From NCBI RefSeq assembly GCF_003073135.1, contig NZ_PGDQ01000001.1:186001-250000 (forward strand): a DNA stretch of 64,000 nt, given 5' to 3'. The notes under the pieces are model-generated. The model had not been told where the DNA came from. It ran no database searches and was given only the letters and a program-made list of their open reading frames with translations. The DNA is from Euzebya rosea. GTDB lineage: Bacteria > Actinomycetota > Nitriliruptoria > Euzebyales > Euzebyaceae. Position numbers and translations under genes: made by a program. This document shows positions 1-64,000 of this stretch, piece by piece. Every line of letters begins with the position of its first letter. Position 1 is the stretch's first letter.

Positions 1-573
1 GCCGATGGAGATGACCTTCACGCCATGGGCCTGCAACGGCATGACCATGTTGTTGAAGGCGACCGGCTTGCCCTCGACCCCGAGCATCCGGGGGATGGAG
101 TAGCCCCACACGTCGGCGTCGAGGACACCCACGTTCAGGCCCTCGTTGGCCAGCGCGACCGCGAGGTTGGCCGTGACCGAGGACTTGCCGACGCCGCCCT
201 TGCCCGAGGCGATGGCCACGACCTTGGTGCGGCTGTCCGTCTCGGCGAAGGGGATGACGACCTGTCCGCCGGGGGCACGGCCCGCGCCGCCGCGGACCTT
301 CTCCGCGACGCTGGCACGCTGCTGCTCGGTCATCGAACCCAGCCGCACCTCGACGGCGGTGACGCCCTCGACCTTCTGCACGGCGGCCGTGACCTCGCGG
401 GTGATGGTGTCCTTCATCGGACAGCCGGGAACGGTCAGCAGCACGTCAACGGTGACCTTGCCGTCGTCGGCGACGTCAACGCCGTCGACCATGCCCAGGT
501 CGGTGATCGGCTGGCCGATCTCGGGGTCGTTGACCGTGCCGAGGGCCTGCATCACCTGGTCGGTCGTGGGCAT
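1..573 (-). CDS. mrp: Mrp/ApbC/NBP35-family Fe-S cluster carrier ATPase (5' part, runs off the window)
   Basis: The gene reads from an ATG at 573 out of the left edge, so only the first 191 residues are present. The N-terminal ~90 residues are a MIP18/DUF59 domain (DPEIGQPITDLGMV, with Cys in VPGCPM). The start of a ParA/MinD-type ATPase follows, with the deviant Walker A motif SGKGGVGKSSVT and the DAD of the switch region (VLDADVWGYSIPRMLG). Proteins of this family bind and transfer Fe-S clusters in the cytoplasm and may assist maturation of Fe-S enzymes. A clear ribosome binding site (AAGGAG) lies about 11 bases before the ATG. The fusion of DUF59 to the ATPase is the usual arrangement in actinobacteria. 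Family assignment is secure; the specific client proteins cannot be inferred. Confidence 0.93.
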   Translation of the reverse strand, partial: MPTTDQVMQALGTVNDPEIGQPITDLGMVDGVDVADDGKVTVDVLLTVPGCPMKDTITREVTAAVQKVEGVTAVEVRLGSMTEQQRASVAEKVRGGAGRAPGGQVVIPFAETDSRTKVVAIASGKGGVGKSSVTANLAVALANEGLNVGVLDADVWGYSIPRMLGVEGKPVAFNNMVMPLQAHGVKVISIG

Positions 574-665
574 GGCAACAACACTCTCCTTGAGGGATTG
601 CGGGGGACCGTCATGGTATCGGCGGCCCGAGATCCCGCCCAAGGCGACGCAGGAGGGGTGGCTGG

Positions 666-908
666 TCAGGCGGTCAGGCGGTCCACCGGCATCGTCTGCG
701 CGTCCTCCGCGTCGCCGTCCGTGCGTCCGTCGGCGACGACGAGGAGTCGCTTCCCGTCGAGGCCGACCGGCGTGGCGGTGTCCGGTTCGGGTTCGGCTGG
801 GTTGCGGTCGTACCACTCGCCGAACCGCCAGTAGCCGAAGGCGAGGGTCGCCCACACGGTGACCGCGAAGATCATCGTGCCGATCAGCAGCAGCACCTGG
901 TCGCTCAT
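666..908 (-). CDS. Small single-pass membrane protein of unknown function
   Basis: This 80-residue protein starts with MSDQVLLLIGTMIFAVTVWA, a single hydrophobic segment at residues ~4-25. A Trp/Tyr-rich juxtamembrane stretch (FGYWRFGEWYDRN) and a hydrophilic acidic tail follow. The ATG at 908 overlaps the stop codon of the upstream gene by four bases (ATGA), so the two small proteins are probably translationally coupled and may form one membrane complex. I do not recognise the family. It could be a small subunit of a transporter or respiratory complex, but nothing in the sequence proves that. The coupling and the good hydrophobic segment argue that it is a real gene. Confidence 0.6.
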   Translation of the reverse strand: MSDQVLLLIGTMIFAVTVWATLAFGYWRFGEWYDRNPAEPEPDTATPVGLDGKRLLVVADGRTDGDAEDAQTMPVDRLTA

Positions 909-1144
909 CGGGTGCGCTCCCCGGTGAGGACCAACGTGCCGAGCGAGTGGATGCTGGGCACCCACAGGCCGACGAAGATGGCCTGGGTCTGGTTGCCGAG
1001 CGCCCAGAGCGTCACGCTCAGCGCGAGGGACAGGAAGCTTGCGACCATGAAGGCGACCTTGGTCGCCCAGAAACGCCGGTCGGCGTCGGTGCGGGGTGAC
1101 GTGGCTGACGTCGCCTCGCTCGTGCGGTCCATGACTGATGGCAT
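905..1144 (-). CDS. Small two-pass membrane protein of unknown function
   Basis: A 79-residue protein with a hydrophilic N-terminus (~25 residues) and two predicted membrane segments (FWATKVAFMVASFLSLALSV and AIFVGLWVPSIHSLGTLVL). An AGGAG ribosome binding site lies eight bases before the ATG at 1144. Its stop overlaps the start of the following 80-residue membrane protein, so the pair forms a tiny coupled operon. The phrase FVGLWVPSIHSLG recalls small two-helix proteins found next to transporters in actinobacteria, but I cannot place it in a named family. Only 67 bases separate it from the end of the upstream acyl-CoA synthetase on the same strand, so co-transcription is possible. Confidence 0.6.
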   Translation of the reverse strand: MPSVMDRTSEATSATSPRTDADRRFWATKVAFMVASFLSLALSVTLWALGNQTQAIFVGLWVPSIHSLGTLVLTGERTR

Positions 1145-1211
1145 CGGGTCGTCTCCTCGGTGGGGGGTGTGGCGTCACCCTGCCCATCCGAGGAGTTGTT
1201 CGAACGATCGA

Positions 1212-2606
1212 TCAAGTCTGGTTCGGCGCCTTCGGCGACAGTTGCGTCGCCAGGACGTTGCGCAACGGCTTGCCCGAGGCGGTGCGCGGCAGGTCGTCCA
1301 GCACGAGGACGGCCTTGGGGGTCTGGAACCCGGCGAGGCGAGCCCTGAGGAACGCCCTGATCTCCTCACCGTCCGGTGAGGTCCCGCGGCGACCGACGAC
1401 TGCCGCCGTGACTCGCTGCCCCCACTCCTCGTCGGCGACGCCGAACACCACGCCCTCGGCGACGGCGGGGTGGGCGAGGAGGACCCGCTCGACCTCCGCG
1501 GGGTAGACGTTGACGCCGCCGGTGACGATCAGGTCGGTGCGGCGGCCCGAGAGCGTCAGGTAGCCGTCGGCGTCCAGCGAGCCGAGGTCCCCGACGGTGA
1601 ACCGGTCGCCCCGCCAGGCGCGGGCCGTCGCGTCGGGGCTGCGCCAGTAGGCGAACCGGGCGTGTGGGGGCGAGGAGACCCAGACGGTGCCGACCTCGTC
1701 CACGTCGGCGGTGCTGCCGTCCTCCCTGGTGACCTCCAGCGTCCGGCCGGTCCGGGCCCGGCCGACCGAGCCGGGCCGCTCGAGCCACTCCGCGGGGGTG
1801 ATGTCGGTGAACTGACCCTCCGTCGATCCGTAGAACTCGTGCAGCACCCCGTCGGGGAACGCCTCGAGGGCCCGACGCTTGAGGGGTTCGGGGCAGGCGG
1901 CGCCGGCGTGGTGGATCCACCGCAGGCTCGACAGGTCGGTGGTCGCGAGGTCCGGGTGGTCCAGCAGCCGTGACAGGTGGGTGGGGACCATGAACGCGGT
2001 GGTGACCCGGTGGCGCTCGATGGCGGCGAGGGTCTCCCCGGCATCGAAGTGCGGCTGCACCACGACGTGGCCGCCGCGGTTCAGCGTGTTGAGCGCGTAC
2101 CGATGCGGGCCGGAGTGGAACAGGTGGGAGCACACCAGGTGCACGTCGTCGGGACCGGTTGGGTTGGCCGTGGTCTCGTCGTCGGCCCACGCTGCCGCCA
2201 GGTCGGGGGACAGGACACCGGTCCACACCCCCTTCGGCGTGCCGCTCGTGCCCGAGGTGTAGTGCATCGCGCGTGCGAGGGGCACGGGGTGCAGGTCGTC
2301 GGCGGGGCGGGCCGCAAGCAGGGTTGCCTCGTCGAGCAGCAGGTCGGGGTCCAGGCGGCCGACGTTGGCCCGGTCCGTCACCACCAGCGTGGCGTCGGCG
2401 TCTGTGGCCAGCTCGGCGACCTGCCGGTCCGACAGCGCCGTGTTCAGCGGAACCGGGACGATGCCCGCGCGCAGGGCACCCCACGTGAAGGCCAGGAACG
2501 CCGGGCTGTTGTCGGCGAGCAGGACCACCCGGTCGCCGGTGTCGGCACCGTGGGACCGCAGGGCCCCGACGGCATGGCAGGCCAGTGTCTCCCAGGACGT
2601 CGTCAT
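1212..2606 (-). CDS. AMP-dependent acyl-CoA synthetase/ligase
   Basis: A 464-residue ANL-superfamily adenylating enzyme, expected to convert a carboxylic acid, ATP and CoA to acyl-CoA, AMP and PPi. The core motifs are present: the phosphate-binding loop YTSGTSGTPKG near residue 115, the aromatic motif YGSTEG near 270, the hinge GRRTDLI near 365, and the C-terminal lysine region PRTASGKPLRN near 445. At 464 residues it is shorter than the usual 500-560, mainly because the N-terminal subdomain starts late (it begins near the TWETL-like motif), so substrate preference cannot be guessed. The ATG at 2606 is the only good start. It follows the GspE-type ATPase genes on the same strand after 74 bases, but no functional link is obvious. 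Confidence 0.9.
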   Translation of the reverse strand: MTTSWETLACHAVGALRSHGADTGDRVVLLADNSPAFLAFTWGALRAGIVPVPLNTALSDRQVAELATDADATLVVTDRANVGRLDPDLLLDEATLLAARPADDLHPVPLARAMHYTSGTSGTPKGVWTGVLSPDLAAAWADDETTANPTGPDDVHLVCSHLFHSGPHRYALNTLNRGGHVVVQPHFDAGETLAAIERHRVTTAFMVPTHLSRLLDHPDLATTDLSSLRWIHHAGAACPEPLKRRALEAFPDGVLHEFYGSTEGQFTDITPAEWLERPGSVGRARTGRTLEVTREDGSTADVDEVGTVWVSSPPHARFAYWRSPDATARAWRGDRFTVGDLGSLDADGYLTLSGRRTDLIVTGGVNVYPAEVERVLLAHPAVAEGVVFGVADEEWGQRVTAAVVGRRGTSPDGEEIRAFLRARLAGFQTPKAVLVLDDLPRTASGKPLRNVLATQLSPKAPNQT

Positions 2607-2680
2607 CGGCCGGTCACCCTACCCGCTGGGTCCGATGGGGCCTGCGGCGGGCAGGGACTGTGGCGGAAGGGCGATCCGGG

Positions 2681-4978
2681 TCAGGCGGCGTGGATGGCGC
2701 GGCGCCGCAGGAGGCGGGTCAGCCGGGCGATGAGGACCTCGAGGTCCACCGGCTTGGCCAGCCAGTCGTCGGCACCGGCGCGGAGCCCCTCCATCTCGGT
2801 CTCCGGGTCGTCGTAGCCGGTGATGATCATGATCGGCAGGTCGCGGACCGTGGGACGGGCACGGATCTCGCGGGTGACCGCGTAGCCGTCGAGGTCGGGC
2901 AGGCCCTTGTCGATCACCGCCGCGTCGAAGCGGTTGGCGTGGACCGCGGCCAGGGCGGCCTCGCCGCAGTCGGCCTCGACCACCTCGAAGTCGCCGGCGA
3001 GCATCGCCTGCAGGGCGCCTCGGACGCTCGGGTCGTCGTCGACGACGAGGATCCGCGGCAGGGTCGAGGGATCACCTTCGCCGTCGACGGCCACCGGGCC
3101 GGTGACCATGCCGGTGGCCGTTCCGCACGACGGGCAGGCCAGCCAGGCCGGGTCGAGCGCACGCTCGCACTCCGCGCACTGGTTGGGTCGCAGGTCCGCG
3201 GTGCACCACGGGCAGGTGCGGAAGTCGACCTCCACCTGCTGCGCGCAGACCGGGCAGTGGTTGGCCGCGTGTTCGGTGCGCGGGGTGACGCGCAGGACCT
3301 CGTCCAGGGTCGTCATGCCCTGACCGGCCTTGTGGATGGCGTCCTCGCGAAGGCCGCGAAGCCCGCCGGCCCGGGCGGCCTGGGCGATCGCGTCGGTGCT
3401 GGCGTTGTCGGCGATCAGCTCCCGGACGGGACCGTCGACGGTCAGGATCTCGAACACCCCGGCGCGTCCGCGGTACCCGGAGTGCATGCAGGCGTTGCAG
3501 CCCGCGCCCTCGACGAAGCGGGCGTCCGGCGGAAGGGACAGGCGCTGGCGGTGCCGGTCGTTGGGCGGCACCTCGCGGGTGCAGTCGGGACACACGGTCC
3601 GGACCAGCCGCTGCGCCATCACCATCGTCAGGGCCGAGGCGATCAGGTAGCCGGGCATCCCCAGCTCCGCCAAGCGCACGACGGCGCTCGGGGCGTCGTT
3701 GGTGTGCAGCGTCGACAGCACGAGGTGACCGGTCAGCGACGCGTGCAGTGCGAGCTCCGCCGTTTCGGGGTCGCGGATCTCTCCGACCATGACGATGTCG
3801 GGGTCCTGGCGCAGCATCGTGCGCAGCGCCCGGTTGAGGGTGTAGCCGGCCCGCTCGTTGACCTGGGACTGCACGACGCCCTCGAGCTCGTACTCGACGG
3901 GATCCTCGACGGTGATGAGCTTGCGCTCCTCCGTCGCGAGGTGCTGCAGGAAGGTGTAGAGGGTCGAGGTCTTGCCGGACCCCGTCGGGCCGGTGACGAG
4001 GACGAGGCCCTGGGGGCGCTCGACGGCGGAGAGGACCTGGGCGGCCTGCGCGGAGGACATGCCGATGTCCTCGGGGGTCAGGCGGGCGTTGTCGCGCCGG
4101 AGCAGGCGGATGACGACGGACTCGCCGAACATCGTCGGGAGCGTCGACAGGCGAAGGTCGACGGCATCCTCGGGCCGGTCGCTGCCGCGGAAGTGGGCGC
4201 GGCCGTCCTGCGGCTTGCGCTTCTCGGCGATGTCGAGGCCGGCGATGAGCTTGATGCGGGAGATCAAGGGGCCCGAGATCTGGCGCGGCAGGTTCATCGT
4301 CTCGTGCAGCACGCCGTCGATGCGGTTGCGGACGACGATGGAGTCGGGACGCGGCTCGACGTGGATGTCGGAGGCGCCGCCGGTCAGGGCACGGAGGATG
4401 ATCTCGTCGGCCAGCTTGATGATCGGGCCGTCGTTCTCGCTCGTGGCCGTGATCTCGAGCTCTTCAGGTTCCTCCTCCTCCTTGCGGTACGCGGAGAAGA
4501 AGTCGTCCTGCTGGGCCCGGGCCTCGACGCCGTAGGCCTCCTGGACGGTCTGGCGCAGCGTCTTGGTGGGGACGACGACGATGCGCAGCCGGCGGGCGCC
4601 GATGGCCACGCGCACGTCGTCGAGGCCGACGATGTTGGTCGGGTCGACGCAGGCGACCGCCACGACGTCGCCGTCCTCGGCCCACAGGGGCATGACGAGG
4701 TGGCGCTCGGCCAGGCTCCGCGAGATCCGCGAGGCCAGCTCGGCGTCGACGGGAAGGACGTGCTCGTCGCGGTACTCGAGGTCCATCTGCTGGGCCAGGA
4801 CCATGCCGATCTCGTCCTGGGTGCAGAACCCGAGCCGGACCGCAGCCTCGCCGAGGCGTTCGAGTCGACCGTCGATCTCGATACGAGACGACAGCAGCTC
4901 GTCGACCTGCTGCAGCGTGAGGACGCCCTCGTCGACCAGCAGGTCGCCGAGGCGCTTCCTCGTGTTCACTCCGTCCAT
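2681..4978 (-). CDS. GspE/PilB-type secretion/pilus ATPase with zinc ribbons and a C-terminal receiver domain
   Basis: This 765-residue protein combines an N-terminal GspE-N/MshEN domain (to ~residue 150) with a hexameric traffic ATPase: Walker A GPTGSGKTSTLY, Asp box VEDPVEYE, Walker B MVGEIRDPETAE, His box LSTLHTNDAPSA. The family's tetracysteine zinc motif (CPDC...CNAC) is present. Two further CxxC pairs follow (CPVC/CPWC and CAEC/CPSC, a double zinc ribbon). The protein ends in a response-regulator receiver with an acidic DDD cluster, phosphoacceptor Asp in VIDKGLPDLDGY and the conserved Lys in LAKPVD. Such ATPases power type IV pilus or type II secretion assembly at the inner face of the membrane; the receiver suggests control by phosphorylation. 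ATG 4978 is preferred over an in-frame TTG at 4987. It lies 19 bases after its paralogue. Confidence 0.9.
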   Translation of the reverse strand: MDGVNTRKRLGDLLVDEGVLTLQQVDELLSSRIEIDGRLERLGEAAVRLGFCTQDEIGMVLAQQMDLEYRDEHVLPVDAELASRISRSLAERHLVMPLWAEDGDVVAVACVDPTNIVGLDDVRVAIGARRLRIVVVPTKTLRQTVQEAYGVEARAQQDDFFSAYRKEEEEPEELEITATSENDGPIIKLADEIILRALTGGASDIHVEPRPDSIVVRNRIDGVLHETMNLPRQISGPLISRIKLIAGLDIAEKRKPQDGRAHFRGSDRPEDAVDLRLSTLPTMFGESVVIRLLRRDNARLTPEDIGMSSAQAAQVLSAVERPQGLVLVTGPTGSGKTSTLYTFLQHLATEERKLITVEDPVEYELEGVVQSQVNERAGYTLNRALRTMLRQDPDIVMVGEIRDPETAELALHASLTGHLVLSTLHTNDAPSAVVRLAELGMPGYLIASALTMVMAQRLVRTVCPDCTREVPPNDRHRQRLSLPPDARFVEGAGCNACMHSGYRGRAGVFEILTVDGPVRELIADNASTDAIAQAARAGGLRGLREDAIHKAGQGMTTLDEVLRVTPRTEHAANHCPVCAQQVEVDFRTCPWCTADLRPNQCAECERALDPAWLACPSCGTATGMVTGPVAVDGEGDPSTLPRILVVDDDPSVRGALQAMLAGDFEVVEADCGEAALAAVHANRFDAAVIDKGLPDLDGYAVTREIRARPTVRDLPIMIITGYDDPETEMEGLRAGADDWLAKPVDLEVLIARLTRLLRRRAIHAA

Positions 4979-4997
4979 CCGATCCAACCGATCCGGT

Positions 4998-7211
4998 TCA
5001 GTCCACGTGTTCCAGCAGCTCTTCCAGCCGGTTCAACGCGTTCTTCGGGGTAGTCCTGGTGCTGACGGCATCAGTGGCACCTGCCCTGACCGCGTCGAGC
5101 CTTGCATCCTCATCGGCAGGATTCATCACGAACACAGGAGTGTCGACCGTGACCTGTCGACCACGCAGCTCGTGGGTCAGCGCATACCCGTCGACGTCCT
5201 CGAGTTCGGCGGACACGAACACCGCGTCGGCGCGCGTCCTTGCGACGGCGTCGAGGGCGTCCTCACCGGACCCGACCTCGACGACCTCGTAGTCCTTGTC
5301 GCGGAGTGCCCGAGCGACGCCGACGCGGTGTTCCTCGTCGGGATCGGCGACGACCACCCGCTTGGGTTCCTCGCGGACGGGAGCCAGCACGGCAGGCTGC
5401 ACGGGGGCGGGCGCCGGCTGGGCCGGCACCATCGGGGCCCGCGCGGCGAGCGCGGCTGCGGCGACGGCGGCGACGTGCTCGTCGTGCTCCTCCACCGCGT
5501 CGGTCGGGGTGGTCCGCAGGACCTCCTCGAGGGTCGTGATGCCGTCGCGAGCCTTCACGAGGCCGTCCTCGCGAAGCGACACGAGGCCCGCCCGGCGTGC
5601 AGCACGCCGGATCTCGGCTTCCTCGGCCTTGGCCATCATGGCGTTCTTGACGCCCTTGTCGACGGTCAGGATCTCCATGAACGCGATGCGACCGCGATAG
5701 CCGGTGTGGCCGCAGGCGGCACAGCCGTGCCCGGTCACCCAGCCGTCGTAGGCGATGTCCTCGGGGGTCAGCCGCAGCCGGTCGATCTCGCGCTGGGTCG
5801 GGGTGTGTGGGCCGATGCAGCTGGGGCACACACGGCGGCCGAGGCGCTGGGCAACCACCATCGTCAGCGACGAGGCGATGAGGTAGTCGGGGATGCCGAG
5901 GTCGGCGAGGCGGGTCACGGCGCCGGGGGCGTCGTTGGTGTGGAGGGTGGAGAACACCATGTGACCGGTCAGCGAGGCCTGCAGGGCGAGCTCGGCGGTC
6001 TCGAGGTCGCGGATCTCACCGACCATGACGACGTCGGGGTCCTGGCGCAGCACGGTCTTCAGTGCCGAGGAGAACGTGAAGCCGATCCGGGCGTTGACCT
6101 GGGTCTGGTTGACCCCGGGCAGTTCGTACTCGACCGGGTCCTCGATGGTGATGAGGTTGTGCTCGTCGTCGGAGAGGTGGGACAGGAAGGCGTAGAGGGT
6201 CGAGGTCTTTCCGGCACCGGTCGGGCCGGTCAGGAGGCACAGGCCCTGCGGTCGCTCGATGTGGGCCAGGACGTTGGCGTGCTGCTCGGGGGACAGGCCG
6301 ACCTCGTCCAGCTGCAGCTGCTCCGCGCCCTTGCGGAGCAGACGCATGACCATCTTCTCGCCGTACAGCAGCGGAAGGGTCGAGACACGGAGGTCGACCT
6401 CGGAGTCCTTGCTGCGGTAGGTCGACCGACCGTCCTGGGGACGGCGGCGCTCGGCGATGTCCAGGGACGCGATCAGCTTCAGCCGGCTGATGAGCGGACC
6501 GTGGACGTTCTTCGGGATCTGCATGACCTCCTGCAGCACACCGTCGATGCGGTAGCGGACGCGGGAGGAGTTCTTGCCGGGCTCGACGTGGATGTCGCTG
6601 GCGTTGCCGTGCAGGGCGTCGTGGATGATCTGCTCGGCCAGGCGGATGACCGGCGCACGTTCCTCGACGGAGTCGACGATGTCGTCGGCCTCGTCGGCGA
6701 TGGACTCGGAGTCGGTGGAGATCTGGTCGAGCAGCGCGCCGGTGCGGGAGCCGTCGGAGAGGTAGACCCGCTTGAGCGCGTCGCCGATGCGGTCGGGGGA
6801 GGTGACGATCGGCCGGAGGCGGCGGGCACCTGCGGACAGCCGTACGTCGTCCATCGCGACGATGTCGGTCGGGTCGGCGGTCAGCACCACGAGGGTGCCG
6901 TCCTGCTCGGTCCACATCGGCACGATGCCGTGGCGGCGGGCCAGGGACTCGGGAACGGCCTCGCGGGCGCTGGCGTGGGGCTCGGGCAGGGTCGTGCCGG
7001 CGAACTCCAGGCCGAACTGCTTGGCGACGATGCGGGAGACGTCCTGCATCTCGACGAAGCCGAGCCGGGCGATGGTCTCGCCCAACCGCTCGCGCTTGCC
7101 GTCGATGACCATCCGGCTCGCCAGGGCCTCGAGCAGCTCTCCTTGGGAGATCAGCTCTTCGGCGACCAGCCATTCGCCGATCGGCTTCTTGCTTCGTCGT
7201 TCCTGAGTCAT
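4998..7211 (-). CDS. GspE/PilB-type ATPase with a degenerate (pseudo-)receiver C-terminus
   Basis: A 737-residue paralogue of the next gene in the operon. It has the MshEN domain, a full ATPase core (Walker A GPTGAGKTSTLY, Walker B MVGEIRDLETAE, His box STLHTNDAPGA) and the zinc tetracysteine (CPSC...CAAC). It lacks the extra zinc ribbons and instead has an Ala/Pro-rich linker before a receiver-like tail. In that tail the phosphoacceptor position is Ser (FVSAELEDVDGY) and the conserved Lys is replaced (VSTRTTPKN), so it should not be phosphorylated in the usual way. The ATG at 7211 is chosen over a longer in-frame start at 7265 because the family's N-terminal motif begins just after it. The two ATPases probably act in the same pilus-like or secretion machine, perhaps as a regulated pair. 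Confidence 0.88.
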   Translation of the reverse strand: MTQERRSKKPIGEWLVAEELISQGELLEALASRMVIDGKRERLGETIARLGFVEMQDVSRIVAKQFGLEFAGTTLPEPHASAREAVPESLARRHGIVPMWTEQDGTLVVLTADPTDIVAMDDVRLSAGARRLRPIVTSPDRIGDALKRVYLSDGSRTGALLDQISTDSESIADEADDIVDSVEERAPVIRLAEQIIHDALHGNASDIHVEPGKNSSRVRYRIDGVLQEVMQIPKNVHGPLISRLKLIASLDIAERRRPQDGRSTYRSKDSEVDLRVSTLPLLYGEKMVMRLLRKGAEQLQLDEVGLSPEQHANVLAHIERPQGLCLLTGPTGAGKTSTLYAFLSHLSDDEHNLITIEDPVEYELPGVNQTQVNARIGFTFSSALKTVLRQDPDVVMVGEIRDLETAELALQASLTGHMVFSTLHTNDAPGAVTRLADLGIPDYLIASSLTMVVAQRLGRRVCPSCIGPHTPTQREIDRLRLTPEDIAYDGWVTGHGCAACGHTGYRGRIAFMEILTVDKGVKNAMMAKAEEAEIRRAARRAGLVSLREDGLVKARDGITTLEEVLRTTPTDAVEEHDEHVAAVAAAALAARAPMVPAQPAPAPVQPAVLAPVREEPKRVVVADPDEEHRVGVARALRDKDYEVVEVGSGEDALDAVARTRADAVFVSAELEDVDGYALTHELRGRQVTVDTPVFVMNPADEDARLDAVRAGATDAVSTRTTPKNALNRLEELLEHVD

Positions 7212-7232
7212 GGTTCTTGTCTTCAGTCGGTA

Positions 7233-8006
7233 GTGTTGCCCCCGATCTTGAGCACCTTTCGCCATGCAGTCCTGATTGTTCTCCTGCTCGTGCTGGCCAC
7301 GGGATGCGAGCTGCGCCTGGAAACGCGGGTCGATCTGGACGACGAGGGAGGTGGGCAGCTGCTGTTGACCATCTCACCGGATGCCGAGCTCGTCGAGATG
7401 GCTGGCTCGGCCGGTGTGGACCCGCTGGGTCGCCTGGTCGAGCGTGTCGAGGTCCTCGACGGCTGGGACCTGATGACCGCCGAGGCGGAGGACGGCACCC
7501 TCCTCGAGGTCACCGTCAGCAGCGGCTTCGACGGTCCCGAGGAGTTCGGTGTCCGCTACGAGGAGCTGCGTGGCGCGCTGGACGCCCCCGAGGCGTCGTT
7601 GCTCGGCCCCATGACGCTGTCGCTGGACCCCGAGACCGACGTGGTCAGCCTGAGCGGGAGCGTGCCGTTCCAGCTGACCGAGGTGGCAGCGGCGGATGCC
7701 GGCATGCCACTGGAGGCGCTGGCACCACAGGTCGACGCGGTCGTTCCCTACACGTTCGTGGTCACGACGCCGGTACCGCTGGTCGAGGGATCGACGACGG
7801 TCACGACCCCGGTCGACCCCGAGGACCCCGAGGGCGCGCAGCAGGTCGTGCTGGACCTCTCTCCGGGTCAGGAGCAGGTGGTCGAGGTGGCCTACGTCCG
7901 CCCCGGCTTCGACCTGACCGCCTGGTTGCTGCAGGGCGGCGTTGCCCTCCTGGCGATCCTGGCGATCGCCGGCGGCGTCATGGCCCAGCGGCGTCGCATT
8001 CGCTGA
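7233..8006 (+). CDS. LppM-like lipoprotein with C-terminal membrane anchor
   Basis: The protein (~257 residues) starts with a short signal peptide ending in the lipobox LATGC, so the mature protein should be lipidated on Cys. The following LETRVDLDDEGGGQLLLTIS resembles the LppM/DUF3153 domain of mycobacterial envelope lipoproteins. A hydrophobic segment near the end (WLLQGGVALLAILAIAGG) and a basic tail (QRRRIR) indicate a second anchor, an arrangement seen in that family. No ATG exists before the signal peptide; GTG 7233 or TTG 7248 must be used. The gap to the divergent ATPase start at 7211 is only about 21 bases. A small CCCC-GAAA-GGGG hairpin lies about 28 bases after the stop. Family assignment is moderate. 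Confidence 0.68.
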   Translation: MLPPILSTFRHAVLIVLLLVLATGCELRLETRVDLDDEGGGQLLLTISPDAELVEMAGSAGVDPLGRLVERVEVLDGWDLMTAEAEDGTLLEVTVSSGFDGPEEFGVRYEELRGALDAPEASLLGPMTLSLDPETDVVSLSGSVPFQLTEVAAADAGMPLEALAPQVDAVVPYTFVVTTPVPLVEGSTTVTTPVDPEDPEGAQQVVLDLSPGQEQVVEVAYVRPGFDLTAWLLQGGVALLAILAIAGGVMAQRRRIR

Positions 8007-8040
8007 CCGCGATCCGCATCCGGGGCTGTCCGCCCCCGAA

Positions 8041-8285
8041 AGGGGTGGGTCGCGGCTGCGTGGCCGGTGCCTTCATGTCGGTAGCGGTGGCAGCGGCGCG
8101 GAGGCGGTGAACGAGTGCCTTGGGTCGCACCTTGCAGCGACAGGCGGGGTGCCGATCGGGATCGGGCCGACCGTGGGTACAGCGCTCGGGGTGTCAGCCT
8201 CGGCCGCGCAGTGCCCCGATGGTCCTGCTGGGACTCCGTCGCGTGCCGTCCGCCTCGTCAGGCGGCGAGGGGTGGGTCGCGGCTG
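8041..8285. repeat. 18-bp direct repeat duplicating the 3' end of the HNH gene
   Basis: An 18-base sequence (AGGGGTGGGTCGCGGCTG) occurs at 8041-8058 and again at 8268-8285. The second copy encodes the last residues (SRDPP) of the interrupted DUF222/HNH gene; read on the minus strand the first copy would encode the same SRDPP. The stretch between the lipoprotein stop and the HNH stop (8007-8257) otherwise shows no gene. The first copy may be the remnant of a second, eroded HNH gene end. Confidence 0.5.
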
Positions 8286-9212
8286 ATCTCCACGCCGCCC
8301 TCGGTGGTCCAGATGCGTTGTCCGGGTGGGCCGTGGAGCTGGTGGTTGCGTCTGGTCTTGTCCCGATGATGGGCGGCGCAGAGCCAGGCGAGGTCGTCCA
8401 GTCGTGTGGTGCGGGTGATGGCCCATCCGGTGACGTGGTCGATCTCAAGGAGGTGGTCGGCGGTGCAGCCGGGTACCTCGCATTGGTAGCCGCGGGCGTG
8501 GAGTGCGGTGCGTTGTTTGGCGGTGACCTGTCGGCCGAGGTGGGCGACGGTGACGTCGGTGGCGTTGGTGATGACGTAGGCGATGTGGGCATCCAGCATC
8601 TGCTCGCGGACTGCGGAGAGGGCGACGGGGCCGATGCCGGCGATCTCGCAGATCTCGCCGTCGGCGAGTTCGCCGCGGACGAGGGCGGAGCCGTCGACGC
8701 GGATGATCACCTTGGTCTGTCTGCCGGAGGGTCGATGTCGCTGCGACGGCGGATGGCCACCCGGTCCGGCGACTGGATCGCTCGTGGTCGGATCCGAGCC
8801 CTGGTGCCTGTCCGGGTCGTCGCTGGGCGGGTCGTTGTCGGTCCGGTCGGTCCGGCCGGACCCGTCGTGGATCGTGTCCGGGTCCTGGACATGGGCGCCG
8901 GGGTCCGGCCCGCCGGCCTGGCGGCCGGGTGGGCTGTCCCTGGTGGTGCGGTTCCGATCCGTGCCGCCTGGAGCATCTCGGCCCGGCTCGACGCCGCCAG
9001 TGATGCTGCTGCTCGCGTCGGTGCTGCTGGGGGTGTGTGAGTCGGGGCCATCGTCCTCGGTGGTCCCCAGGAGCATCGACTGGGCCGGCGTGCTGGTGCC
9101 CTTCTGGGAGTCCGTGGCGGTCGGGGGAGTCGTGGTGCCGGTCGGGTCATGGGTGGGGTGGTCGAGCAGGTTGAGGAGGGCATCGAAGCGGTAGCAGGCA
9201 TCGTCCTCCCGA
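8258..9212 (-). pseudogene. DUF222/HNH endonuclease, C-terminal part (interrupted by IS256-type element)
   Basis: This is the 3' portion of a gene whose 5' portion lies beyond the insertion element at 10647-11334. It encodes a long Pro/Thr/Asp-rich linker and then a C-terminal HNH nuclease domain: HARGYQCEVPGC (zinc/first Cys pair), LEIDHVTGWA and LAWLCAAHHRDKT. The usual central Asn of HNH appears as Asp (RLDDLAWL). Proteins of this DUF222-HNH family are multicopy in actinobacteria and often associated with mobile DNA. Deleting the element and one target duplication (1442 bp) joins the two parts in one frame, giving AGRREDDACYRFDALL across the junction. The gene is therefore broken only by the insertion, with no other lesion visible. 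Confidence 0.9.
9205..9212. repeat. Left copy of the 8-bp target-site duplication
   Basis: CCTCCCGA lies immediately left of the insertion element and is repeated exactly at 10647-10654 on its right. An 8-bp duplication is typical of IS256-family transposition. Its perfection argues for a recent insertion. Confidence 0.92.
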
Positions 9213-10646
9213 GAGGGTGTCAGATCCTCTGTGTAAGTGCGTGGTCCTGATACGACGCCGTTGAGTCGGCGTTGGGAGGTACCACGATGAACGAGAAGAT
9301 CGACAGTGACAGGCCGGCGGTGGCGCCGGTGGAACCGTCCTCGGTGACGGAGCGGTTGGTTGATGGTGCGGGGGCGATTGACCCCGGGTTGATCGATCGG
9401 CTGCTGCGGCAGTCCCAGGGCCGTGATCTGCTTGGGGAGGGCGGGCTGGTCCAGCAGTTCACCAAGCAGCTGCTGGAGACTGCGCTGGACACCGAGCTGA
9501 CTGACCACCTGGGCTATGACCGCGGCGATCCCGTGGGCAGGGGCAGCGGCAACTCCCGCAACGGCACGACCCCCAAGCGGGTCCACACCGACGTGGGCAC
9601 CGTGGACATCGAGGTGCCCCGCGACCGCAACGGCACGTTCGAACCGGCGATCGTGGCCAAGGGCCAGCGACGACTCGAGGGGTTCAACGACCGGATCATT
9701 GCCCTGTACGGCCGCGGCATGACCGTCCGCGACATCCAGGCCCACCTCGCGGAGATCTATGACGTTGAGGTGAGCCCTGACCTGATCTCCAAGGTCACTG
9801 CCGCGGTCCTGGATGACGCCAAGGCCTGGCAGACCCGACCCTTGGAGCCGGTGTATGCCGCGATCTACCTCGACGCCATCAGCTGCAAGGTGCGCGACAA
9901 CGGGGTGGTGGCCCGCAAGTCGGCCTACATCGCCATCGGCGTGGACCGAGACGGCTACCGCGACATCCTCGGGGTGTGGATCGGACAGGCCGAGGGCGCG
10001 AAGTTCTGGCTCAAGATCGTCAACGAGCTGGCCAACCGTGGCGTGGCCGACGTGCTGTTCGTCTGCGTCGACGGGCTCAAGGGGCTGCCGGAGGCCATCG
10101 AGTCGGTGTGGCCACAGGCGATCGTGCAGACCTGTGTGGTCCACCTGGTGCGCGCGTCCTCCCGCTACGCCAACTGGAAGGAACGCAAGACCATCAGCTC
10201 GATGATGGCCGAGATCTACCGGGCCCCCAACGAGGCCGCCGCGGCCGACGCGCTGGACCGACTCGACCAGCGCTACGGCACCCGGTTCCCCGCCATGATC
10301 AAGGTGTGGCGAGATGCGTGGGACCGGTTCGTCCCGATGCTGGACTACCCGCCGGAGATCCGCCGGGTGCTCTACACCACCAACATGGTGGAGAGCGTCA
10401 ACTTCCAGCTCCGCAAGATCACCCGCAACCGCGGGCACTTCCCCCACGACGACGCCCTGTTCAAGCTCCTCTATCTCGGGGTGCGCAACATCACCGGCAA
10501 GTGGCGCAGCAAGGGCAAGCCCGGACCCGGCACCCACGGATGGAAGGAGGCCATCAACCAATTCGAACTGTTCTTCCCCGGCCGACTCGACCAGGGCTGA
10601 ACCCCATGACCACACCACGCACCTACACAGAAACGCGGACACCCCC
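9213..10646 (+). mobile_element. IS256-family insertion sequence (1434 bp)
   Basis: The element starts GAGGGTGTC and ends GACACCCCC, so the outermost nine bases of its imperfect terminal inverted repeats match at eight of nine positions. A second matching block (TCTGTGTA, then GTGCGTGG) lies 14-31 bases inside each end. It is flanked by a perfect 8-bp duplication (CCTCCCGA). It contains one transposase gene occupying almost the whole element and is inserted in a DUF222/HNH gene in antisense orientation to it. Structure, size and duplication length all fit IS256. Confidence 0.95.
9287..10600 (+). CDS. IS256-family (mutator-type) transposase
   Basis: A 437-residue DDE transposase. The catalytic acids are visible in the family's usual contexts: first Asp in AIYLDAISCK, second in FVCVDGLKGLPEA, Glu in TTNMVESVNFQLRK. 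The domain order is typical: N-terminal QFTKQLLETALDTELTDHLG, central RNase H-like core with the VWPQAIVQTCVVHLVR stretch, and C-terminal KWRSKGKPGPGTHGWKEAINQF. The ATG at 9287 has a GGGAGG ribosome binding site eight bases upstream; a TTG at 9272 is in frame but less likely. Length and motifs indicate an intact, potentially active enzyme. Base composition is similar to that of the host region. Confidence 0.96.
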   Translation: MNEKIDSDRPAVAPVEPSSVTERLVDGAGAIDPGLIDRLLRQSQGRDLLGEGGLVQQFTKQLLETALDTELTDHLGYDRGDPVGRGSGNSRNGTTPKRVHTDVGTVDIEVPRDRNGTFEPAIVAKGQRRLEGFNDRIIALYGRGMTVRDIQAHLAEIYDVEVSPDLISKVTAAVLDDAKAWQTRPLEPVYAAIYLDAISCKVRDNGVVARKSAYIAIGVDRDGYRDILGVWIGQAEGAKFWLKIVNELANRGVADVLFVCVDGLKGLPEAIESVWPQAIVQTCVVHLVRASSRYANWKERKTISSMMAEIYRAPNEAAAADALDRLDQRYGTRFPAMIKVWRDAWDRFVPMLDYPPEIRRVLYTTNMVESVNFQLRKITRNRGHFPHDDALFKLLYLGVRNITGKWRSKGKPGPGTHGWKEAINQFELFFPGRLDQG

Positions 10647-10654
10647 CCTCCCGA
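10647..10654. repeat. Right copy of the 8-bp target-site duplication
   Basis: CCTCCCGA directly follows the right end of the insertion element and matches the left copy at 9205-9212. Confidence 0.92.
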
Positions 10655-11334
10655 CGGCCGGCGGCGTGGGCGGCACGAAACACCGCATCGTGCTCGCCTC
10701 GTAGTGCCGCCTCGATCCGGGCACCCAGGTCACCGGGGGCCTGCAGGAACGCCTTCCACTCGCCATCGGTCTCCGTCCACGACCGAAACGCCCGCCGCGC
10801 CAGATGCCTGCGGCGGGTCGCTTCCCGGTCCGGATCAGCAGCGGTGCGGATGTCACGCGCCTTCTTCCGCAGCTCCGGCAACGTCTGCGAGGCCGCATCC
10901 ACGATCAGCTCACCCGCCCTCTCGGGCGCATCGGCCACGGTTTCGGACACCACCACCGCCTGGTCGGTGGAGAGGGTCCCGTCGGTCACGGCCCGGTCCA
11001 CCTCGGGCTGGTCGACCAGCTGTGCGGAGGTGCGCAGCATCTTCCTGGCCGCGGCAGGGGTGGTGCCGGTGGCGGTGGCGATCAACGTCGCCGCGTCCCT
11101 GGCCCCTGCTGTGTGGTGGGCGTCGGCCTCGGTGGTCCGTCGGGCAGCCCTGGTGAGCATCCCGTCGACGATCCGGCCGGCACGACCCAGGTCGGCGACC
11201 AGCCCGGCGATGTCGGGGTCGGGGATGGCATCGGGGTCGAACCGGGTGGCAAGGGCATGCAGGTGGGTGACCAGCTCGGTCACCTCACCCGCCTCCACCA
11301 CCCCTGACCCCATACCCCGAACCCCGCCTCTCAC
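10647..11334 (-). pseudogene. DUF222/HNH endonuclease, N-terminal part (interrupted by IS256-type element)
   Basis: The 5' portion of the split gene encodes about 229 residues of an alpha-helical DUF222 domain (DAATLIATATGTTPAAARKM, TLSTDQAVVVSETVADAPERA, DPDREATRRRHLARRAF). The start is GTG 11334 or, seven codons later, ATG 11313; neither has a strong ribosome binding site. Translation now runs into the insertion element and stops at 10471 after about 59 foreign residues, so a 287-residue DUF222-only protein could still be made. The reading frame is otherwise clean. The nuclease domain is separated from it by the 1434-bp element. Confidence 0.9.
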
Positions 11335-12000
11335 CTGTCTCGATCGTGTGTTCGAGTATACCGCCTCGGACGGTCTCGGATCGAGTGTTTCCCCAGCTCA
11401 AACGGCATTTCTGACGGTTCGTCAGTGGTGATCGTCTCCGCTTCGTGGCTGCTGATGGACCGTGTCATCCAAGGCGGTCTGGAGTGGGCAGGATCCTGAC
11501 CGCACCCCGATCAGCCACGATCGGCCCCCTCGTGGACAACCGACTCCCAGCGGCGCTCCGGACCGGGTCCGTGGTCCTCGGGCTCCGCGCCTGGGAGCAA
11601 CGGTCGAGGCCGTATCCCCGCTCGATCGCGGGTGCGCAACTCCGCGAGTCAGGGTGAGTCACGTCTGGCCGGCCGGCGGCCAAGACTGCCCGACGCGTTG
11701 CTCCCCGAACCTGGCATCCGGCGACGATTGTGGTCACCGGTGCACCGGTGCACCCGCCGCCACAATCGTCGGGCGACGCCATTCGTGGGCACCGCCTCGA
11801 TGCCGATCGCACCGACGCTCCTGTCGCCACGAGGTGCGACCGAAGGCGGTGGTGTCAGCCCGAAGGGGCCGATGCCGGCCAGGCCGCTGCGCGGCAGCTC
11901 GGGTCCTCAGCCGCCCTGCTGCTCCGCGGTGTTGGTCTGGCGGCGCAGCGGTCGGGCGGTTTCCGGGCCTCGCCAGGCCGCTGCGCGGCAGCTCGGGTCC
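11335..12000. other. 666-bp intergenic region with nested palindrome and duplicated 3' end
   Basis: No convincing gene is seen here; the short open frames lack family features and ribosome binding sites. The region holds a 50-bp dyad at 11722-11771, a GCCC-GAAG-GGGC hairpin at about 11858-11869 that could terminate the minus-strand gene ending at 12001, and the extra copy of a 51-bp repeat. It contains the promoter region for the DUF222 gene, but no clear -35/-10 pair stands out. Confidence 0.6.
11722..11771. repeat. Large concentric inverted repeat (50 bp dyad)
   Basis: The 12-base arm CGACGATTGTGG (11722-11733) is perfectly complementary to CCACAATCGTCG (11760-11771). Sharing exactly the same centre is a perfect 16-bp palindrome GGTGCACCGGTGCACC (11739-11754). 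The dyad continues imperfectly outward to about 11712-11781. It could be a cruciform, an operator, or a structured RNA/terminator. The sequence alone does not decide. Confidence 0.8.
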
Positions 12001-12022
12001 TCAGCCGCCCTGCTGCTCCGCG
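11878..12022. repeat. 51-bp direct repeat covering a gene 3' end
   Basis: Bases 11878-11928 and 11972-12022 are identical over 51 bp and separated by 43 bp. The right copy contains the last seven codons and stop of the minus-strand gene ending at 12001; the left copy is a downstream duplicate. Each copy includes a small GCCGC-TGC-GCGGC hairpin. Confidence 0.85.
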
Positions 12023-13086
12023 AGGATCCGCTTCTTCTCTGCTCGCACGTACGCGGCCTTGGCCTTCGCGCGGGCGACGCGCTCGGACTTGCCCTCTGCG
12101 ACCAGCTTGTCGAAGACGGCCTGGTCGATCTGCGCCTCGACGTGGATGTCGTCCTCCGGGCGCTTCTTGACCTCCTTCTTCTCCTCCGCTGCGGCAGGCG
12201 CCGCGGCAGCCGCAACGGCCTCGCCGGCGGTCTTGCTGGGGGCACCCGCGAACACGGGGGTCAGGGCGTACAGCGTGCACTTCTCGCGCCAGCGGTCGAT
12301 GGCGCCCTCGCCATCGGGCAGGTTCAGCCGCTTGCCCACACCCGCCTCGGCAGCCTTGGCCCAGCGGGGGTCATCGGACGACACGACCTCGACGGTGGCC
12401 TTGGTCCGCACGACGGCCGAACGCATGTCCTTGGATCGGGCCACGATCTCGACCTCGTCGGTCGACGGCTCGAGGCCCTCGATCTGCTGCTCCGTCGGAC
12501 CGGAGAAGACGAAGATCGTCCCCTTGTCCAGCACGAACCAGGCCGGCGTCTGGTGCTTCTCGTAGACCAGCCCGCGGGGACGGTTCTTGCGCAGCTTCTT
12601 GCTGCCCGGCACCACCGGCTCCTTGCGGTCGACCACGATCCACATGATCGACCCCTTGCCCAGGGCCTTGGCCAGGGTCTCCTCGGCCATGACCGAGGGG
12701 TCACCGCCGCCGCCGACCTCGAGGAACATCGGGACGGTGCTGACCTCGTCCCCGTCGACGAAGAAGGTCAGCTCGTGCTCGTCGCCACGGTCCACGAGCA
12801 GCCGCGGGACGGTGGTGGTCAGCCGGTCCTCGAACTGCTCACCGCGCAGGTTGACCTTGCGCTCGACCGAGCGGAACACCTCCGCCCCGGTCGGGTCGGT
12901 GATCGTGAAGTACTCCAGGTACAGCCCCTGGGGGCCCTGGTAGTCACGGACCACCACGAACGGGTGGGTCGTTCCGGGCACGGCGTCGGTACGGACCACC
13001 GGGTCGAGCAGGGTCGGGTCGACCTTCGACGCCTCCCAGATCTCGGTGTCGATCGCGAGGGCGTAGTGCACGTCGGCGCGGGTCAT
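12001..13086 (-). CDS. Conserved hypothetical protein with a PPOX/flavin split-barrel-like region
   Basis: A 361-residue soluble protein with no signal peptide or membrane segment. The N-terminal ~130 residues look like a beta-sandwich (phrases such as YFTITDPTGAEVFRSVERK). Residues ~175-290 resemble a pyridoxamine-phosphate-oxidase-type split barrel (TPAWFVLDKGTIFVFSGPTE, then VVRTKATVEVVSSDDPRW), a fold that binds FMN or F420; this is a weak pattern match. The C-terminal ~70 residues are charged and Ala/Lys-rich (KKEVKKRPEDD... VARAKAKAAYVRAEKKRILA). AAGGAG lies about 14 bases before the ATG at 13086; longer in-frame extensions upstream are shadows. Function unknown. Confidence 0.72.
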   Translation of the reverse strand: MTRADVHYALAIDTEIWEASKVDPTLLDPVVRTDAVPGTTHPFVVVRDYQGPQGLYLEYFTITDPTGAEVFRSVERKVNLRGEQFEDRLTTTVPRLLVDRGDEHELTFFVDGDEVSTVPMFLEVGGGGDPSVMAEETLAKALGKGSIMWIVVDRKEPVVPGSKKLRKNRPRGLVYEKHQTPAWFVLDKGTIFVFSGPTEQQIEGLEPSTDEVEIVARSKDMRSAVVRTKATVEVVSSDDPRWAKAAEAGVGKRLNLPDGEGAIDRWREKCTLYALTPVFAGAPSKTAGEAVAAAAAPAAAEEKKEVKKRPEDDIHVEAQIDQAVFDKLVAEGKSERVARAKAKAAYVRAEKKRILAEQQGG

Positions 13087-13266
13087 CGCGGCTTCGAGCT
13101 CCTTGGAGTGGTCATGTCGGCGCCAGCATCGGCGCAAGGCAGGGCCGCCGGAACCGGCGGTGAACGTCTGGGGGAGTATACGGCCTCGACGCCCACCCCC
13201 CTGATCGGGCCTGTCGGCCCTGACGGCCACGCGACGTTTTGGTCGACGGAGCCCGGGGCTGACAAC

Positions 13267-14205
13267 GTGGTCGCCGTGACCGCCGCCACCTCCTCGGGAC
13301 CCGCCACCACGACGCACACGCCCGCTCGTGTCCGCGTGCTGCTGGCGGTCGGCATGCTGGCGGTGTCCTTCGCCGCGGTGCTCATCCGGACGGCCTCGGC
13401 CCCTGCCCTGGCGCTGGCCTTCTGGCGGTCCTTCGGTGGTTCCGTGGCGCTGATCCCCTTCGCCCTGCGCGACACGGTCCGTCCGAGTGCCCCCGAGATC
13501 CGTGCCATGCTGCTCAGCGGCGTCTTCCTGGCGGTCCACTTCGCGTTGTTCATCGGCGCGTTCGCCTACACCTCGGTCGCCTCGGCGGTCGTGTTCGCCG
13601 CGACCGCGCCGGTGTTCGTCGGGCTCGGTTCGTGGGTGTTCCTCGGCCAGCCACCGAGCCGGCGGACCTGGTTGGGCATCGGCGTGGCGATGGCCGGCGC
13701 GGCGGTCGTGGCGATCGCCGACGGCGGAGAGGGGGCCACCGGCGCCAACCCGCTCCTCGGTGACCTGATGTCCCTCGGCGGTTCGATCGCGGTCAGCGGC
13801 TACCTCGTGATCGGCCAGCGGACCCGGCAGCGCCTGTCGGTGGCCACCTACGGCGCATGGGTGTACGGCACGTCGGCGATCGTGCTGTTGGTCGTGTCGC
13901 TGGCCACCGGCAGCGCGCTCGTGGGCTTCGACGGCATCACCTGGCTGGCCATCCTCGGACTGCTCCTCGGCCCGCAGCTGCTGGGCCACACGATCTTCAA
14001 CCAGGTGCTCAACCAGGTCCCGGCCACGACCGTCGCCGTCGTCGTCCTCAGCGAGCCGATCGGTGCCGGGCTGCTGGCCTTCCTGCTGCTCGGCGAGGTG
14101 CCCCCGGCGCTGCTCGCCCTCGGTGGACCGTTGATGCTGGCCGGCGTGTTCCTGGCCGCCACCGGTGAACGGCGACCTGCTGAGTCAGTCGCCCCCACGG
14201 GGTGA
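13267..14205 (+). CDS. EamA/DMT-superfamily membrane transporter
   Basis: About 312 residues with ten predicted membrane helices arranged as two EamA repeats (first repeat from RVRVLLAVGMLAVSFAAVLI, second from GDLMSLGGSIAVSGYLVIGQ). Conserved EamA features include FWRSFGG after helix 2, ALFIGAFAYTSVASAVVFA, and LSEPIGAGLLAFLLLGE near the end. Drug/metabolite transporters of this type export amino acids, nucleotide sugars or related solutes across the inner membrane; the substrate cannot be inferred. The start is uncertain: GTG 13267 or GTG 13276 fit best. It is divergent from the hypothetical gene at 13086 and convergent with the diguanylate cyclase gene, whose stop is 27 bases away. Confidence 0.88.
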   Translation: MVAVTAATSSGPATTTHTPARVRVLLAVGMLAVSFAAVLIRTASAPALALAFWRSFGGSVALIPFALRDTVRPSAPEIRAMLLSGVFLAVHFALFIGAFAYTSVASAVVFAATAPVFVGLGSWVFLGQPPSRRTWLGIGVAMAGAAVVAIADGGEGATGANPLLGDLMSLGGSIAVSGYLVIGQRTRQRLSVATYGAWVYGTSAIVLLVVSLATGSALVGFDGITWLAILGLLLGPQLLGHTIFNQVLNQVPATTVAVVVLSEPIGAGLLAFLLLGEVPPALLALGGPLMLAGVFLAATGERRPAESVAPTG

Positions 14206-14232
14206 GCCCGGTGAATTCCTGACCTCGGTCGG

Positions 14233-16416
14233 TCAGTGGTCCTCGCGTGCCGCCGGGGCGTGCGCTCGCACCAGCTCCAGCGCCTCCTGGGCGTTGAGTG
14301 GCACCCCGAGGTGAAAGCACTGCGCGTGGGTGCACCCGAGCTCGGCAAGGGCGGCCAGATGGCTGTCGTCGCGAGCCCCCTCCGCGACGACACGGGCGGC
14401 CCTCCACGCCCCGACCCTGGTGATGGCCCTGATCAGCTCACGTCCTGCGGGGCCGTCGGTCAGCCGGTGGACCACCTCGCGGTCGATCTTGATCTCGGCC
14501 AAGGGGAGCTCGGCCAGCCTGAGGAAGGACGAGTACCCGGTGCCGAAGTCGTCAAGGGACAGCTGGACCCCACGGTCTGCAAGCGCGAGCAGGGCGTTCC
14601 ACGCGGGGGTGCCCGGTGTCAGCACGCCGTCCTCGGTCACCTCCACGACCAGCCGTTCGGGTGGGAGCCCGTGGGTCTCCAGCGCCGCCTCGACCGTGGC
14701 CACGACGCCGCGGTCCAGCCAGCGAGGCGACAGGTTGATGGCGAAGTCGAGGGTGGCGTCGACCTCGAGGCGACGTGCCGCCTGCCGGCAGGCCTCGTCG
14801 ATGACCCAGTCGTTGATGGTGTGCATCAGCAGCGACTGGTCGGCCACGTCGAGGAACTGGGACGGCAGCCAGACCGTTCCGCCGGTCCGTCTCCAGCGCA
14901 GGAGCGCCTCGAAGCCGCCGAGCCGACGGTCCGGCAGCGACCAGGACGGCTGGTGGAACAGCTCCAGCTGACCCGCGTGCAGCCCGACCCGCAGCTGCGT
15001 GGCCAGCTCCTGGCGGCGGATCGCCTCGGTTCGGGTCGCGCGGTCGAAGCGCTGGACCCGCCCTGCCCCGCCTGACTTCGCCACGTACATGGCGGCGTCG
15101 GCGTCGCGCAGGACATCGGCCGGGTCAGCACCACGAGCGGCGGACGCAAGGCCGATGCTGGCGCTTGCCGACCCTCCACCCGACGCCTTGCTCAGGGGAC
15201 GTTCGAGCACGGTGCGGACGCGAGCCACGACCTGGTCGGGATCCTCGTCCCGCACCACCACGACGAACTCGTCACCGCCGAACCGGGCCACGAAGTGCGG
15301 AGTCGTGGCGTTCAGCAGCCGGTCGGCGATCTCACGGAGCGCGGAGTCACCGGCGTCGTGGCCGAGGCTGTCGTTGATGATCTTGAAGCTGTCGAGGTCA
15401 AGGGCCAGCACGGTCATGGCGCTCGTGGGGAGGTGTTCGGCCAGGAACGCCACGAGGTGGTGACGGTTCGGCAGGTTCGTCACGTCGTCGGTCAGCGCCA
15501 TCTGACGCATGCGGTCGGCCGCGTCCATCCGGCCGAGCAACGCCGAGAGGTGGCCCGCGACCAGCGCAACCCCGCTGCTCGCGACCTCGGGGTCTCCCAG
15601 CACCAGCGCTTCGATCGCCAGCACGTCGCCCTCGACCGGGACCCTGACGATCCGAGCTGCGGTGTCGGCCACCTCGTTGACGGCATCGCCGACGGGCACC
15701 CCTGCCGCCGCGACGACACGTCCCACCTCGTCGTCGGTGACGATCCGTGCCCCGGATGCGAACCCTCCGTTCGCCAGCAGCTCGACCACACGCGTCAGGA
15801 CCGACGGGCGGCCGCTGTTGTCGACGGCGTCGGCCCCCACTCGGAGCAAGCCCTCGACCAGCTGCACCCGGGCGCGGGCCTGTCGCCGGTGCGCACGTTC
15901 GGTGCGCCGCATGAGCTCCGTCTGCACCACCGGTCCGGCGACACGGGCGATCGCCAGCACGTGCCGGGCCGCGCTGTCGTCGGGCCGCTCGTCCGGACCC
16001 GCGTAGTCGACGCTGATGAACCCCACCGCACGTGGGGCGTCGTGGTCGTGCGACACGAGTGCGGCAAGGATCAAGGCGTGGACACCGGTGCGGGCGACCC
16101 ATGGACCGAGGAGACCGGACTCGCCCAGGTCATCGATGATCACGGCTTCGTCGCTGTCGACGGCCCGTCGCACGAGCGGATGGCGGGGGGAGAACGACGT
16201 GTTCTCGAGCAGTGGAAGCAGGTCCTCGGGCACGCCGTGCTGTGCCCACGGCCTGAAGCGACCGTCCTCGAGCACGTAGACCGACGCACGGTCGCAGCCC
16301 ACCATGACCGTTGCGAGGCGGCACAGCTCCTCGAGTCGACGGGTGATGGAATGTCGGCCGGCCAGCACTTCGGCGAGTTCGAGCAGCGCCTCGGTGTCCG
16401 TCGAGGGCTGGGTCAT
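14233..16416 (-). CDS. GAF-GGDEF-EAL protein (cyclic di-GMP synthase/phosphodiesterase)
   Basis: A 727-residue cytoplasmic signalling protein. Residues ~20-170 are a GAF-type sensor, followed by a second, less clear sensory stretch. The GGDEF domain (residues ~310-470) has the active-site motif RFGGDEFVVVV and the metal-binding LDLDSFKIINDSLGHDAGD. The EAL domain (from ~485) keeps GFEALLRWR, INLSPRWL, EVTEDGV, LDDFGTGYSS and IKIDR; the late EGVE motif reads EGAR and the QG pair reads QC, so phosphodiesterase activity may be altered. It could make or degrade c-di-GMP, linking environment to the PilZ protein and flagellar genes in the same window. It starts at ATG 16416. Confidence 0.93.
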   Translation of the reverse strand: MTQPSTDTEALLELAEVLAGRHSITRRLEELCRLATVMVGCDRASVYVLEDGRFRPWAQHGVPEDLLPLLENTSFSPRHPLVRRAVDSDEAVIIDDLGESGLLGPWVARTGVHALILAALVSHDHDAPRAVGFISVDYAGPDERPDDSAARHVLAIARVAGPVVQTELMRRTERAHRRQARARVQLVEGLLRVGADAVDNSGRPSVLTRVVELLANGGFASGARIVTDDEVGRVVAAAGVPVGDAVNEVADTAARIVRVPVEGDVLAIEALVLGDPEVASSGVALVAGHLSALLGRMDAADRMRQMALTDDVTNLPNRHHLVAFLAEHLPTSAMTVLALDLDSFKIINDSLGHDAGDSALREIADRLLNATTPHFVARFGGDEFVVVVRDEDPDQVVARVRTVLERPLSKASGGGSASASIGLASAARGADPADVLRDADAAMYVAKSGGAGRVQRFDRATRTEAIRRQELATQLRVGLHAGQLELFHQPSWSLPDRRLGGFEALLRWRRTGGTVWLPSQFLDVADQSLLMHTINDWVIDEACRQAARRLEVDATLDFAINLSPRWLDRGVVATVEAALETHGLPPERLVVEVTEDGVLTPGTPAWNALLALADRGVQLSLDDFGTGYSSFLRLAELPLAEIKIDREVVHRLTDGPAGRELIRAITRVGAWRAARVVAEGARDDSHLAALAELGCTHAQCFHLGVPLNAQEALELVRAHAPAAREDH

Positions 16417-16459
16417 TGAGTCGATCTTCCTTCCCGTCCCCCTCGGCGATGGCCAATCA

Positions 16460-16879
16460 TTACCCAGTCAGCTCGTCGAGTAGTCCTTGGTCGTCCAGGA
16501 ACGCCACCGTTCCGGGCACCGTCGGGAGGGCCTCCAGCGCCGACCTGGTCACGAACCTGACCGCTGCGGCATCGTCGCCGGCCCGCAGCGTGGAGATGTC
16601 GGCGACGTCGACTCGGTAGTCGAGGATCACGAAGTTGTGTGTCGGACCCATCCGGTGCGCAACCCCGCACAACGCCACGACGCGCCCCCGCAGACCGGTC
16701 TCCTCCTCGAGCTCTCGGAGCACACCCGCGTCGATGGTCTCGCCCGGCTCGAGCCGTCCGCCGGGGAGGGTCCACGAGCCGCGGGCGGGCTCGTTGCCCC
16801 GCTGGACGACCAGCAGGCGGCCATCGTGGACGACCACGGCGCCGACGCCGACGACGGGAGGGGGAGGACCAGCAGGCAC
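16460..16879 (-). CDS. NUDIX hydrolase
   Basis: A 139-residue single-domain NUDIX protein. The signature is complete: GGRLEPGETIDAGVLRELEE followed by ETG, which fits the Gx5Ex7REUxEExGU consensus. The N-terminal strand VGVGAVVVHDGRLLVVQRG and the downstream VRFVTRSALEAL are typical of ADP-ribose/(d)NTP pyrophosphatase-like members, but the substrate cannot be named. It lies upstream of the GGDEF-EAL gene on the same strand with a 43-base gap and may be co-transcribed. Confidence 0.92.
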   Translation of the reverse strand: MPAGPPPPVVGVGAVVVHDGRLLVVQRGNEPARGSWTLPGGRLEPGETIDAGVLRELEEETGLRGRVVALCGVAHRMGPTHNFVILDYRVDVADISTLRAGDDAAAVRFVTRSALEALPTVPGTVAFLDDQGLLDELTG

Positions 16880-16907
16880 GTGCGGCAGCCTACGCCCGAC
16901 AACGCGA

Positions 16908-16934
16908 ACGCCCGGACCACGAGGGCCCGGGCGT
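16908..16934 (-). terminator. Stem-loop terminator candidate
   Basis: ACGCCCGG (16908-16915) pairs with CCGGGCGT (16927-16934) over an 11-base loop. It lies 20 bases beyond the stop of the cell-wall-binding protein gene (minus strand) and before the NUDIX start. There is no long T run, as is usual in such GC-rich genomes. Confidence 0.6.
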
Positions 16935-16954
16935 CCGTCTGTTCAGCGACCTGG

Positions 16955-19900
16955 CTACGCCGAGGTCGTCTCCTCGACGAGGATGGCGCAGGACCAGCCG
17001 AAGAGCGGGTCGGCGACCCAGGTTCCGGCGTCGGTCGCGGCCGAACCAGTGGCCTGTCGCTGCGCGAAGGTGGCGCCCGGCAACACCGGGGCGAGCACCT
17101 CCTCGTCACCGGCGAGTGCGGCCATGGCATCGTCGTTGAGCTGCAGGACCTCCACACCGCGACGGCTGTCGGCGACGATCACGTAGTCGCCGTGGAAGTA
17201 CGGCGCGTAGCTGCTTCCGCCGGTGGGGCGGGAGTAGGCGATCTGGCGAGGGTTCGCCGGGTCGGACACGTCCAGGAAGCGGGTGCCCTGGGCGTACCAG
17301 GAGTAGGCCACGATGCCGTCCTGCACGTCGAAGTAGTGGGCGCTGCAGAACAGGTCGGGGGACTGGCCCTCGACCATCGTCGGCGACCAGATCCCCACCG
17401 TCTCCAGGCGGTACGGGTCATCGGGAGTGGACACGAAGCCGGCCCCGGACTCGCTGCCCGACAGGCTCGCGATGACGAACCGACCGTCGGTCTCGCACCG
17501 GGTGGAGAACGCCTCTTCGGTGTTGTAGATCAGCTCGCCCTCGGCGAAGCCGCTGGCGTCGAGGTCCGCGGCCTGGTCGGCCGTGTCGCCCACGGCGCGG
17601 AAGGAGTTGTGCACGAGGCGGCTGGGTGCGGCCTCGTCGGCGAGCGTGCCGCCGGCGTAGGGGATCGGGTCGACGGGGGTGGCCACGCGCTCCTCGCCCG
17701 TCACCGGGTCGGTGTGGGTGCCCATGGTGTGGTAGCCGTAGATGCCACCGCGGGAGGAGACCCAGGCGATGCCCTCGGCGTCGACCTGGACGTCGTGGGC
17801 GTAGTCGGTCACGCCGTCGTTCTGGTTGGTGACCAGCGGCTGGGGATACGTGAACGGCTTGGCGGGATCGGTGATGTCGGTGACGAAGATCGGGCGGCCG
17901 GCCCAGTCCTCGGGCTGGTGCTCACCGGTTGCCGGACCGCCGGACCACAGGTAGTCACACGGGCCGGAGTCGGACAGGACACACGTGGCGGTGTGGCCGG
18001 TCGGCAGCTCGTGGAAGGCCAGCTCGACGATGTCGGTTGGGTCGGACACGTCGAAGATGTACACGCCGGCCACGCCGTCGTCGGTCGAACCGCCGTAGGC
18101 CCGTGGGTCGCGGGAGAGGAAGACCAGGTCGCGGCTGTCGTCGACGTCCATGTCCTCGTTCTGCCAGAAGCCCGGCATGTCCGCCGACCCGAGTGCGACG
18201 GGAGCCGCGGGGTCGCCGATGTCGAACAGCTGCAGGCCGTACCGTCCGCTCGTCGCCATGACCTCCACGCCGTCGACTTCGAGGAAGTTGATCGATGTCG
18301 AGCCGCTGGTGCCGGGCACGGTGACGATGTGGTCGATACCGCTCGTGGTCGACTCGTTGACGTCGTACGGCGGTGCCTCCGTGGTCTCGAACTCGCTGTA
18401 GTCGCTGCCGATGGCCGCGAAGCCCTCGGCCGCCGCGCCGTTGATGGCCAGCGTCCAGCTGTCGATGTCGGCGTCGACGTCACGGGCGGTCAGCCCGTCG
18501 GCGGGCAGGCAGCCTTCCGACCCGTCGACGGCGAAGGTCGTCGTGCCATCGCTGATGCGGAGGCGGGTGACGGAGTCGGCGGGCGAGCCGGCGAGGCACA
18601 CCTCGTCGTCGATGACGTTGACGTGGGCCGCCATGTTGTCGAGGGAGGCGGCGTACCGGGCGGCGAAGCGCACCGCGGAGGTGTCGCAGGTCTCCTCACC
18701 GTCGGGGCCGGCAGCGCAGACGTTGACCACGACCAGGCCCGGGGTGTTGGAGGTGAAGGTCGCCGCAGCGGTGCCATCGGCGGCCGCCGGGACGGTCTCC
18801 ATCCCCATGGTGGGGACGGCCATGCCGATGCTGTTGGTGTCGGGGGTGACGGTGAACGTCGCCTCGACGCCGTCGAGGTCGACCGACGCGAAGCTGGCGT
18901 CACGGTCGATCAGGTCCGCGGTGACGGTGAAGGCCTTGCCGACGGGCACGACGGCCACGTCCGGGAACGCGGTGACGGCGAGGTCGCAGACATCACCGGT
19001 CGCTGCCGCGTCCAGCACGGACTGGGCGTCGGCGTCGCTGACGGCGTTCTCGCCACCCGCGACGTAGAGGGTCGAGACGGTGCAGCCCAGGGCCGAGGCC
19101 AGGGCGTCGGACGCGATGTCGCCGCCGGCCAGCAGGACCGGCGCAGACAGGTCACCCGCCAGCGGCGCGGCGGCGAGGGCGTCGGGGAAGTCATCGCCGG
19201 TGGCAAGGACGGCAGCGGTCGGACGCCAGTCGAGGGCGGTCATGGCCCACGTTGCGACCTCGGCCGCGGTGGCCTGACGGCCGTCGCCGGCCAGCCGGGT
19301 GACGTCGACGTCCAGGGCCTCGAGGTCAGCGACGGTGTTTTCGCTGATCACGGCAGTGCCGCCCAGGACGACGAGGCGCTCGATGGCCAGCTCGTCCACG
19401 AGGGCCGAGGTCTGCTCGGGCACGCCGTCGGCGTCGACGAGCAGGAGGGGCAGGCCTGCGCCTGCCGCGACCGCACCACCGACGAGGGCGTCGGCGAACC
19501 CGCCGGCGCTGGCGACCAAGGCGGTGCGCTGGCCGCCCACCTGGCCGGGGATGGTCGGGTCGGCGGCGACGGCGGCACGGACGATGGCCGCAGCGGTCTC
19601 GTGGCGGCCGTCACCGGCAAGGCGGTCGACGTCCAGGCCCAGGTCGGCCAGCGCCGTCTCGACGGCTTCGCCGAGCGCAGCGGTCCCGCCGAGCAGCGTG
19701 GCCGAGGATGCACCCAAGTCAGCGATCGCATCGACGGTTGCCTCGGGCAGGCCGTCGGTGGCGGCCAGCAGGATCGGCGCGTCCAGCGCACCGGCCAGCA
19801 CGGACCCCACGAGGGCGTCCGGGAAGGAGTCCTGGCGGGCGATCAGCACGTGGTCGGCCACGTCACGCTGGCCGGCGATGGCGGCCGCGGTGGCAGCACG

Positions 19901-20026
19901 GCCGTCACCGGCGAGGCGGACGAGGGCGGACTCGGGCGGGCTCTCGTCCTGTGCGAGCGATGGGGCGACGGCGGTCAGGGATGCGACCAGCAGCAGCACC
20001 ATCACGGGGATGGTTCGACGGATCAT
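16955..20026 (-). CDS. Secreted cell-wall-binding-repeat protein with LVIVD-type propeller
   Basis: A 1023-residue exported protein: signal peptide MIRRTIPVMVLLLVASLTAV ending around SLAQ. Then come three cell-wall-binding type 2 (PF04122-like) repeats in residues ~33-310, each with the RLAGDGR(x)TA pattern, a PDALVGS-like stretch and LLGGTA/VLGGTAV. A ~200-residue region with paired Cys follows. Residues ~520-1000 are LVIVD/choice-of-anchor beta-propeller repeats (FLEVDGVEVMATSGRYGLQL, FDVSDPTDIVEL, FLDVSDPANPRQIAYSR). It is probably non-covalently attached to the cell wall. ATG 20026 has AAGGA nine bases upstream. Two spaced dyads lie 37-68 bases upstream of the start. Confidence 0.9.
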   Translation of the reverse strand: MIRRTIPVMVLLLVASLTAVAPSLAQDESPPESALVRLAGDGRAATAAAIAGQRDVADHVLIARQDSFPDALVGSVLAGALDAPILLAATDGLPEATVDAIADLGASSATLLGGTAALGEAVETALADLGLDVDRLAGDGRHETAAAIVRAAVAADPTIPGQVGGQRTALVASAGGFADALVGGAVAAGAGLPLLLVDADGVPEQTSALVDELAIERLVVLGGTAVISENTVADLEALDVDVTRLAGDGRQATAAEVATWAMTALDWRPTAAVLATGDDFPDALAAAPLAGDLSAPVLLAGGDIASDALASALGCTVSTLYVAGGENAVSDADAQSVLDAAATGDVCDLAVTAFPDVAVVPVGKAFTVTADLIDRDASFASVDLDGVEATFTVTPDTNSIGMAVPTMGMETVPAAADGTAAATFTSNTPGLVVVNVCAAGPDGEETCDTSAVRFAARYAASLDNMAAHVNVIDDEVCLAGSPADSVTRLRISDGTTTFAVDGSEGCLPADGLTARDVDADIDSWTLAINGAAAEGFAAIGSDYSEFETTEAPPYDVNESTTSGIDHIVTVPGTSGSTSINFLEVDGVEVMATSGRYGLQLFDIGDPAAPVALGSADMPGFWQNEDMDVDDSRDLVFLSRDPRAYGGSTDDGVAGVYIFDVSDPTDIVELAFHELPTGHTATCVLSDSGPCDYLWSGGPATGEHQPEDWAGRPIFVTDITDPAKPFTYPQPLVTNQNDGVTDYAHDVQVDAEGIAWVSSRGGIYGYHTMGTHTDPVTGEERVATPVDPIPYAGGTLADEAAPSRLVHNSFRAVGDTADQAADLDASGFAEGELIYNTEEAFSTRCETDGRFVIASLSGSESGAGFVSTPDDPYRLETVGIWSPTMVEGQSPDLFCSAHYFDVQDGIVAYSWYAQGTRFLDVSDPANPRQIAYSRPTGGSSYAPYFHGDYVIVADSRRGVEVLQLNDDAMAALAGDEEVLAPVLPGATFAQRQATGSAATDAGTWVADPLFGWSCAILVEETTSA

Positions 20027-20062
20027 CGAGGGATATTCCTTGTTCTCGGCGGGAGTGTTGCC

Positions 20063-20094
20063 GAACGTTGTTCATCCTGGTGGAACGATGTTCC
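20063..20094. promoter_or_regulatory. Paired GAAC-N3-GTTC dyads in the divergent promoter region
   Basis: GAACGTTGTTC (20063-20073) and GGAACGATGTTCC (20082-20094) are two perfect dyads of the form GAAC-N3-GTTC with centres exactly 20 bp apart. They lie upstream of the cell-wall-binding protein gene (start 20026) and 148 bases or more before the acyl-CoA dehydrogenase start. The two-turn spacing suits cooperative binding of two repressor dimers. The three-base spacer differs from the four-base actinobacterial LexA box. Confidence 0.55.
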
Positions 20095-20241
20095 GCCAGC
20101 GTCCGGTGGCGGCAACCTACGCGACGGCGACAGCGGAACCAAGATCCACCATCCGTTTGGTCACGCGCGGTGAACGGGGTCGGCCCACGGGGAGGGCGTC
20201 GTTCCCCTGCGGGGACTGCGGGTTGGCTACGCTGACGCGAC

Positions 20242-21378
20242 ATGGACTTCGATCTCAACGACGAGCAGGCTGGCATCCGCCAGCTGGCGAAGGATTTCTG
20301 CGATCGCGAGCTCGCGCCCAACGCTCGCGAGCTGGACCGCACCGAGGCGTTTCCCGAGGAGCTGGTACCCAAGCTGTTCGACGTCGGGTTCCTCGGCGCG
20401 ACGATCCCGACCGAGTACGGCGGGATGGGCCTGGACTACCTCTCCTACGGGTTGATCGTGGAGGAGACCGGCCGCACCGACGCGTCGATCCGTTCGATGA
20501 TCTCCGTCAACCTCGGCCTGGTCGGTTCCTCGCTGCTGAACTACGGGACGGAGGAGCAGAAGCAGGAGTGGCTGCCACGCCTGGCGACCGAGGGACTGGG
20601 GGCGTTCGGCCTGACCGAACCCGACCACGGCTCGAACCCCAACGGCATGACGACCTTCGCCCGTCGGGACGGCGACGACTGGGTCATCAACGGCTCGAAG
20701 ATGTGGATCACCAACGGGTCGCGCGGGATCCTCACCGTCGTCTACGCCCAGACCGATGACGGCATCACCGCCTTCCTCGTCCCGCAGGACACGCCGGGGT
20801 ACTCGGGCACACCGCTGCACGGCAAGCTCGGCCTGCGGGCCGGTGACACGGCGGAGCTGTCGCTGACCGACGTCCGGGTGCCGAAGGAGAACGTGCTGGG
20901 TGAGGTCGGCAAGGGCCTGCGCATCGCGCTGCACTCGCTGGACAACGGCCGGTTCTCCCTGGCCGCTGGCTGCACCGGCATCTCGCAGGCCTGCCTGGAC
21001 GCGTCGCTGGCGTACGCGCTGGAGCGGGAGCAGTTCGGCAAGAAGATCGGCGGGTTCCAGCTGGTGCAGGAGCTGCTCAGCGAGATCTACCTCGACCTCG
21101 AGGCCAGCCGTGCGCTGACCTGGAAGGTCGCGTGGAAGCACGACAAGGGCGAGCGGCACACCGTGGAGTCCAGCGTCGCCAAGACCTTCGCGTCGGAGGC
21201 TGCGGTCAGGAACGCCAACCGGGCCGTGCAGGTGCACGGCGGCTACGGCTACTCCGACGAGTACCCCGTCGGCCGGTACCTGCGTGACGCCCGCGTGACG
21301 ACCCTCTACGAGGGCACCAGCCAGATCCAGCGCCTGCTGCTGGGACGCCACCTCACCGGGATCTCCGCGTTCACCTGA
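20242..21378 (+). CDS. Acyl-CoA dehydrogenase
   Basis: A 378-residue FAD-dependent acyl-CoA dehydrogenase. Family landmarks: FGLTEPDHGSNP (FAD/substrate loop), WVINGSKMWITNGSRG, FGKKIGGFQLVQ, QVHGGYGYSDEYPVGRYLRD, and the catalytic Glu in TLYEGTSQIQRLLLG. It is expected to introduce a 2,3-double bond in an acyl-CoA, passing electrons to ETF. The chain-length class cannot be set, although the sequence resembles short/branched-chain members. ATG 20242 is supported by the usual MDFDLNDEQ start. Its last five codons lie inside the first unit of a 74-bp tandem repeat. Confidence 0.94.
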   Translation: MDFDLNDEQAGIRQLAKDFCDRELAPNARELDRTEAFPEELVPKLFDVGFLGATIPTEYGGMGLDYLSYGLIVEETGRTDASIRSMISVNLGLVGSSLLNYGTEEQKQEWLPRLATEGLGAFGLTEPDHGSNPNGMTTFARRDGDDWVINGSKMWITNGSRGILTVVYAQTDDGITAFLVPQDTPGYSGTPLHGKLGLRAGDTAELSLTDVRVPKENVLGEVGKGLRIALHSLDNGRFSLAAGCTGISQACLDASLAYALEREQFGKKIGGFQLVQELLSEIYLDLEASRALTWKVAWKHDKGERHTVESSVAKTFASEAAVRNANRAVQVHGGYGYSDEYPVGRYLRDARVTTLYEGTSQIQRLLLGRHLTGISAFT

Positions 21379-21542
21379 GCCGCGCGAGGACACCACTGGA
21401 CCGGAGTGCGGCGTCTCGCAGGTGAACGCCAGCAAGCACCGCGTTCACCTGAGCCGCGCGAGGACACCACTGGACCGGAGTGCGGCGTCTCGCAGGTGAA
21501 CGCCAGCAAGCACCGCGTTCACCTGAGCCGCGCGAGGACACC
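21365..21542. repeat. 74-bp tandem repeat (2.4 units) with internal stem-loop, after a gene end
   Basis: Units at 21365-21438 and 21439-21512 are identical, followed by a 30-base partial unit (21513-21542). The first unit overlaps the final codons and stop of the acyl-CoA dehydrogenase. Each unit has 11-base complementary arms, GCGTTCACCTG and CAGGTGAACGC, with further inner pairing (GCCGC/GCGGC), so it can form a long hairpin. It lies between convergent genes and probably acts as a bidirectional terminator. Confidence 0.88.
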
Positions 21543-21610
21543 CGGGATCGGACAGCAGACGACGACGACCCGCGCCACGGGCGCGGGTCGTCGTCGGTTG
21601 CTGGCCGGTG

Positions 21611-22185
21611 CTACGGGCGGTCGAGCTGGAAGGCGTAGCTTCCCGAGCCGCTGTAGCTGTACATCTCCGGGTGGCCCGGGTGCCGGTGTCGACGACGTAG
21701 ACGTGCACGCCCTGGCCCGACGCGGTGCAGGTGTAGTCACCGTCGAGGGGCAGGTTGCGCTGGTCGATCCGGTCCAGGCCCCAGGTCGCGCCGGACTGCG
21801 TGGCGTCGAGGGTGACCGTCCGGTCGGCCTCGATGTACTCCACGTTCGGGTCGCTGCGAAGGGCGTCGACCGCCGCGTCGGACAGCGTCGCGGAGAATCC
21901 GCGGAGGGCCGAGGAGTAGCGGTGGTGCACCGTGCCGCCGAGCACGCCCACGAGGGCTTCGGTCCCTCGAATGTCGAGCAGCGAGGCCCGCTTGCGATGC
22001 ACGACGATGTACTGCCCGTCGATCGCCGAGGCGTCGTCGGCGTGCAGCAGCGGTGCCTGCACGTTGGCCTCCGCCGCGGGAGCAGCAGGGGTGGGCAGGA
22101 AGGGTTCGGTCTCGGCCGCCTGGGCTGCGACCGACGCGAACAGCAGCACGATCGCTGCGAGCGGTGCGATGAGTGATCCTGGCAA
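21611..22185 (-). pseudogene. Secreted subtilase (S8 peptidase) with large internal deletion
   Basis: From a TTG start at 22185 (GGGGAG seven bases upstream) this encodes a signal peptide ([20 protein letters not shown]), an inhibitor-I9 propeptide (GQYIVVHR ... [10 protein letters not shown]) and the first part of the S8 catalytic domain up to the catalytic Asp ([11 protein letters not shown]). The sequence then jumps, in another frame, to what looks like the end of a C-terminal pre-peptidase (PPC-like) domain, [20 protein letters not shown], stopping at 21611. The His and Ser parts of the active site are missing. A deletion of several hundred codons with a frameshift near 21677 explains this. 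Translation of the N-terminal frame continues into the 74-bp repeats. Confidence 0.8.
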
Positions 22186-22288
22186 GGAACGTCTCCCCGT
22201 TCGGTGTCCGCCGGAGGTCCGCGGCAGGAGTGAACCACCGCGTGCATTGCCTTGCTGCACGGCCGGTCCGGTGCGAGGCTGCCGCACC

Positions 22289-23002
22289 ATGTCGGACCCC
22301 TGGTACCGCAGCTTCTTCGACCGGACCTACACCGACGTGTGGGATGCGGCGGGGGCCTTCGCCGGCACCGACGAGGAGCTCGCGGGACTGCGGTCAGTGC
22401 TGCCCGCCGACACGGGGCTGCGCATCCTCGACGTCCCGTGCGGCTTCGGCCGCCACGCCGGTCCGCTGCACGCCGACGGCCACCGGGTGACCGGACTGGA
22501 CATCTCCGCCGACCAGCTGGCGCTGGCCGAGGAGCGCAACCCCGGGCCGACCTACCAGCGGGGCGACATGCGCACCCCGCCGCCGGGTCCGTTCGACGTG
22601 GTGCTCAACCTCTACAGCGCAATCGGGTACTTCGACGACGACGCCGAGGACCAAGCGGCGTTGTCGGCGTGGTGCGACGTGCTGGTACCCGGGGGCCTCC
22701 TGGTCATGACCGGCAACCATCGTGATCGGGTCGCGCGGATCCACCAGCCCGGCCAGCGGTTCCCGATGGGCGACACCGGCGCCAGCGAGGAGCCCTCGAT
22801 CGACTGGGTCACGGGGGTGAACCACTCGACGCTCCGCATGCCCGATGGCACCACGAGGCGGTTCGACGTCCGCCTCTACACGCCGACGGAGCTCGTGGCC
22901 ATGGCTCGCGCCGCCGGGTTCGCCGACGTCGAGGTCATGGGGGACTGGGACCAGCGGCCGATCAGTCCCGAGACCCGCATGGTGCTGCTGGCCCGGCGGT
23001 GA
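22289..23002 (+). CDS. Class I SAM-dependent methyltransferase
   Basis: A 237-residue protein with motif [16 protein letters not shown] near residue 45, the acidic end of strand 2 in [15 protein letters not shown], and motif [19 protein letters not shown]. The remainder fits the Rossmann methyltransferase fold, and the C-terminal part ([34 protein letters not shown]) is common in small-molecule methyltransferases of the methyltransf_25/11 type. The substrate is not predictable. ATG 22289 is about 100 bases from the divergent subtilase remnant. It is convergent with kaiC, whose stop lies 11 bases away. Confidence 0.88.
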
Positions 23003-23013
23003 TCAGGCGTTGG

Positions 23014-24525
23014 TCAGGTCCCGTCGAAGAGGTTGGCCACCTCGTCCAGGGCGTTGGTCACCACGTGTCGCGGGGTGCCGGCAAGGATGCCGGTGATGTC
23101 GCGGAACGGCGCACCGACGTGCATGCCCGTCCCGTCGATCCTGAACTCCCGGATGCGCTTGTCGTGGGTGGAACCCCGTAGCTTCAGCACGGTGAGCCCG
23201 CGACGGATCTCCCCGCCGGTCTCGACGTACCGCAGCAGGATGATCATGTCGGTCAGCGTCGAGATGTGGGCCTCGGTGGTGGACTCGCCGCCCAGCAACG
23301 ATCGGGCCGTGGCGGTCAGCAACGCCGCGATCTGACGATGCTTGATGAACGAGGTCAGCCCGATGAGGAACTCGCGGAAGCTGCGTTCGGGGGCGATGCG
23401 CTCCAGCGCTGACAGGCTGTCGACCGCCATGCGGGTGGGGTTGAACTCCTCCACGGCCTGCTTGATCGCCACGAGGTGGTCCTCCAGGGACATGACCTCC
23501 GGGTACGCGCACTCCACCCGCAGCGACCCCTCCGCCTCCATGCTGGCGAAGTCGCGGCCCCAGCCCGCGGCGTTGCGGTACAGCTGGGCCCTGCTCTCCT
23601 CGAAGGCCAGGATCAACGATCGTTCGCCCCGCGAGGCGCCGCCGTCGATGAACTCGGTCACGAGGAGGGTCTTGCCCGTTCCCGTGGCCCCCGAGACGAG
23701 GGTGACGGAGTCGCGGAACATCCCCCCGCTGCACATCTCGTCGAGCTCCTCCAGCCCCGACGTGATCCGTTCGGTGGTCGACCCGGCGGTCAGGTCCGTC
23801 CCGGCGAGGGTGATGACGACGATCCCCTGCCCCGGGAGGATGGTGAACGGGAACTCACCGGTCAGGTGATCGATGCCCCGCATCTTCAGGACCTCGATGG
23901 TGCGGCGGCGCGACTCCTCCTGCAGCACGTTGCGGAGCACGAGGACGTTGTCGCAGACGAACTCCTCGACGCCGAATCGGGCGATCTCGCCGTACTCCTG
24001 CGTGCGTTCGCTGGTCAGGACGGCCGTGACCCCCAACGACCTGAGGCCGTCGGCCACCCGCGCCAGCTCCCGCCGAACGCCGTGTGGTTCGGCGAAGCGG
24101 GTGAACACGGCCCCGACGGAGTCGATCGCCACCCGCTTCGCACCGGTGGTCCGGACCGCGTGCTCGATGCGCGCGAGCAACGCCACGAAGTCGTAGCGTC
24201 CGATGACCTCCTCGTCCTCCGAGGGGTCATAGGAGACATCGATGAACGCCCACTTCCCGGCCTCCTCGAGGGCGGCGATGTCGAAGCCGAGCGCTGCGGC
24301 GTTCATGCGGATCAGGTGCGGGCGTTCCTCGAACGTCACGAAGACCGCCGGCTCGTCGTACTTGCGGACGCCGTCGATGAGGAACTGCAGGGCGAACACG
24401 GTCTTGCCGCTGCCCGCCGATCCGCTGACGAGGGTCGTACGGCCGGCAGGCATGCCACCGTGGAGGATGTGGTCCAGGCCCGAGTTGCCGGTCGGCACGC
24501 GGTCGATGCTGGGAATGGGCGTCAC
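23014..24525 (-). CDS. kaiC: KaiC-family clock ATPase/autokinase (two RecA-like domains)
   Basis: A 503-residue protein with the full CI-CII architecture of KaiC. Walker A motifs are GSAGSGKT (residues 35-42) and GATGTGKT (279-286). The catalytic Glu pairs are present in FEERPHLIRMN (CI) and FEESRAQLYRNA (CII), the latter matching the E318/E319 region of cyanobacterial KaiC. The CII phosphorylation segment reads TTEAHISTLTD, so the equivalents of T426, S431 and T432 are T417, S422 and T423. RGSTHDKRIREFRI matches the family's C-terminal core. KaiC proteins hydrolyse ATP and autophosphorylate, in cyanobacteria rhythmically with KaiA and KaiB. GTG 24525 overlaps the kaiB stop (GTGA). The C-terminal A-loop tail differs from cyanobacteria (ends ANLFDGT). 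Confidence 0.93.
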   Translation of the reverse strand: MTPIPSIDRVPTGNSGLDHILHGGMPAGRTTLVSGSAGSGKTVFALQFLIDGVRKYDEPAVFVTFEERPHLIRMNAAALGFDIAALEEAGKWAFIDVSYDPSEDEEVIGRYDFVALLARIEHAVRTTGAKRVAIDSVGAVFTRFAEPHGVRRELARVADGLRSLGVTAVLTSERTQEYGEIARFGVEEFVCDNVLVLRNVLQEESRRRTIEVLKMRGIDHLTGEFPFTILPGQGIVVITLAGTDLTAGSTTERITSGLEELDEMCSGGMFRDSVTLVSGATGTGKTLLVTEFIDGGASRGERSLILAFEESRAQLYRNAAGWGRDFASMEAEGSLRVECAYPEVMSLEDHLVAIKQAVEEFNPTRMAVDSLSALERIAPERSFREFLIGLTSFIKHRQIAALLTATARSLLGGESTTEAHISTLTDMIILLRYVETGGEIRRGLTVLKLRGSTHDKRIREFRIDGTGMHVGAPFRDITGILAGTPRHVVTNALDEVANLFDGT

Positions 24526-24821
24526 AGGTTGGAGATCTCCTCGTCGCTCGGGACCCCGAGGTCAAGTGCGGCGGCAAGCCGCTGGATGTCGCTCAGGTCG
24601 CCGATGGCGCGTCGAATGGGGGCGGGGGTGAGCTTCACGACGGTCGGCGTCGCGAAGATCCGGGCGTCTTCGGCCAGGTCGGGGCGATCGACGACGTCGA
24701 TCACCTCCAGCTCCCAGTCGTCGCCCAGCAGCTGGTTGCACAGCCGTCGGAGGTTGGATGCGGCGCGGATCGCCCGAGGACTCTCCCCGCCGATGTAGAG
24801 GCGTAGCCGGACGGCCTTCAC
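24522..24821 (-). CDS. kaiB: KaiB-family protein
   Basis: A 99-residue thioredoxin-like KaiB. Family features: RLRLYIGGESPRAIRAASNL at the N-terminus, the central LEVIDVVDRPDLAE, FATPTVVKLTPAPIRRAIGD (the ATPT and P-rich region of the fold-switching segment) and the closing LSDIQRLAAALDL. In cyanobacteria KaiB binds the KaiC CI ring, captures KaiA and recruits output kinases. GTG 24821 overlaps the stop of the upstream gene and its own stop overlaps the kaiC start, both by GTGA, so the three proteins should be made together. The short acidic tail DEEISNL also ends KaiB-like proteins elsewhere. Confidence 0.93.
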   Translation of the reverse strand: MKAVRLRLYIGGESPRAIRAASNLRRLCNQLLGDDWELEVIDVVDRPDLAEDARIFATPTVVKLTPAPIRRAIGDLSDIQRLAAALDLGVPSDEEISNL

Positions 24822-25741
24822 GAGGGCCTGCCTTCGTCGGGTGGCGGTGGCTGTTCGAGGGGCGTGAGCAAGCCGACGGCGCGCCCGACGGCCTGTGCAC
24901 GGTAGTAGGACGCAAGGTGGCCGAGCACCTGGACCAAGAGGATCTGGCCGGCGTCCATCAGGGCCCGGACCCGACCCCGTCCCACGCCGTCGGTGAGGTC
25001 CCGGAGGGCGGCAACGTGCACGTCGACGACGTCGCGTGGGGTGACCCGGAGGAGGGCGACGTCGCCGGCCAGCGCCTTCGCACGGCTGGCCACGTTGTAG
25101 TCGACCTCGAGTCCGCGTTCCTCCACGTACTGCGCCACGAGCTCGCCGTACTGCGTTCGTGCCGTCTCGAAGACGTCCGGAAAGGTCTCCGACAGCGACG
25201 ATCGGCCGGCCGATCGGGCGGCAACGCTCGTGCCGCCGGCGCCGAGGGACTCGAGGACGGCGATCTGCTCCTCGGCAGTCCGCCGTCGGGCGAGCACGTC
25301 GATGATCGACAGGAAGTACCGGTGGCGTGCCAGCGCGTGCCGGATGCTCCGCAGCAGCGTGTCGCGGTCGTAGTCGCCCTTGCGGAGGAACTCGTTGGCC
25401 CCCGCGGCCAGCGCCATCTCGCCGAACTCCTCGTCCACGGTGCCGGTGACCACGATCACCGGCACGGCCGGGGCCGTCTGGACGATCCGCAGCAAGGTGT
25501 CCAGGCCTTGGGAGTCGGGGAGCTCCAGGTCGAGCAGCACGAGGTCCACGTCGTCCACGTGCTCCAGGGCGGCCTCGAGGCTGGCGGCCGCGACGACCTC
25601 GGTGCTGAACCCGTCGGCCAACGGTCGAGCGCCCACCTCGATGGACAGGTAGTCGCTGAGGTGGGGGTCGTCCTCGACGACGAGGACCCGGACCGTTCGG
25701 TCGGGTCCTCGGTCCGATGACTGCGGATTGCTGGGCACCAC
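24818..25741 (-). CDS. Receiver-domain protein with KaiA-like C-terminal helical bundle (KaiA3-like candidate)
   Basis: A 307-residue protein. Residues ~16-140 are a canonical receiver: acidic pair in VVEDD (24-25), phosphoacceptor Asp71 in LLDLELPD, Thr99 region VVTGT, Lys121 in LRKGD. Residues ~188-290 form a helical region resembling the KaiA C-terminal (or RsbU N-terminal) bundle. The patterns QYGELVAQY, VTPRDVVDVHVAALRDL and LVQVLGHLASYYR parallel KaiA's YRTIVLEY, ISVSQVLEIHVELMD and LIDVIAHLCEMYR. KaiA is itself a pseudo-receiver plus such a bundle, and it activates KaiC autophosphorylation. Here the receiver keeps its phosphorylation residues. It is the first gene of the operon, coupled to kaiB. 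GTG 25741 is the likely start. The KaiA role is inference from architecture, motif pattern and gene order. Confidence 0.75.
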   Translation of the reverse strand: MVPSNPQSSDRGPDRTVRVLVVEDDPHLSDYLSIEVGARPLADGFSTEVVAAASLEAALEHVDDVDLVLLDLELPDSQGLDTLLRIVQTAPAVPVIVVTGTVDEEFGEMALAAGANEFLRKGDYDRDTLLRSIRHALARHRYFLSIIDVLARRRTAEEQIAVLESLGAGGTSVAARSAGRSSLSETFPDVFETARTQYGELVAQYVEERGLEVDYNVASRAKALAGDVALLRVTPRDVVDVHVAALRDLTDGVGRGRVRALMDAGQILLVQVLGHLASYYRAQAVGRAVGLLTPLEQPPPPDEGRPS

Positions 25742-25796
25742 GATGAGGATGACCCGTCGTGCGCGGGCCCGCCATCGTCCGATCTGATCAGTTTCG

Positions 25797-25844
25797 CCGT
25801 ACGTACGGATGTCGTGGGTGCGGTGGCGGTCCTGCGTACGTACG
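25797..25844. promoter_or_regulatory. Two CGTACGTACG palindromes between the kai-like operon and a PHP gene
   Basis: A perfect 12-bp palindrome CCGTACGTACGG (25797-25808) and a second copy of its 10-bp core CGTACGTACG (25835-25844) lie 37 bp apart, centre to centre. They are 57-103 bases upstream of the receiver/kaiB/kaiC operon start and 71-118 bases upstream of the divergent PHP start. A weaker CCGTACGG half-match follows at about 25900. They look like operators for a dimeric regulator serving one or both promoters. Confidence 0.5.
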
Positions 25845-25914
25845 TGGTCGCGGTTCAGGGGGTCAGGGCGAGGGGGGCGGCGTGGACGTCACACCCCCTC
25901 CGTACGGTGCGTGC

Positions 25915-26766
25915 ATGGCCTTCGACCTCCACAGCCACACCACCTACTCCGACGGGCATGCCGGCCCCTTCGACCTCGCACGCATGGCCTGGGCCGGGGG
26001 ACTCGACGGGCTGGCTGTCTCCGACCACGACACGACGGCACACTTCGAGGAAGCCGCCGAGGCCTGCGCCACGTTCGGGTTGTGCTGGGTGCCGGCGGTC
26101 GAGCTGTCCGCAGAGGTCGCTGCCGCGCCCGGCACCGGGGACAGCCCACGATCGGTCCACCTGCTCGCCTACTTCGTCGACGCCGAGGGGCCCCTCTCCA
26201 CCGAGCTCGAGCGCCTGAGGACCGCCAGGCGTGACCGGGCGCTGGCCATGGTGGACGCGCTCAACGCCCACGGCGCCGACATCGATCCCTCTCCCTTGCT
26301 CCAGATGGGGGACACGGTGTCGCTGGGGCGTCCCCACGTCGCCCGTCTCATGGTGCGATCCGGGTTGGTCCCGACGACCGGTCAGGCGTTCGCGCAGTGG
26401 CTGGGGGAGGGATGCCCCGCCTACGTCCCCAAGGGCGCGCTGGATCCGGTCCGATGTGTCGAGCTCGTCCGCGCCTCGGGCGGTGCAGCGGTCCTCGCCC
26501 ATCCCACGTGGGGTGGGGTGGATCGGGGACTGCTGGATGCCATGTGCACCGCCGGACTGGCCGGCATAGAGTCACCTCGCGATCAGTACGAGCCGGACGC
26601 AGCCCGCGCCTGGCGCCGGATCGCCGCACAACGTGGTTTGGTCGTGACACACGGCAGTGACTTCCACGGTGAGGCACAATCAGCCAGCATGGGATCCATC
26701 AGTACTCCCGTCCCCATGGTCGAGGCGCTCCGAACGCGGGCCGAAGGAGAGGTCAGAACGTGGTAG
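25915..26766 (+). CDS. PHP-domain phosphoesterase (RNase AM/YciV-like)
   Basis: A 283-residue PHP protein. Metal-binding motifs are present in order: DLHSHTTYSDG (N-terminal HxH), VSDHDTTAHFEEA (DHD), VPAVELSAE (E), HLLAYFVD, VLAHPTWGG (H) and VTHGSDFHGE (DxH). This arrangement matches the TrpH/YciV group, in which E. coli YciV (RNase AM) is a 5'-3' exonuclease acting on small RNAs and 3',5'-bisphosphonucleotides. The ATG at 25915 gives the family's usual start immediately before DLHSH. The next gene overlaps its 3' end by seven bases, so the two are coupled. It is divergent from the kai-like operon. Confidence 0.9.
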   Translation: MAFDLHSHTTYSDGHAGPFDLARMAWAGGLDGLAVSDHDTTAHFEEAAEACATFGLCWVPAVELSAEVAAAPGTGDSPRSVHLLAYFVDAEGPLSTELERLRTARRDRALAMVDALNAHGADIDPSPLLQMGDTVSLGRPHVARLMVRSGLVPTTGQAFAQWLGEGCPAYVPKGALDPVRCVELVRASGGAAVLAHPTWGGVDRGLLDAMCTAGLAGIESPRDQYEPDAARAWRRIAAQRGLVVTHGSDFHGEAQSASMGSISTPVPMVEALRTRAEGEVRTW

Positions 26767-27341
26767 GACCAGCGAAACGGCTACAGCCGCTGCCCATGTT
26801 CGTCGTGACGAGCGACGGGCCACTGAAGGGTCGTGTCCTCGTGATCGAGGCCGACGAACAGATCCTCGGCCGTCGGTCGACGTCGGACCTCGTCATCGAC
26901 GACCCGCATGTCTCCCGCGCTCACGCGACCATCAGGAAGACGGCCGGGGCGGTCCTCATCGAGGACCTCAAGTCCACGGGTGGCACGTGGGTCAACGACG
27001 AGCAGGTCTCGGGTTCGGCGGCCCTCAAGCACGGTGATGTCGTGAAGTTCGGCAACATCGAGACCCGCTTCGAGGACCGTGGCGCCAACATGCAGGGCGA
27101 CGACGACACCGAGGTGCTCGAGATCGAGCCGTCGGAGGCCAAGCCGATCCTGTCCCCGCGGCAGGGCGAGGTGCTGGAGTTCCTCAAGGAGGGACTGACC
27201 AACCCCGAGATCGCGGAGAAGCTCGGCGTGACCGAGCGCACCGTCAAGGCCCACTGCCAGGAGGTCTTCGACCGCCTCGGCGCCCGCAACCGCACCGCCG
27301 CCGTGGCTGCCGCGATGCGCATGGGGCTGTTCGAGGACTGA
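26760..27341 (+). CDS. FHA-LuxR-type transcriptional regulator
   Basis: A 193-residue two-domain protein. Residues ~15-110 are an FHA phosphothreonine-binding domain (ILGRRSTSDLVIDDPHVSRA, with conserved GR, S and H). The C-terminal ~65 residues are a LuxR/NarL helix-turn-helix (LSPRQGEVLEFLKEGLTNPE followed by IAEKLGVTERTVKAH). FHA linked to a LuxR-type DNA-binding domain suggests a transcription factor controlled by Ser/Thr phosphorylation rather than by an aspartyl receiver. Several protein kinases and another FHA protein occur later in this window. GTG 26760 follows a GGAGAG ribosome binding site and overlaps the PHP gene stop. Confidence 0.88.
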   Translation: MVGPAKRLQPLPMFVVTSDGPLKGRVLVIEADEQILGRRSTSDLVIDDPHVSRAHATIRKTAGAVLIEDLKSTGGTWVNDEQVSGSAALKHGDVVKFGNIETRFEDRGANMQGDDDTEVLEIEPSEAKPILSPRQGEVLEFLKEGLTNPEIAEKLGVTERTVKAHCQEVFDRLGARNRTAAVAAAMRMGLFED

Positions 27342-27351
27342 GGTATTCCCG

Positions 27352-27376
27352 CTCGGGTGTCGTCCGGACGCCCGAG
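27352..27376 (+). terminator. Stem-loop terminator candidate
   Basis: CTCGGGTGTC and GACGCCCGAG can pair (with an internal GTCC/GGAC) in a hairpin starting 11 bases after the FHA-LuxR stop. No T run follows. Confidence 0.55.
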
Positions 27377-27471
27377 GTCCCGCCGTTGCAGCGGTGACGT
27401 CGCCGGTACAGTGTGCTGCGCCGGTCGGTAGTGGTGTTCACCCTCCACAAACCCGCTCGGAGACTTTCGTC

Positions 27472-27645
27472 TAATGATGTGGCTTGCACCATCGGTCTCG
27501 TCGAAGGGTCCTCGTGACCTCGGTAGGTGACATCGATGGGTGGGCCCGTACCAGCCTCTCGGCTCCCGCCGAGCTGGCCGGAGTGGGAAACCGCTCTGAG
27601 ACGTTGCGTTACGGAGGGTGGACACCGGTACCGACCGGTGTCGTG
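27472..27645 (+). ncRNA. Candidate structured RNA between convergent genes
   Basis: The 299-base stretch 27377-27675 carries no recognisable protein gene but a dense series of dyads. CACCATCG (27487-27494) pairs with CGATGGGTG (27534-27542, one bulge). CTCGGC-TCCC-GCCGAG (27558-27573) extends by CCAG/CTGG. GAGTGG-GAAA-CCGCTC (27581-27596) has a GNRA tetraloop, and GACACCGGT-ACCG-ACCGGTGTC (27621-27642) has nine-base arms. A -10-like TAATGAT at 27472-27478 would place a plus-strand start near 27484, just before the first stem. No match to a riboswitch or housekeeping RNA was recognised, and orientation is uncertain. Confidence 0.4.
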
Positions 27646-27675
27646 TGCCGGCTGCGCACGTCGACCTGGGTCCCG

Positions 27676-28512
27676 TCAGATGGCCGCCGCGTGTCCGCTG
27701 ACGCGGATGCCGCCCGTCCGCGGGATGTCGACCACCAGCGTGCTGGGACGTCCCATGTCCGCTCCCTGCCGGACGGTGACCGTCGCCGGGGGCTCGACGT
27801 GGCCGTGTGCGCGCAGGTAGCCACCGAGCGCTGCCGCGGCCGCACCGGTCGCCGGGTCCTCCACGACCCCGCCGACGGGAAACGGATCGCGGGCATCGAA
27901 CCCGTCCGCGGTCGGGACCACCACCTGGATGGTGGTCCAGCCCTCATCGGTCATCAGCTGCTGCAGCGCATCGAAGTCGTAGGTCATCCCGGCCAGCACG
28001 GCGCGGTCTGCCAGGACGAGGACGGGATGCCACACACCGGCGAACGCCACCGCGGGCGTCCAGTCCGGATGGAGGACGTCGGTGGTCCATGCGAACGTGG
28101 CGAGCAGGGCATCCAGACGAGCTGCGGTCAGGGGTGTGGTACGGGGGTCGACGGACTCCAGCGTCGCGGTTGGACCGTCGCCGTCGGAGGACGTCTCCAC
28201 GACCACCTCACCGACGTTGGTGACCAGCACGTAGGTGCCCTCACCGTGCGCGGCCGCCAGCGCCACACCCGAGGCGATGGTCGCGTGGCCGCAGAAGTCG
28301 ACCTCCGCGAGCGGTGACCAGTACCGGGTCTGCCAGCGGTCGATCCGGCCGGGCGACGCCGGGGCCAGGAACGCGGTTTCGGAGTATCCGACGTCGGCTG
28401 CGATCGCCAGCATCGAGGCGTCGTCGGGCAGGGCCTCGGCGATGTGGACGCCGGCAGGGTTGCCACCGGCAGGGTCGGTGGTGAACGCGGCGAGCCGCTG
28501 CAGGGAGTCCAT
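27676..28512 (-). CDS. PhzF-family isomerase/epimerase
   Basis: A 278-residue PhzF-fold protein. Landmarks: AFTTDPAGGNPAGV at the N-terminus, the catalytic Glu in VGYSETAFLAPA, RYWSPLAEVDFCGHATIASG, and VVEDPATGAAAAALGGYLR near the end. Family members catalyse proton-transfer isomerisations; PhzF itself acts in phenazine synthesis, but most members have unknown substrates and no phenazine genes are nearby. ATG 28512 is preferred over an upstream in-frame start at 28527 because it gives the usual MxSLQRLAAF N-terminus. It lies upstream of, and convergent with, the FHA-LuxR gene. Confidence 0.88.
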   Translation of the reverse strand: MDSLQRLAAFTTDPAGGNPAGVHIAEALPDDASMLAIAADVGYSETAFLAPASPGRIDRWQTRYWSPLAEVDFCGHATIASGVALAAAHGEGTYVLVTNVGEVVVETSSDGDGPTATLESVDPRTTPLTAARLDALLATFAWTTDVLHPDWTPAVAFAGVWHPVLVLADRAVLAGMTYDFDALQQLMTDEGWTTIQVVVPTADGFDARDPFPVGGVVEDPATGAAAAALGGYLRAHGHVEPPATVTVRQGADMGRPSTLVVDIPRTGGIRVSGHAAAI

Positions 28513-28595
28513 ACGGCGATGCTGCACCCGCGGCGGGGGCCACGTCGAGGGCCACGTCGGGCGGTTCCGACGGTGGGGATCCCTCGAGGGCGCAC

Positions 28596-29723
28596 TCAGG
28601 GGAGGCTGACGAAGTCCTGGTGGTGGCGCACCGCGGCCGGCAGGCCGCCGACGGTCAGCAGGTGGCGCACGTCGATGGCGTCGTGCAGCAGCGGGGCGAG
28701 CCGACCGGTCAGCGGGTCGGTCAGGGGAACCGGTCCGACCTGGGCGACCGCCTGGCCGTCCCCGAGCGGGAGGACCCAGCCGATGTGGCGCAGCCGTCCG
28801 GCCCTGGGCCGGACGCCCTCGGCGATGCGAGCGGCGTTGGCGCCGGCGAGGCGTCCGGCACGCACCGCGACCTGCGCGGTCTGTGGCAGGACCCGACCGC
28901 CCGGTCCCCGGTGCGCAGCGATGTCCCCGGCCGCCAGGACGCGGTCGTGGCCGCTGACGCGGGCGCAGCGGTCGACGACGAGGCGCCCGTCGGTGGTCGG
29001 TGCGTCGGGCAGCAGGGCGTTGCCGTTGCTGGCGTAGCCGCCGGTCCAGACCACGAGGCCCGGCACGGTGGTCCCGTCGTCGAGGTCGGCGCCCTCGGGA
29101 CCGACACGTTCCAGCGACACCCCCGTCCGGATCCGTACCCGTCGGTCCCGGAGGACGTCGCGGGCCCGGTCGGCCATGCCCACGGGCAGGGAGGGGAGGA
29201 TCCGATCAGCCATCTCCAGCAGGTGCACGCGGAGGTGGGGATGGGCGGCGGCTGCTTCGCCGGCCAGCTGGGTACCGGTGGATCCGGCCCCGACGATCAC
29301 GAGGGACTCGGCGGTCGGGACCAGCTCGCGGAGGCGCTTGGCGTCGTCGGGGTTGCGCAGCGTCCAGGCATGGTCCGTCAGCCCCGGGACGGGCGGTGCC
29401 GATGCCTGTGCACCGGCCGCGAGGACGAGGGCGTCCCACTCGATGCCCCGACCGTCGGCGGTCGCCAGGGCCCGCGCCCGGTGGTCGATGCCCTCGACCA
29501 GCTCGGTGACCAGCGTGACGCCGGGCAGCAGGTCGGCCAGGGGTGCGTCGGCGTCGCCGATCGGGCCGACCCCGGCGGCGACCGTGGCCAGGCGGGGCAG
29601 GAACCCGTGGCGGCCGTCGGCGTCGACGAGCGTCACGTGCGCGCGGCGTTCCAGGGCGGCACGCGCAGCCATCACGCCCGCATAGCCACCCCCGACCACG
29701 ACGATGCGAGGGGGTGTGTGCAT
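28596..29723 (-). CDS. NDH-2-like FAD/NAD(P)-dependent oxidoreductase
   Basis: A 375-residue pyridine-nucleotide-disulphide oxidoreductase family flavoprotein. The first dinucleotide-binding motif is IVVVGGGYAGVMAARAA near residue 6. The second is SLVIVGAGSTGTQLAGEAAA near 138, and the FAD-contacting region is DRVLAAGDIAAHRG near 265. The layout matches type II NADH dehydrogenases and related carotenoid/sulphide quinone reductases. No membrane helix is evident and the C-terminus is short, so membrane-peripheral NADH:quinone activity is plausible but unproven. ATG 29723 has GGGGGA about ten bases upstream. It lies 46 bases after csrA on the same strand. Confidence 0.85.
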   Translation of the reverse strand: MHTPPRIVVVGGGYAGVMAARAALERRAHVTLVDADGRHGFLPRLATVAAGVGPIGDADAPLADLLPGVTLVTELVEGIDHRARALATADGRGIEWDALVLAAGAQASAPPVPGLTDHAWTLRNPDDAKRLRELVPTAESLVIVGAGSTGTQLAGEAAAAHPHLRVHLLEMADRILPSLPVGMADRARDVLRDRRVRIRTGVSLERVGPEGADLDDGTTVPGLVVWTGGYASNGNALLPDAPTTDGRLVVDRCARVSGHDRVLAAGDIAAHRGPGGRVLPQTAQVAVRAGRLAGANAARIAEGVRPRAGRLRHIGWVLPLGDGQAVAQVGPVPLTDPLTGRLAPLLHDAIDVRHLLTVGGLPAAVRHHQDFVSLP

Positions 29724-29769
29724 GTGTCCAGTGTCCCCCACGTGGGCCGACGGGATGCCGGCCAGCCGG

Positions 29770-30018
29770 TCAGTCCTGCGTCGACCCGGTGCCGGGTGGC
29801 AGCAGCTTGCTGAGGTTGGCCATGGCCGCCTTCGACGGCGACGCAGCCGCCTGGTTGGCTTCCTGCAGCTCCGCGTACACCTCTTCGCGGTGCACCGCGA
29901 CCGAGCGCGGAGCCTTGATCCCGAGTCGGATCTGGTCGCCGCGGACGTCGAGCACCGTGATCACGATGTCGTCGCCGATCATGATGCTTTCGTTGGCGCG
30001 GCGGGTGAGCACCAGCAT
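29770..30018 (-). CDS. csrA: Carbon storage regulator CsrA (RNA-binding translational regulator)
   Basis: An 82-residue CsrA. It starts with the family-defining [20 protein letters not shown] and continues [20 protein letters not shown], with the conserved VHREEVY helix. CsrA dimers bind GGA-containing hairpins in mRNA leaders and in many bacteria repress flagellin or stress genes. Its place just downstream of flhA, flhF-like, PilZ and a small membrane gene on the same strand fits a flagellar role, as in Bacillus, where csrA is linked to flagellar genes. The tail after residue 60 is longer and Ala/Ser-rich compared with the ~61-residue E. coli protein. Confidence 0.95.
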
Positions 30019-30111
30019 TGCAGGCCCTTCCGTGGAGGCAATCGTTCCCGAGAGCCTACTGCCGGTCGCCGACGAGGGTGGGGCGCCGCCACCACTCGGG
30101 CGCCCGGAGTC

Positions 30112-30468
30112 CTAGCTGGCCACGGCTGCGTCCACCGGCTCGACGTGCGGCGGCATGGTGCCCATGGGGCCGCCGTCGGACATGCGGCCGCTGGCTGTGG
30201 CGGCCATCTCGCGTTCGCGGATCTCCAGCAGCTCCCGCTCGACCTCGGCAGCGTCGTCGCGGTGCTGGGCGAGGGCGTTGCTGTGGGCGTAGTGCTCCAC
30301 GAGCCGGGTCACGCCGGTGACGCCGGCCCAGGCCAGCGCGAACGCGGCGGCGTAGGCGACGCCGGACTCGAAGAGGGTTTCGGGCCGCGCCATCATGTCG
30401 CGCAGCGCGGGCATCCCGAAGACGACGGAGAGGGCAAGGATCGCGGGGAAACGCATCGCGTTGGTCAT
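30112..30468 (-). CDS. Small membrane protein of the flagellar cluster
   Basis: A 118-residue protein with two likely membrane segments (FPAILALSVVFGMPAL and VAYAAAFALAWAGVTGVTRL). A charged helix (DDAAEVERELLEIREREMAA) that could form a coiled coil follows, then a flexible tail. It starts at ATG 30468, overlapping the PilZ gene stop by four bases (ATGA), so it belongs to the flhA-flhF-PilZ transcription unit. I do not recognise a family. A role near the flagellar base or in motility control is a contextual guess only. Confidence 0.68.
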   Translation of the reverse strand: MTNAMRFPAILALSVVFGMPALRDMMARPETLFESGVAYAAAFALAWAGVTGVTRLVEHYAHSNALAQHRDDAAEVERELLEIREREMAATASGRMSDGGPMGTMPPHVEPVDAAVAS

Positions 30469-31127
30469 CTGTGCTGTCCGTTCGAGCGGGCCCGCACCTG
30501 GGCGGTGAACACGTGCTTGCGGATCATCGTGGCGGCTGACGCGGGGATGGGGCCGAACTCCAGTCCCACCTCCGCACCGGTGTGGTTGGGGGTGTGACGC
30601 ACCACACGGCACGGGACCCGGTAGCGGGTCGTGCCGACGGTGATGGTGGTGGTCACGTGGGTGGACGGGAGCAACGTCTCGTGGCCGATGGAGGCGCGTG
30701 TGCCACCCTCGCTGAGGTCGATCGTCTCCCCGTGGACGGTGCGCTGGCCGTCGTGGATGGTCAGGTCGACGGTCACCGGCGCACGGAAGAACCGGCGACG
30801 CTGGTGGGTGACCGAAGGCCCGTCGGGCGCGAGGTGCAGCAACCCGCTGCTGAGGCCCAGCACGACGCAGTGGCGTTCGTGGAGTCCGTCGACGTCGGAC
30901 CACCGGAGCTGCAGCCGGCCCCCCTTCGGTGGGAGGGGTCGGGAACCCCGTGGCAGCACGGCAGCCAGCACGAGCACGTCCTCGCTGGCCCGCAGGACAC
31001 GGGCCTGCGCACGGCTGAAGGCCCACTGGAGCGTGGCGACGTCGCCGCGGGCGGGCCGGCGGTCGTCCTCGACCGCGTCCTCGACGGCGTCGTGGGGCGG
31101 GGCGCTGGTCGCGGGGTCGGTGGTCAC
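30465..31127 (-). CDS. PilZ-domain c-di-GMP receptor (YcgR-like)
   Basis: A 220-residue protein. The C-terminal half is a PilZ domain with the c-di-GMP-binding RxxxR motif (QRRRFFRAPV) and the DxSxxG motif (IDLSEGGTRASIG). The N-terminal half (residues ~20-105) has the beta-barrel character of a YcgR-type partner domain (LQLRWSDVDGLHERHCVVLG). YcgR-type proteins bind c-di-GMP and slow the flagellar motor. Its position between a FlhF-like gene and a small membrane protein, with 4-bp overlaps on both sides, supports a motility role. GTG 31127 is fixed by the GTGA overlap with the upstream stop. Confidence 0.9.
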   Translation of the reverse strand: MTTDPATSAPPHDAVEDAVEDDRRPARGDVATLQWAFSRAQARVLRASEDVLVLAAVLPRGSRPLPPKGGRLQLRWSDVDGLHERHCVVLGLSSGLLHLAPDGPSVTHQRRRFFRAPVTVDLTIHDGQRTVHGETIDLSEGGTRASIGHETLLPSTHVTTTITVGTTRYRVPCRVVRHTPNHTGAEVGLEFGPIPASAATMIRKHVFTAQVRARSNGQHR

Positions 31128-32692
31128 GTGCTGGTCCCCTCGAGCAGGACGTGTGCCCATGACCCAGCGGTCGCCGGCACGTCGTCGAGGTAGACGACGG
31201 GCACCTCGAGGGCGAGGACCTCGTAGGGGGTCGTGGTCTCCTCGAGGTTGCGGAGCGCCAGGCCGTCGACCCCGCCGATGCGCTCGGCCCAGGCGGCGAC
31301 GTCGGCGGTCTTGCGGCCGGCATCGACCACGCCGATGACCTGGTGCGCCTCGAGCTGGTCGACCATCTCGCGCGTCCAGCGCAACGACTCGGGGCTGATG
31401 CTGGTCGGGGCCTCGACGGCGACGAACGTCGGGGTGGGCCGACGTCGCCACGACAGGCGGTCGCGTTCGGCGTCGGTCAGGTCGATGATCCGTCGCTCCG
31501 TCGGGATCGCCGAGCCCTTGTAGGAGGCGGAGGCCAGGACGACGTCGTCGCTGGAGCCCGTGACCGCCTTCGCCATGGCCCGGCACAGCTTCAGCGCCTG
31601 CTGGCGCTGCCCGACGACCACGACGACCACACCGGTGGTGTCGGGCAGGGCGGGGATGCTGGGCAGGCCACGCAGGGCGGTCATCAGGGTCGATCGAGGC
31701 AGGTTGTCCCGCTCGAGCCACGACAGCAGGCGGGCGGTCCGGTCGAGGGTGTCGCTGCCGGGGTCGGCTGGCTGCACCAGGTCGCTGATCGGGGCGACGG
31801 CCGGGCTGGAGCCCGTTGCCACGACCGGCAGCTCGTCCGTGGCGTCCGCGGCGCTGGCGTGCGCATCGACGATGTGGCCGGCGTGGCCGGTGTCGACGGG
31901 CGTCGTGGGGATCGGCGCCGTGGGTGCGGGCACGGCAGCGCTCGCGGCGTCGCTGGCGGCGAACATCTCCGCGGCCGTGGTGGCCCTGGTCCGTGCCTGG
32001 GGGCCGACGGGCATCAGCGGACGGGCCATCGGGTCCATCAGCGGTGCGGTCCCCAGCCGGCGGTCGACGGCCTCGGCGATCTCCGGGCCGGCGTCGGTGG
32101 CGATGCGGTGCAGCACGTCGTTGAAGGCGCCGCCCTCGGTGGACAGCCGTGGCATCTCCTCCGGCGCGAACGGCTCGAACGCGTGTCGGGTGTCGGGCCG
32201 CCCGTCGTGATCGCCCGACATGCCGGGGTTCCGGGGGGCGTCAGCAGCCACCGCGTGTCGGATATCGGGCCGCGGGTGGGGATCGCCCGTCACGCGGGGG
32301 GAGGGGGGAGCGGCCTGGGCGGCCTCGGCGGAGGACACCGCGTCGGCCAGACCGAGCAGGTCGGTGGGGGCGGCGGGGGACACGGCAGGCGCGGACGGCG
32401 CGATGCCGGCCCGGGCGGCGGCGACGTGAGCGGCAGCCCGGTCGAACGCGGCCTCGTCGATCCCGGGCGGCAAGCCGGTGGCGCCCGTCGCCGCACGCGG
32501 GCGGGCGAGGACCTCGAAGCGCTCCTTGGCGAAGAAGCCACCGATGCCGCCGGAGCGGATCTTGTTGGCCTCCACGATCTCGGCGTCGGCGCCGAGGTCG
32601 GCGCGGACACGACCGAGGATCTCCTCGACGGAGTCCCCCTCGAATCGCTGCGTGTCAGTGCGGTTCTCTTCAGACCGTTGCTGGGTTGCCAA
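31124..32692 (-). CDS. FlhF-like protein with degenerate nucleotide-binding motifs
   Basis: A 522-residue protein in the flhF position after flhA. The N-terminus matches the FlhF B domain (RFEGDSVEEILGRVRADLGA, then GGIGGFFAKERFEV). A long Ala/Pro-rich linker (~residues 75-300) follows, then a C-terminal ~200-residue SRP-GTPase-like region. The expected P-loop GxTGxGKTT reads VVVVVGQRQQALKLC, and the switch DTAGR motif is not recognisable (EAPTSISPESL). FlhF normally is a GTPase that sets flagellar number and polar placement; this version probably cannot bind GTP canonically. It starts at TTG 32692 (overlapping flhA by 23 bases); a later start is possible. Confidence 0.72.
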   Translation of the reverse strand: MATQQRSEENRTDTQRFEGDSVEEILGRVRADLGADAEIVEANKIRSGGIGGFFAKERFEVLARPRAATGATGLPPGIDEAAFDRAAAHVAAARAGIAPSAPAVSPAAPTDLLGLADAVSSAEAAQAAPPSPRVTGDPHPRPDIRHAVAADAPRNPGMSGDHDGRPDTRHAFEPFAPEEMPRLSTEGGAFNDVLHRIATDAGPEIAEAVDRRLGTAPLMDPMARPLMPVGPQARTRATTAAEMFAASDAASAAVPAPTAPIPTTPVDTGHAGHIVDAHASAADATDELPVVATGSSPAVAPISDLVQPADPGSDTLDRTARLLSWLERDNLPRSTLMTALRGLPSIPALPDTTGVVVVVVGQRQQALKLCRAMAKAVTGSSDDVVLASASYKGSAIPTERRIIDLTDAERDRLSWRRRPTPTFVAVEAPTSISPESLRWTREMVDQLEAHQVIGVVDAGRKTADVAAWAERIGGVDGLALRNLEETTTPYEVLALEVPVVYLDDVPATAGSWAHVLLEGTST

Positions 32693-34808
32693 CGTTCACC
32701 ACCCCTACGGTTTCGACCACGAGCTGTGGTCCGATCTCGGCATAGGACAGGACTGGAAGACGGGGGATCACCTGGGCGACCAGGCGGCGCAGCCCGGGGC
32801 GGGCCTGCGGGGAGCAGACGACGACGGCGCTGTCGCCACGCTGCTCGGCCTGCTCGGCCATGCGGGCGATCTCCATCGCGAGCTGCTCCGACACGGCGGG
32901 ATCGAGCGCCAGGAAGGTGCCGGCGCTCCCGGGACGGATGGCCTCGAGGATGCGGTGCTCGGTCATCGGGTCGAGCACGATCACCGGCAGCCGGCTGTCC
33001 AGGGCGAGGGCGCCGGAGATGGCCGGGCCGAGCATCGCCCGGACCGACTCCACCAGGGGTTCGGTCTCCTTGGTGGCCTGCCCCTTCTCGCTGAGCACCT
33101 CGAAGATCCGGACCAGGTCGGTGATCGGCACCTGCTCCTCCAGCAGCTCGGCCAGGACGGTCTGCACGTCGCCGAGGGTCAGCTGGCTTGCGTCCAGCTC
33201 CTCACCGACGGTGGGTGCCTGGGCCTTGACCAGCTCCGACAGCGTCTTGGTGTCCGAGCGGCTGAGCAGGCGTGAGGCGTTGGTGCGCACGACCTCTGCG
33301 AGGTGGGTCGTGATGACCGACGAACGGTCGACGACGGTGGCGCCGAGCACCTCGGCCTGCTGGCGGTACTCCATCGGCACCCAGCGGGCGGGCAGCCCGA
33401 AGACCGGTTCGGTGGTCGCCTGGCCCGGCAGGGCGGCGATGCCGTTGGCGGGCTGGACGGCCCCACCGGCGCCGAGCGCCGGCTGGTCGTCGCCGATGAC
33501 GAGGACATGGCCGACGGGCGCCTGCCCGCGGCCGAGCTCCACGCCGTGCAGGCGGATGGAGTACGTCGACGGGGGCAGCTCGATGTTGTCGCGGGTCCGG
33601 ACCAGCGGGATGATGATCCCCAGGTCCTGGGCGACCTTGCGACGCAGCGCCTTGACCCGGTCCAGCAGGTCGCCACCGCGGTTGGCGTCGACGAGGTCCA
33701 TCAGGTCGTAGGCGATCTCCAGCTGCAGGCTCTCGACCTGCACCTCCTGCAGGATCGCCTCGGGGGAGTCGGGGTTGGGCATGTGCTCCCGCGCCTCGGC
33801 CTCCTTGCGTTCGCGCTCGGCCTCCTCGGCCCGGCGAACGGCTTCCTCGGGGTCGGGCAGGCGGGAGGCGGCGAACAGCAGCGCCCCACCGACGGCCAGG
33901 AACGGCACCATCGGCAGGCCGGGCAGCAGCGACATCAACGCCACCGCCGCGCCACCGAGGCGCATGGAGTTGCGCTGGCGGCTGAACTGCACGACGACGT
34001 CGGAGCCCATGTCCCCGGCGGTCGCCGCGCGGGTCACGATGATGCCCGAGGCGATGGAGATCAGGAGGGCGGGGAGCTGGCTGACCAGCCCGTCGCCGAC
34101 GGTCAGCAGCGAGAAGGTGCTGACGGCCTCGGCGACGTCCATGCCCTGCTGCAGGACGCCGATGACCAGGCCCCCCAGCAGGTTGATGACGGTGATGATG
34201 ACCGAGGCCATCGCGTCGCCCTTGACGAACTTCGACGCACCGTCCATCGCGCCGTAGAAGTCCGCCTCGGCCGCGACGTCCTCGCGGCGCTTGCGGGCCC
34301 CGGCCTCGTCGATGAGCCCGGCGTTGAGGTCGGCGTCGATCGCCATCTGCTTGCCGGGCATGGCGTCGAGGGTGAACCGTGCTCCGACCTCGGCCACGCG
34401 TCCCGCGCCGTTGGTGATGACCAGGAACTGCACGATGACGAGGATCAGGAAGACGATCAGGCCGACGACGAGCGACCCGCCGATGACGAAGCTGCCGAAC
34501 GCCTCGATCACCTTGCCGGCGTAGCCGTTCAGCATGATCAGCCGCGTCGTGGAGATGTTCAGCGCCAGGCGGAACAACGTCAGGATCAGCAGGAGGGAGG
34601 GGAAGACGGCGAAGTCCAGCGGACGGCTGACCTGCATGGATGCGAGGATCACGAGGACGGCGCCGGCGATGTTGATGGCCAGCAGCAGGTCCAGCAGCGC
34701 GGTCGGCAACGGCACGACCATCATGACCACGATCATGATGACCGCGGCCGGCACGACGATCGGAGCCCAGGCGCGCTTGCCCAACGTGTTGTCCTCGCGA
34801 AAGGTCAA
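32670..34808 (-). CDS. flhA: Flagellar export gate protein FlhA
   Basis: A 712-residue FlhA. The N-terminal membrane part has the family's helices and the FHIPEP-type signature region (LNISTTRLIMLNGYAGKVIE, GFVITNGAGRVAEV-like, FTLDAMPGKQMAIDADLNAG). DFYGAMDGASKFVKGDAMAS is near-universal in FlhA. A complete cytoplasmic domain follows (residues ~330-712). FlhA forms the nonameric ring that selects substrates and uses proton motive force for flagellar export. TTG 34808 is the apparent start. It is the first gene of the minus-strand flhA/flhF-like/PilZ/118-aa/csrA group and is divergent from the giant coiled-coil gene. In most genomes flhB directly precedes it; here flhB is 26 kb away. Confidence 0.97.
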   Translation of the reverse strand: MTFREDNTLGKRAWAPIVVPAAVIMIVVMMVVPLPTALLDLLLAINIAGAVLVILASMQVSRPLDFAVFPSLLLILTLFRLALNISTTRLIMLNGYAGKVIEAFGSFVIGGSLVVGLIVFLILVIVQFLVITNGAGRVAEVGARFTLDAMPGKQMAIDADLNAGLIDEAGARKRREDVAAEADFYGAMDGASKFVKGDAMASVIITVINLLGGLVIGVLQQGMDVAEAVSTFSLLTVGDGLVSQLPALLISIASGIIVTRAATAGDMGSDVVVQFSRQRNSMRLGGAAVALMSLLPGLPMVPFLAVGGALLFAASRLPDPEEAVRRAEEAERERKEAEAREHMPNPDSPEAILQEVQVESLQLEIAYDLMDLVDANRGGDLLDRVKALRRKVAQDLGIIIPLVRTRDNIELPPSTYSIRLHGVELGRGQAPVGHVLVIGDDQPALGAGGAVQPANGIAALPGQATTEPVFGLPARWVPMEYRQQAEVLGATVVDRSSVITTHLAEVVRTNASRLLSRSDTKTLSELVKAQAPTVGEELDASQLTLGDVQTVLAELLEEQVPITDLVRIFEVLSEKGQATKETEPLVESVRAMLGPAISGALALDSRLPVIVLDPMTEHRILEAIRPGSAGTFLALDPAVSEQLAMEIARMAEQAEQRGDSAVVVCSPQARPGLRRLVAQVIPRLPVLSYAEIGPQLVVETVGVVNVGNPATV

Positions 34809-35083
34809 CCGTCCATGGTGGTGGATGTCTTCACGGCCGCCGATCCCTGGTGGCCGTCAACCTCCGATCGGCGGGTCCGACGTCGCCTTGAGTCATCCAC
34901 GGATGTCGTTGTGTGATCGGCGCTCCCGGTCGTCGGACGGGACCACCCGGTCCGTTGGGGAGGGGAGGCAGGTCGACGCCGCGTTCTCGCGATGCGAGCA
35001 TGGCGGCTCCGCTGACCCCGGTGGAGACGCGGGAGCACGCCGCCGTGGGCACGCCCCGAAGGTCCAAGCCCCGAAGGACAACA

Positions 35084-38000
35084 ATGGCACCCGAGCAGCC
35101 CAGCGAGGACGTCGACCTCGCCGAAGCCATCAGCCAGAACCGTCAGGCCACGAAGATCCTCATCGAGATCTCCGAGCAGCTGCTGGACGAGCTGGAGGCG
35201 ATCGGCGAACGCGTCAACCGCGCCGCGCAGTCCAGCGTGTCGGCGCTGGAGGGCGCGCCCGACCGCACCGCGGAGCGGATCCGGGTCGACCTGGAGTCCT
35301 CCCAGCAGGCCTACGCCGAAGCGCTGGACCGCAGCTCGGCGGCGACGACGGCAGAGGTCCGCCAGCTGCTCGGGGCCCAGGTCGAGCGCCTGCAGGACAT
35401 GGTGGCGGAGGCCGCCCGGGGTGTCGACGCGGCTGCCGCCGCGCTGAGCAGCCGGTTGGACAGCATCACCAGCGACGACCTGGGACGCCTGCGTGCCCTG
35501 GTCGAGGGCACGGGCGAGCGCATCACCACCGCAGGGGAGGGGTTCGTCGAGCAGCTTCGGTCCTCCGCGGCCGAGCACCGGGAGGCGGTGGTGGCCTCCA
35601 CCGCCGAGGCCAACCGGGCCGTCGGGCAGGCGGCCGAGCGTGCCGCCACGGTCATGGCCGACGCCGGCGAGCAGACCAGCCGCGGTGCGTGGGCGGCTGC
35701 CGAGGCCGTGCAGGACGTCACCGACCGCATGGCGGCTGCCGTCACGTCGTTGGAGGACGCCGCAACCCGTGCGGAGTCCCACACCAACGGCGCCGTGGAC
35801 GCTGCCGGTGACCTGACCGAGCGTGCCCGGACGGCGATGGCCGAGGCGACCGATCGTGTGGCGGCGCGGATCGCGGCAGCCACCGAGGACTCCCGTGCAG
35901 GCGTCGCTGCGGCGGCGTCCCAGGCAAGCTCGACCATCGCGGAATCCGTCCGCGAGGCGCGGCAGGGTTTCACGGAGGCGGCGGAGGCAAGCGGCCGAAC
36001 CGTGGCCGACCGGGCCGTCGAGGCGGTCTCCGGTGCCGGTGACCGCCTGGCCACCGATGTGGCGGGCGTGATCGACGGGCTGGCCGAGCGGGCGGACGCC
36101 GTCGGCGGCCGCATCGACGGTGTCGGCGCACAGGTGCTGGAGGTGCGCAGCGGGATCGACCGCATCGGCGACCGGCTGGATGGTGTCGCCGAGCGTGTCG
36201 GCGGGGTCGGTGGCCATGTCGAGGTGGTCGTCGACCGGCTCGACGGTGTCGGCGAGCAGGTGGGTGCCGTCGGGGCGCGAGTCGACGGGGTCGTCGACCG
36301 GCTGGATGGCGTCGGCGAGCGGGTCGACGAGGTCAGGGCGCAGGTGGAGGGCTTGCGGCCCGACATCGATGGCGTCGCTGGCAGGCTGGAGGTCGTCACC
36401 GAACGCGTGGGCGGGCTGGCCGGGCACCTGGAGTCCGTCGACGTTCGTGTGGTCTCGGCCACCGACACCCTGACGGCCGCCATGGGCCGCACCGTCAGCA
36501 GCCTCGACACCCGCACCTCCGAGGCGGTCGAGCAGATCACCGACGTCGTGGACGGCGTCGTCGACCGGGTGGCGGCGGCGCAGGCCGAGTCGTTGACCCT
36601 CTTCGGCCAGGTCGCCGACGAACGGCTGGTCGAGCGGATCCAGCGGATGGAGCACGGCCTGGCGACGGTCGTCGACGACACCGCCGCGAGGCTTCGCGAA
36701 CGGCTCGAGTCCTCCTGGACCGTCCAGGAGGAACGACTCCTCGCCACCGGGCAGGCGTCCACCGAGCAGGCCCTCGCCTCGGTCGAGGACGCCACAGCCC
36801 GTACCGCACGTGCCGTCGACGGAGCCGCCGAACGCACGGCCGCCGCAGCTGACGAGGCCGCGACACGGGTTGCCGACCGGGTCGGCCAGCACGTCGACGC
36901 CGCCGCAGAGCGCATCGACGAGCAGCTCGAGGCGGCGGTCGTCCGGGTCGACGACCTGGTGGACAGCGCGGTGGACCGGGTCCACGCGGGCAGCGAGCGC
37001 GCAGCCGACCGCGTGGCGGTCGGGACCGAGTCGGCCGTCGAGCGGATCGTGGCGGGCGGCGACACCGCCGCCGAGCGCATGACCGAGGTGGCCGACCGGG
37101 TCGGTGACCAGCTGCTCGCGGCAACGTCGAGCGCCGCGGAGCGCGTGGCGCAGGCCGGTGCCGCGGCCACGGAGGGCATCCAGGCCGCCGGCGGCGAGGC
37201 CGTCGCCAGCATCGACCGCAGCGTCGGCGGTGTCCGGGACGAGCTGTCGGCGTCGGTGGAGGAGACCCGGGTGCGCCTGGTCGGTGTCGTCGACGCCGTC
37301 CGCCTGGGGCTGGAGGAGACCAGGGCAGGTGTTCGTGACGCAGCGGCAGACGCTGCCGCCGCCATCGAAGGGGCCTCGACCGCGGCCGGCGAGACGATCG
37401 CCGACCGCGTGGCGGCCACCGAGCAGCACCTCACCGGGACCGTCGCGTCGGTCCGGGATCGCCTGGCCGATGCGGTGGCGGCAGCCGCCGACCGGGTGAC
37501 CCGATCCACCGACGACGCCACGGCGTCGCTGGAGCTGGCGGTCACCGACGCGGCCCAGCGGAGCACCGATGCCGCCGACACGCTGCAGTCACGGGTCGGC
37601 GATGCCGAGGCCGTGATCGCCACCAACCTGGCCGACGCCGGCCGGACGATCACGGAGGGGGTCGAGCGGTCCAGCAGCGAGCTGGCCTCGCGCGTCCGGG
37701 ACCTGACCGACCAGCTCGGGGACCGCGTCGACGCCAGCGCGACCCAGCTCCTCCAGCAGTCCGAGGCCGCCGCCGCGACGGTGACCACACGCACCGACGC
37801 TGCCGCCGACGCCATCGACGAGGTCGTGGACCGGGCGCGAACCGCGGTGGTCGAGGCGACCGGGGCCACCACCCGGTCCGTCGAGGAGGTGGCCGCGCGG
37901 CTCAGCACCGCCACCGACCAGGCGTCGGGGCGTATCGAGCACGCGGCGGAGGCCGCCTCGACCCGGATCGCCCAGGACGAGCAGCGGCACCTCGACTCCC

Positions 38001-40147
38001 TCCACACGACGCTGGAAGCCGCCGCGCTGACCGTGGGGGACCGGACCGATCGCGCCGCCCAGGCCGCGACGTCCGCCATCGAAGCCGCCGCCGCGGACGC
38101 CGCCGCCTCGGTCATCGAGCGCACCCGCGGCCTGACCGACCAGATCGCCGCGGCCGTGGCCCGCGAGTCCGAACGCCTGGCCACGGCCGTCGCCTCGGCC
38201 GACACCGCCCTCGACGGGCGCTTCGTCGACCTCGACGAGGGGACCCGTGCCGCTGCCGAGCGGATCGAGCGCAGCAGCCACGAGGCCGGCACCCGCATCG
38301 TCGACCGCGTCACGGTGGCCGAGGCCAGCGTCGTGGACGCCGGCAGCCGCGCAGCCGACCGGATCGAGGAGGCGCTGGAGCGCACCTCGGGGCGGGTCGA
38401 GGGCGTGCACGCCCGCACCGAGGCGGCGCTCGACCGCACCAGGGCAGGACTCGACGACGTGGTCGAGGCACAAGCCTCCCGGCTGCGGTCGATGCTCGAC
38501 GACCTGGCCGTCACCCACACCGAACGCATCGAGGGGGCCGCAACCCACGTCGAGGAGCAGCTCCACGCCACCGCCGAGGGACAGGTGACCCGCCTCGCCG
38601 ACGCGGCCGGTCGCGCCGCATCCTTGGTGCTGGACGGCGCCCGGCAGGCCACCGACGACCTGCGGACGGAGATGGGCCGCGCCGGCGGTGAGGTTGCTGG
38701 CGCAGGCCAGGAGGCGAGCGCCGAGGTACGTCGGGTCGCCACCGAGCTGACGAGCGCCATGGCCGACCACGCCGAACGACACCGGACCCAGCTCGACGAC
38801 GTCGCCGGTCGCCTCGACGGGCAGGTCACGACCCTGACCGAGGCCAGCACGCTGGCCGGCGATCGGGTGGCCCGGTCCATGGACGACCTGCGCACGGCCA
38901 CCGGCCGGATCGAGGCGGCCACCGCCGCGGTCGACGGTGCGGTCAGCGTCGCCACCCAACGCATCGAGCAGGCGGGTGCCAACGCCGTCCGCGCGGCGGC
39001 CGAGGACATCCGCGAGGCCGGGTCGACCGCCGCCACGCAGCTCGCCGACGTCGGCGATCGGCTGGACTCGGCGGTCACCCGGGCCGCTGATCGGTTGCAG
39101 GCGGCCGCCGGGTCGCAGGCGGAGCAGCAGATGGCCCTGGCCGAACAGCTCCGCGTCGAGGTCCAGGACACCGTCGGGGCACAGGTGCGCCAGCTCGCCG
39201 ACGCCGGCGGACGGCTCGACGGCGCCGTCGGTGACGCCGAGGCCCGCCTGCTCGCCGCGGCGACCGCCCAGGCCGACACCCAGCTCGCGGCGGCCGAACG
39301 GCTGAGGACCGAGGTCGAGCAGACCGTCGCCACCACCCTCGAACGGCTCGTGGAGTCGGGCGAGTCGGCGAGCAGCCGGATGCAGGAGCGGGTCAGCGAT
39401 GCCGCGGCGTCGGTGTCGGTCGCCGTCGACGGACTCCCCCCGCGGATCGAGGCCCTCGTCGACCGGCTTGCCTCTGCGACCGCACGGGCGGGCGACGTCA
39501 TCACCGAACGCGCCGACCAGCACCGCGACGAGGTCCTGTCCTCCACCGCGGGGCTGCAGCGCGAGATGGACCAGCGCCTCGGCGAGACCGAACGCCGGCT
39601 GGCCGAGGCGGCGGAGGCCCAGCACCTGCGGCTGGCCGACGGCGTCGACCTGACGCTGACGCGGGTCGAGGCGGTTGCCGGCGAGACCAACACCCGCCTG
39701 CGGAGCGACATGGAACGGGTCGAGCGGTTGATCGAGGAGTCACTGCGCCGGGCCGACCGGATCGGGACGACGGGCGCCGACGCGGCGACTCGCCTGGAGG
39801 TGCTGACCGAACGGCTGGAAACCACGGTGGCCCGGGCCATCCAGGCCGGCACCGCCGCCAGCGACCGGTCGGTGGAAGGCATCGGCAACGCGGTGGAGGG
39901 CATCGGCGCCGCTGTCGACGCGGCCACCCAGGTCGTGGCCAGCCGGACCGACCGCAGCACCGAACAGCTGGTGACCACGGTGACGTGGGCCACCCGTGAG
40001 CTCGAACGCGTCGTGGCCGAGGGACGGGCGGCGCTGGCCACCGACCTCGACAGCGCCCGGGACGAGATCGGCCGCGCGGTCGCGGTCCTGGAGCAGGCTG
40101 CCGTTCGCGGCGGCTACCGTCCGCCCTCGGCGCCGCCGCCCCGGTGA
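35084..40147 (+). CDS. Giant repetitive coiled-coil protein (1687 aa)
   Basis: ATG 35084 follows AAGGA by seven bases. The product is 1,687 residues, almost entirely Ala/Glu/Asp/Arg/Val/Thr, without signal peptide, membrane helix or recognisable catalytic domain. It is built of degenerate heptad-like units such as ERVAQAGAAATEGIQAAG and VGARVDGVVDRLDGVGERVD, the latter a run of 14-residue RxDGVG repeats around residues 340-440. It resembles apolipoprotein-A/methyl-accepting-type amphipathic helices and would form a very long rod. The short tail is Pro-rich (YRPPSAPPPR). Its stop overlaps the next gene's GTG start (GTGA), coupling it to a pseudokinase/NHL membrane protein. A cytoskeletal, polar-scaffold or secretion-associated role is conceivable but unproven. 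Confidence 0.85.
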   Translation: MAPEQPSEDVDLAEAISQNRQATKILIEISEQLLDELEAIGERVNRAAQSSVSALEGAPDRTAERIRVDLESSQQAYAEALDRSSAATTAEVRQLLGAQVERLQDMVAEAARGVDAAAAALSSRLDSITSDDLGRLRALVEGTGERITTAGEGFVEQLRSSAAEHREAVVASTAEANRAVGQAAERAATVMADAGEQTSRGAWAAAEAVQDVTDRMAAAVTSLEDAATRAESHTNGAVDAAGDLTERARTAMAEATDRVAARIAAATEDSRAGVAAAASQASSTIAESVREARQGFTEAAEASGRTVADRAVEAVSGAGDRLATDVAGVIDGLAERADAVGGRIDGVGAQVLEVRSGIDRIGDRLDGVAERVGGVGGHVEVVVDRLDGVGEQVGAVGARVDGVVDRLDGVGERVDEVRAQVEGLRPDIDGVAGRLEVVTERVGGLAGHLESVDVRVVSATDTLTAAMGRTVSSLDTRTSEAVEQITDVVDGVVDRVAAAQAESLTLFGQVADERLVERIQRMEHGLATVVDDTAARLRERLESSWTVQEERLLATGQASTEQALASVEDATARTARAVDGAAERTAAAADEAATRVADRVGQHVDAAAERIDEQLEAAVVRVDDLVDSAVDRVHAGSERAADRVAVGTESAVERIVAGGDTAAERMTEVADRVGDQLLAATSSAAERVAQAGAAATEGIQAAGGEAVASIDRSVGGVRDELSASVEETRVRLVGVVDAVRLGLEETRAGVRDAAADAAAAIEGASTAAGETIADRVAATEQHLTGTVASVRDRLADAVAAAADRVTRSTDDATASLELAVTDAAQRSTDAADTLQSRVGDAEAVIATNLADAGRTITEGVERSSSELASRVRDLTDQLGDRVDASATQLLQQSEAAAATVTTRTDAAADAIDEVVDRARTAVVEATGATTRSVEEVAARLSTATDQASGRIEHAAEAASTRIAQDEQRHLDSLHTTLEAAALTVGDRTDRAAQAATSAIEAAAADAAASVIERTRGLTDQIAAAVARESERLATAVASADTALDGRFVDLDEGTRAAAERIERSSHEAGTRIVDRVTVAEASVVDAGSRAADRIEEALERTSGRVEGVHARTEAALDRTRAGLDDVVEAQASRLRSMLDDLAVTHTERIEGAATHVEEQLHATAEGQVTRLADAAGRAASLVLDGARQATDDLRTEMGRAGGEVAGAGQEASAEVRRVATELTSAMADHAERHRTQLDDVAGRLDGQVTTLTEASTLAGDRVARSMDDLRTATGRIEAATAAVDGAVSVATQRIEQAGANAVRAAAEDIREAGSTAATQLADVGDRLDSAVTRAADRLQAAAGSQAEQQMALAEQLRVEVQDTVGAQVRQLADAGGRLDGAVGDAEARLLAAATAQADTQLAAAERLRTEVEQTVATTLERLVESGESASSRMQERVSDAAASVSVAVDGLPPRIEALVDRLASATARAGDVITERADQHRDEVLSSTAGLQREMDQRLGETERRLAEAAEAQHLRLADGVDLTLTRVEAVAGETNTRLRSDMERVERLIEESLRRADRIGTTGADAATRLEVLTERLETTVARAIQAGTAASDRSVEGIGNAVEGIGAAVDAATQVVASRTDRSTEQLVTTVTWATRELERVVAEGRAALATDLDSARDEIGRAVAVLEQAAVRGGYRPPSAPPPR

Positions 40148-43100
40148 GCCACCGACCCCAGGTCCGCGGTCCCGTTGAGGGGATCCTCGACGAGGGGCCG
40201 ATCGGCGAGGGACGGTTCGCCCGGGTCAGGGCGGGCCGGGAGCCCCACCTCGGACGGGCCGTTGCCGTGTCGCTCCTGCGTCCGGTGGACGACGCCACGG
40301 CGGCCCGTCTCGACCGGCAGGTTGCGGCGCTGTCGGGGCTGCGGGACCACCCGGGCCTGGTCGGCGTCCTCTCCAGCGGCAGGACCGATCGGGGTGCGCC
40401 GTTCGTCGTCCAGCAGCGCATGGCCGGCAGCCTCGAGCCGGGGGCCCGACCGGTGGCGACGGTCCTGGATGTCGTGCAGGTCGGCCGCCGGATCGGTGCG
40501 GGCCTGCAGGCGCTGCACGAGGCGGGGCTCCGCCACCTCGACGTGCGGCCGGCCAACGTCCTCGTGGACCGGTGGGGCGGCGTGCGGCTGAGTGATGCCG
40601 GGATCGCCCACCTGTGGTGCGGGGCCATGGGGATCAGCCGGTCGCAGTCCCAGCCCGGCGTGCTGGCCCACCTTGCCCCCGAGGTCATGGCCCCCGAGGT
40701 AGTGGCCCCCGAGGTCATCGCTCCCGACGTGGTCGACAGGGGCCCCCTCGGGGTGGCCGCCGACGTCTACGGCCTGGCCTCGACGCTGTACACGATCCTC
40801 TCCGGGCGGCCCCCGTTCTGCCACGGCATCGCCGATCCCGCCACCGTGGTGCAGCGCAAGGTCGACGGCGACCTCGTCGACCTGCGGGACCGGGGGCTGC
40901 CCGAACCGGTCTGGGCCGTCCTCGAGCGAGGGCTGGCCGTCGACGCCGACGCCCGGTACCCCTCGGTCGCGACATTCGTGACGGCGCTGCAGCGTGCGGG
41001 GGCGTCGGCGCGCCTTGCTGCCCGAGGTGGCCCGCTGGCGCCGCCTGCCGCCACGGATCCGCCCGTCGCCACGCGACACAACCCTGCGCTCCCACCCCTC
41101 CCGCCGCAGCCCTGGCCGCCGACCGTCCGCGCCGCCGAGGACGCCCGCGCCGCCGAGGACGCCCGCGCTGCCGAGGAGATGGCGCGGGTTGCCGAGGAGG
41201 CCGGGGCCGCGCAGGAAGCGGCGCGGGTTGCCGAGGAGGCCGGGGCCGCGCAGGAAGCGGCGCGGGTTGCCGAGGAGGCTCGGGCTGCGGAGGAAGCGGC
41301 GGGGGTTGCCGAGAAGGCGGAGGCGGCCATCAGGGCGCGACGGTCGGCGACCGTGCGGATCCCGGCGCCCCCGGTCGAGCTCGCCGGGCACGTCGATCCA
41401 CCTCGCGACACCGGCGAGTCCGACGCTCCGGCGCCGAACGGGACCTCACCGCGCCGGCGGCCGCTGGCGTTCGTCGCCCTCGGGCTGCTGGTCGTCCTGC
41501 TCACAGCCCTCGTCGTCCCGTCAGTGGACGAGGTCAGCCGGTCGCTCATCCGCGCCCCCGTCGTGCTCGGTCGAGTCCCGGAAACCGCCGGGGCCCCCGA
41601 GCCGGCGGTCGCCGACGCGGACTCGCAGGACACGACCGCGAACGCCGTACCGTCAGCGGACGCCGTACCGTCAGCGGACGCCGTACCGTCAGCGGTCACC
41701 CCGCCCCCGGTCGGCGCCGAGCCTGCGGTCGAGCTGCCCATCCCGCTGTCGGGTCCCGCGGTGATCCCCGCTGATGTGACGGTCGCCGCTGGGCGCGGAC
41801 TGGCGGTCGGCGGACCCGCGACCGACCTTCGCCTGGGTCGGGGCGAAGGCATGGCCTGGGGCGACGACGGCGAGCTGTACCTGGCGGACCGGGCCGCCCA
41901 CCGGGTCATGCGCATCGACGCCGACGGCACCGTCACCGTGCTCGCCGGCACCGGGCACCCCGGGTACAGCGGCGACGGCGGCCCAGCGGTGCTCGCCAGC
42001 CTCGACGACCCGTACGGGGTGGCGGTCAACGGGGGCGTGGTCCACGTCACCGACCGTGGGAACGGAGTCGTCCGCCGGATCGACGTCGACGGGACCATCT
42101 CGACCGTGGCCGGTGGCCCCGGCTCGGTGCTGACGACGGGGACCCCGCCCCACGGGCTGGCCGTGCGGGCCGACGGCACGCTGTTCACCACGCTGCTCGC
42201 GAACGGGCTCGTGGTGCGGGTGGAGCCCGACGGCACGGAGTCCGTCATCGCTGGCTCGGGTATCCGCGGGTCCAGCGGCGACGGCGGGCCGGCCCTGGAG
42301 GCAACCATGGACGCACCCACCGCCATCGCCGTGGACGGCGACACGCTGGTGGTGGCCGAGCTCGGGCGGCGTGCCACCGGCGGCAACCCCCCGACGGGCA
42401 GGCTTCGACGACTGGTCCCCGACGGGGAGGCCTGGCGCATCGAGGGCATCGCCGGGGGAACCGGGCTGAACCGGCCCGAGGGCGTCGCGGTGGCGGCTGA
42501 TGGGGCCATCCTCGCCACGAGCACCTTCGACAACACGGTGGTCGCCGTCGTCGACGGGGTGCGGTCGGTCCTCGCCGGACGGGGTGAGCAGGGCAGCGAT
42601 GGCGACGGCGGACCGGCCGTGCTGGCCAGCCTCGATCGGCCGAAAGGCGTCGCCGTGGCCCCCGACGGGACGCTGGCGGTGTCGGAGGGGTCGTCGCCGG
42701 TGGTCCGGGCCGTGGGCGCCGACGGCACGATCTCCACCATCGCCGGCACCGCTGCAGAACCCGCCGTCACACCCGCCGATGCCCTTGCCCTGGTCCTGCC
42801 GACGTCGATCGCCGTGGATCCGGCAGGCGGGTTCGTCGTCGATGACGCCGCGACCGGTGAGGTCGTGGCGATCCGCGACGGCGAGGCGCGCAGCCGGACC
42901 GAAGGGGATGCGCAGCTGTCGGCACCCGGTGGGGTTGCCGTCGACGACGTCGGCAACGTCTACGTGGCAGACCCGCTCCGGCATGTCGTCTGGCGGCTCG
43001 GTCGCGACGGGGTCCTGGCGATCGTGGCCGGACAGCCCGAACGACGGCCCGCCGACATCTCCGCTGTCGGCATCGGTGACGGACAGCTGGCCACCGACGC

Positions 43101-43665
43101 GCTGCTGAGCTTCCCCCGCGGTCTCGACTGGCACGACGAAACCCTCTACATCGCCGACAGCCTGGCCCACCGGATCCGGGCCGTCGGGCCGGACGGACGC
43201 ATCACCACCGTCGCCGGTTCGGGCAGCGAGGCCGGGACGGCCGACGGCCCCGTGGACAGCGCGCGCCTCTCCGTGCCCCACGACGTCGCCGTCACGGGCT
43301 CCGCGCTGGTGATCGCCGACACCGGGAACCATGCCGTCCGACGGGTGGACATGGCCGCAGGGTCGGTGTCCACCCTTGCCGGCGTCCCCGGCACCCGTGG
43401 ATCCTCCGGCGGAGACGGATCGACGGACACGGTCACGCTCGACCTCCCCCAGGCCGTCGACGTGCTGGCCGACGGACGGATCGTCGTGGCCGACACCGGC
43501 AACCGTCGAGTCCTTCTGCTCGACGGCGATCGAGGCGACACGTTGTTCGGCGGGGTCACCAGCGACCTGCCGCTCCTCCGCCCCGTCGACCTGGCCGTCG
43601 AACCCTCCGGCGCGGTCCTGGTGGTCGACCAGGTCGCCCGCCGCGTCTGGTCACGCGTGCCCTGA
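40144..43665 (+). CDS. Ser/Thr pseudokinase with transmembrane helix and extracellular NHL propeller
   Basis: A 1,173-residue PknD-like protein. Residues ~15-280 fold as a protein kinase (IGEGRFARV, RHLDVRPANVLVD, DVYGLASTLYTILSGRPPF) but lack key residues. The strand-3 Lys is Ser (AVAVSLLR), HRD reads HLD and DFG reads DAG, so it is likely a pseudokinase. The APE segment is expanded to four tandem five-residue units (APEVM, APEVV, APEVI, APDVV). An Ala/Glu-rich repeat linker, one membrane helix (LAFVALGLLVVLLTALVV, ~residue 440) and then about eight NHL propeller repeats (e.g. YSGDGGPAVLASLDDPYGVA) follow outside the cell. M. tuberculosis PknD has the same topology. GTG 40144 overlaps the upstream stop. 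Confidence 0.85.
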   Translation: MSHRPQVRGPVEGILDEGPIGEGRFARVRAGREPHLGRAVAVSLLRPVDDATAARLDRQVAALSGLRDHPGLVGVLSSGRTDRGAPFVVQQRMAGSLEPGARPVATVLDVVQVGRRIGAGLQALHEAGLRHLDVRPANVLVDRWGGVRLSDAGIAHLWCGAMGISRSQSQPGVLAHLAPEVMAPEVVAPEVIAPDVVDRGPLGVAADVYGLASTLYTILSGRPPFCHGIADPATVVQRKVDGDLVDLRDRGLPEPVWAVLERGLAVDADARYPSVATFVTALQRAGASARLAARGGPLAPPAATDPPVATRHNPALPPLPPQPWPPTVRAAEDARAAEDARAAEEMARVAEEAGAAQEAARVAEEAGAAQEAARVAEEARAAEEAAGVAEKAEAAIRARRSATVRIPAPPVELAGHVDPPRDTGESDAPAPNGTSPRRRPLAFVALGLLVVLLTALVVPSVDEVSRSLIRAPVVLGRVPETAGAPEPAVADADSQDTTANAVPSADAVPSADAVPSAVTPPPVGAEPAVELPIPLSGPAVIPADVTVAAGRGLAVGGPATDLRLGRGEGMAWGDDGELYLADRAAHRVMRIDADGTVTVLAGTGHPGYSGDGGPAVLASLDDPYGVAVNGGVVHVTDRGNGVVRRIDVDGTISTVAGGPGSVLTTGTPPHGLAVRADGTLFTTLLANGLVVRVEPDGTESVIAGSGIRGSSGDGGPALEATMDAPTAIAVDGDTLVVAELGRRATGGNPPTGRLRRLVPDGEAWRIEGIAGGTGLNRPEGVAVAADGAILATSTFDNTVVAVVDGVRSVLAGRGEQGSDGDGGPAVLASLDRPKGVAVAPDGTLAVSEGSSPVVRAVGADGTISTIAGTAAEPAVTPADALALVLPTSIAVDPAGGFVVDDAATGEVVAIRDGEARSRTEGDAQLSAPGGVAVDDVGNVYVADPLRHVVWRLGRDGVLAIVAGQPERRPADISAVGIGDGQLATDALLSFPRGLDWHDETLYIADSLAHRIRAVGPDGRITTVAGSGSEAGTADGPVDSARLSVPHDVAVTGSALVIADTGNHAVRRVDMAAGSVSTLAGVPGTRGSSGGDGSTDTVTLDLPQAVDVLADGRIVVADTGNRRVLLLDGDRGDTLFGGVTSDLPLLRPVDLAVEPSGAVLVVDQVARRVWSRVP
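41182..41298 (+). repeat. 39-bp tandem repeats (3 units) inside the pseudokinase linker
   Basis: Units at 41182-41220 and 41221-41259 are identical, with a diverged third at 41260-41298. Each encodes 13 residues (ARVAEEAGAAQEA), giving a helical Ala/Glu linker that may vary in length between strains. A second short tandem array (18-bp units, 41644-41697) encodes AVPSAD three times just after the membrane helix. Confidence 0.9.
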
Positions 43666-44580
43666 CGGGGTCGGGCTCGTCCGGCGCGGGGTGTCGAGGG
43701 CGAAGCCATCGGCGACGGTGGCCGCGAGCTCCAGGAACGCGTGCCGGGTCGGGGCGGCCAGCCGCAGGGGGTCCACGACGGCCCCGTCCGCGAGGTGTGC
43801 GTCGAACGGCAGCCGGACGACGGCACGGGTGCGTGTCGCGAAGTGGGCGGCGACGGGATCGAGGTCCACCCCGTCCAGCGGCCAGGTGGTGTTGAGGACG
43901 GTGACGGCGCCCTCCACGAGGTGGCCCGCTGCCTGCTCCTCCAGCCAGTCCAGCGTCTGGTCGGCCGCACGGGACTCGTCGCTGCCGGGGCCGGCGACCA
44001 GCACCAGCTGGTCTGCGGCGTCGAGGATGCCGGCGGTCACGTTGTCCAGCACGCCCGTTCCCGTGTCGAGCACGATCAGCCCGTAGCTGCCGTTGAGCTT
44101 GGCGAGGATCCGCAGGTACTCCGCGGTGTGGTAGGTCCGGGAGGCGTCGGGATCGGCGGGGGTGGCGAGGACTTCCAGGCCCGAGGGGGTGCCGACGGTG
44201 AAACGTCGGATCGAGGTGTAGCCGTGCACGTCGCGCATCGCCTCGAGCAGGTCGCCGATGTGCAGGGCGTCCGCTCGGGCGACGCGGTGGGCCAGGGTGC
44301 CGCCATCGGGGTCACCGTCGACGGCGATCACCCGGTCGAGCCGCCGGGCGGCGAAGGCGTGACCGAGCATCAGCGCCACGCTGGTCTTGCCGACGCCCCC
44401 CTTGCGGGACGCCACGACGATCCGTCGGGAGCGTGTCAGGGGGGCCCTGGCCCGGGCGATGAGCGCGGCGTCGGGATCCTCGTGCCGTCGACGCCACCAG
44501 CGACGACGTGGTGCGGAGGTCGCGGGCCGGGGGCCGTGGACGCGGTCGGCGTCGAATGGGCTGTCCGGAGGTGGTGGCAT
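43651..44580 (-). CDS. MinD/ParA-like ATPase of the type VII region (first copy)
   Basis: A 309-residue protein with a basic N-terminal tail (~45 residues, including RRRWWRRRHEDP) and a ParA/MinD ATPase domain. It has the deviant Walker A VVASRKGGVGKTSVALMLGH, switch VDGDPDGGTLA, and LIVLDTGTGVLDN. Such proteins occur in ESX loci (EspI-like) and may link secretion to ATP level or position. Its 3' end overlaps the 3' end of the convergent pseudokinase gene by 15 bases. It is divergent from a paralogue starting at 44700. Function beyond ATPase is not determinable. Confidence 0.85.
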   Translation of the reverse strand: MPPPPDSPFDADRVHGPRPATSAPRRRWWRRRHEDPDAALIARARAPLTRSRRIVVASRKGGVGKTSVALMLGHAFAARRLDRVIAVDGDPDGGTLAHRVARADALHIGDLLEAMRDVHGYTSIRRFTVGTPSGLEVLATPADPDASRTYHTAEYLRILAKLNGSYGLIVLDTGTGVLDNVTAGILDAADQLVLVAGPGSDESRAADQTLDWLEEQAAGHLVEGAVTVLNTTWPLDGVDLDPVAAHFATRTRAVVRLPFDAHLADGAVVDPLRLAAPTRHAFLELAATVADGFALDTPRRTSPTPSGHA

Positions 44581-44699
44581 GGAGGTGATCAGACGTGGGT
44601 CGGGACGACGATCCGGCGACCGTCGAGTGCGGTGACCGCATGCTACGGTCCACCGGCGCGCGGCCCCACGAGCGGGGGTCGACCGAGTCGAGGTGGGAT

Positions 44700-45812
44700 G
44701 TGGCAGAGGACTTCGAGGCGTACCGGGGCTCGGTCACATCGACGGAGCACGACGGGGAGGGCAGCCGGCCACGTCCCGAGCGCCCCGACCCCGCCGACAC
44801 GGCCGCGGTCGACGGCCCGCTCTCGTTGGTCGAGGACGAACGGTTGACGCGCCTGCTGGGTGCCGAACGTCCCTCCGAGGAGGCGGCCAAGCGGCTCGCC
44901 GACGCAACCGCCCTCGTCCGTGCCGAACCGGCAGCACCACACCGCCGCCGTCCGTGGCGTCGGTCGCATCGCCGGCAGCAGGCGCTGCTCGCCGCCGCCG
45001 AGCAGGACGCACGGGCGCTGGTCGGACGGATCGTCCGCCCCTTCGACGGCGCACGACGGGTGGCGGTTGCGTCGACCAAGGGTGGCGTCGGCAAGACGAC
45101 CGTGACGGTCCTGCTCGGCCACACCCTGGCCAGCCTGCGCGACGACCGGGTGGTGGCCCTGGACGCCAACCCCGACGCGGGGACCCTGGCCCGACGGATC
45201 GAGCGCGAGTCCGGCGCCAACGCCGTGGACCTGCTGGACCTCGTGGGGTCGGTACGGGACTACTACGACCTTCGCCACTTCACGTCGCAGGCAGCCAGCC
45301 GGCTGGAGGTCATCGCCGCCCCCGAGGACCCGCGCGACACCCGCGGCATCACGCGCGCCGACATGCACGAGCTGCTGGACCGGCTGTCGCTGGACTACAC
45401 CCTCCTCCTGGCCGACTGCGGCACCGGCGTCACGACGGCCGCCACCCGCGCCATCGTCGAGGCCGTCGACCAGCTCGTGGTCGTGACCGCACCGCGCGTG
45501 GACTCCGTGCACTCCGTCACCTACATGCTGCGCTGGCTGGAGGGCGCGGGTCATCCCGACCTCGTGGCCGACGCGGTGGTCGTGGTCAACGGCCTGCGCG
45601 AGGACACCGGTGTGGACGTTCATGCGGTGGTCGCCCACTTCGAGCCGATCGTCCGGGCAGTCATCGGCGTACCGTGGGATTCCGACCTCGCGCGTGGGGG
45701 AACAACGGATCTCGGTTATCTTCGAGCCTCCACACGGCACGCGATCGCCCAGCTCGCCGCGGCCGTGGCGGATGGATTCGCAGCACCGAGACGACAGGGG
45801 CCAGGCGCATGA
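44700..45812 (+). CDS. MinD/ParA-like ATPase of the type VII region (second copy)
   Basis: About 370 residues with an acidic/basic variable N-terminus (~115 residues, with RRRPWRRSHRRQQ) and an ATPase domain carrying VAVASTKGGVGKTTVTVLLG, LDANPDAGTLARR and LLLADCGTGVTTAA. It is paralogous to the divergent gene at 43651-44580 (same TLARR/TLAHR, GTGV and late R(A/L)STRHAI/APTRHAF patterns). GTG 44700 is the likely start (GAGG about six bases upstream); GTG 44595 is an alternative. Its stop overlaps the ATG of the LysM gene (ATGA), indicating coupling with cell-wall functions. Confidence 0.85.
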   Translation: MAEDFEAYRGSVTSTEHDGEGSRPRPERPDPADTAAVDGPLSLVEDERLTRLLGAERPSEEAAKRLADATALVRAEPAAPHRRRPWRRSHRRQQALLAAAEQDARALVGRIVRPFDGARRVAVASTKGGVGKTTVTVLLGHTLASLRDDRVVALDANPDAGTLARRIERESGANAVDLLDLVGSVRDYYDLRHFTSQAASRLEVIAAPEDPRDTRGITRADMHELLDRLSLDYTLLLADCGTGVTTAATRAIVEAVDQLVVVTAPRVDSVHSVTYMLRWLEGAGHPDLVADAVVVVNGLREDTGVDVHAVVAHFEPIVRAVIGVPWDSDLARGGTTDLGYLRASTRHAIAQLAAAVADGFAAPRRQGPGA

Positions 45813-46894
45813 CGGCGTACGAGGACGCGATTCGTCGCGTGATCGACGACGCACGGACGGTCCGCGCCCAGAACCGGGGGGACGAGCCGGTCCGGGCTGC
45901 CGCCGCGCGGGGCGCCGCCGCAGCCGCAACCGCGGGCATGCTGACCGTGGCCCCGGCGGTGCCGGCCATCGCCGCCACCCAGCCGGTGGACGCCCCAGCC
46001 CAGGACGTCGCCGACGTGCTGGTCCAGGACCTCCTTGGGTCGGCACCCACGACGCTCGTCCCCGAACCGGCCACCGCGACCGCGCCGATCGGCGTCCCAC
46101 CGTCGACGGGGCCGGTCGTCGTGGCGATCGACGACGTCGGCGAGGTCATCGAGGACACGGTTGGTGACGGCCCGGCTGGTGACGTGGCCGATCAGGTCGG
46201 GGAGGTCGTCGATCAGGTCGTGGACGCGATCGAGGACGACGTCGTCGAGGAGGTCGTGGAGGACGTGCTGCCGGGGATCCGCCCGCCCGTCATCGTCCCC
46301 CTCGATGGCCGCGACACCGAGCCGCCGCCCCGGCAGACCGACGCCCCCGTCGTCGTCGTGCCGCCGGTGCGCCCCGACACCCCTGCCGGCGGACGGTTCC
46401 CGGCACCACCTCCCACCCTGCCCGACCCGGAACCCGATCCGGACGACGGCGTGGACGTGCCGGGACGACCCGCTCCGCCGGTTGTACCGGTGATCGTCGG
46501 GTCGGCACCTCCGCCGGCGATCCAGGGCGCCGGGACGACCGACATCACCGAGGACTTCTCCGACCTCGACGACACCGTGACGACCACACCGATCCCGCTC
46601 GGTGGGGTGACCACCTACGTCGTCCGGGCCGGCGACAGCCTGTGGTCGATCGCGACCGACCTGCTGGCCGACGCCGAGGACGAGATCACCGTGCTCGACA
46701 TCGGCCGCGCCGTTGAGGTCATCTACGAGGTCAACCGCGAGCGCATCGGTCCCGACCCCGACCACCTGGCCATCGGGATCGAGCTGGAGATCCCCGAGGA
46801 CATCGTCGAGCAGGTCGAGTCCGGCGACCCCGGCTCGGACGGCGACGACGCGTCCACCGATGGCCCCACCACAGAGGCCGCCAGCGACGGGTGA
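45809..46894 (+). CDS. LysM-domain protein, Pro/Asp-rich
   Basis: A 361-residue protein. The N-terminus is hydrophilic (~30 residues) and then hydrophobic (AAAAATAGMLTVAPAVPAIAAT, a possible membrane segment or late signal anchor). A long low-complexity acidic/Pro-rich region (EVVDQVVDAIEDDVVEEVVE, then PPPRQ... PDPEPDPDDG) follows. Residues ~265-330 are a LysM-type peptidoglycan-binding domain: TTYVVRAGDSLWSIATDLLA, then VIYEVNRERIGPDPDHLAIG. It probably tethers to the cell wall next to the secretion machinery. It starts at ATG 45809, coupled to the MinD-like gene. Confidence 0.82.
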   Translation: MTAYEDAIRRVIDDARTVRAQNRGDEPVRAAAARGAAAAATAGMLTVAPAVPAIAATQPVDAPAQDVADVLVQDLLGSAPTTLVPEPATATAPIGVPPSTGPVVVAIDDVGEVIEDTVGDGPAGDVADQVGEVVDQVVDAIEDDVVEEVVEDVLPGIRPPVIVPLDGRDTEPPPRQTDAPVVVVPPVRPDTPAGGRFPAPPPTLPDPEPDPDDGVDVPGRPAPPVVPVIVGSAPPPAIQGAGTTDITEDFSDLDDTVTTTPIPLGGVTTYVVRAGDSLWSIATDLLADAEDEITVLDIGRAVEVIYEVNRERIGPDPDHLAIGIELEIPEDIVEQVESGDPGSDGDDASTDGPTTEAASDG

Positions 46895-47042
46895 GGGAGA
46901 CCGGCGTCGCTGTCCACAGGTCCGACGGAGGGGGCCCCGGTGATGGCGTATCCTCCGATGACGGGATGAACGGTTGTGTCGCAACGCAGCACTGCGGACG
47001 GTCGTCGGGGACGACGGGTACGTCCCGTCGTGGGGTGGGTCG

Positions 47043-48473
47043 GTGACGACGACGAGCGACGCCGCCGACTGGACGCTGCTCGGCGGGGATCCCGCCCCGG
47101 GTGATCCGGCGGCGGTCCGGGCCACGGCCGAACGGCTGCTCCACGCGGCGCTGCAGGCCGTTGCCGCGGAACGGTCGACGGCGATGTTGGCCACCGCCGT
47201 CCGGGATGGCTCGTGGCGTGGTGCGGCAGCCACGTCCGTCGCGACGGCGGTGACATCGGTCGGCCCCGAGGTGGCCCTGTTCGTGGATGCCGGACAGGCC
47301 GCCGGCCGTGCCCTGCAGGGTTGGGCCAACGTGCTGGAGTCGGTGCAGGCGTCGGCGCTCGACCTGCTGGCCACCGCGACGGCCGCCGAGGCGAACCGGG
47401 TCGCTGCAGAGGAGCACCTCGAGGTCCTGCAGGCCGACCGGACGGCACGTGCCAGCGAGCACGACGCGCGGCGGTCGGCCTGGCGGGTCGTCCAGTCGGA
47501 GGCCGACACCGCGGTTGCGCTCGGATCCCCCACCGCCGTCGCGTTGCAGGCGGAGGCCGATCGCCTGGCCATCGCCGTGAACGACGCCCTTGCCGCGCTC
47601 GCCGTGCTGGACGCCGACATCACCGCCACGACCATCGCCCGGGACGATGCCCGGGCGCGGCTCGACAGCGCCCGCGCCGACGCGGCGGGACTGGCGTTGC
47701 GGTTGCGCACCGACGCGACGGCGACGGCAGCGGAGCTCGATCCCGTGCCGCCGTTCACCGGCGGCGCGTTCGGGACCGCCGCAGGCAACGGTGGGGCAGG
47801 CGTGGCACCGCCCGGCCGCGCCCCCGCGACGGGTGCCGTTCGTGGTGTCGCCGTCGCCGCGTCCCCGGCCGCGCATCGCCCCGACACACCGGCTGCGTCC
47901 CCTTCGCCCCCGGGTGCCCCACAACCGGCTGCCGCGGCACACCCCGACCCGCGCCGTGACGGACCGCCGCCCGTCGCCGCGGAGGACATGGTTCGCGTCG
48001 CCTCGGCGCTGGACGCCGTCCGGACGACCGGGGCACCCATCGCCGTGGCGATGCTCTCGCCGACGCTGCAGGAGTTCCAGCGCTTCCGACGCATCGGCCT
48101 CCAGGCGGTCACCGCCCGCGGCGCGGCGCTGGCTCGGGCGTTCGGGTTCGAGGGGACCATCGGTGGGCTGGGGTGGCGACCGACGCCGACCGACCACTCC
48201 AAGGGCCTCGCGATCGACCTCATGACCTACGACGACGTCGCCACGGGACAGGCGCTGGCGGACTTCTACCGGGCGCACCACGAGGAGCTCGGGGTGACCT
48301 ACGTCATCTGGAACGGCCAGATCTGCAGCCCCGTGGGGGACTGGGCCTGGCGCCCCTACACCCATCCCGCGGGACGGACCGACCCGACGGCCATGCACCT
48401 CGACCACGTCCACGTCTCGTTCGACGGCGACGAGAACGCCTACGCCTGTGCGTGCTTCGGGGTCACCGCCTGA
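47043..48473 (+). CDS. WXG-like helical domain fused to a peptidoglycan peptidase-like domain (putative type VII effector)
   Basis: A ~476-residue protein without signal peptide. Residues ~1-215 are an Ala-rich helical region containing DGSWRGAAATSVATAV, a W-x-G motif as in type VII substrates, and a long antiparallel-type coiled coil. A Pro/Ala linker follows. The C-terminal ~160 residues resemble the ARB_07466/VanY-like metallopeptidase-type fold: TPTDHSKGLAIDLMTYDD and DPTAMHLDHVHVSFDG, i.e. HxxGxAxD and HxDHVH metal-site motifs. It is therefore likely a secreted or wall-acting hydrolase. GTG 47043 is chosen because the hydrophilic start MTTTSDAADW follows; an in-frame start exists at 46974. 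The next gene overlaps its stop (TGATG). Confidence 0.75.
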   Translation: MTTTSDAADWTLLGGDPAPGDPAAVRATAERLLHAALQAVAAERSTAMLATAVRDGSWRGAAATSVATAVTSVGPEVALFVDAGQAAGRALQGWANVLESVQASALDLLATATAAEANRVAAEEHLEVLQADRTARASEHDARRSAWRVVQSEADTAVALGSPTAVALQAEADRLAIAVNDALAALAVLDADITATTIARDDARARLDSARADAAGLALRLRTDATATAAELDPVPPFTGGAFGTAAGNGGAGVAPPGRAPATGAVRGVAVAASPAAHRPDTPAASPSPPGAPQPAAAAHPDPRRDGPPPVAAEDMVRVASALDAVRTTGAPIAVAMLSPTLQEFQRFRRIGLQAVTARGAALARAFGFEGTIGGLGWRPTPTDHSKGLAIDLMTYDDVATGQALADFYRAHHEELGVTYVIWNGQICSPVGDWAWRPYTHPAGRTDPTAMHLDHVHVSFDGDENAYACACFGVTA

Positions 48474-49270
48474 TGACGACGGAGCAGACCCCTCCCCTGG
48501 GGCTTCCCCTGCCCGAACGGGAGGAGATCGTGCCGCTCGTCATCGAACGGGGGAGCGGCTGGAAGTGGGTGGCCATCGGCGCGTTGGCCATCGCGCTGGG
48601 CCTGGGAGTGGCGTTCGCCCTGGCGACGTTCGGCGGCGACGAGGAACCCGCGGAGCTCGTCCTCGTGCCGCAGGTGACGGACTTCGGCTGGCAGGACGCG
48701 CGCAGCATCCTCGAGGACGCCGGCTTCGTCCCCGTCCACGAGGGGGTCGTCCGTTCCGAAGGGGTGGACGGGACCGTGTTCGAGCAGGACCCCCCGGCCA
48801 ACAGCCGCGCCGAGTCCGGCGGGTTCGTGGAGATCTACTACACCATTCGCCCTCCGACCGACGAGGACGGTGCAGCCGCAGCCGGGCCACCGGAGACCAC
48901 CACCGCAGCTGTCGAGTCGCCCGTTCCGGATCCCGGTGACGCCTCGGCCACGGAGACGACACCGTCGCCCGCGCCGTCGGTGGCCCCGTCCGGTGGCCGG
49001 GCGCTGGACCCGCCGTGGATCGCGATCGTGCAGAGTCCCGACAACGAGGACGACGCACGTCGGCTGTACGAGGAACGGTACGCCGCGGACTACCCCGACG
49101 GTGGCTACCTGTACTCCTCCGACTTCGGCCAGATGCGCGACGGCTTCTGGGTGGTCTACGTGGGACAGTTCGACAGCCAGGCCGACGCACAGGCGTTCTG
49201 CAGCAGCGAGTTCGGCGCACCGTCGCCAGGTCGACAACCCGACTGCTACGTGCGCACCACCGCCGGCTGA
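48473..49270 (+). CDS. Single-pass membrane protein with PASTA and SPOR-like domains
   Basis: A 265-residue protein: short cytoplasmic tail, one membrane helix (WVAIGALAIALGLGVAFALA, residues ~30-52), then a PASTA-like domain (VPQVTDFGWQDARSILEDAG, VFEQDPPANSRAESGG). A Pro/Thr linker and a C-terminal SPOR-like domain (WIAIVQSPDNEDDARRLYEE, FWVVYVGQFDSQADAQAF) follow. PASTA domains sense muropeptides or beta-lactams; SPOR domains bind denuded glycan. A cell-wall sensing or localising role next to a wall hydrolase fits. ATG 48473 overlaps the upstream stop by one base. Confidence 0.82.
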   Translation: MTTEQTPPLGLPLPEREEIVPLVIERGSGWKWVAIGALAIALGLGVAFALATFGGDEEPAELVLVPQVTDFGWQDARSILEDAGFVPVHEGVVRSEGVDGTVFEQDPPANSRAESGGFVEIYYTIRPPTDEDGAAAAGPPETTTAAVESPVPDPGDASATETTPSPAPSVAPSGGRALDPPWIAIVQSPDNEDDARRLYEERYAADYPDGGYLYSSDFGQMRDGFWVVYVGQFDSQADAQAFCSSEFGAPSPGRQPDCYVRTTAG

Positions 49271-49286
49271 CCGGCAGCCCACCGGT

Positions 49287-49793
49287 TCAGGCGACGAGCT
49301 CCGCCGAGGCCGCCACCAGGTGGAACAGCCGGACGAACTCGTCGGCCAGGGTCACGTTGGGGGTGCGGCCGACCAGCACGAGGTGGTGACCCATGGAGAG
49401 GTCGAGGCGATGGGTCACCACCAGGATCGGATGGCCGTCGCGCATGGCCACGACCACCGACATCGTTCCCCGACAGTACGGGAGCACGACGTCCTGATCG
49501 GGTGAGACCGCGTGCGCATCGGCGGGGATGCCGGGGTCGGCCAGCAGCACGCTGTGGGTGGCGAGGATCCCGTGCTCGGCCAGCGGGGCCGGCGACCACG
49601 TCGTCGAGGCAGCACCGGCCGCTCGGTCGTCCTCGAGCAGCCGGGCGAGGGGTGGGGCTGTCGCTCGCAGGAGGGTGCGGTCCGTCCATGCTGGCGGGTC
49701 GGGTTCGCGGGCAGGCAGCCATCCATCGGGGAGCTCCACGACCCAGTCCGACCCGGTGGCCGCGGATCGGGACGCCGATGTCATGCCGCTCAC
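49287..49793 (-). CDS. Type VII-region hypothetical protein (168 aa)
   Basis: A soluble ~168-residue protein without recognised domain, beginning (from the overlapping GTG 49793) MSGMTSASRSA and then DWVVELPDGWLPAREPDPPA. The LPDGW-x(n)-AW pattern recurs at the N-terminus of the next upstream protein (VALPDGWTTVDPTDPIAW), so the two are probably distant paralogues. Both sit downstream of WXG proteins and are joined by a GTGA overlap. They may be ESX-associated chaperones or immunity-like factors, but this is speculation. Confidence 0.62.
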   Translation of the reverse strand: MSGMTSASRSAATGSDWVVELPDGWLPAREPDPPAWTDRTLLRATAPPLARLLEDDRAAGAASTTWSPAPLAEHGILATHSVLLADPGIPADAHAVSPDQDVVLPYCRGTMSVVVAMRDGHPILVVTHRLDLSMGHHLVLVGRTPNVTLADEFVRLFHLVAASAELVA

Positions 49794-50395
49794 GACGACA
49801 CCGGATCGGGGGCCGGCGGCGCGTCGGGCACGCCGTCGATCGCCAGTGTGGCGGCGATCGCGGCGAACACCGGGCCGAGCTGTTCGTGGTCGCCGACGTG
49901 GGGGGAGCGGAAGTCCGCGATCAGCAGCGCCCCGTCCACGGGGACGACGAACCGGTCGACCAGCAGCTGGACAACCAGGCCGTCCCGACCCCGGAACGTC
50001 GCCACACCCCGCTGGCGAACACCGGTCCCGACGGGCAGCTCCACGACGGAGGGCGACCCGATGGGACGCACGAACTCGGCGTGTCCTCCTCCGGTGTCCA
50101 GCATGGCCGCGCGCAGCATCGTCGGACTCGGCCGCGGGGCCTGTACCCCGGTCCGACGCAAGGACACGGACAGGTCGACGACGAGGGTGGTTCCGTCGGG
50201 CAGCTGCTGGCGGCACGACGCCGCGAGCACGACGCCGGCCCTGACGGCTCGATCGTGCCCACGCTGTCGCAGCACTGCTCGGACTGCGTCCGTGCCCCGT
50301 GACCACGCGATCGGGTCGGTCGGGTCCACGGTCGTCCAGCCGTCGGGCAGCGCCACCGTCACCGTGCGCACGGATCCGGTGGTCGATCCGGTCAT
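49790..50395 (-). CDS. Type VII-region hypothetical protein (201 aa)
   Basis: A soluble 201-residue protein, predicted mixed alpha/beta, rich in beta-strands (TTLVVDLSVSLRR, GLVVQLLVDRFVVPVDGALL). It shares the LPDGW motif near its start with the following gene. It overlaps the preceding 394-residue WXG-like protein gene by ATGA and the next gene by GTGA, so all three are translated from one message. Not assigned to a family. The phrases LLVDRFVVP and FAAIAATLAIDG suggest a folded globular domain rather than a spurious frame. Confidence 0.65.
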   Translation of the reverse strand: MTGSTTGSVRTVTVALPDGWTTVDPTDPIAWSRGTDAVRAVLRQRGHDRAVRAGVVLAASCRQQLPDGTTLVVDLSVSLRRTGVQAPRPSPTMLRAAMLDTGGGHAEFVRPIGSPSVVELPVGTGVRQRGVATFRGRDGLVVQLLVDRFVVPVDGALLIADFRSPHVGDHEQLGPVFAAIAATLAIDGVPDAPPAPDPVSS

Positions 50396-51576
50396 CGCTG
50401 TGCCTCCGTGTCGAAGGTCCCGACCACCGTGACGCCCCCGCTCAGCTCGAGGGCCGTGGCGACCCGCGTGACGACTGGGCCGGCCAGCGCCTGCAGGTCC
50501 AGCAAGTCCAGCCAGGCGGGGGCGAGGGCCGCAGGACCTGCCTCGACGGCAGCGAACCAGTCGACGTACCGCAGCGGACGGGGGATCTCGACGGTCGTGA
50601 CCTGCAGCCCTGCCACGAGGTCCACCGGCACCGTCGCCACCGCTGGCACGGTCGGGATCAGGTCGACCACCCCCGCCAGCACGGGCAGGGCTGCAGGCGG
50701 AGTCGCTGCCGGTCCGTCGGCGGTGACCAGGTGCAGGACGTCGCCGAGGGTCGTCGTCCCTGCGGCACGGTCGAGGGCGGCGTCGGTCCGTGCCGGTCCG
50801 ATGACCGCAGCGCCCATGACGTCCTCCAGGGCGCCATGCAGGCCGAGCACCACATCCGACCAGCTGTCGGCCACGATCCCCGCGATCTCGGTGCCGGGGT
50901 CGAGCGTGTCGGCGTCGCCGTCGGCGTCGGTCCCCATGACGGCTGCCACCAGTCCGGGGCCGCCGAGGTGGGCCAGCATGGCCGTCAGCAGGTCATCGCC
51001 GGGGCCGGGCTGTTGCGGTGTGCGGTCGTCGAGGACGCGTGTCGCCGACGTGGCCAGCTCGGCGTGCTCGGTTCGCAGCTCGGCCGCTCGGGCACGGGCC
51101 GCCTTCAGATCGCGCAACGCCTCACCGACTGCGGCGTCGTGGTGCAGCTCGAGCTGGCCCTGCTGGTAGGCCTCGGCACGGGCCTCGTTGGCCGCAGCCC
51201 ACGCGGCGTGGGCCGCCTCGGCGTCGACGAGCGTCCGGAGCCCCTCCCTCCTGAGCTCGCGAAGCGACTCGCCCCACCTGGTGAGCGCCTTGCTCGCCGC
51301 GTCCAGCGCCATCCGTGCGGTCAGGACCCGGGCGGGCAGCGCGGAGAACCGCTCCGCGAACGCGGCGGCGGTCGGGCCGCCCCATCCGCTGTCCCCGACG
51401 TCGAGGCCGAGCTGCTGCAGCTGGTCGTAGAGGTCCTCCGCCGTGTCTGCCCGCACGCCCATCGCGGACGCAACGTCGACGATCGCCTCCGGGGAGCCGG
51501 GGGTCGGGCAGCCACCGATCAGGTCCCAGCGGCTGTCGACGTCGCTGATCCCGGGGCGGTGGAGGGGAGGGGGCAT
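50392..51576 (-). CDS. Large WXG-type putative type VII secretion substrate
   Basis: A 394-residue Ala-rich protein. The N-terminal ~190 residues are helical with a WXG motif in context (LGLDVGDSGWGGPTAAAFAE) and a long charged coiled coil (SLRELRREGLRTLVDAEAAH, LKAARARAAELRTEHAEL). The C-terminal ~180 residues are Gly/Ala/Val-rich (LPVLAGVVDLIPTVPAVATV) with no recognised toxin motif. Long WXG proteins of this kind are usually ESX substrates. It is preceded by a WXG100 gene (58-base gap) and followed by two coupled small genes, all on the minus strand. Confidence 0.75.
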   Translation of the reverse strand: MPPPLHRPGISDVDSRWDLIGGCPTPGSPEAIVDVASAMGVRADTAEDLYDQLQQLGLDVGDSGWGGPTAAAFAERFSALPARVLTARMALDAASKALTRWGESLRELRREGLRTLVDAEAAHAAWAAANEARAEAYQQGQLELHHDAAVGEALRDLKAARARAAELRTEHAELATSATRVLDDRTPQQPGPGDDLLTAMLAHLGGPGLVAAVMGTDADGDADTLDPGTEIAGIVADSWSDVVLGLHGALEDVMGAAVIGPARTDAALDRAAGTTTLGDVLHLVTADGPAATPPAALPVLAGVVDLIPTVPAVATVPVDLVAGLQVTTVEIPRPLRYVDWFAAVEAGPAALAPAWLDLLDLQALAGPVVTRVATALELSGGVTVVGTFDTEAQR

Positions 51577-51633
51577 GGGTGGTGTGATCCCGGGGACGGG
51601 CGGTGTGCCGCCCGGATTCAGCGGGGGAGTTGG

Positions 51634-51924
51634 CTAGGAAAGGACGCTGGCGGCGTTGCGGGCATCCCAGTCGGCGATCAGGTCGCCGCGCTCCTGGAGC
51701 CAGCGGCCGAGGGTGTCCAGGGCGGTCGTCAACTCCTCGGCAGCGCTGTTCCACTCCTCGTAGCGGGTCTGGAAGGCCGCGGCGGTCTCGCCGGTGAAGG
51801 AGTCGTTCAACGACGACAGCTGCGACCGGCAGGACGCGATCTCCTCCTGGGCGACGACGGCGGCCTGGCCGACACGGCCGGCCATGCGGGTGATCTCCTC
51901 GTGGTTCGCGCGGATGACGCTCAT
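51634..51924 (-). CDS. WXG100-family (ESAT-6-like) protein
   Basis: A 96-residue helix-turn-helix hairpin protein. The turn reads LNDSFTGETAAAFQTRYEEW, i.e. F-T-G in place of the usual W-x-G, and EEWNSAAEELTTALDTLGRW matches a second paralogue at 57384. Its size and pattern are characteristic of the small secreted partner in type VII systems. ATG 51924 has a purine-rich GAAGGGGA site about seven bases upstream. It is divergent from the sigma factor gene. Confidence 0.86.
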   Translation of the reverse strand: MSVIRANHEEITRMAGRVGQAAVVAQEEIASCRSQLSSLNDSFTGETAAAFQTRYEEWNSAAEELTTALDTLGRWLQERGDLIADWDARNAASVLS

Positions 51925-52009
51925 GGGTGGTCCCCTTCGATGTCGTGGGTCGAGGCCGAGGGATCGGCCGGTGACTGCATGTCCGTCCCTACCGATCACG
52001 GGCCCACGA

Positions 52010-52045
52010 CTCCTCCCTCGCCGTGAACCTTTTTTGCGGGAGGAG
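52010..52045. promoter_or_regulatory. Inverted repeat in the divergent WXG100/sigma region
   Basis: CTCCTCCC (52010-52017) and GGGAGGAG (52038-52045) are perfectly complementary across a 20-base loop that contains a six-T run. It lies between the divergent WXG100 (51924) and sigma-factor (52129) starts, so it may be an operator or a leader hairpin. No other promoter element is certain here. Confidence 0.4.
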
Positions 52046-52128
52046 GTTGTCCACACCGTCCGGTACCGCCGGTCCGGCAGCTCGTTTACGCTCTGTCGAC
52101 ATCGGGTGGACGGACGAGAGGGTGTGGG

Positions 52129-52806
52129 GTGCAGGGGGCACGGCGGGGCTCGGCGGCCGACGGCGGGTCGCCGGTCGAGGCTCGCGACGGCGCGCCGTCG
52201 GACCAGGCCCTCGTCAGGGCCGTCCGGGACGGCGACGAGGACGCGTTCGCCCTGCTGTACGCCCGCTACGAGCCGGTCGCCCGCCGGTCGGCTCGTCGCG
52301 CGGCCAGACGGCACCCGCAGCTCGACGTGGAGGAGGTCACCAACCTCGCGATCACCCGCCTGTGGCAGGTCCTGGACCGCTTCGACGACGAGCGGGACTT
52401 CGCACCGTGGGCCGCCGTGGTCCTCTCCCATGCCGTGCGCAGCGCGGCCGAACGCACCCGCTCGGCGACCTCGCGGATGAACTGGGGTGCGATGCTCGCC
52501 GGCGCGACGGAGGACGAGCGGGATCGCCTTTCGGAGCTGCCCGGGCGGGGTGGAGCGGGCAGCGACGGGCTGGAGTCGGTGTTGCTGGACGAGCAGGAAC
52601 GTGTCGTGGCCGCCGTGCTGCAGGAGGTACTTTCCCCGCGTGAAGCGAAGGTGGTGCGACTGCGTCTGGCTGGGTGGACCTACTCCGAGATCGCCGATCG
52701 ACTCGAGCTGGACACCAAGGCCGTGGACAACGCACTGCGTCGTGGGATGGCACGGCTGCGCGAGGCCTTCTCCGACGGCCGCGTCGAGGCGGTGATGTCG
52801 CCGTGA
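52129..52806 (+). CDS. Sigma-70 family (ECF-like) RNA polymerase sigma factor
   Basis: A 225-residue sigma factor. Region 2 spans VRAVRDGDEDAFALLYARYE to ITRLWQVLDRFDDERDFAPW, and region 4 is LSPREAKVVRLRLAGWTYSE followed by IADRLELDTKAVDNALRRGM, a helix-turn-helix. The two-domain structure is that of ECF/SigF-like alternative sigmas, here with a ~35-residue N-terminal extension and a variable linker. As it is translationally coupled (GTGA) to the EssC/EccC gene, it may be dedicated to the type VII locus. GTG 52129 is the annotated start; later starts are possible. No anti-sigma factor gene is adjacent. Confidence 0.87.
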   Translation: MQGARRGSAADGGSPVEARDGAPSDQALVRAVRDGDEDAFALLYARYEPVARRSARRAARRHPQLDVEEVTNLAITRLWQVLDRFDDERDFAPWAAVVLSHAVRSAAERTRSATSRMNWGAMLAGATEDERDRLSELPGRGGAGSDGLESVLLDEQERVVAAVLQEVLSPREAKVVRLRLAGWTYSEIADRLELDTKAVDNALRRGMARLREAFSDGRVEAVMSP

Positions 52807-55800
52807 GCGCTCGGGACGACGAGGTCGTCAACCAGCTCGTCCGCGGCAGCGATGGTCGCTGGACGCTGGCCGAGGCCCCGTCCAGCGGAGCCCCTGCGGA
52901 CCGGGACGCTGGAATCGCCGACGTCGAGGCGCCCACGTCGGCTGGCGCCGCCGAGCCGCCGACCCGGGGTGGTCCGTCCGAGGGTGGTCCGTCCGAGGAT
53001 GGTCCGTCCGGTGCCGGCCCGCTCGACACCGGCCCGATGGTTCGTCGCCTGCTCGTCCGGGCCGGTGGAACCGATCGCCACGTCGTGGTGCTCGGCGACT
53101 CCGGCCAGTCGACCGATCAGCTGGTTGCCGAGCTCGAACGCATCGCGCCGGGCACCCCGTTGATCGACGGGGCAGCCCTCCCCAGCGGGACCATGGTCGA
53201 GTCCCTCGGCCTGCGCGACGGGCAGGTCGTCACCGTCGACACCGAGGACCAGGCGCGGGACGACCAGCGATCACCCCACGAACACCGCGCGCCCCTGGAG
53301 GGGCCGGTGCTGCGGATCGTCGGCGGCCCCGACGCCGGTCGCACCATCCCCATCCGCGTCGGGCAGATGACCATCGGCCGGGCCGCCGGCAACAGCATCG
53401 TCCTCGACGACCCCAACGCGTCGCGCAGTCACTGCGTGATCCACCGGGACCGCGACGGGGTCGTGGTCATCGACGTCGGCAGCGCCAACGGCACACGGGT
53501 CGAGGGGGTGCCCGAGCCGCAGTCGCGGCTGCACCCCGGCGACCTGCTGCGCCTCGGCGACAGCCTCCTCGAGCTCGGTGACGGCAGCGATGTCGAGACC
53601 GTCGTGCTCGAGCGCGGGCACGACAGCCTCGGCATCCACCGCCGTTTCCGGGCCGGCGTCGACGACCCGCCCAGCCGGATCAGGTACCCGCAGAAGCGCG
53701 ACCCCGGCGAGCCGCAGCCGCTCAACCTCCTGATGGCGATCCTGCCCGCCGGCGGCATCGCGGCCATGGCGTTCCTGTTCGGGCGCCCCGAGATGCTGAT
53801 CTTCGCGGCCATGTCGCCGATGCTGGCCATCGGCCGGAACATCTCCGCCAAGCGCAACCATCGCGACAAGGTGCTGCAGGCGGAGGTCGACCATCGCGAG
53901 GCGGTGGCGCGCTTCTCCGCCGACTTCGAGGCCATGCGTGCCGCCGAACGACGTCACCGTCGGCACGCCCTGCCCGACCCGGCTCGCATCGTGGAAGCCG
54001 CCACCCGGCCCACCACCGAGCTGTGGAACCGCCGCTGCACCGACGTCGACGCGCTCACCGTGCGCGTCGGGTCGGCCTTCGCACCCTCCGACATCGAGGT
54101 CGAGGGTGCACCCGAACGGGAGGCCAGCGAGCCGCAGCCATGGCTGCCCGTCGGCGTGTCCCTCGTGGAGTCCGGTGGGCTGGCGCTGGTGGGCGACCTC
54201 CCACGGGTGCGGGCGCTGGCCCGATCCCTCGTCCTGCAGGCCGCGGTCCTGCACGCGCCGTCGGAGCTGCGGATCGTGTTCCTCGGTGGCTACGACGCGT
54301 CGGGGGACTGGACCTGGCTGCGATGGCTGCCGCACGTCCGCAGGGGACCGCTCGAACCGTCCCTGCTGCTCGGCACCGACGCCAGCTCCCGCGCCGCCCG
54401 GGTTGAGGAGCTCCGGCGGATCCTGACCGAGCGGCGCGAAGCCGCGGAGGACCGTCGCAGCGTGTTCGCCCCACGCATCCTGCTGGTCTGCGACGACGCA
54501 TCCGCGCGGCTGGGCGAAGGCATCGCCGAGCTCGTCCGTGACGGCGGTCCGCTGGGCATCCACGCCCTGTGCCTGGACACCCTGCAGGTGCCCGAGGGCT
54601 GCGACGCCTCCGTGGTACTGGGCGAACGCGTCGACGCCGCACGGGTGGAACGCAAGGGCCGAGCACCGGTGCGGGGGGTCATCACCGACGCCCTCGACGT
54701 CGACCGCTGCGAGGAGGTCAGCCGGGCACTCGCCCCCGTCCGGGTCATCGGCGAGGAGGACGACGACGGCCTGCCCACGTCGTGCCGGCTGCTGAGCACC
54801 CTCGGACTGCAACCCACCGCCGCCCACGTCCGTGCCCGCTGGCGAGCGGTGTCGCCGAGCAGCCGAGCCGTCATCGGCGTCGGTCCCGAACGGCCGATCG
54901 CGCTCGACCTGACCCGCGACGGTCCCCACGCGCTGGTGGCGGGCACGACCGGCGCGGGCAAGAGCGAGTTCATCAAGACCCTGGTCGCGTCGTTGGCGCT
55001 GGAGAACCACCCCGACCACCTGTCGTTCCTCTTCATCGACTTCAAGGGCGGGGGTGACTACCGGACACTCGTCCGGCTGCCGCATGCCGTTGCGCTGGCC
55101 ACCAACCTCGACGACCCCGCGGCGTTCGACCGGACGCTGGCGTTGCTGGAGGCCGAGATGGGCCGCCGAGTCGGGCTCCTCCAGGCTGCCGGTACCACCT
55201 CCATGGAGGGCTACATGGCCGTCCCGGGTGGACCGCCGACGCCGATGCCGCGCCTCGTCGTGGTGGCCGACGAGTTCGCCGAGCTGAAGGACAAGGCCCC
55301 CCAGCAGCTGGACCGGTTGGTGTCGGTCGCCCGCACCGGTCGGTCGGTCGGCGTGCACCTGCTGCTGGCCACACAGCGTCCCGGCGGCGTCGTGACCAGC
55401 CAGATCGACGCCAACGTCGGCCTCCGCGTGTGCTTCCGGGTGACCGACGAGCAGGAGAGCAAGGAGGTCATCGGCTCGCCGTTGGCCGGCAGGATCGCCG
55501 AGCGGCACCGTGGGCGCTGTGTCTTCCGCTCCGCCGCCACGCCGTTGACGGAGGTGCAGACCGCCCGCGTCGCCGGTGCCAGGCCCGGGGCAGTGTCGGC
55601 AGCTCCAGTGCGGGCGGTGGAGCTGGACTGGGAGCGCCTCGGCCGGCCCTTCCCCAAGGGTCCGGAGGCCGGCGAGGTGCCCGACGCCGACACCGACCTG
55701 CACGACGTCGTCGAGGCGGTCCGTGCCGCGGCCACCGCGGAGGGCTGGACCCACAGCGCCATCCCGTGGCCCGCCGAGCTGCCCGACCAGCTGCCCCTGT

Positions 55801-57329
55801 CGGGCCTGCCCGATGACCCCGCCGCCCTGCCCGACGCCATCCCGGTCGGCCTGGTCGACGTTCCGTCGACGCAACGCCAGGAGGTGCAGCACATCCGGCT
55901 CGGCGGCGGCCACGTCGTCATCGCCGGCAGCGCCCGCACCGGCCGGAGCACGGCCCTGCGCACCTTCCTCGCCGGGGTCGTGGGTCGGTTCGGCCCCGAC
56001 GACCTCCGGATCGCCGCGCTGGACTTCGGCGGGGGTGCACTGCTGCCGCTGCAGCAGCTGCCCCACTGCACGGGCTTGTCGATGGAGGACCTCGTCGAGG
56101 CCGAGGACATCGTGGCGTCCCTCGAACGGGAGCTGGCCCGGCGTCGCGACCTGTTCGCCGAGCACGGCTGGCCCGACCTGCCGGCGCAGCGAGCGCAGTC
56201 CGACACGCCGTTGCCGTGGCTGCTCCTGGCGATCGAGGGGTGGGACAACCTGGCCGAGGAGGGCATGCGCCAGTCGTTGCACACCCGGGTCGCACAGCTG
56301 CTGGCGCGCGGCACCCCGCAGGGCCTCCAGGTCGTCATGACCGGTGACCGCGGCACCACCCATTCCACCATCGCCCGCCACCTGACCCATCGCTTCAGCC
56401 TGCGGTTCAACCGCAGCGTCGACGCCGAGCTGCAGGGCATCATGGCGCGCGACCTCCCCCGCTACCAGCCGCCCGGTCGCGCGGTGGAGATCCGCACGAC
56501 CCGCCTGCTGCAGTTCGCCGAGCTCGACGATCCCGACCGGGTCGGGCAGGCCGTGGCGTTCCAGCGAGCGCTCGCTGCCGTCGTGGCCGTCCTGGGCGCC
56601 GACACCGGACAGCGGCTGGGCCTGGGGACCGAACCACCGTCGACCATGCCCGACGCCATGGACATGGCGGCGACCGGTCCACCCGCCGGGCTGACGTTCC
56701 CGCTGCTGCTGGGCATGGGGGAGGACCCCCGGGAACCGGTGTGGGCGGACCTCGAGGACTCCGGCGGGCTCCTCTTCGTGGTCGGCCCGCCCGGGACCGG
56801 CCGCTCGACGACGCTGCACGCCATGGCGGTGGCCGCACACCATCTGGGCATCGACGTGGCGGTTGCCGGTCCCGACACCTCCCCGCTGACCACCGATCCG
56901 ACGGTCCCCGGGCAACGCGTCTCCCTCGCCGACCACGAGACCCTGGTGCCGCGAGCCGGCCGACGCCTGCTCGTGCTGGTCGATGACCTCGACCTGCTGG
57001 AGGACTCACGGGTCCTGCAGCAGTCGCTGGGGTCGCCCGTGACCGGCCGCGGTGTCGTGGTGACGGCCGACAACGCCTGGATGAAGGCTCGCTTCTCCGG
57101 CCTGGCCGCAGCGGTCCGTCGACCGCGCCGGGGCATGATCCTCAGCCCGCCCTCGACGGCCAACGGCGTGGAGATGTTCGCCGCCTCCCTCGACCCGGCC
57201 CTGATCGCCCCGCCGACCCCCGGGCGGGCGGTCGCCAACCTCGGTGGCACCCACATCCTCCTGCGCGTTCCCCGACCCCCGGGAGAAAGTTCGGGTGAGG
57301 GGGAGGAACTCGGCGGCGCCGATCGGTAG
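52803..57329 (+). CDS. EssC/EccC-type type VII secretion ATPase with FHA domain
   Basis: A 1,508-residue FtsK/SpoIIIE-type motor. A disordered N-terminus leads into a ubiquitin-like or FHA-like region (residues ~80-150). A clear FHA domain follows (VGQMTIGRAAGNSIVLDDPN, RSHCVI, GSANGTRVEG; ~169-250), then two adjacent membrane helices (LNLLMAILPAGGIAAMAFLF, ILIFAAMSPML-like) and three ATPase modules. Walker A of D1 is intact (GTTGAGKSE, ~714). D2 (GSARTGRST, ~1042) and D3 (GPPGTGRST, ~1328) carry Arg for the P-loop Lys. EccC/EssC powers WXG export. The FHA arrangement resembles Firmicute EssC more than mycobacterial EccC. It is coupled to the sigma factor. No EccB/D/E or mycosin is present in the window. 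Confidence 0.93.
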   Translation: MSARDDEVVNQLVRGSDGRWTLAEAPSSGAPADRDAGIADVEAPTSAGAAEPPTRGGPSEGGPSEDGPSGAGPLDTGPMVRRLLVRAGGTDRHVVVLGDSGQSTDQLVAELERIAPGTPLIDGAALPSGTMVESLGLRDGQVVTVDTEDQARDDQRSPHEHRAPLEGPVLRIVGGPDAGRTIPIRVGQMTIGRAAGNSIVLDDPNASRSHCVIHRDRDGVVVIDVGSANGTRVEGVPEPQSRLHPGDLLRLGDSLLELGDGSDVETVVLERGHDSLGIHRRFRAGVDDPPSRIRYPQKRDPGEPQPLNLLMAILPAGGIAAMAFLFGRPEMLIFAAMSPMLAIGRNISAKRNHRDKVLQAEVDHREAVARFSADFEAMRAAERRHRRHALPDPARIVEAATRPTTELWNRRCTDVDALTVRVGSAFAPSDIEVEGAPEREASEPQPWLPVGVSLVESGGLALVGDLPRVRALARSLVLQAAVLHAPSELRIVFLGGYDASGDWTWLRWLPHVRRGPLEPSLLLGTDASSRAARVEELRRILTERREAAEDRRSVFAPRILLVCDDASARLGEGIAELVRDGGPLGIHALCLDTLQVPEGCDASVVLGERVDAARVERKGRAPVRGVITDALDVDRCEEVSRALAPVRVIGEEDDDGLPTSCRLLSTLGLQPTAAHVRARWRAVSPSSRAVIGVGPERPIALDLTRDGPHALVAGTTGAGKSEFIKTLVASLALENHPDHLSFLFIDFKGGGDYRTLVRLPHAVALATNLDDPAAFDRTLALLEAEMGRRVGLLQAAGTTSMEGYMAVPGGPPTPMPRLVVVADEFAELKDKAPQQLDRLVSVARTGRSVGVHLLLATQRPGGVVTSQIDANVGLRVCFRVTDEQESKEVIGSPLAGRIAERHRGRCVFRSAATPLTEVQTARVAGARPGAVSAAPVRAVELDWERLGRPFPKGPEAGEVPDADTDLHDVVEAVRAAATAEGWTHSAIPWPAELPDQLPLSGLPDDPAALPDAIPVGLVDVPSTQRQEVQHIRLGGGHVVIAGSARTGRSTALRTFLAGVVGRFGPDDLRIAALDFGGGALLPLQQLPHCTGLSMEDLVEAEDIVASLERELARRRDLFAEHGWPDLPAQRAQSDTPLPWLLLAIEGWDNLAEEGMRQSLHTRVAQLLARGTPQGLQVVMTGDRGTTHSTIARHLTHRFSLRFNRSVDAELQGIMARDLPRYQPPGRAVEIRTTRLLQFAELDDPDRVGQAVAFQRALAAVVAVLGADTGQRLGLGTEPPSTMPDAMDMAATGPPAGLTFPLLLGMGEDPREPVWADLEDSGGLLFVVGPPGTGRSTTLHAMAVAAHHLGIDVAVAGPDTSPLTTDPTVPGQRVSLADHETLVPRAGRRLLVLVDDLDLLEDSRVLQQSLGSPVTGRGVVVTADNAWMKARFSGLAAAVRRPRRGMILSPPSTANGVEMFAASLDPALIAPPTPGRAVANLGGTHILLRVPRPPGESSGEGEELGGADR

Positions 57330-57383
57330 AGGCCGGTACACGCCAGCCGCACCCCGCGGCCCCGACGCACACAGGAGATCCCG

Positions 57384-57665
57384 ATGACGCAGTTCTTCGT
57401 CGCCCCGGACGAGCTTCGCGGCCACGCTGGCCAGCTCGACACCTACGCGGTGTCCACCCAGCAGGGCTTCGACTCCCTCCGCAGCGAGCTGGCCGACATC
57501 GAGGCCTACTTCACCGGCCTGGCCTCGACCGCCTTCCAGGGGCACATGGAGGAGTGGCAGACCTCCGCCCGTGCGCTGACCACCGCGTTGGCATCCCTCG
57601 GCGAGTTCCTCAACAGCGAGGCCGCGTCCGCCGAGGAGCTCGACGCCCAGCTCGCAGCCGGCTGA
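57384..57665 (+). CDS. WXG100-family protein
   Basis: A 93-residue ESAT-6-like hairpin protein 54 bases after the secretion ATPase. The turn is DIEAYFTGLASTAFQGHMEE (F-T-G instead of W-x-G), followed by EWQTSARALTTALASLGEFL, closely paralleling the WXG100 at 51634-51924. An AGGAG site lies seven bases before the ATG. It is probably a secreted substrate or heterodimer partner for the following gene. Confidence 0.88.
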   Translation: MTQFFVAPDELRGHAGQLDTYAVSTQQGFDSLRSELADIEAYFTGLASTAFQGHMEEWQTSARALTTALASLGEFLNSEAASAEELDAQLAAG

Positions 57666-57672
57666 CCGACCC

Positions 57673-57945
57673 ATGTCCGAAACCGTCGTCGATCCGGCAC
57701 ACCTGCGTGCCCTGGCGGGTCGAGCCGAGGGCCTGTCCAGCGAGGTCGGCGGCCTGGGGTCGCTGGTCGAGGAGCTCCCACCCGCTGCCGCCGGCGACCC
57801 GGGCCTGGCTGCCGCGGTCGGGGCCTTCGTCCGGGCATGGCGTGCCCGGGCCGTCGAGATGGAGGCCGAGCTGACCGACGCGGGGGAGTTCCTGCGGACC
57901 TTCGCCGACGCGGCCGAGCAGATGGACGCCTCGCTGTCAGAATGA
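57673..57945 (+). CDS. Second small WXG-like partner protein
   Basis: A 90-residue Ala/Glu-rich helical protein seven bases after the WXG100 gene. It has the size and helix-turn-helix character of ESX partners (VDPAHLRALAGRAEGLSSEV, then AFVRAWRARAVEMEAELTDA, AGEFLRTFADAAEQMDASL), but the turn has no W-x-G and reads PAAAGDPGLAAAVGAF. Its position suggests an EsxA/EsxB-type pair with the preceding gene. Confidence 0.78.
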   Translation: MSETVVDPAHLRALAGRAEGLSSEVGGLGSLVEELPPAAAGDPGLAAAVGAFVRAWRARAVEMEAELTDAGEFLRTFADAAEQMDASLSE

Positions 57946-57949
57946 CCCG

Positions 57950-58621
57950 ATGACCACCAGCGGGCAGAACCTCCTGCCGTTCTACCTCGTCCTCGACGTG
58001 TCCTCCTCGATGGTGGGCGAGGGCATGCAGGCGATCAACACCGCCCTCCCCGGGCTGCTCGACGAGATCTCCACGAACCTCATCGTCGCCGACAAGACCC
58101 GGTTCTGCCTGATCACCTTCGCCAGCGAGGCCCAGGTGGCCCTGCCGTTGTGCGACCTGTCGGAGGTGCAGGCCATGCCGGTGCTCGTCCCCACGGGGCT
58201 GACGAACTACCACAAGGTCTTCCGGTTGCTCCGCAACACCATCGCGGCCGACGTCGAACGGCTGAAGGCGGCCGGGGCGGCCGTCTACCGTCCAACCGTC
58301 TTCTTCCTCACCGACGGAAATCCCAACAGCGACGACTGGGTCGACACGTACCGGGACCTGGTCTCCGACACGTTCCCCTACCGGCCCAACATCATGGCGT
58401 TCGGGGTCGGCAACGTCTCCACGACCATCCTCGGCCAGGTCGCCACCAGCAAGGCGTTCCTCGCCATCGACGATCCCGGTGCGGCCCTGACGGAGTTCGC
58501 CAGCACCCTGACCAAGAGCATCGTCAAGTCGGGCGAGGCCGCCGACGGTCGGGTGCAGGTCCCGGTCGAGCCCGGTCCGGGGTTCCGTGAGGTCGACGTC
58601 ATCGACATCGACCAGATCTAG
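57950..58621 (+). CDS. VWA-domain protein (TerY-like)
   Basis: A 223-residue single von Willebrand A domain. The MIDAS is intact: DVSSS near residue 17, Thr in VPTGLTN, and Asp in FLTDGNPNSDDW. TerY-type VWA proteins partner with a protein kinase and a PP2C phosphatase in the TerY-P triad described for tellurite-type stress systems. Exactly those two genes follow, so a signalling complex is likely. No signal peptide. It lies four bases after the WXG partner gene. Confidence 0.88.
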   Translation: MTTSGQNLLPFYLVLDVSSSMVGEGMQAINTALPGLLDEISTNLIVADKTRFCLITFASEAQVALPLCDLSEVQAMPVLVPTGLTNYHKVFRLLRNTIAADVERLKAAGAAVYRPTVFFLTDGNPNSDDWVDTYRDLVSDTFPYRPNIMAFGVGNVSTTILGQVATSKAFLAIDDPGAALTEFASTLTKSIVKSGEAADGRVQVPVEPGPGFREVDVIDIDQI

Positions 58622-58634
58622 GACCGCCCCAGCC

Positions 58635-59645
58635 GTGACCGCGACCACCACTCCCCGACGCCTGCTGCTGCGGGACCTCGTCGTCGCCGACGAGATCGGC
58701 GACGGTGGAGAGGGCACCGTGCACGACCTCGTACCGACCCGTGGGGTGCCGGCCGGCGCGGTCCTCAAGCGGTACCAGCGGACCGTCCCGCCCGACCGGG
58801 CGGATCAGCTGGACGCACTCGTCGCGCTCCGGGCCCAGCTGCGGCTCGGCATGGCGCCCTACGCCTGGCCCGAGGCCACGGTCGTGGACGACGGCCAGCT
58901 CGTGGGCGTGCTGATGCCCCGGGCACCCAGCGAGTTCTGGGTCGAGGTCACCTTGCGCTCGGGCGGCCGGCAACGTCGCCTCCGGGAGGTCCAGTACCTG
59001 CTGTTCCCCGCAGAGAAGCTGGCCCGGCTGGGCATCGCGTTCCCCGCGCTGCCCGAGCGGTTGGAGCTGCTGGCGGCGCTGGCAGCCGCCGTCGGTCGGC
59101 TGCACGACCTCGGCCTGGTCTACGGCGACCTGTCGGCTCGCAACGTCCTGTACGCCACCGACGGACCGATCGGCGTGTTCCTGCTGGACTGCGACGGGAT
59201 CGTGGAGGAGGGGGCGCGCTACGTCGTGGATTCCCCCGACTGGACCGACCCGGCCGGTCCCGAGGTCGCCATGCCCGCCACCGACGTCCACAAGCTCGGG
59301 CTGCTTGCCGCCCGGGTGCTCGCGGTCAACCCGACAACCCGGACGCTGCCTGGTGGCGGCGGCACGCCGGCCGCGATCGCTGACGTGCTGACGGCGGCGC
59401 TGGATCCCTCGCCCGCCGCCCGGCCCGACCTGATCGAGCTGCAGCAGGCGTTGGACCGGATTGCGCCCGGCCCAGCCGAACGGGCCGCCGACCTGCCTCG
59501 CTGGGCGCTGCGTCCGCCGACCGGTGAGCTGGTCCTGCTGTCGATCCCCGAACGACAGGACGAGGACCGGGGTCGTGCCGGGTGGGGCTCGCGTCCGCGC
59601 CGGTTCGGCCGTCGTGCCGGTGGCGCCGGTCGGGGGCGGTCGTGA
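58635..59645 (+). CDS. Protein kinase of the TerY-P type triad
   Basis: A 336-residue kinase-fold protein. The Gly loop is IGDGGEGTVHDL, Lys in GAVLKRYQ, the catalytic loop LVYGDLSARNVLY (Asp and Asn conserved, Ser instead of Lys), and the metal-binding Asp in FLLDCDGIVEE. The C-terminal tail is basic (RPRRFGRRAGGAGRGRS). The YGDLS form is typical of the kinases paired with VWA and PP2C genes. GTG 58635 gives the natural start before TATTTPRRLLLRDL. It is coupled to the PP2C gene by GTGA. Confidence 0.87.
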   Translation: MTATTTPRRLLLRDLVVADEIGDGGEGTVHDLVPTRGVPAGAVLKRYQRTVPPDRADQLDALVALRAQLRLGMAPYAWPEATVVDDGQLVGVLMPRAPSEFWVEVTLRSGGRQRRLREVQYLLFPAEKLARLGIAFPALPERLELLAALAAAVGRLHDLGLVYGDLSARNVLYATDGPIGVFLLDCDGIVEEGARYVVDSPDWTDPAGPEVAMPATDVHKLGLLAARVLAVNPTTRTLPGGGGTPAAIADVLTAALDPSPAARPDLIELQQALDRIAPGPAERAADLPRWALRPPTGELVLLSIPERQDEDRGRAGWGSRPRRFGRRAGGAGRGRS

Positions 59646-60547
59646 CGATCGTGGACCGCCCCGGCGAGCCGACCACGTTCGGGCAGCCCCAGCGGGCCGC
59701 CGGCGTCGAGGCGCAGCTGCTCCGTGGTGACGGGGTGCACGCGGCGGACACCATCATCGACCACGGTGCCTTCGGCAGCCTCGTCGTCCGTGCCGCCTCC
59801 GTGCGCGGGACGTACGCCCGCTACGAGTCCGGACCGCGGGAGGACGACTACACGATGGGTGCGGCGGCGAACGGGCGCTGGTTGGTCGTGGCCCTTGCCG
59901 ACGGGGTGACGTCGGCGTCGGCCAGCCACCTCGCGGCCACGCTGGCGGTCCGCACGGCCGTGCAGCAGGTACAGCGGCAGCTCGACGAGTACGCCATGGG
60001 CGAGGTCGACCTGCACGGGGTCTTCCAGAGCGCCGCCTACCAGCTGCGTCGAAGCGCCGAACCGCTGCTGGACGCCGAGGGCCTCGACTGCACCGCCGAC
60101 CACATCGCGGGACTGTTCGCGACAACCCTGCTGGTGGCGATCATCCCGGCTGACGGGACCGGCCGTCGGGTGCGGCTGGCCCGGGTCGGCGACTCCAACG
60201 CCTGGACCCTGGACGACGACGGGTGGACCCCGCTGCTGGCGCCCAAGGTCGGCGGTGCGCCGTTGGCCAGCAGCACCGTCCGAGCGCTGCCCCGGCTGCC
60301 CGACACCCTCGACGTGGTCGAGCGCGACATCGCCCCCGGGCAGACGATGGTCCTGGCCAGCGACGGTGTGACCGACCCGTTCGGCACGACCTTCGACGGC
60401 GACGTGGCCCGTTGCCTCGCACGGGCGTGGCATCCCGAGCTGCCTGCCCCGCTGGAGTTCGCCCGGCAGCTGTCGTTCCGCGGCCAGTCCTGGGACGACG
60501 ACCGGACGGCCGTCGCCGTCACGGGCATCGGGTCGCCGTCCCGCTGA
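59642..60547 (+). CDS. PP2C-family protein phosphatase
   Basis: A 301-residue PPM phosphatase. Metal-site motifs: GPREDDYTMG (Asp pair), ALADGVTSASASHLA (DG), VGDSNAWTLD, LASDGVTDPFG (DG), and WDDDRTAVAVTG (final Asp). It should reverse phosphorylation by the adjacent kinase and completes the VWA-kinase-PP2C unit. GTG 59642 overlaps the kinase stop. Cytoplasmic, no membrane segment. Confidence 0.88.
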   Translation: MTIVDRPGEPTTFGQPQRAAGVEAQLLRGDGVHAADTIIDHGAFGSLVVRAASVRGTYARYESGPREDDYTMGAAANGRWLVVALADGVTSASASHLAATLAVRTAVQQVQRQLDEYAMGEVDLHGVFQSAAYQLRRSAEPLLDAEGLDCTADHIAGLFATTLLVAIIPADGTGRRVRLARVGDSNAWTLDDDGWTPLLAPKVGGAPLASSTVRALPRLPDTLDVVERDIAPGQTMVLASDGVTDPFGTTFDGDVARCLARAWHPELPAPLEFARQLSFRGQSWDDDRTAVAVTGIGSPSR

Positions 60548-60573
60548 CGCCCGCAGGGGAGTAGGGTCGCTGC

Positions 60574-60930
60574 GTGATCGGCCGCTCGCTGGGACGCATC
60601 GTCCCGCACATGATCCTGCCCGTCGCCGACATGGCCGAGGCGACGGCGTTCTACCGCGGACTCGGCTTCGAGGTCGAGGCGGACAGCGACACCTACGCCT
60701 GGGTGCGCCATCGGGACGAGGAGATCCTCCACCTCGACCTCGTGCCGGATCTCGACCCGGACGCCAACCCGGTGACGGGCTACCTGCACGTCCGCGACGC
60801 CGACCGGTGGCATCGCCTGTGGGCGGATCAGCCGACCCTGACGCCCGTCGTCGACCAGCCGTGGGACATGCGCGAGTTCACCCTGACCGACCCCTCCGGC
60901 AACACCCTCCGCATCGGCCACAACCGCTGA
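60574..60930 (+). CDS. Glyoxalase/VOC (bleomycin-resistance-type) protein
   Basis: A 118-residue vicinal-oxygen-chelate fold protein: VPHMILPVADMAEATAFYRG at the start, DTYAWVRHRDEEILHLDL, and FTLTDPSGNTLRIGHN at the end, the standard VOC C-terminal motif. Such proteins act as lyases, dioxygenases or antibiotic-binding proteins; this one may be a metal-free binding type. It is the last plus-strand gene of the island and faces flhB. Confidence 0.83.
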   Translation: MIGRSLGRIVPHMILPVADMAEATAFYRGLGFEVEADSDTYAWVRHRDEEILHLDLVPDLDPDANPVTGYLHVRDADRWHRLWADQPTLTPVVDQPWDMREFTLTDPSGNTLRIGHNR

Positions 60931-61050
60931 GGTGTGTCGCCGAACGACGGTGGGTGGCCGCTTCGACGACACGCCCGCCGTGGTCCAGCCGGCCTACCCA
61001 AGGGGTGTGTCGCCGAACGACGGTGGGTGGCCGCTTCGACGACACACCCG
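60931..61050. repeat. Pair of 73-bp-spaced stem-loop repeats between convergent genes
   Basis: A 42-base unit at 60931-60972 recurs identically at 61004-61045, with one-mismatch similarity a little further. Each unit forms a hairpin from GTGTCGCCGAA and TTCGACGACAC. It follows directly on the VOC stop and lies before the flhB stop at 61073, so it probably acts as a bidirectional terminator. Confidence 0.85.
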
Positions 61051-61072
61051 CGGCGCTGTCGATGGAGCCCCG

Positions 61073-62212
61073 TCAGGGGGTGAGGGCGGGGCGGCGGTCG
61101 GGACGCTGGAGGTCGACCAGCCCCTCGTGGGCGCTGGCGAAGGGGGAGGTGTGGACGCCCGCCGCCCGGCCCTTTCGACGGAGGGCGTAGACGAACGCCA
61201 GGACTCGGGCGACGGCCTCGTACAGCTCGACGGGGATGTGCTCGCCGACCTCGACCACCCGGTAGACCGTGCGGGCCAGCGGCACGTCGCGGACGACGGG
61301 GATCTCGTGCTCGCCGGCGAGGTCGCGGATGCGGGCGGCGATGGCGCCGGAGCCCTTGGCCAGCACCTTCGGGGCACCCGACGACGGGTCGTACTTCAGC
61401 GCCACGGCGATGTGGGTGGGGTTGACCAGCACGACGTCGGCGCTCGGGACCTCCGCCATCATCCGGTTGCGGCTCATCGCCATCTGCCGGGCGCGGATCT
61501 GCCCCTTCACCTGCGGGTCGCCCTCCTGCTGCTTGTGCTCCTGCTTCAGGTCCTGCTTGCTCATCTTGGTCTGCTTGTCGACCTGCTTCTTGGACTGCCA
61601 GTAGTCCGCCGCGGCGATCACGAGGCCGACGATGGCGGTGTTGCGCAGGAACGAGATCGCGACGTCGGCCACGACGCCGCCGATGGCCCCCACCGTCATG
61701 GCGTCCTGGGTGAAGACGGTCGTGTAGGCGTCACGGATCGGCCCGATGCCCATGATCACGATGATCGCCAGCTTGCTGAGGTTCTTGACGGAGTCCCAGA
61801 CCAGCTTCATGCCGAAGAGGTTCTTGAAGCCCTTCAGCGGGTTGAGGCGCTTCACGTCGGGCTTCATCTTCTTCGGCGCCCAGCCGATCTGGCTGACCTG
61901 CCCGAGGACGCCGATGACCATCGCCATCAGCACCAGGGGGGCCAGGACCAGCGTGCCGCGGAACAACGCGTCGCCGAGGAAGCCGAGCATCGCCCCCTCG
62001 CCGCCGGCCAGGACGTCGCCCATGCCGGTGAACATGCGCTCGCCCTGCTCCATCCCGGCCCGCATCGTGTGGGGCACGAGGTAGGTGAAGGCGAGGATCG
62101 ACAACCATGCCGGCAGGTCGTTGGTGCGGGCGATCTGGCCTTCCCGCCGCGCCTCCTTCTTGCGTTTCGGGGTCGGCTTCTCGGTCTTCTCACCGTTGGA
62201 GTCGTTGGCCAT
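61073..62212 (-). CDS. flhB: Flagellar export switch protein FlhB
   Basis: A 379-residue FlhB. It starts EKTEKPTPKRKKEARREGQI (family N-terminus), has four membrane helices, and contains the self-cleaving NPTH motif in VLVNPTHIAVALKYD. The C-terminal domain (AKGSGAIAARIRDLAGEHEI, VVRDVPLARTVYRVV) is complete, with a ~35-residue extension. FlhB switches export from hook to filament substrates. It is last in the fliP-fliQ-fliR-flhB series, 13 bases after fliR. The usual next gene, flhA, is 26 kb away across the type VII island. Confidence 0.97.
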   Translation of the reverse strand: MANDSNGEKTEKPTPKRKKEARREGQIARTNDLPAWLSILAFTYLVPHTMRAGMEQGERMFTGMGDVLAGGEGAMLGFLGDALFRGTLVLAPLVLMAMVIGVLGQVSQIGWAPKKMKPDVKRLNPLKGFKNLFGMKLVWDSVKNLSKLAIIVIMGIGPIRDAYTTVFTQDAMTVGAIGGVVADVAISFLRNTAIVGLVIAAADYWQSKKQVDKQTKMSKQDLKQEHKQQEGDPQVKGQIRARQMAMSRNRMMAEVPSADVVLVNPTHIAVALKYDPSSGAPKVLAKGSGAIAARIRDLAGEHEIPVVRDVPLARTVYRVVEVGEHIPVELYEAVARVLAFVYALRRKGRAAGVHTSPFASAHEGLVDLQRPDRRPALTP

Positions 62213-62225
62213 GCCTCACCTCCTC

Positions 62226-62987
62226 CTACGACCGCGCCAGGCGGACCATGTCGCTGACGCCGTTGTCGACCAGCGAGGACACCGCACCGGGCAGCAACGG
62301 CAGGGCGATGGCGATCAGGACGAGGGCCATCAGGATCTTCAGCGGCATGACCGCCAGGAAGACGTTCATCTGCGGGGCCGCACGGGCCACCAGCCCCTGT
62401 CCCAGCTCCAGCAGGAACGTGACGGCCAGCAGGGGGGCGGCGATCTCGACGGCGGCGACGACGAAGTGCAGGAAGTTGCCGATGACCAACGACTGCACCG
62501 ACGCCATCTCGATCCCCCCGACGCCGACCGCCTCGAAGGACTCGAGGAAGCCGCGGACCAGCAGGACGTGCCCGCCGATGGCGAACAGCAGCGTGGTGGC
62601 GAACACCTGGTAGATCCGGCCGAAGCCGCTGGCCTGGGAGTTCGAGAGCGGGTCGAAGGACGGCTGGACGGCGATGCCGCCGAAGACGTCGATCATCTCG
62701 CCGGCGGACTGCACGGCGGCGAACAGCAGCTTGACCAGGAACCCCAGCGTCACGCCGAGGCCGATCTGAAACGCCCCGGCCGCGATCAGCGGGCCGACCT
62801 CGATCGGCACCCGGGACTCGGCCATGTGCGGCCCGGCGACCAGCCCCAGCGACATGGCCAGTCCGGCCTTGACCCGCTGGGGGATCAGCCGCGAGTCGAA
62901 CGGCGGCGAGACCATCAGGAACGCCGCAGCCCGGATCGAGGCCAGCAGGAAGCCCGTCAGCAGGTACGGGGCGATCGAGAGGGTCAT
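62226..62987 (-). CDS. fliR: Flagellar export gate protein FliR
   Basis: A 253-residue integral membrane protein with the FliR pattern: FLLASIRAAAFLMVSPPFDS and RVKAGLAMSLGLVAGPHMAE near the N-terminus, EMIDVFGGIAVQPSFDPLSN in the middle, VEIAAPLLAVTFLLELGQGL and APQMNVFLAVMPLKILMALV later. It is part of the FliPQR export gate in the flagellar basal body. ATG 62987 starts 18 bases after the fliQ stop. Confidence 0.96.
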   Translation of the reverse strand: MTLSIAPYLLTGFLLASIRAAAFLMVSPPFDSRLIPQRVKAGLAMSLGLVAGPHMAESRVPIEVGPLIAAGAFQIGLGVTLGFLVKLLFAAVQSAGEMIDVFGGIAVQPSFDPLSNSQASGFGRIYQVFATTLLFAIGGHVLLVRGFLESFEAVGVGGIEMASVQSLVIGNFLHFVVAAVEIAAPLLAVTFLLELGQGLVARAAPQMNVFLAVMPLKILMALVLIAIALPLLPGAVSSLVDNGVSDMVRLARS

Positions 62988-63005
62988 CGGGGAGAAGTGG
63001 CCCGG

Positions 63006-63275
63006 TCAGCCCAGCAACGACGGGATGGACTCGAAGAGCACCCGCGTGAAGGTCACGATCTCGTTGAGCATCCAGTTGCCGCCCACCGCAAAGACGAAGG
63101 CGATGCCGACGAACTTCGGCACGAAGGTCAGCGTGACCTCCTGGATCTGGGTGACCGACTGCATCAGGCCGACGAACAGCCCGATGGCGAGGGCCATGAC
63201 CAGGATGGGGGCGGCGACCTTGGTGGCCACCCACATGGCCTGGATCCCGATCTCGAGTACGGCGACGTCGTTCAT
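63006..63275 (-). CDS. fliQ: Flagellar export gate protein FliQ
   Basis: An 89-residue protein with two membrane helices and the FliQ core (ALAIGLFVGLMQSVTQIQEV, then TLTFVPKFVGIAFV). It starts at ATG 63275, overlapping the fliP stop by four bases (ATGA), and precedes fliR. Assembles with FliP and FliR in the export gate. Confidence 0.96.
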   Translation of the reverse strand: MNDVAVLEIGIQAMWVATKVAAPILVMALAIGLFVGLMQSVTQIQEVTLTFVPKFVGIAFVFAVGGNWMLNEIVTFTRVLFESIPSLLG

Positions 63276-64000
63276 GTGGCGAAGGACTCCAGGAGCGAGC
63301 GGATGACCAGCGTCCAGCCGTCGACGAGGACGAACAGGAGCAGCTTGAAGGGCAGGGAGACCAGGACCGGCGGGAGCATCATCATGCCCATGCTCATCAG
63401 GGTGCTGGCGGTGATCAGGTCCACGATGAGGAACGGGACGAAGATGACGAACGCGATGATGAAGGCGGCCTTGAGCTCGGAGAGGATGAACGCCGGGATC
63501 AGCGTCGTCATCGGGATGTCCTCGGGCGTGTCGGGCCGCACGTCACCGGAGGCGTCGACGAACATCGCCAGCTCCTCCTCGCCGACCTGACCCATCATGA
63601 AGGTGCGGATCGGCTTCTGGGCCAGCTCCAGCGCCTCGGTGGTCTCCATCTCCTGGTTGAGCAGCGGCTGCAGCGCCGTCTCGTTGATCTCGGTGAACGT
63701 CGGGGTCATTGTGAAGATGGAGAGGAACAACGCCAGGCCGACGACCACCTGGGTGGGTGGGACCGACGGCAGGCCGATGGCGTTGCGCGTCACCGACAGC
63801 ACGATCACGATCCGCGTGAAGCTGGTCAGCATGATCAGCAACGACGGGGCGAGCGCCATCACTGTCAGCAGGAGGATGACGACCAGGCTCTGGGAGGGCT
63901 CCTGGACGGCGTCGCCGAGGTCGAGCTCGAACGCCACACCCGTGTCGTCGCCGAGGGTCGGCGAGGACGGGACGTTGGCGGCCAGGCCGGTCACGGGGCT
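63272..64000 (-). CDS. fliP: Flagellar export gate protein FliP (5' end probably outside the window)
   Basis: At least 240 residues with FliP signatures: LLIMLTSFTRIVIVLSVTRN, PPTQVVVGLALFLSIFTMTP, IPAFILSELKAAFIIAFVIF and SMGMMMLPPVLVSLPFKLLL. A GTG exists at 63994, but the frame stays open to the window edge and the sequence there has no signal peptide, which FliP normally has. The true start is therefore likely beyond 64000. It is the first gene seen of the minus-strand fliP-Q-R-flhB series. Confidence 0.93.
   Translation of the reverse strand, partial: SPVTGLAANVPSSPTLGDDTGVAFELDLGDAVQEPSQSLVVILLLTVMALAPSLLIMLTSFTRIVIVLSVTRNAIGLPSVPPTQVVVGLALFLSIFTMTPTFTEINETALQPLLNQEMETTEALELAQKPIRTFMMGQVGEEELAMFVDASGDVRPDTPEDIPMTTLIPAFILSELKAAFIIAFVIFVPFLIVDLITASTLMSMGMMMLPPVLVSLPFKLLLFVLVDGWTLVIRSLLESFAT

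Follow-up and report, generated by a model that had tools for sequence, protein, structure and literature searches.

In the stretch of DNA analysed here (64,000 nucleotides, henceforth the window), which is part of the 5.5 Mb genome of a Euzebya species, two tandem minus-strand genes at 4998-7211 and 2681-4987 encode PilB/GspE-type ATPases, which we refer to as P2 (upstream) and P1 (downstream). We found that P1 ends in a canonical receiver domain and that P2 ends in a pseudo-receiver whose sequence is as strongly constrained as that of its intact neighbour. Our preferred reading, held tentatively and with slightly less than even confidence, is that P1 and P2 are accessory, signal-regulated T4P extension ATPases, encoded in an operon outside the pil cluster, whose receivers are coupled to one another.

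Both open reading frames lie where the initial annotation had placed them. The upstream gene (MshEN-T2SSE-linker-pseudo-receiver) starts at ATG 7211 and encodes 737 aa. A longer start at 7265, from which the P2 residue numbers given below are counted, was unsupported, as the Euzebya pacifica frame opens just before the methionine of ATG 7211. The start of the downstream gene (MshEN-T2SSE-DZR-receiver) lies among TTG 4987, ATG 4978 and GTG 4969, a choice that sets the gap between the two same-strand genes to a value within 10-30 nt, and their co-transcription is likely. The locus is conserved in relatives, in which an Mrp-type gene lies downstream and a divergent gene of the LppM type lies upstream. 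In the window, the former is the start of an Mrp/NUBPL-type Fe-S carrier gene on the minus strand (1-660, end approximate; domains read on the E. pacifica orthologue) that runs out of the window, and the LppM position is taken by a predicted lipoprotein gene on the plus strand (7217-8006, start not fixed); Pfam reported LppM in the copy of one relative (genome G014) and no LppM match in the window's copy. At the motor locus we found no pilus genes besides the motors and no type II secretion genes, and we identified no histidine kinase adjoining the pair. Elsewhere in the window, a Mutator/IS256-type element with a transposase gene at 9272-10600 and 31-nt inverted repeats at 9215-9245 and 10614-10644 interrupts a minus-strand open reading frame (8258-11334) that in E. 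pacifica is a single uninterrupted frame matching both halves. Further along are a gene for a protein of 1023 aa that carries three cell wall binding repeats (CWB2; 16955-20026) and a kai-like pair in an actinobacterium (23014-25775). One gene of this pair encodes a KaiC protein that scores above the KaiC cut-off, and the other, overlapping it by 4 nt, encodes a protein of 417 aa whose C-terminal domain is KaiB.

The description of the pair in the initial annotation, tandem GspE/PilB ATPases with C-terminal receivers, was borne out by Pfam, which matched MshEN, T2SSE and Response_reg in both proteins. Specifically, P1 was matched by MshEN (residues 69-156; positions 4520-4783), T2SSE (184-566; 3290-4438), a double zinc ribbon (DZR, 578-622; 3122-3256) and Response_reg (646-756, E 1.8e-25), and P2 by MshEN (85-172; 6750-7013), T2SSE (201-584; 5514-6665) and, more weakly, Response_reg (637-742, E 9.7e-13), all on the minus strand. 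The zinc ribbon, which is conserved across the motor family and had been missed by the initial annotation (as had the pre-existing single-gene family described below), is replaced in P2 by an Ala/Pro-rich, fast-evolving linker (5364-5507). Walker A, Asp box, Walker B (Glu) and His box were read as intact in both proteins, and the two ATPase cores have the same fold and 52% identity. The best NCBIfam match with full-length coverage was in both cases PilB (TIGR02538; 530.6 and 577.1 bits); as neither reaches the equivalog cut-off of 675.65 bits, we class both as PilB-like and not as PilB equivalogs. The scores for GspE (TIGR02533) were nearly equal (529.5 and 563.3 bits) and likewise below the cut-off (630.25). 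A full-length model of P1 (pTM 0.44) did not resolve the position of the receiver or the arrangement of the domains.

MshEN domains that act as c-di-GMP receptors carry two 24-residue motifs (RLG...G...L...L..Q) separated by a 5-residue spacer (PMC5013675). Here the spacer has 8 residues and the motifs depart from the consensus: in P1, motif I lacks its terminal Gln, and in P2 it lacks the Arg as well. In P2, the motif pair sits just before the Pfam MshEN match (about 7017-7184, minus strand) and joins a degenerate motif I (PIG...R) to an intact motif II (RLG...Q). Since motif I is without residues reported in PMC5013675 as needed for binding, c-di-GMP is a doubtful input to P1 and P2, and its candidacy as the main input is weakened; weak binding by these MshEN domains may nonetheless occur. 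Some 7 kb upstream of the pair, a gene at 14233-16416 encodes a GAF-GGDEF-EAL protein, possibly a c-di-GMP enzyme.

In the P1 receiver (2684-3058, minus strand), all five active-site residues are canonical, namely D650/D651, the phospho-Asp D693 (2909-2911), T723 and K745 (2753-2755), and thus the acidic cluster, Asp and Lys that the initial annotation had read in the downstream protein are in place. The Ser that it had seen at the phosphoacceptor position upstream, and the loss of the Lys, were also found in the corresponding domain of P2 (5001-5363, minus strand; D641/P642, S685, N715, T736), where four of the five canonical residues are lost: the phospho-Asp is replaced by S685 (codon 5211-5213), the Lys by T736 (codon 5058-5060), the Thr by N715 and the second acidic residue by P642. 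Given that these residues are lost while the receiver fold and the Pfam match are kept, the P2 domain is by its sequence a pseudo-receiver without Asp, as defined by the absence of any of the five active-site residues (PMC12632262). Structure prediction indicates that the receiver fold is retained: AlphaFold2 produced a full alternating strand-helix fold (pLDDT 87.7), and Foldseek matched this model to response regulators (E 2e-10). Comparing the window genome with E. pacifica, we obtained dN/dS values of 0.029 for the pseudo-receiver, 0.024 for the P1 receiver and 0.032 for both ATPase domains, against 0.21 and 0.33 for the linkers, which indicates that the pseudo-receiver is under strong purifying selection and as constrained as the intact receiver of P1. 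A decaying pseudogene domain is excluded by the value of 0.029. Neither is the pseudo-receiver a recent copy of the P1 receiver, to which it is 37% identical; its nearest match, at 46%, is the family receiver of another relative (genome G010). As it is closer to family receivers than to those of Nitrospirae (23-26%), it most likely descends from the motor family's own receiver.

We surveyed 66 genomes of the class Nitriliruptoria and found the motor family in 25 of them. Domain scans of these carriers found a receiver in 9, only the zinc ribbon in 13 and neither domain in 3; the receiver, being absent from most family members, is dispensable for the basic job of the motor. Across the order, the conserved form of the locus is one gene, which encodes MshEN, ATPase and zinc ribbon and may or may not add a receiver. 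The paired fusion, for which the initial annotation had suggested a survey of relatives, recurs in E. pacifica and nowhere else in the class, the tandem being confined to two of the 66 genomes, both Euzebya. All motor-borne receivers readable to the end, those from outside the class included, are canonical with the sole exception of P2. Receiver fusion had also been called uncommon, which holds only in part: receiver-tailed members are present in 9 of 66 genomes of the class and reach further classes and phyla, with the MshEN-T2SSE-zinc ribbon-receiver architecture found in additional families of actinobacteria and among Nitrospirae (and zinc-ribbon-only forms in Deltaproteobacteria). Associations of MshEN with receivers have been reported in general (PMC5013675).

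Variable presence of the receivers, which had been named as a result that would speak against a regulatory pair, was found in part, both in the family as a whole and among three P2 orthologues (genomes G002, G003 and G004) that end without a receiver. The pseudo-receiver is thus present in both cases where P2 has a canonical-receiver partner and absent in all three where P2 is alone. This co-occurrence is suggestive of P1 as the partner, although it represents one lineage and maybe one evolutionary event. A possible receiver remnant in G002 (7 of 1000 shuffles reach its score) is likewise suggestive only, and G003 gave no signal. In the family tree, P2 falls in the resident clade with 100/100 support, and P1, which has a long branch, is placed with moderate support among proteins of the Egibacteraceae type. 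Together with the 52% identity, these different positions exclude a recent tandem duplication inside Euzebya; P1 may stem from an ancient duplication with losses or from a lateral gain, which the moderate tree support does not separate.

Under our preferred reading, the motor ancestral to the whole order would have been one orphan protein (MshEN-ATPase-zinc ribbon-receiver) that worked as a homohexamer and shared its PilC platform with the housekeeping PilB. Within a single Euzebya lineage, an Egibacteraceae-type motor with a canonical receiver (P1) would have come to lie behind the resident P2, which would have lost its zinc ribbon and, in its receiver, the phosphotransfer chemistry. P1 would be switched by phosphorylation of its receiver Asp by a histidine kinase encoded elsewhere, and the pseudo-receiver of P2 would be a module that binds a partner protein with no need for phosphorylation; dimerisation of unphosphorylated pseudo-receivers is common (PMC12632262). 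The most economical partner for it would be the P1 receiver, given that the two motors share an operon and that the pseudo-receiver is kept only in genomes with P1, and contact between the two would link the phosphorylation state of P1 to the activity or placement of P2. Interacting homohexameric rings seem more likely than mixed hexamers, because both motors live alone in relatives and because PilT and PilU, the best studied motor pair, form separate homohexamer rings (PMC6821130). The hetero-regulated motor put forward in the initial annotation is plausible as far as regulation goes, with the combination of an intact and a pseudo-receiver, the selection and the fold in its favour, whereas its mixed hexamer is not required. 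A more specific version, which we consider rather doubtful, joins the motor-borne pseudo-receiver and the neighbour's receiver in a heteromeric phospho-switch, through which a two-component signal received by one ring would gate the other ring at the T4P platform they share.

It is also quite possible, if somewhat less probable than the coupled arrangement, that P1 and P2 are two independent accessory T4P extension motors with no direct coupling, P1 being phospho-regulated and P2 constitutive or differently regulated, while the pseudo-receiver binds an unrelated partner or targets P2 to the cell pole. Independence would fit the occurrence of either motor type (P1-like or P2-like) alone in relatives, the low identity (37%) of the two receivers and the precedent of FimX, whose Asp-less receiver affects localisation (PMC11656802). 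The tight operon spacing and the restriction of the pseudo-receiver to genomes with P1 argue against it, albeit weakly, as they come from two species.

The pilus role itself, common to both of these readings, is backed by the content of the genome. We located the full pil cluster on contig C5, away from the motors, in the order pilB-pilT-pilC-pilins-pilM-pilN-pilO; it contains a housekeeping PilB and the one double-T2SSF PilC of the genome, and the remaining T2SSF proteins are single-domain and Tad-like (the Tad and pilMNO names derive from sequence start, position and size, with no family scan behind them). Within the order, the orphan motor occurs in 10 near-complete genomes, every one of which has PilC (hypergeometric 0.0015, for genomes that are related); three family members in incomplete MAGs have no PilC match, and the PilC-negative calls in G016, G017 and G025 may reflect assembly breaks. 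The pil cluster of G004 (96% complete; contig C2, L213) reads aroE-pilT-pilC-pilins and has no pilB, and the T2SSE proteins of this genome are one PilT-like protein, one Tad-like protein and the orphan motor, which leaves the latter as the only extension candidate. The cluster of another relative (G015; contig C15, L215) has pilT, pilC and pilins and likewise no pilB; its orphan motor, again the sole remaining PilB-type ATPase, is encoded by a gene that reads across a frameshift. Because a relative without pilB in its pil cluster keeps only the orphan motor, the family probably represents a second, regulated T4P extension ATPase, and from this gene content we infer that P1 and P2 operate on the pilus in the window's Euzebya species. 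An E. pacifica plasmid (NZ_CP031166, 571,580 bases) carries at 413671-419488 (L028) a further cluster with a T2SSE ATPase, PilC-type and PilT-type proteins and a prepilin-like protein.

That the orphan motors instead drive some other filament, act in a secretion step or have signalling as their only role is unlikely. A locus without pilus genes and with Mrp-type and LppM-type neighbours would suit such a role, as would the presence of a housekeeping PilB in the pil cluster and the precedent of PilB as a signalling protein in Myxococcus EPS control (PMC5544727), but the genome has no second PilC-type platform, and the only PilB-type protein kept by G004 is an orphan one, beside a pilT-pilC-pilin cluster. 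About as unlikely is the strict form of the earlier model, i.e., mixed P1/P2 hexamers in which composition or phosphorylation determines the speed of the pilus. The similarity and shared fold of the ATPase cores and the likely co-transcription would permit them, but relatives run either protein alone, PilT and PilU make separate homohexamers despite being similar too (PMC6821130), and P1 and P2 belong to different branches of the tree and are no recent duplicates.

If the motor receivers do gate extension directly, no transcription factor or adaptor (such as FimX or PilZ) would stand between two-component signals and the motor. Relatives with one gene, orthologues that lack the receiver and the tandem pair form a natural series for studying the role of receiver and pseudo-receiver. 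A strongly selected pseudo-receiver carried by a motor beside an intact partner also bears on how pseudo-receivers are controlled (PMC12632262). While associations of MshEN with a receiver are known in general (PMC5013675), our search, which was thin on subscription journals, turned up no description of a receiver-fused PilB that has a pseudo-receiver copy as its partner.

Compared with known systems, P1 and P2 resemble PilB (TIGR02538) in combining MshEN and T2SSE with all catalytic boxes, and differ from it in being encoded outside the pil cluster and in their C-terminal additions (a zinc ribbon and receiver in P1, a pseudo-receiver in P2). They differ from GspE (TIGR02533) in scoring below its cut-off, in the lack of type II secretion genes at the locus and in the presence of T4P genes in the genome. 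With the proteins of PMC5013675 they share the association of MshEN with a receiver; a PilB-zinc ribbon-receiver protein accompanied by a pseudo-receiver copy did not turn up in any of the papers searched. Like PilT and PilU (PMC6821130), they are two paralogous motors of which one may depend on the other at a single platform, whereas PilT and PilU are retraction motors without receivers, shown as separate homohexamers. The closest parallel to the pseudo-receiver is the FimX-PilZ-PilB system, in which an Asp-less receiver takes part in the control of a T4P extension ATPase, serving both regulation and localisation of PilB (PMC11656802, PMC8389850); FimX, however, is a separate REC-PAS-GGDEF-EAL protein, whereas the pseudo-receiver of P2 lies within the motor itself.
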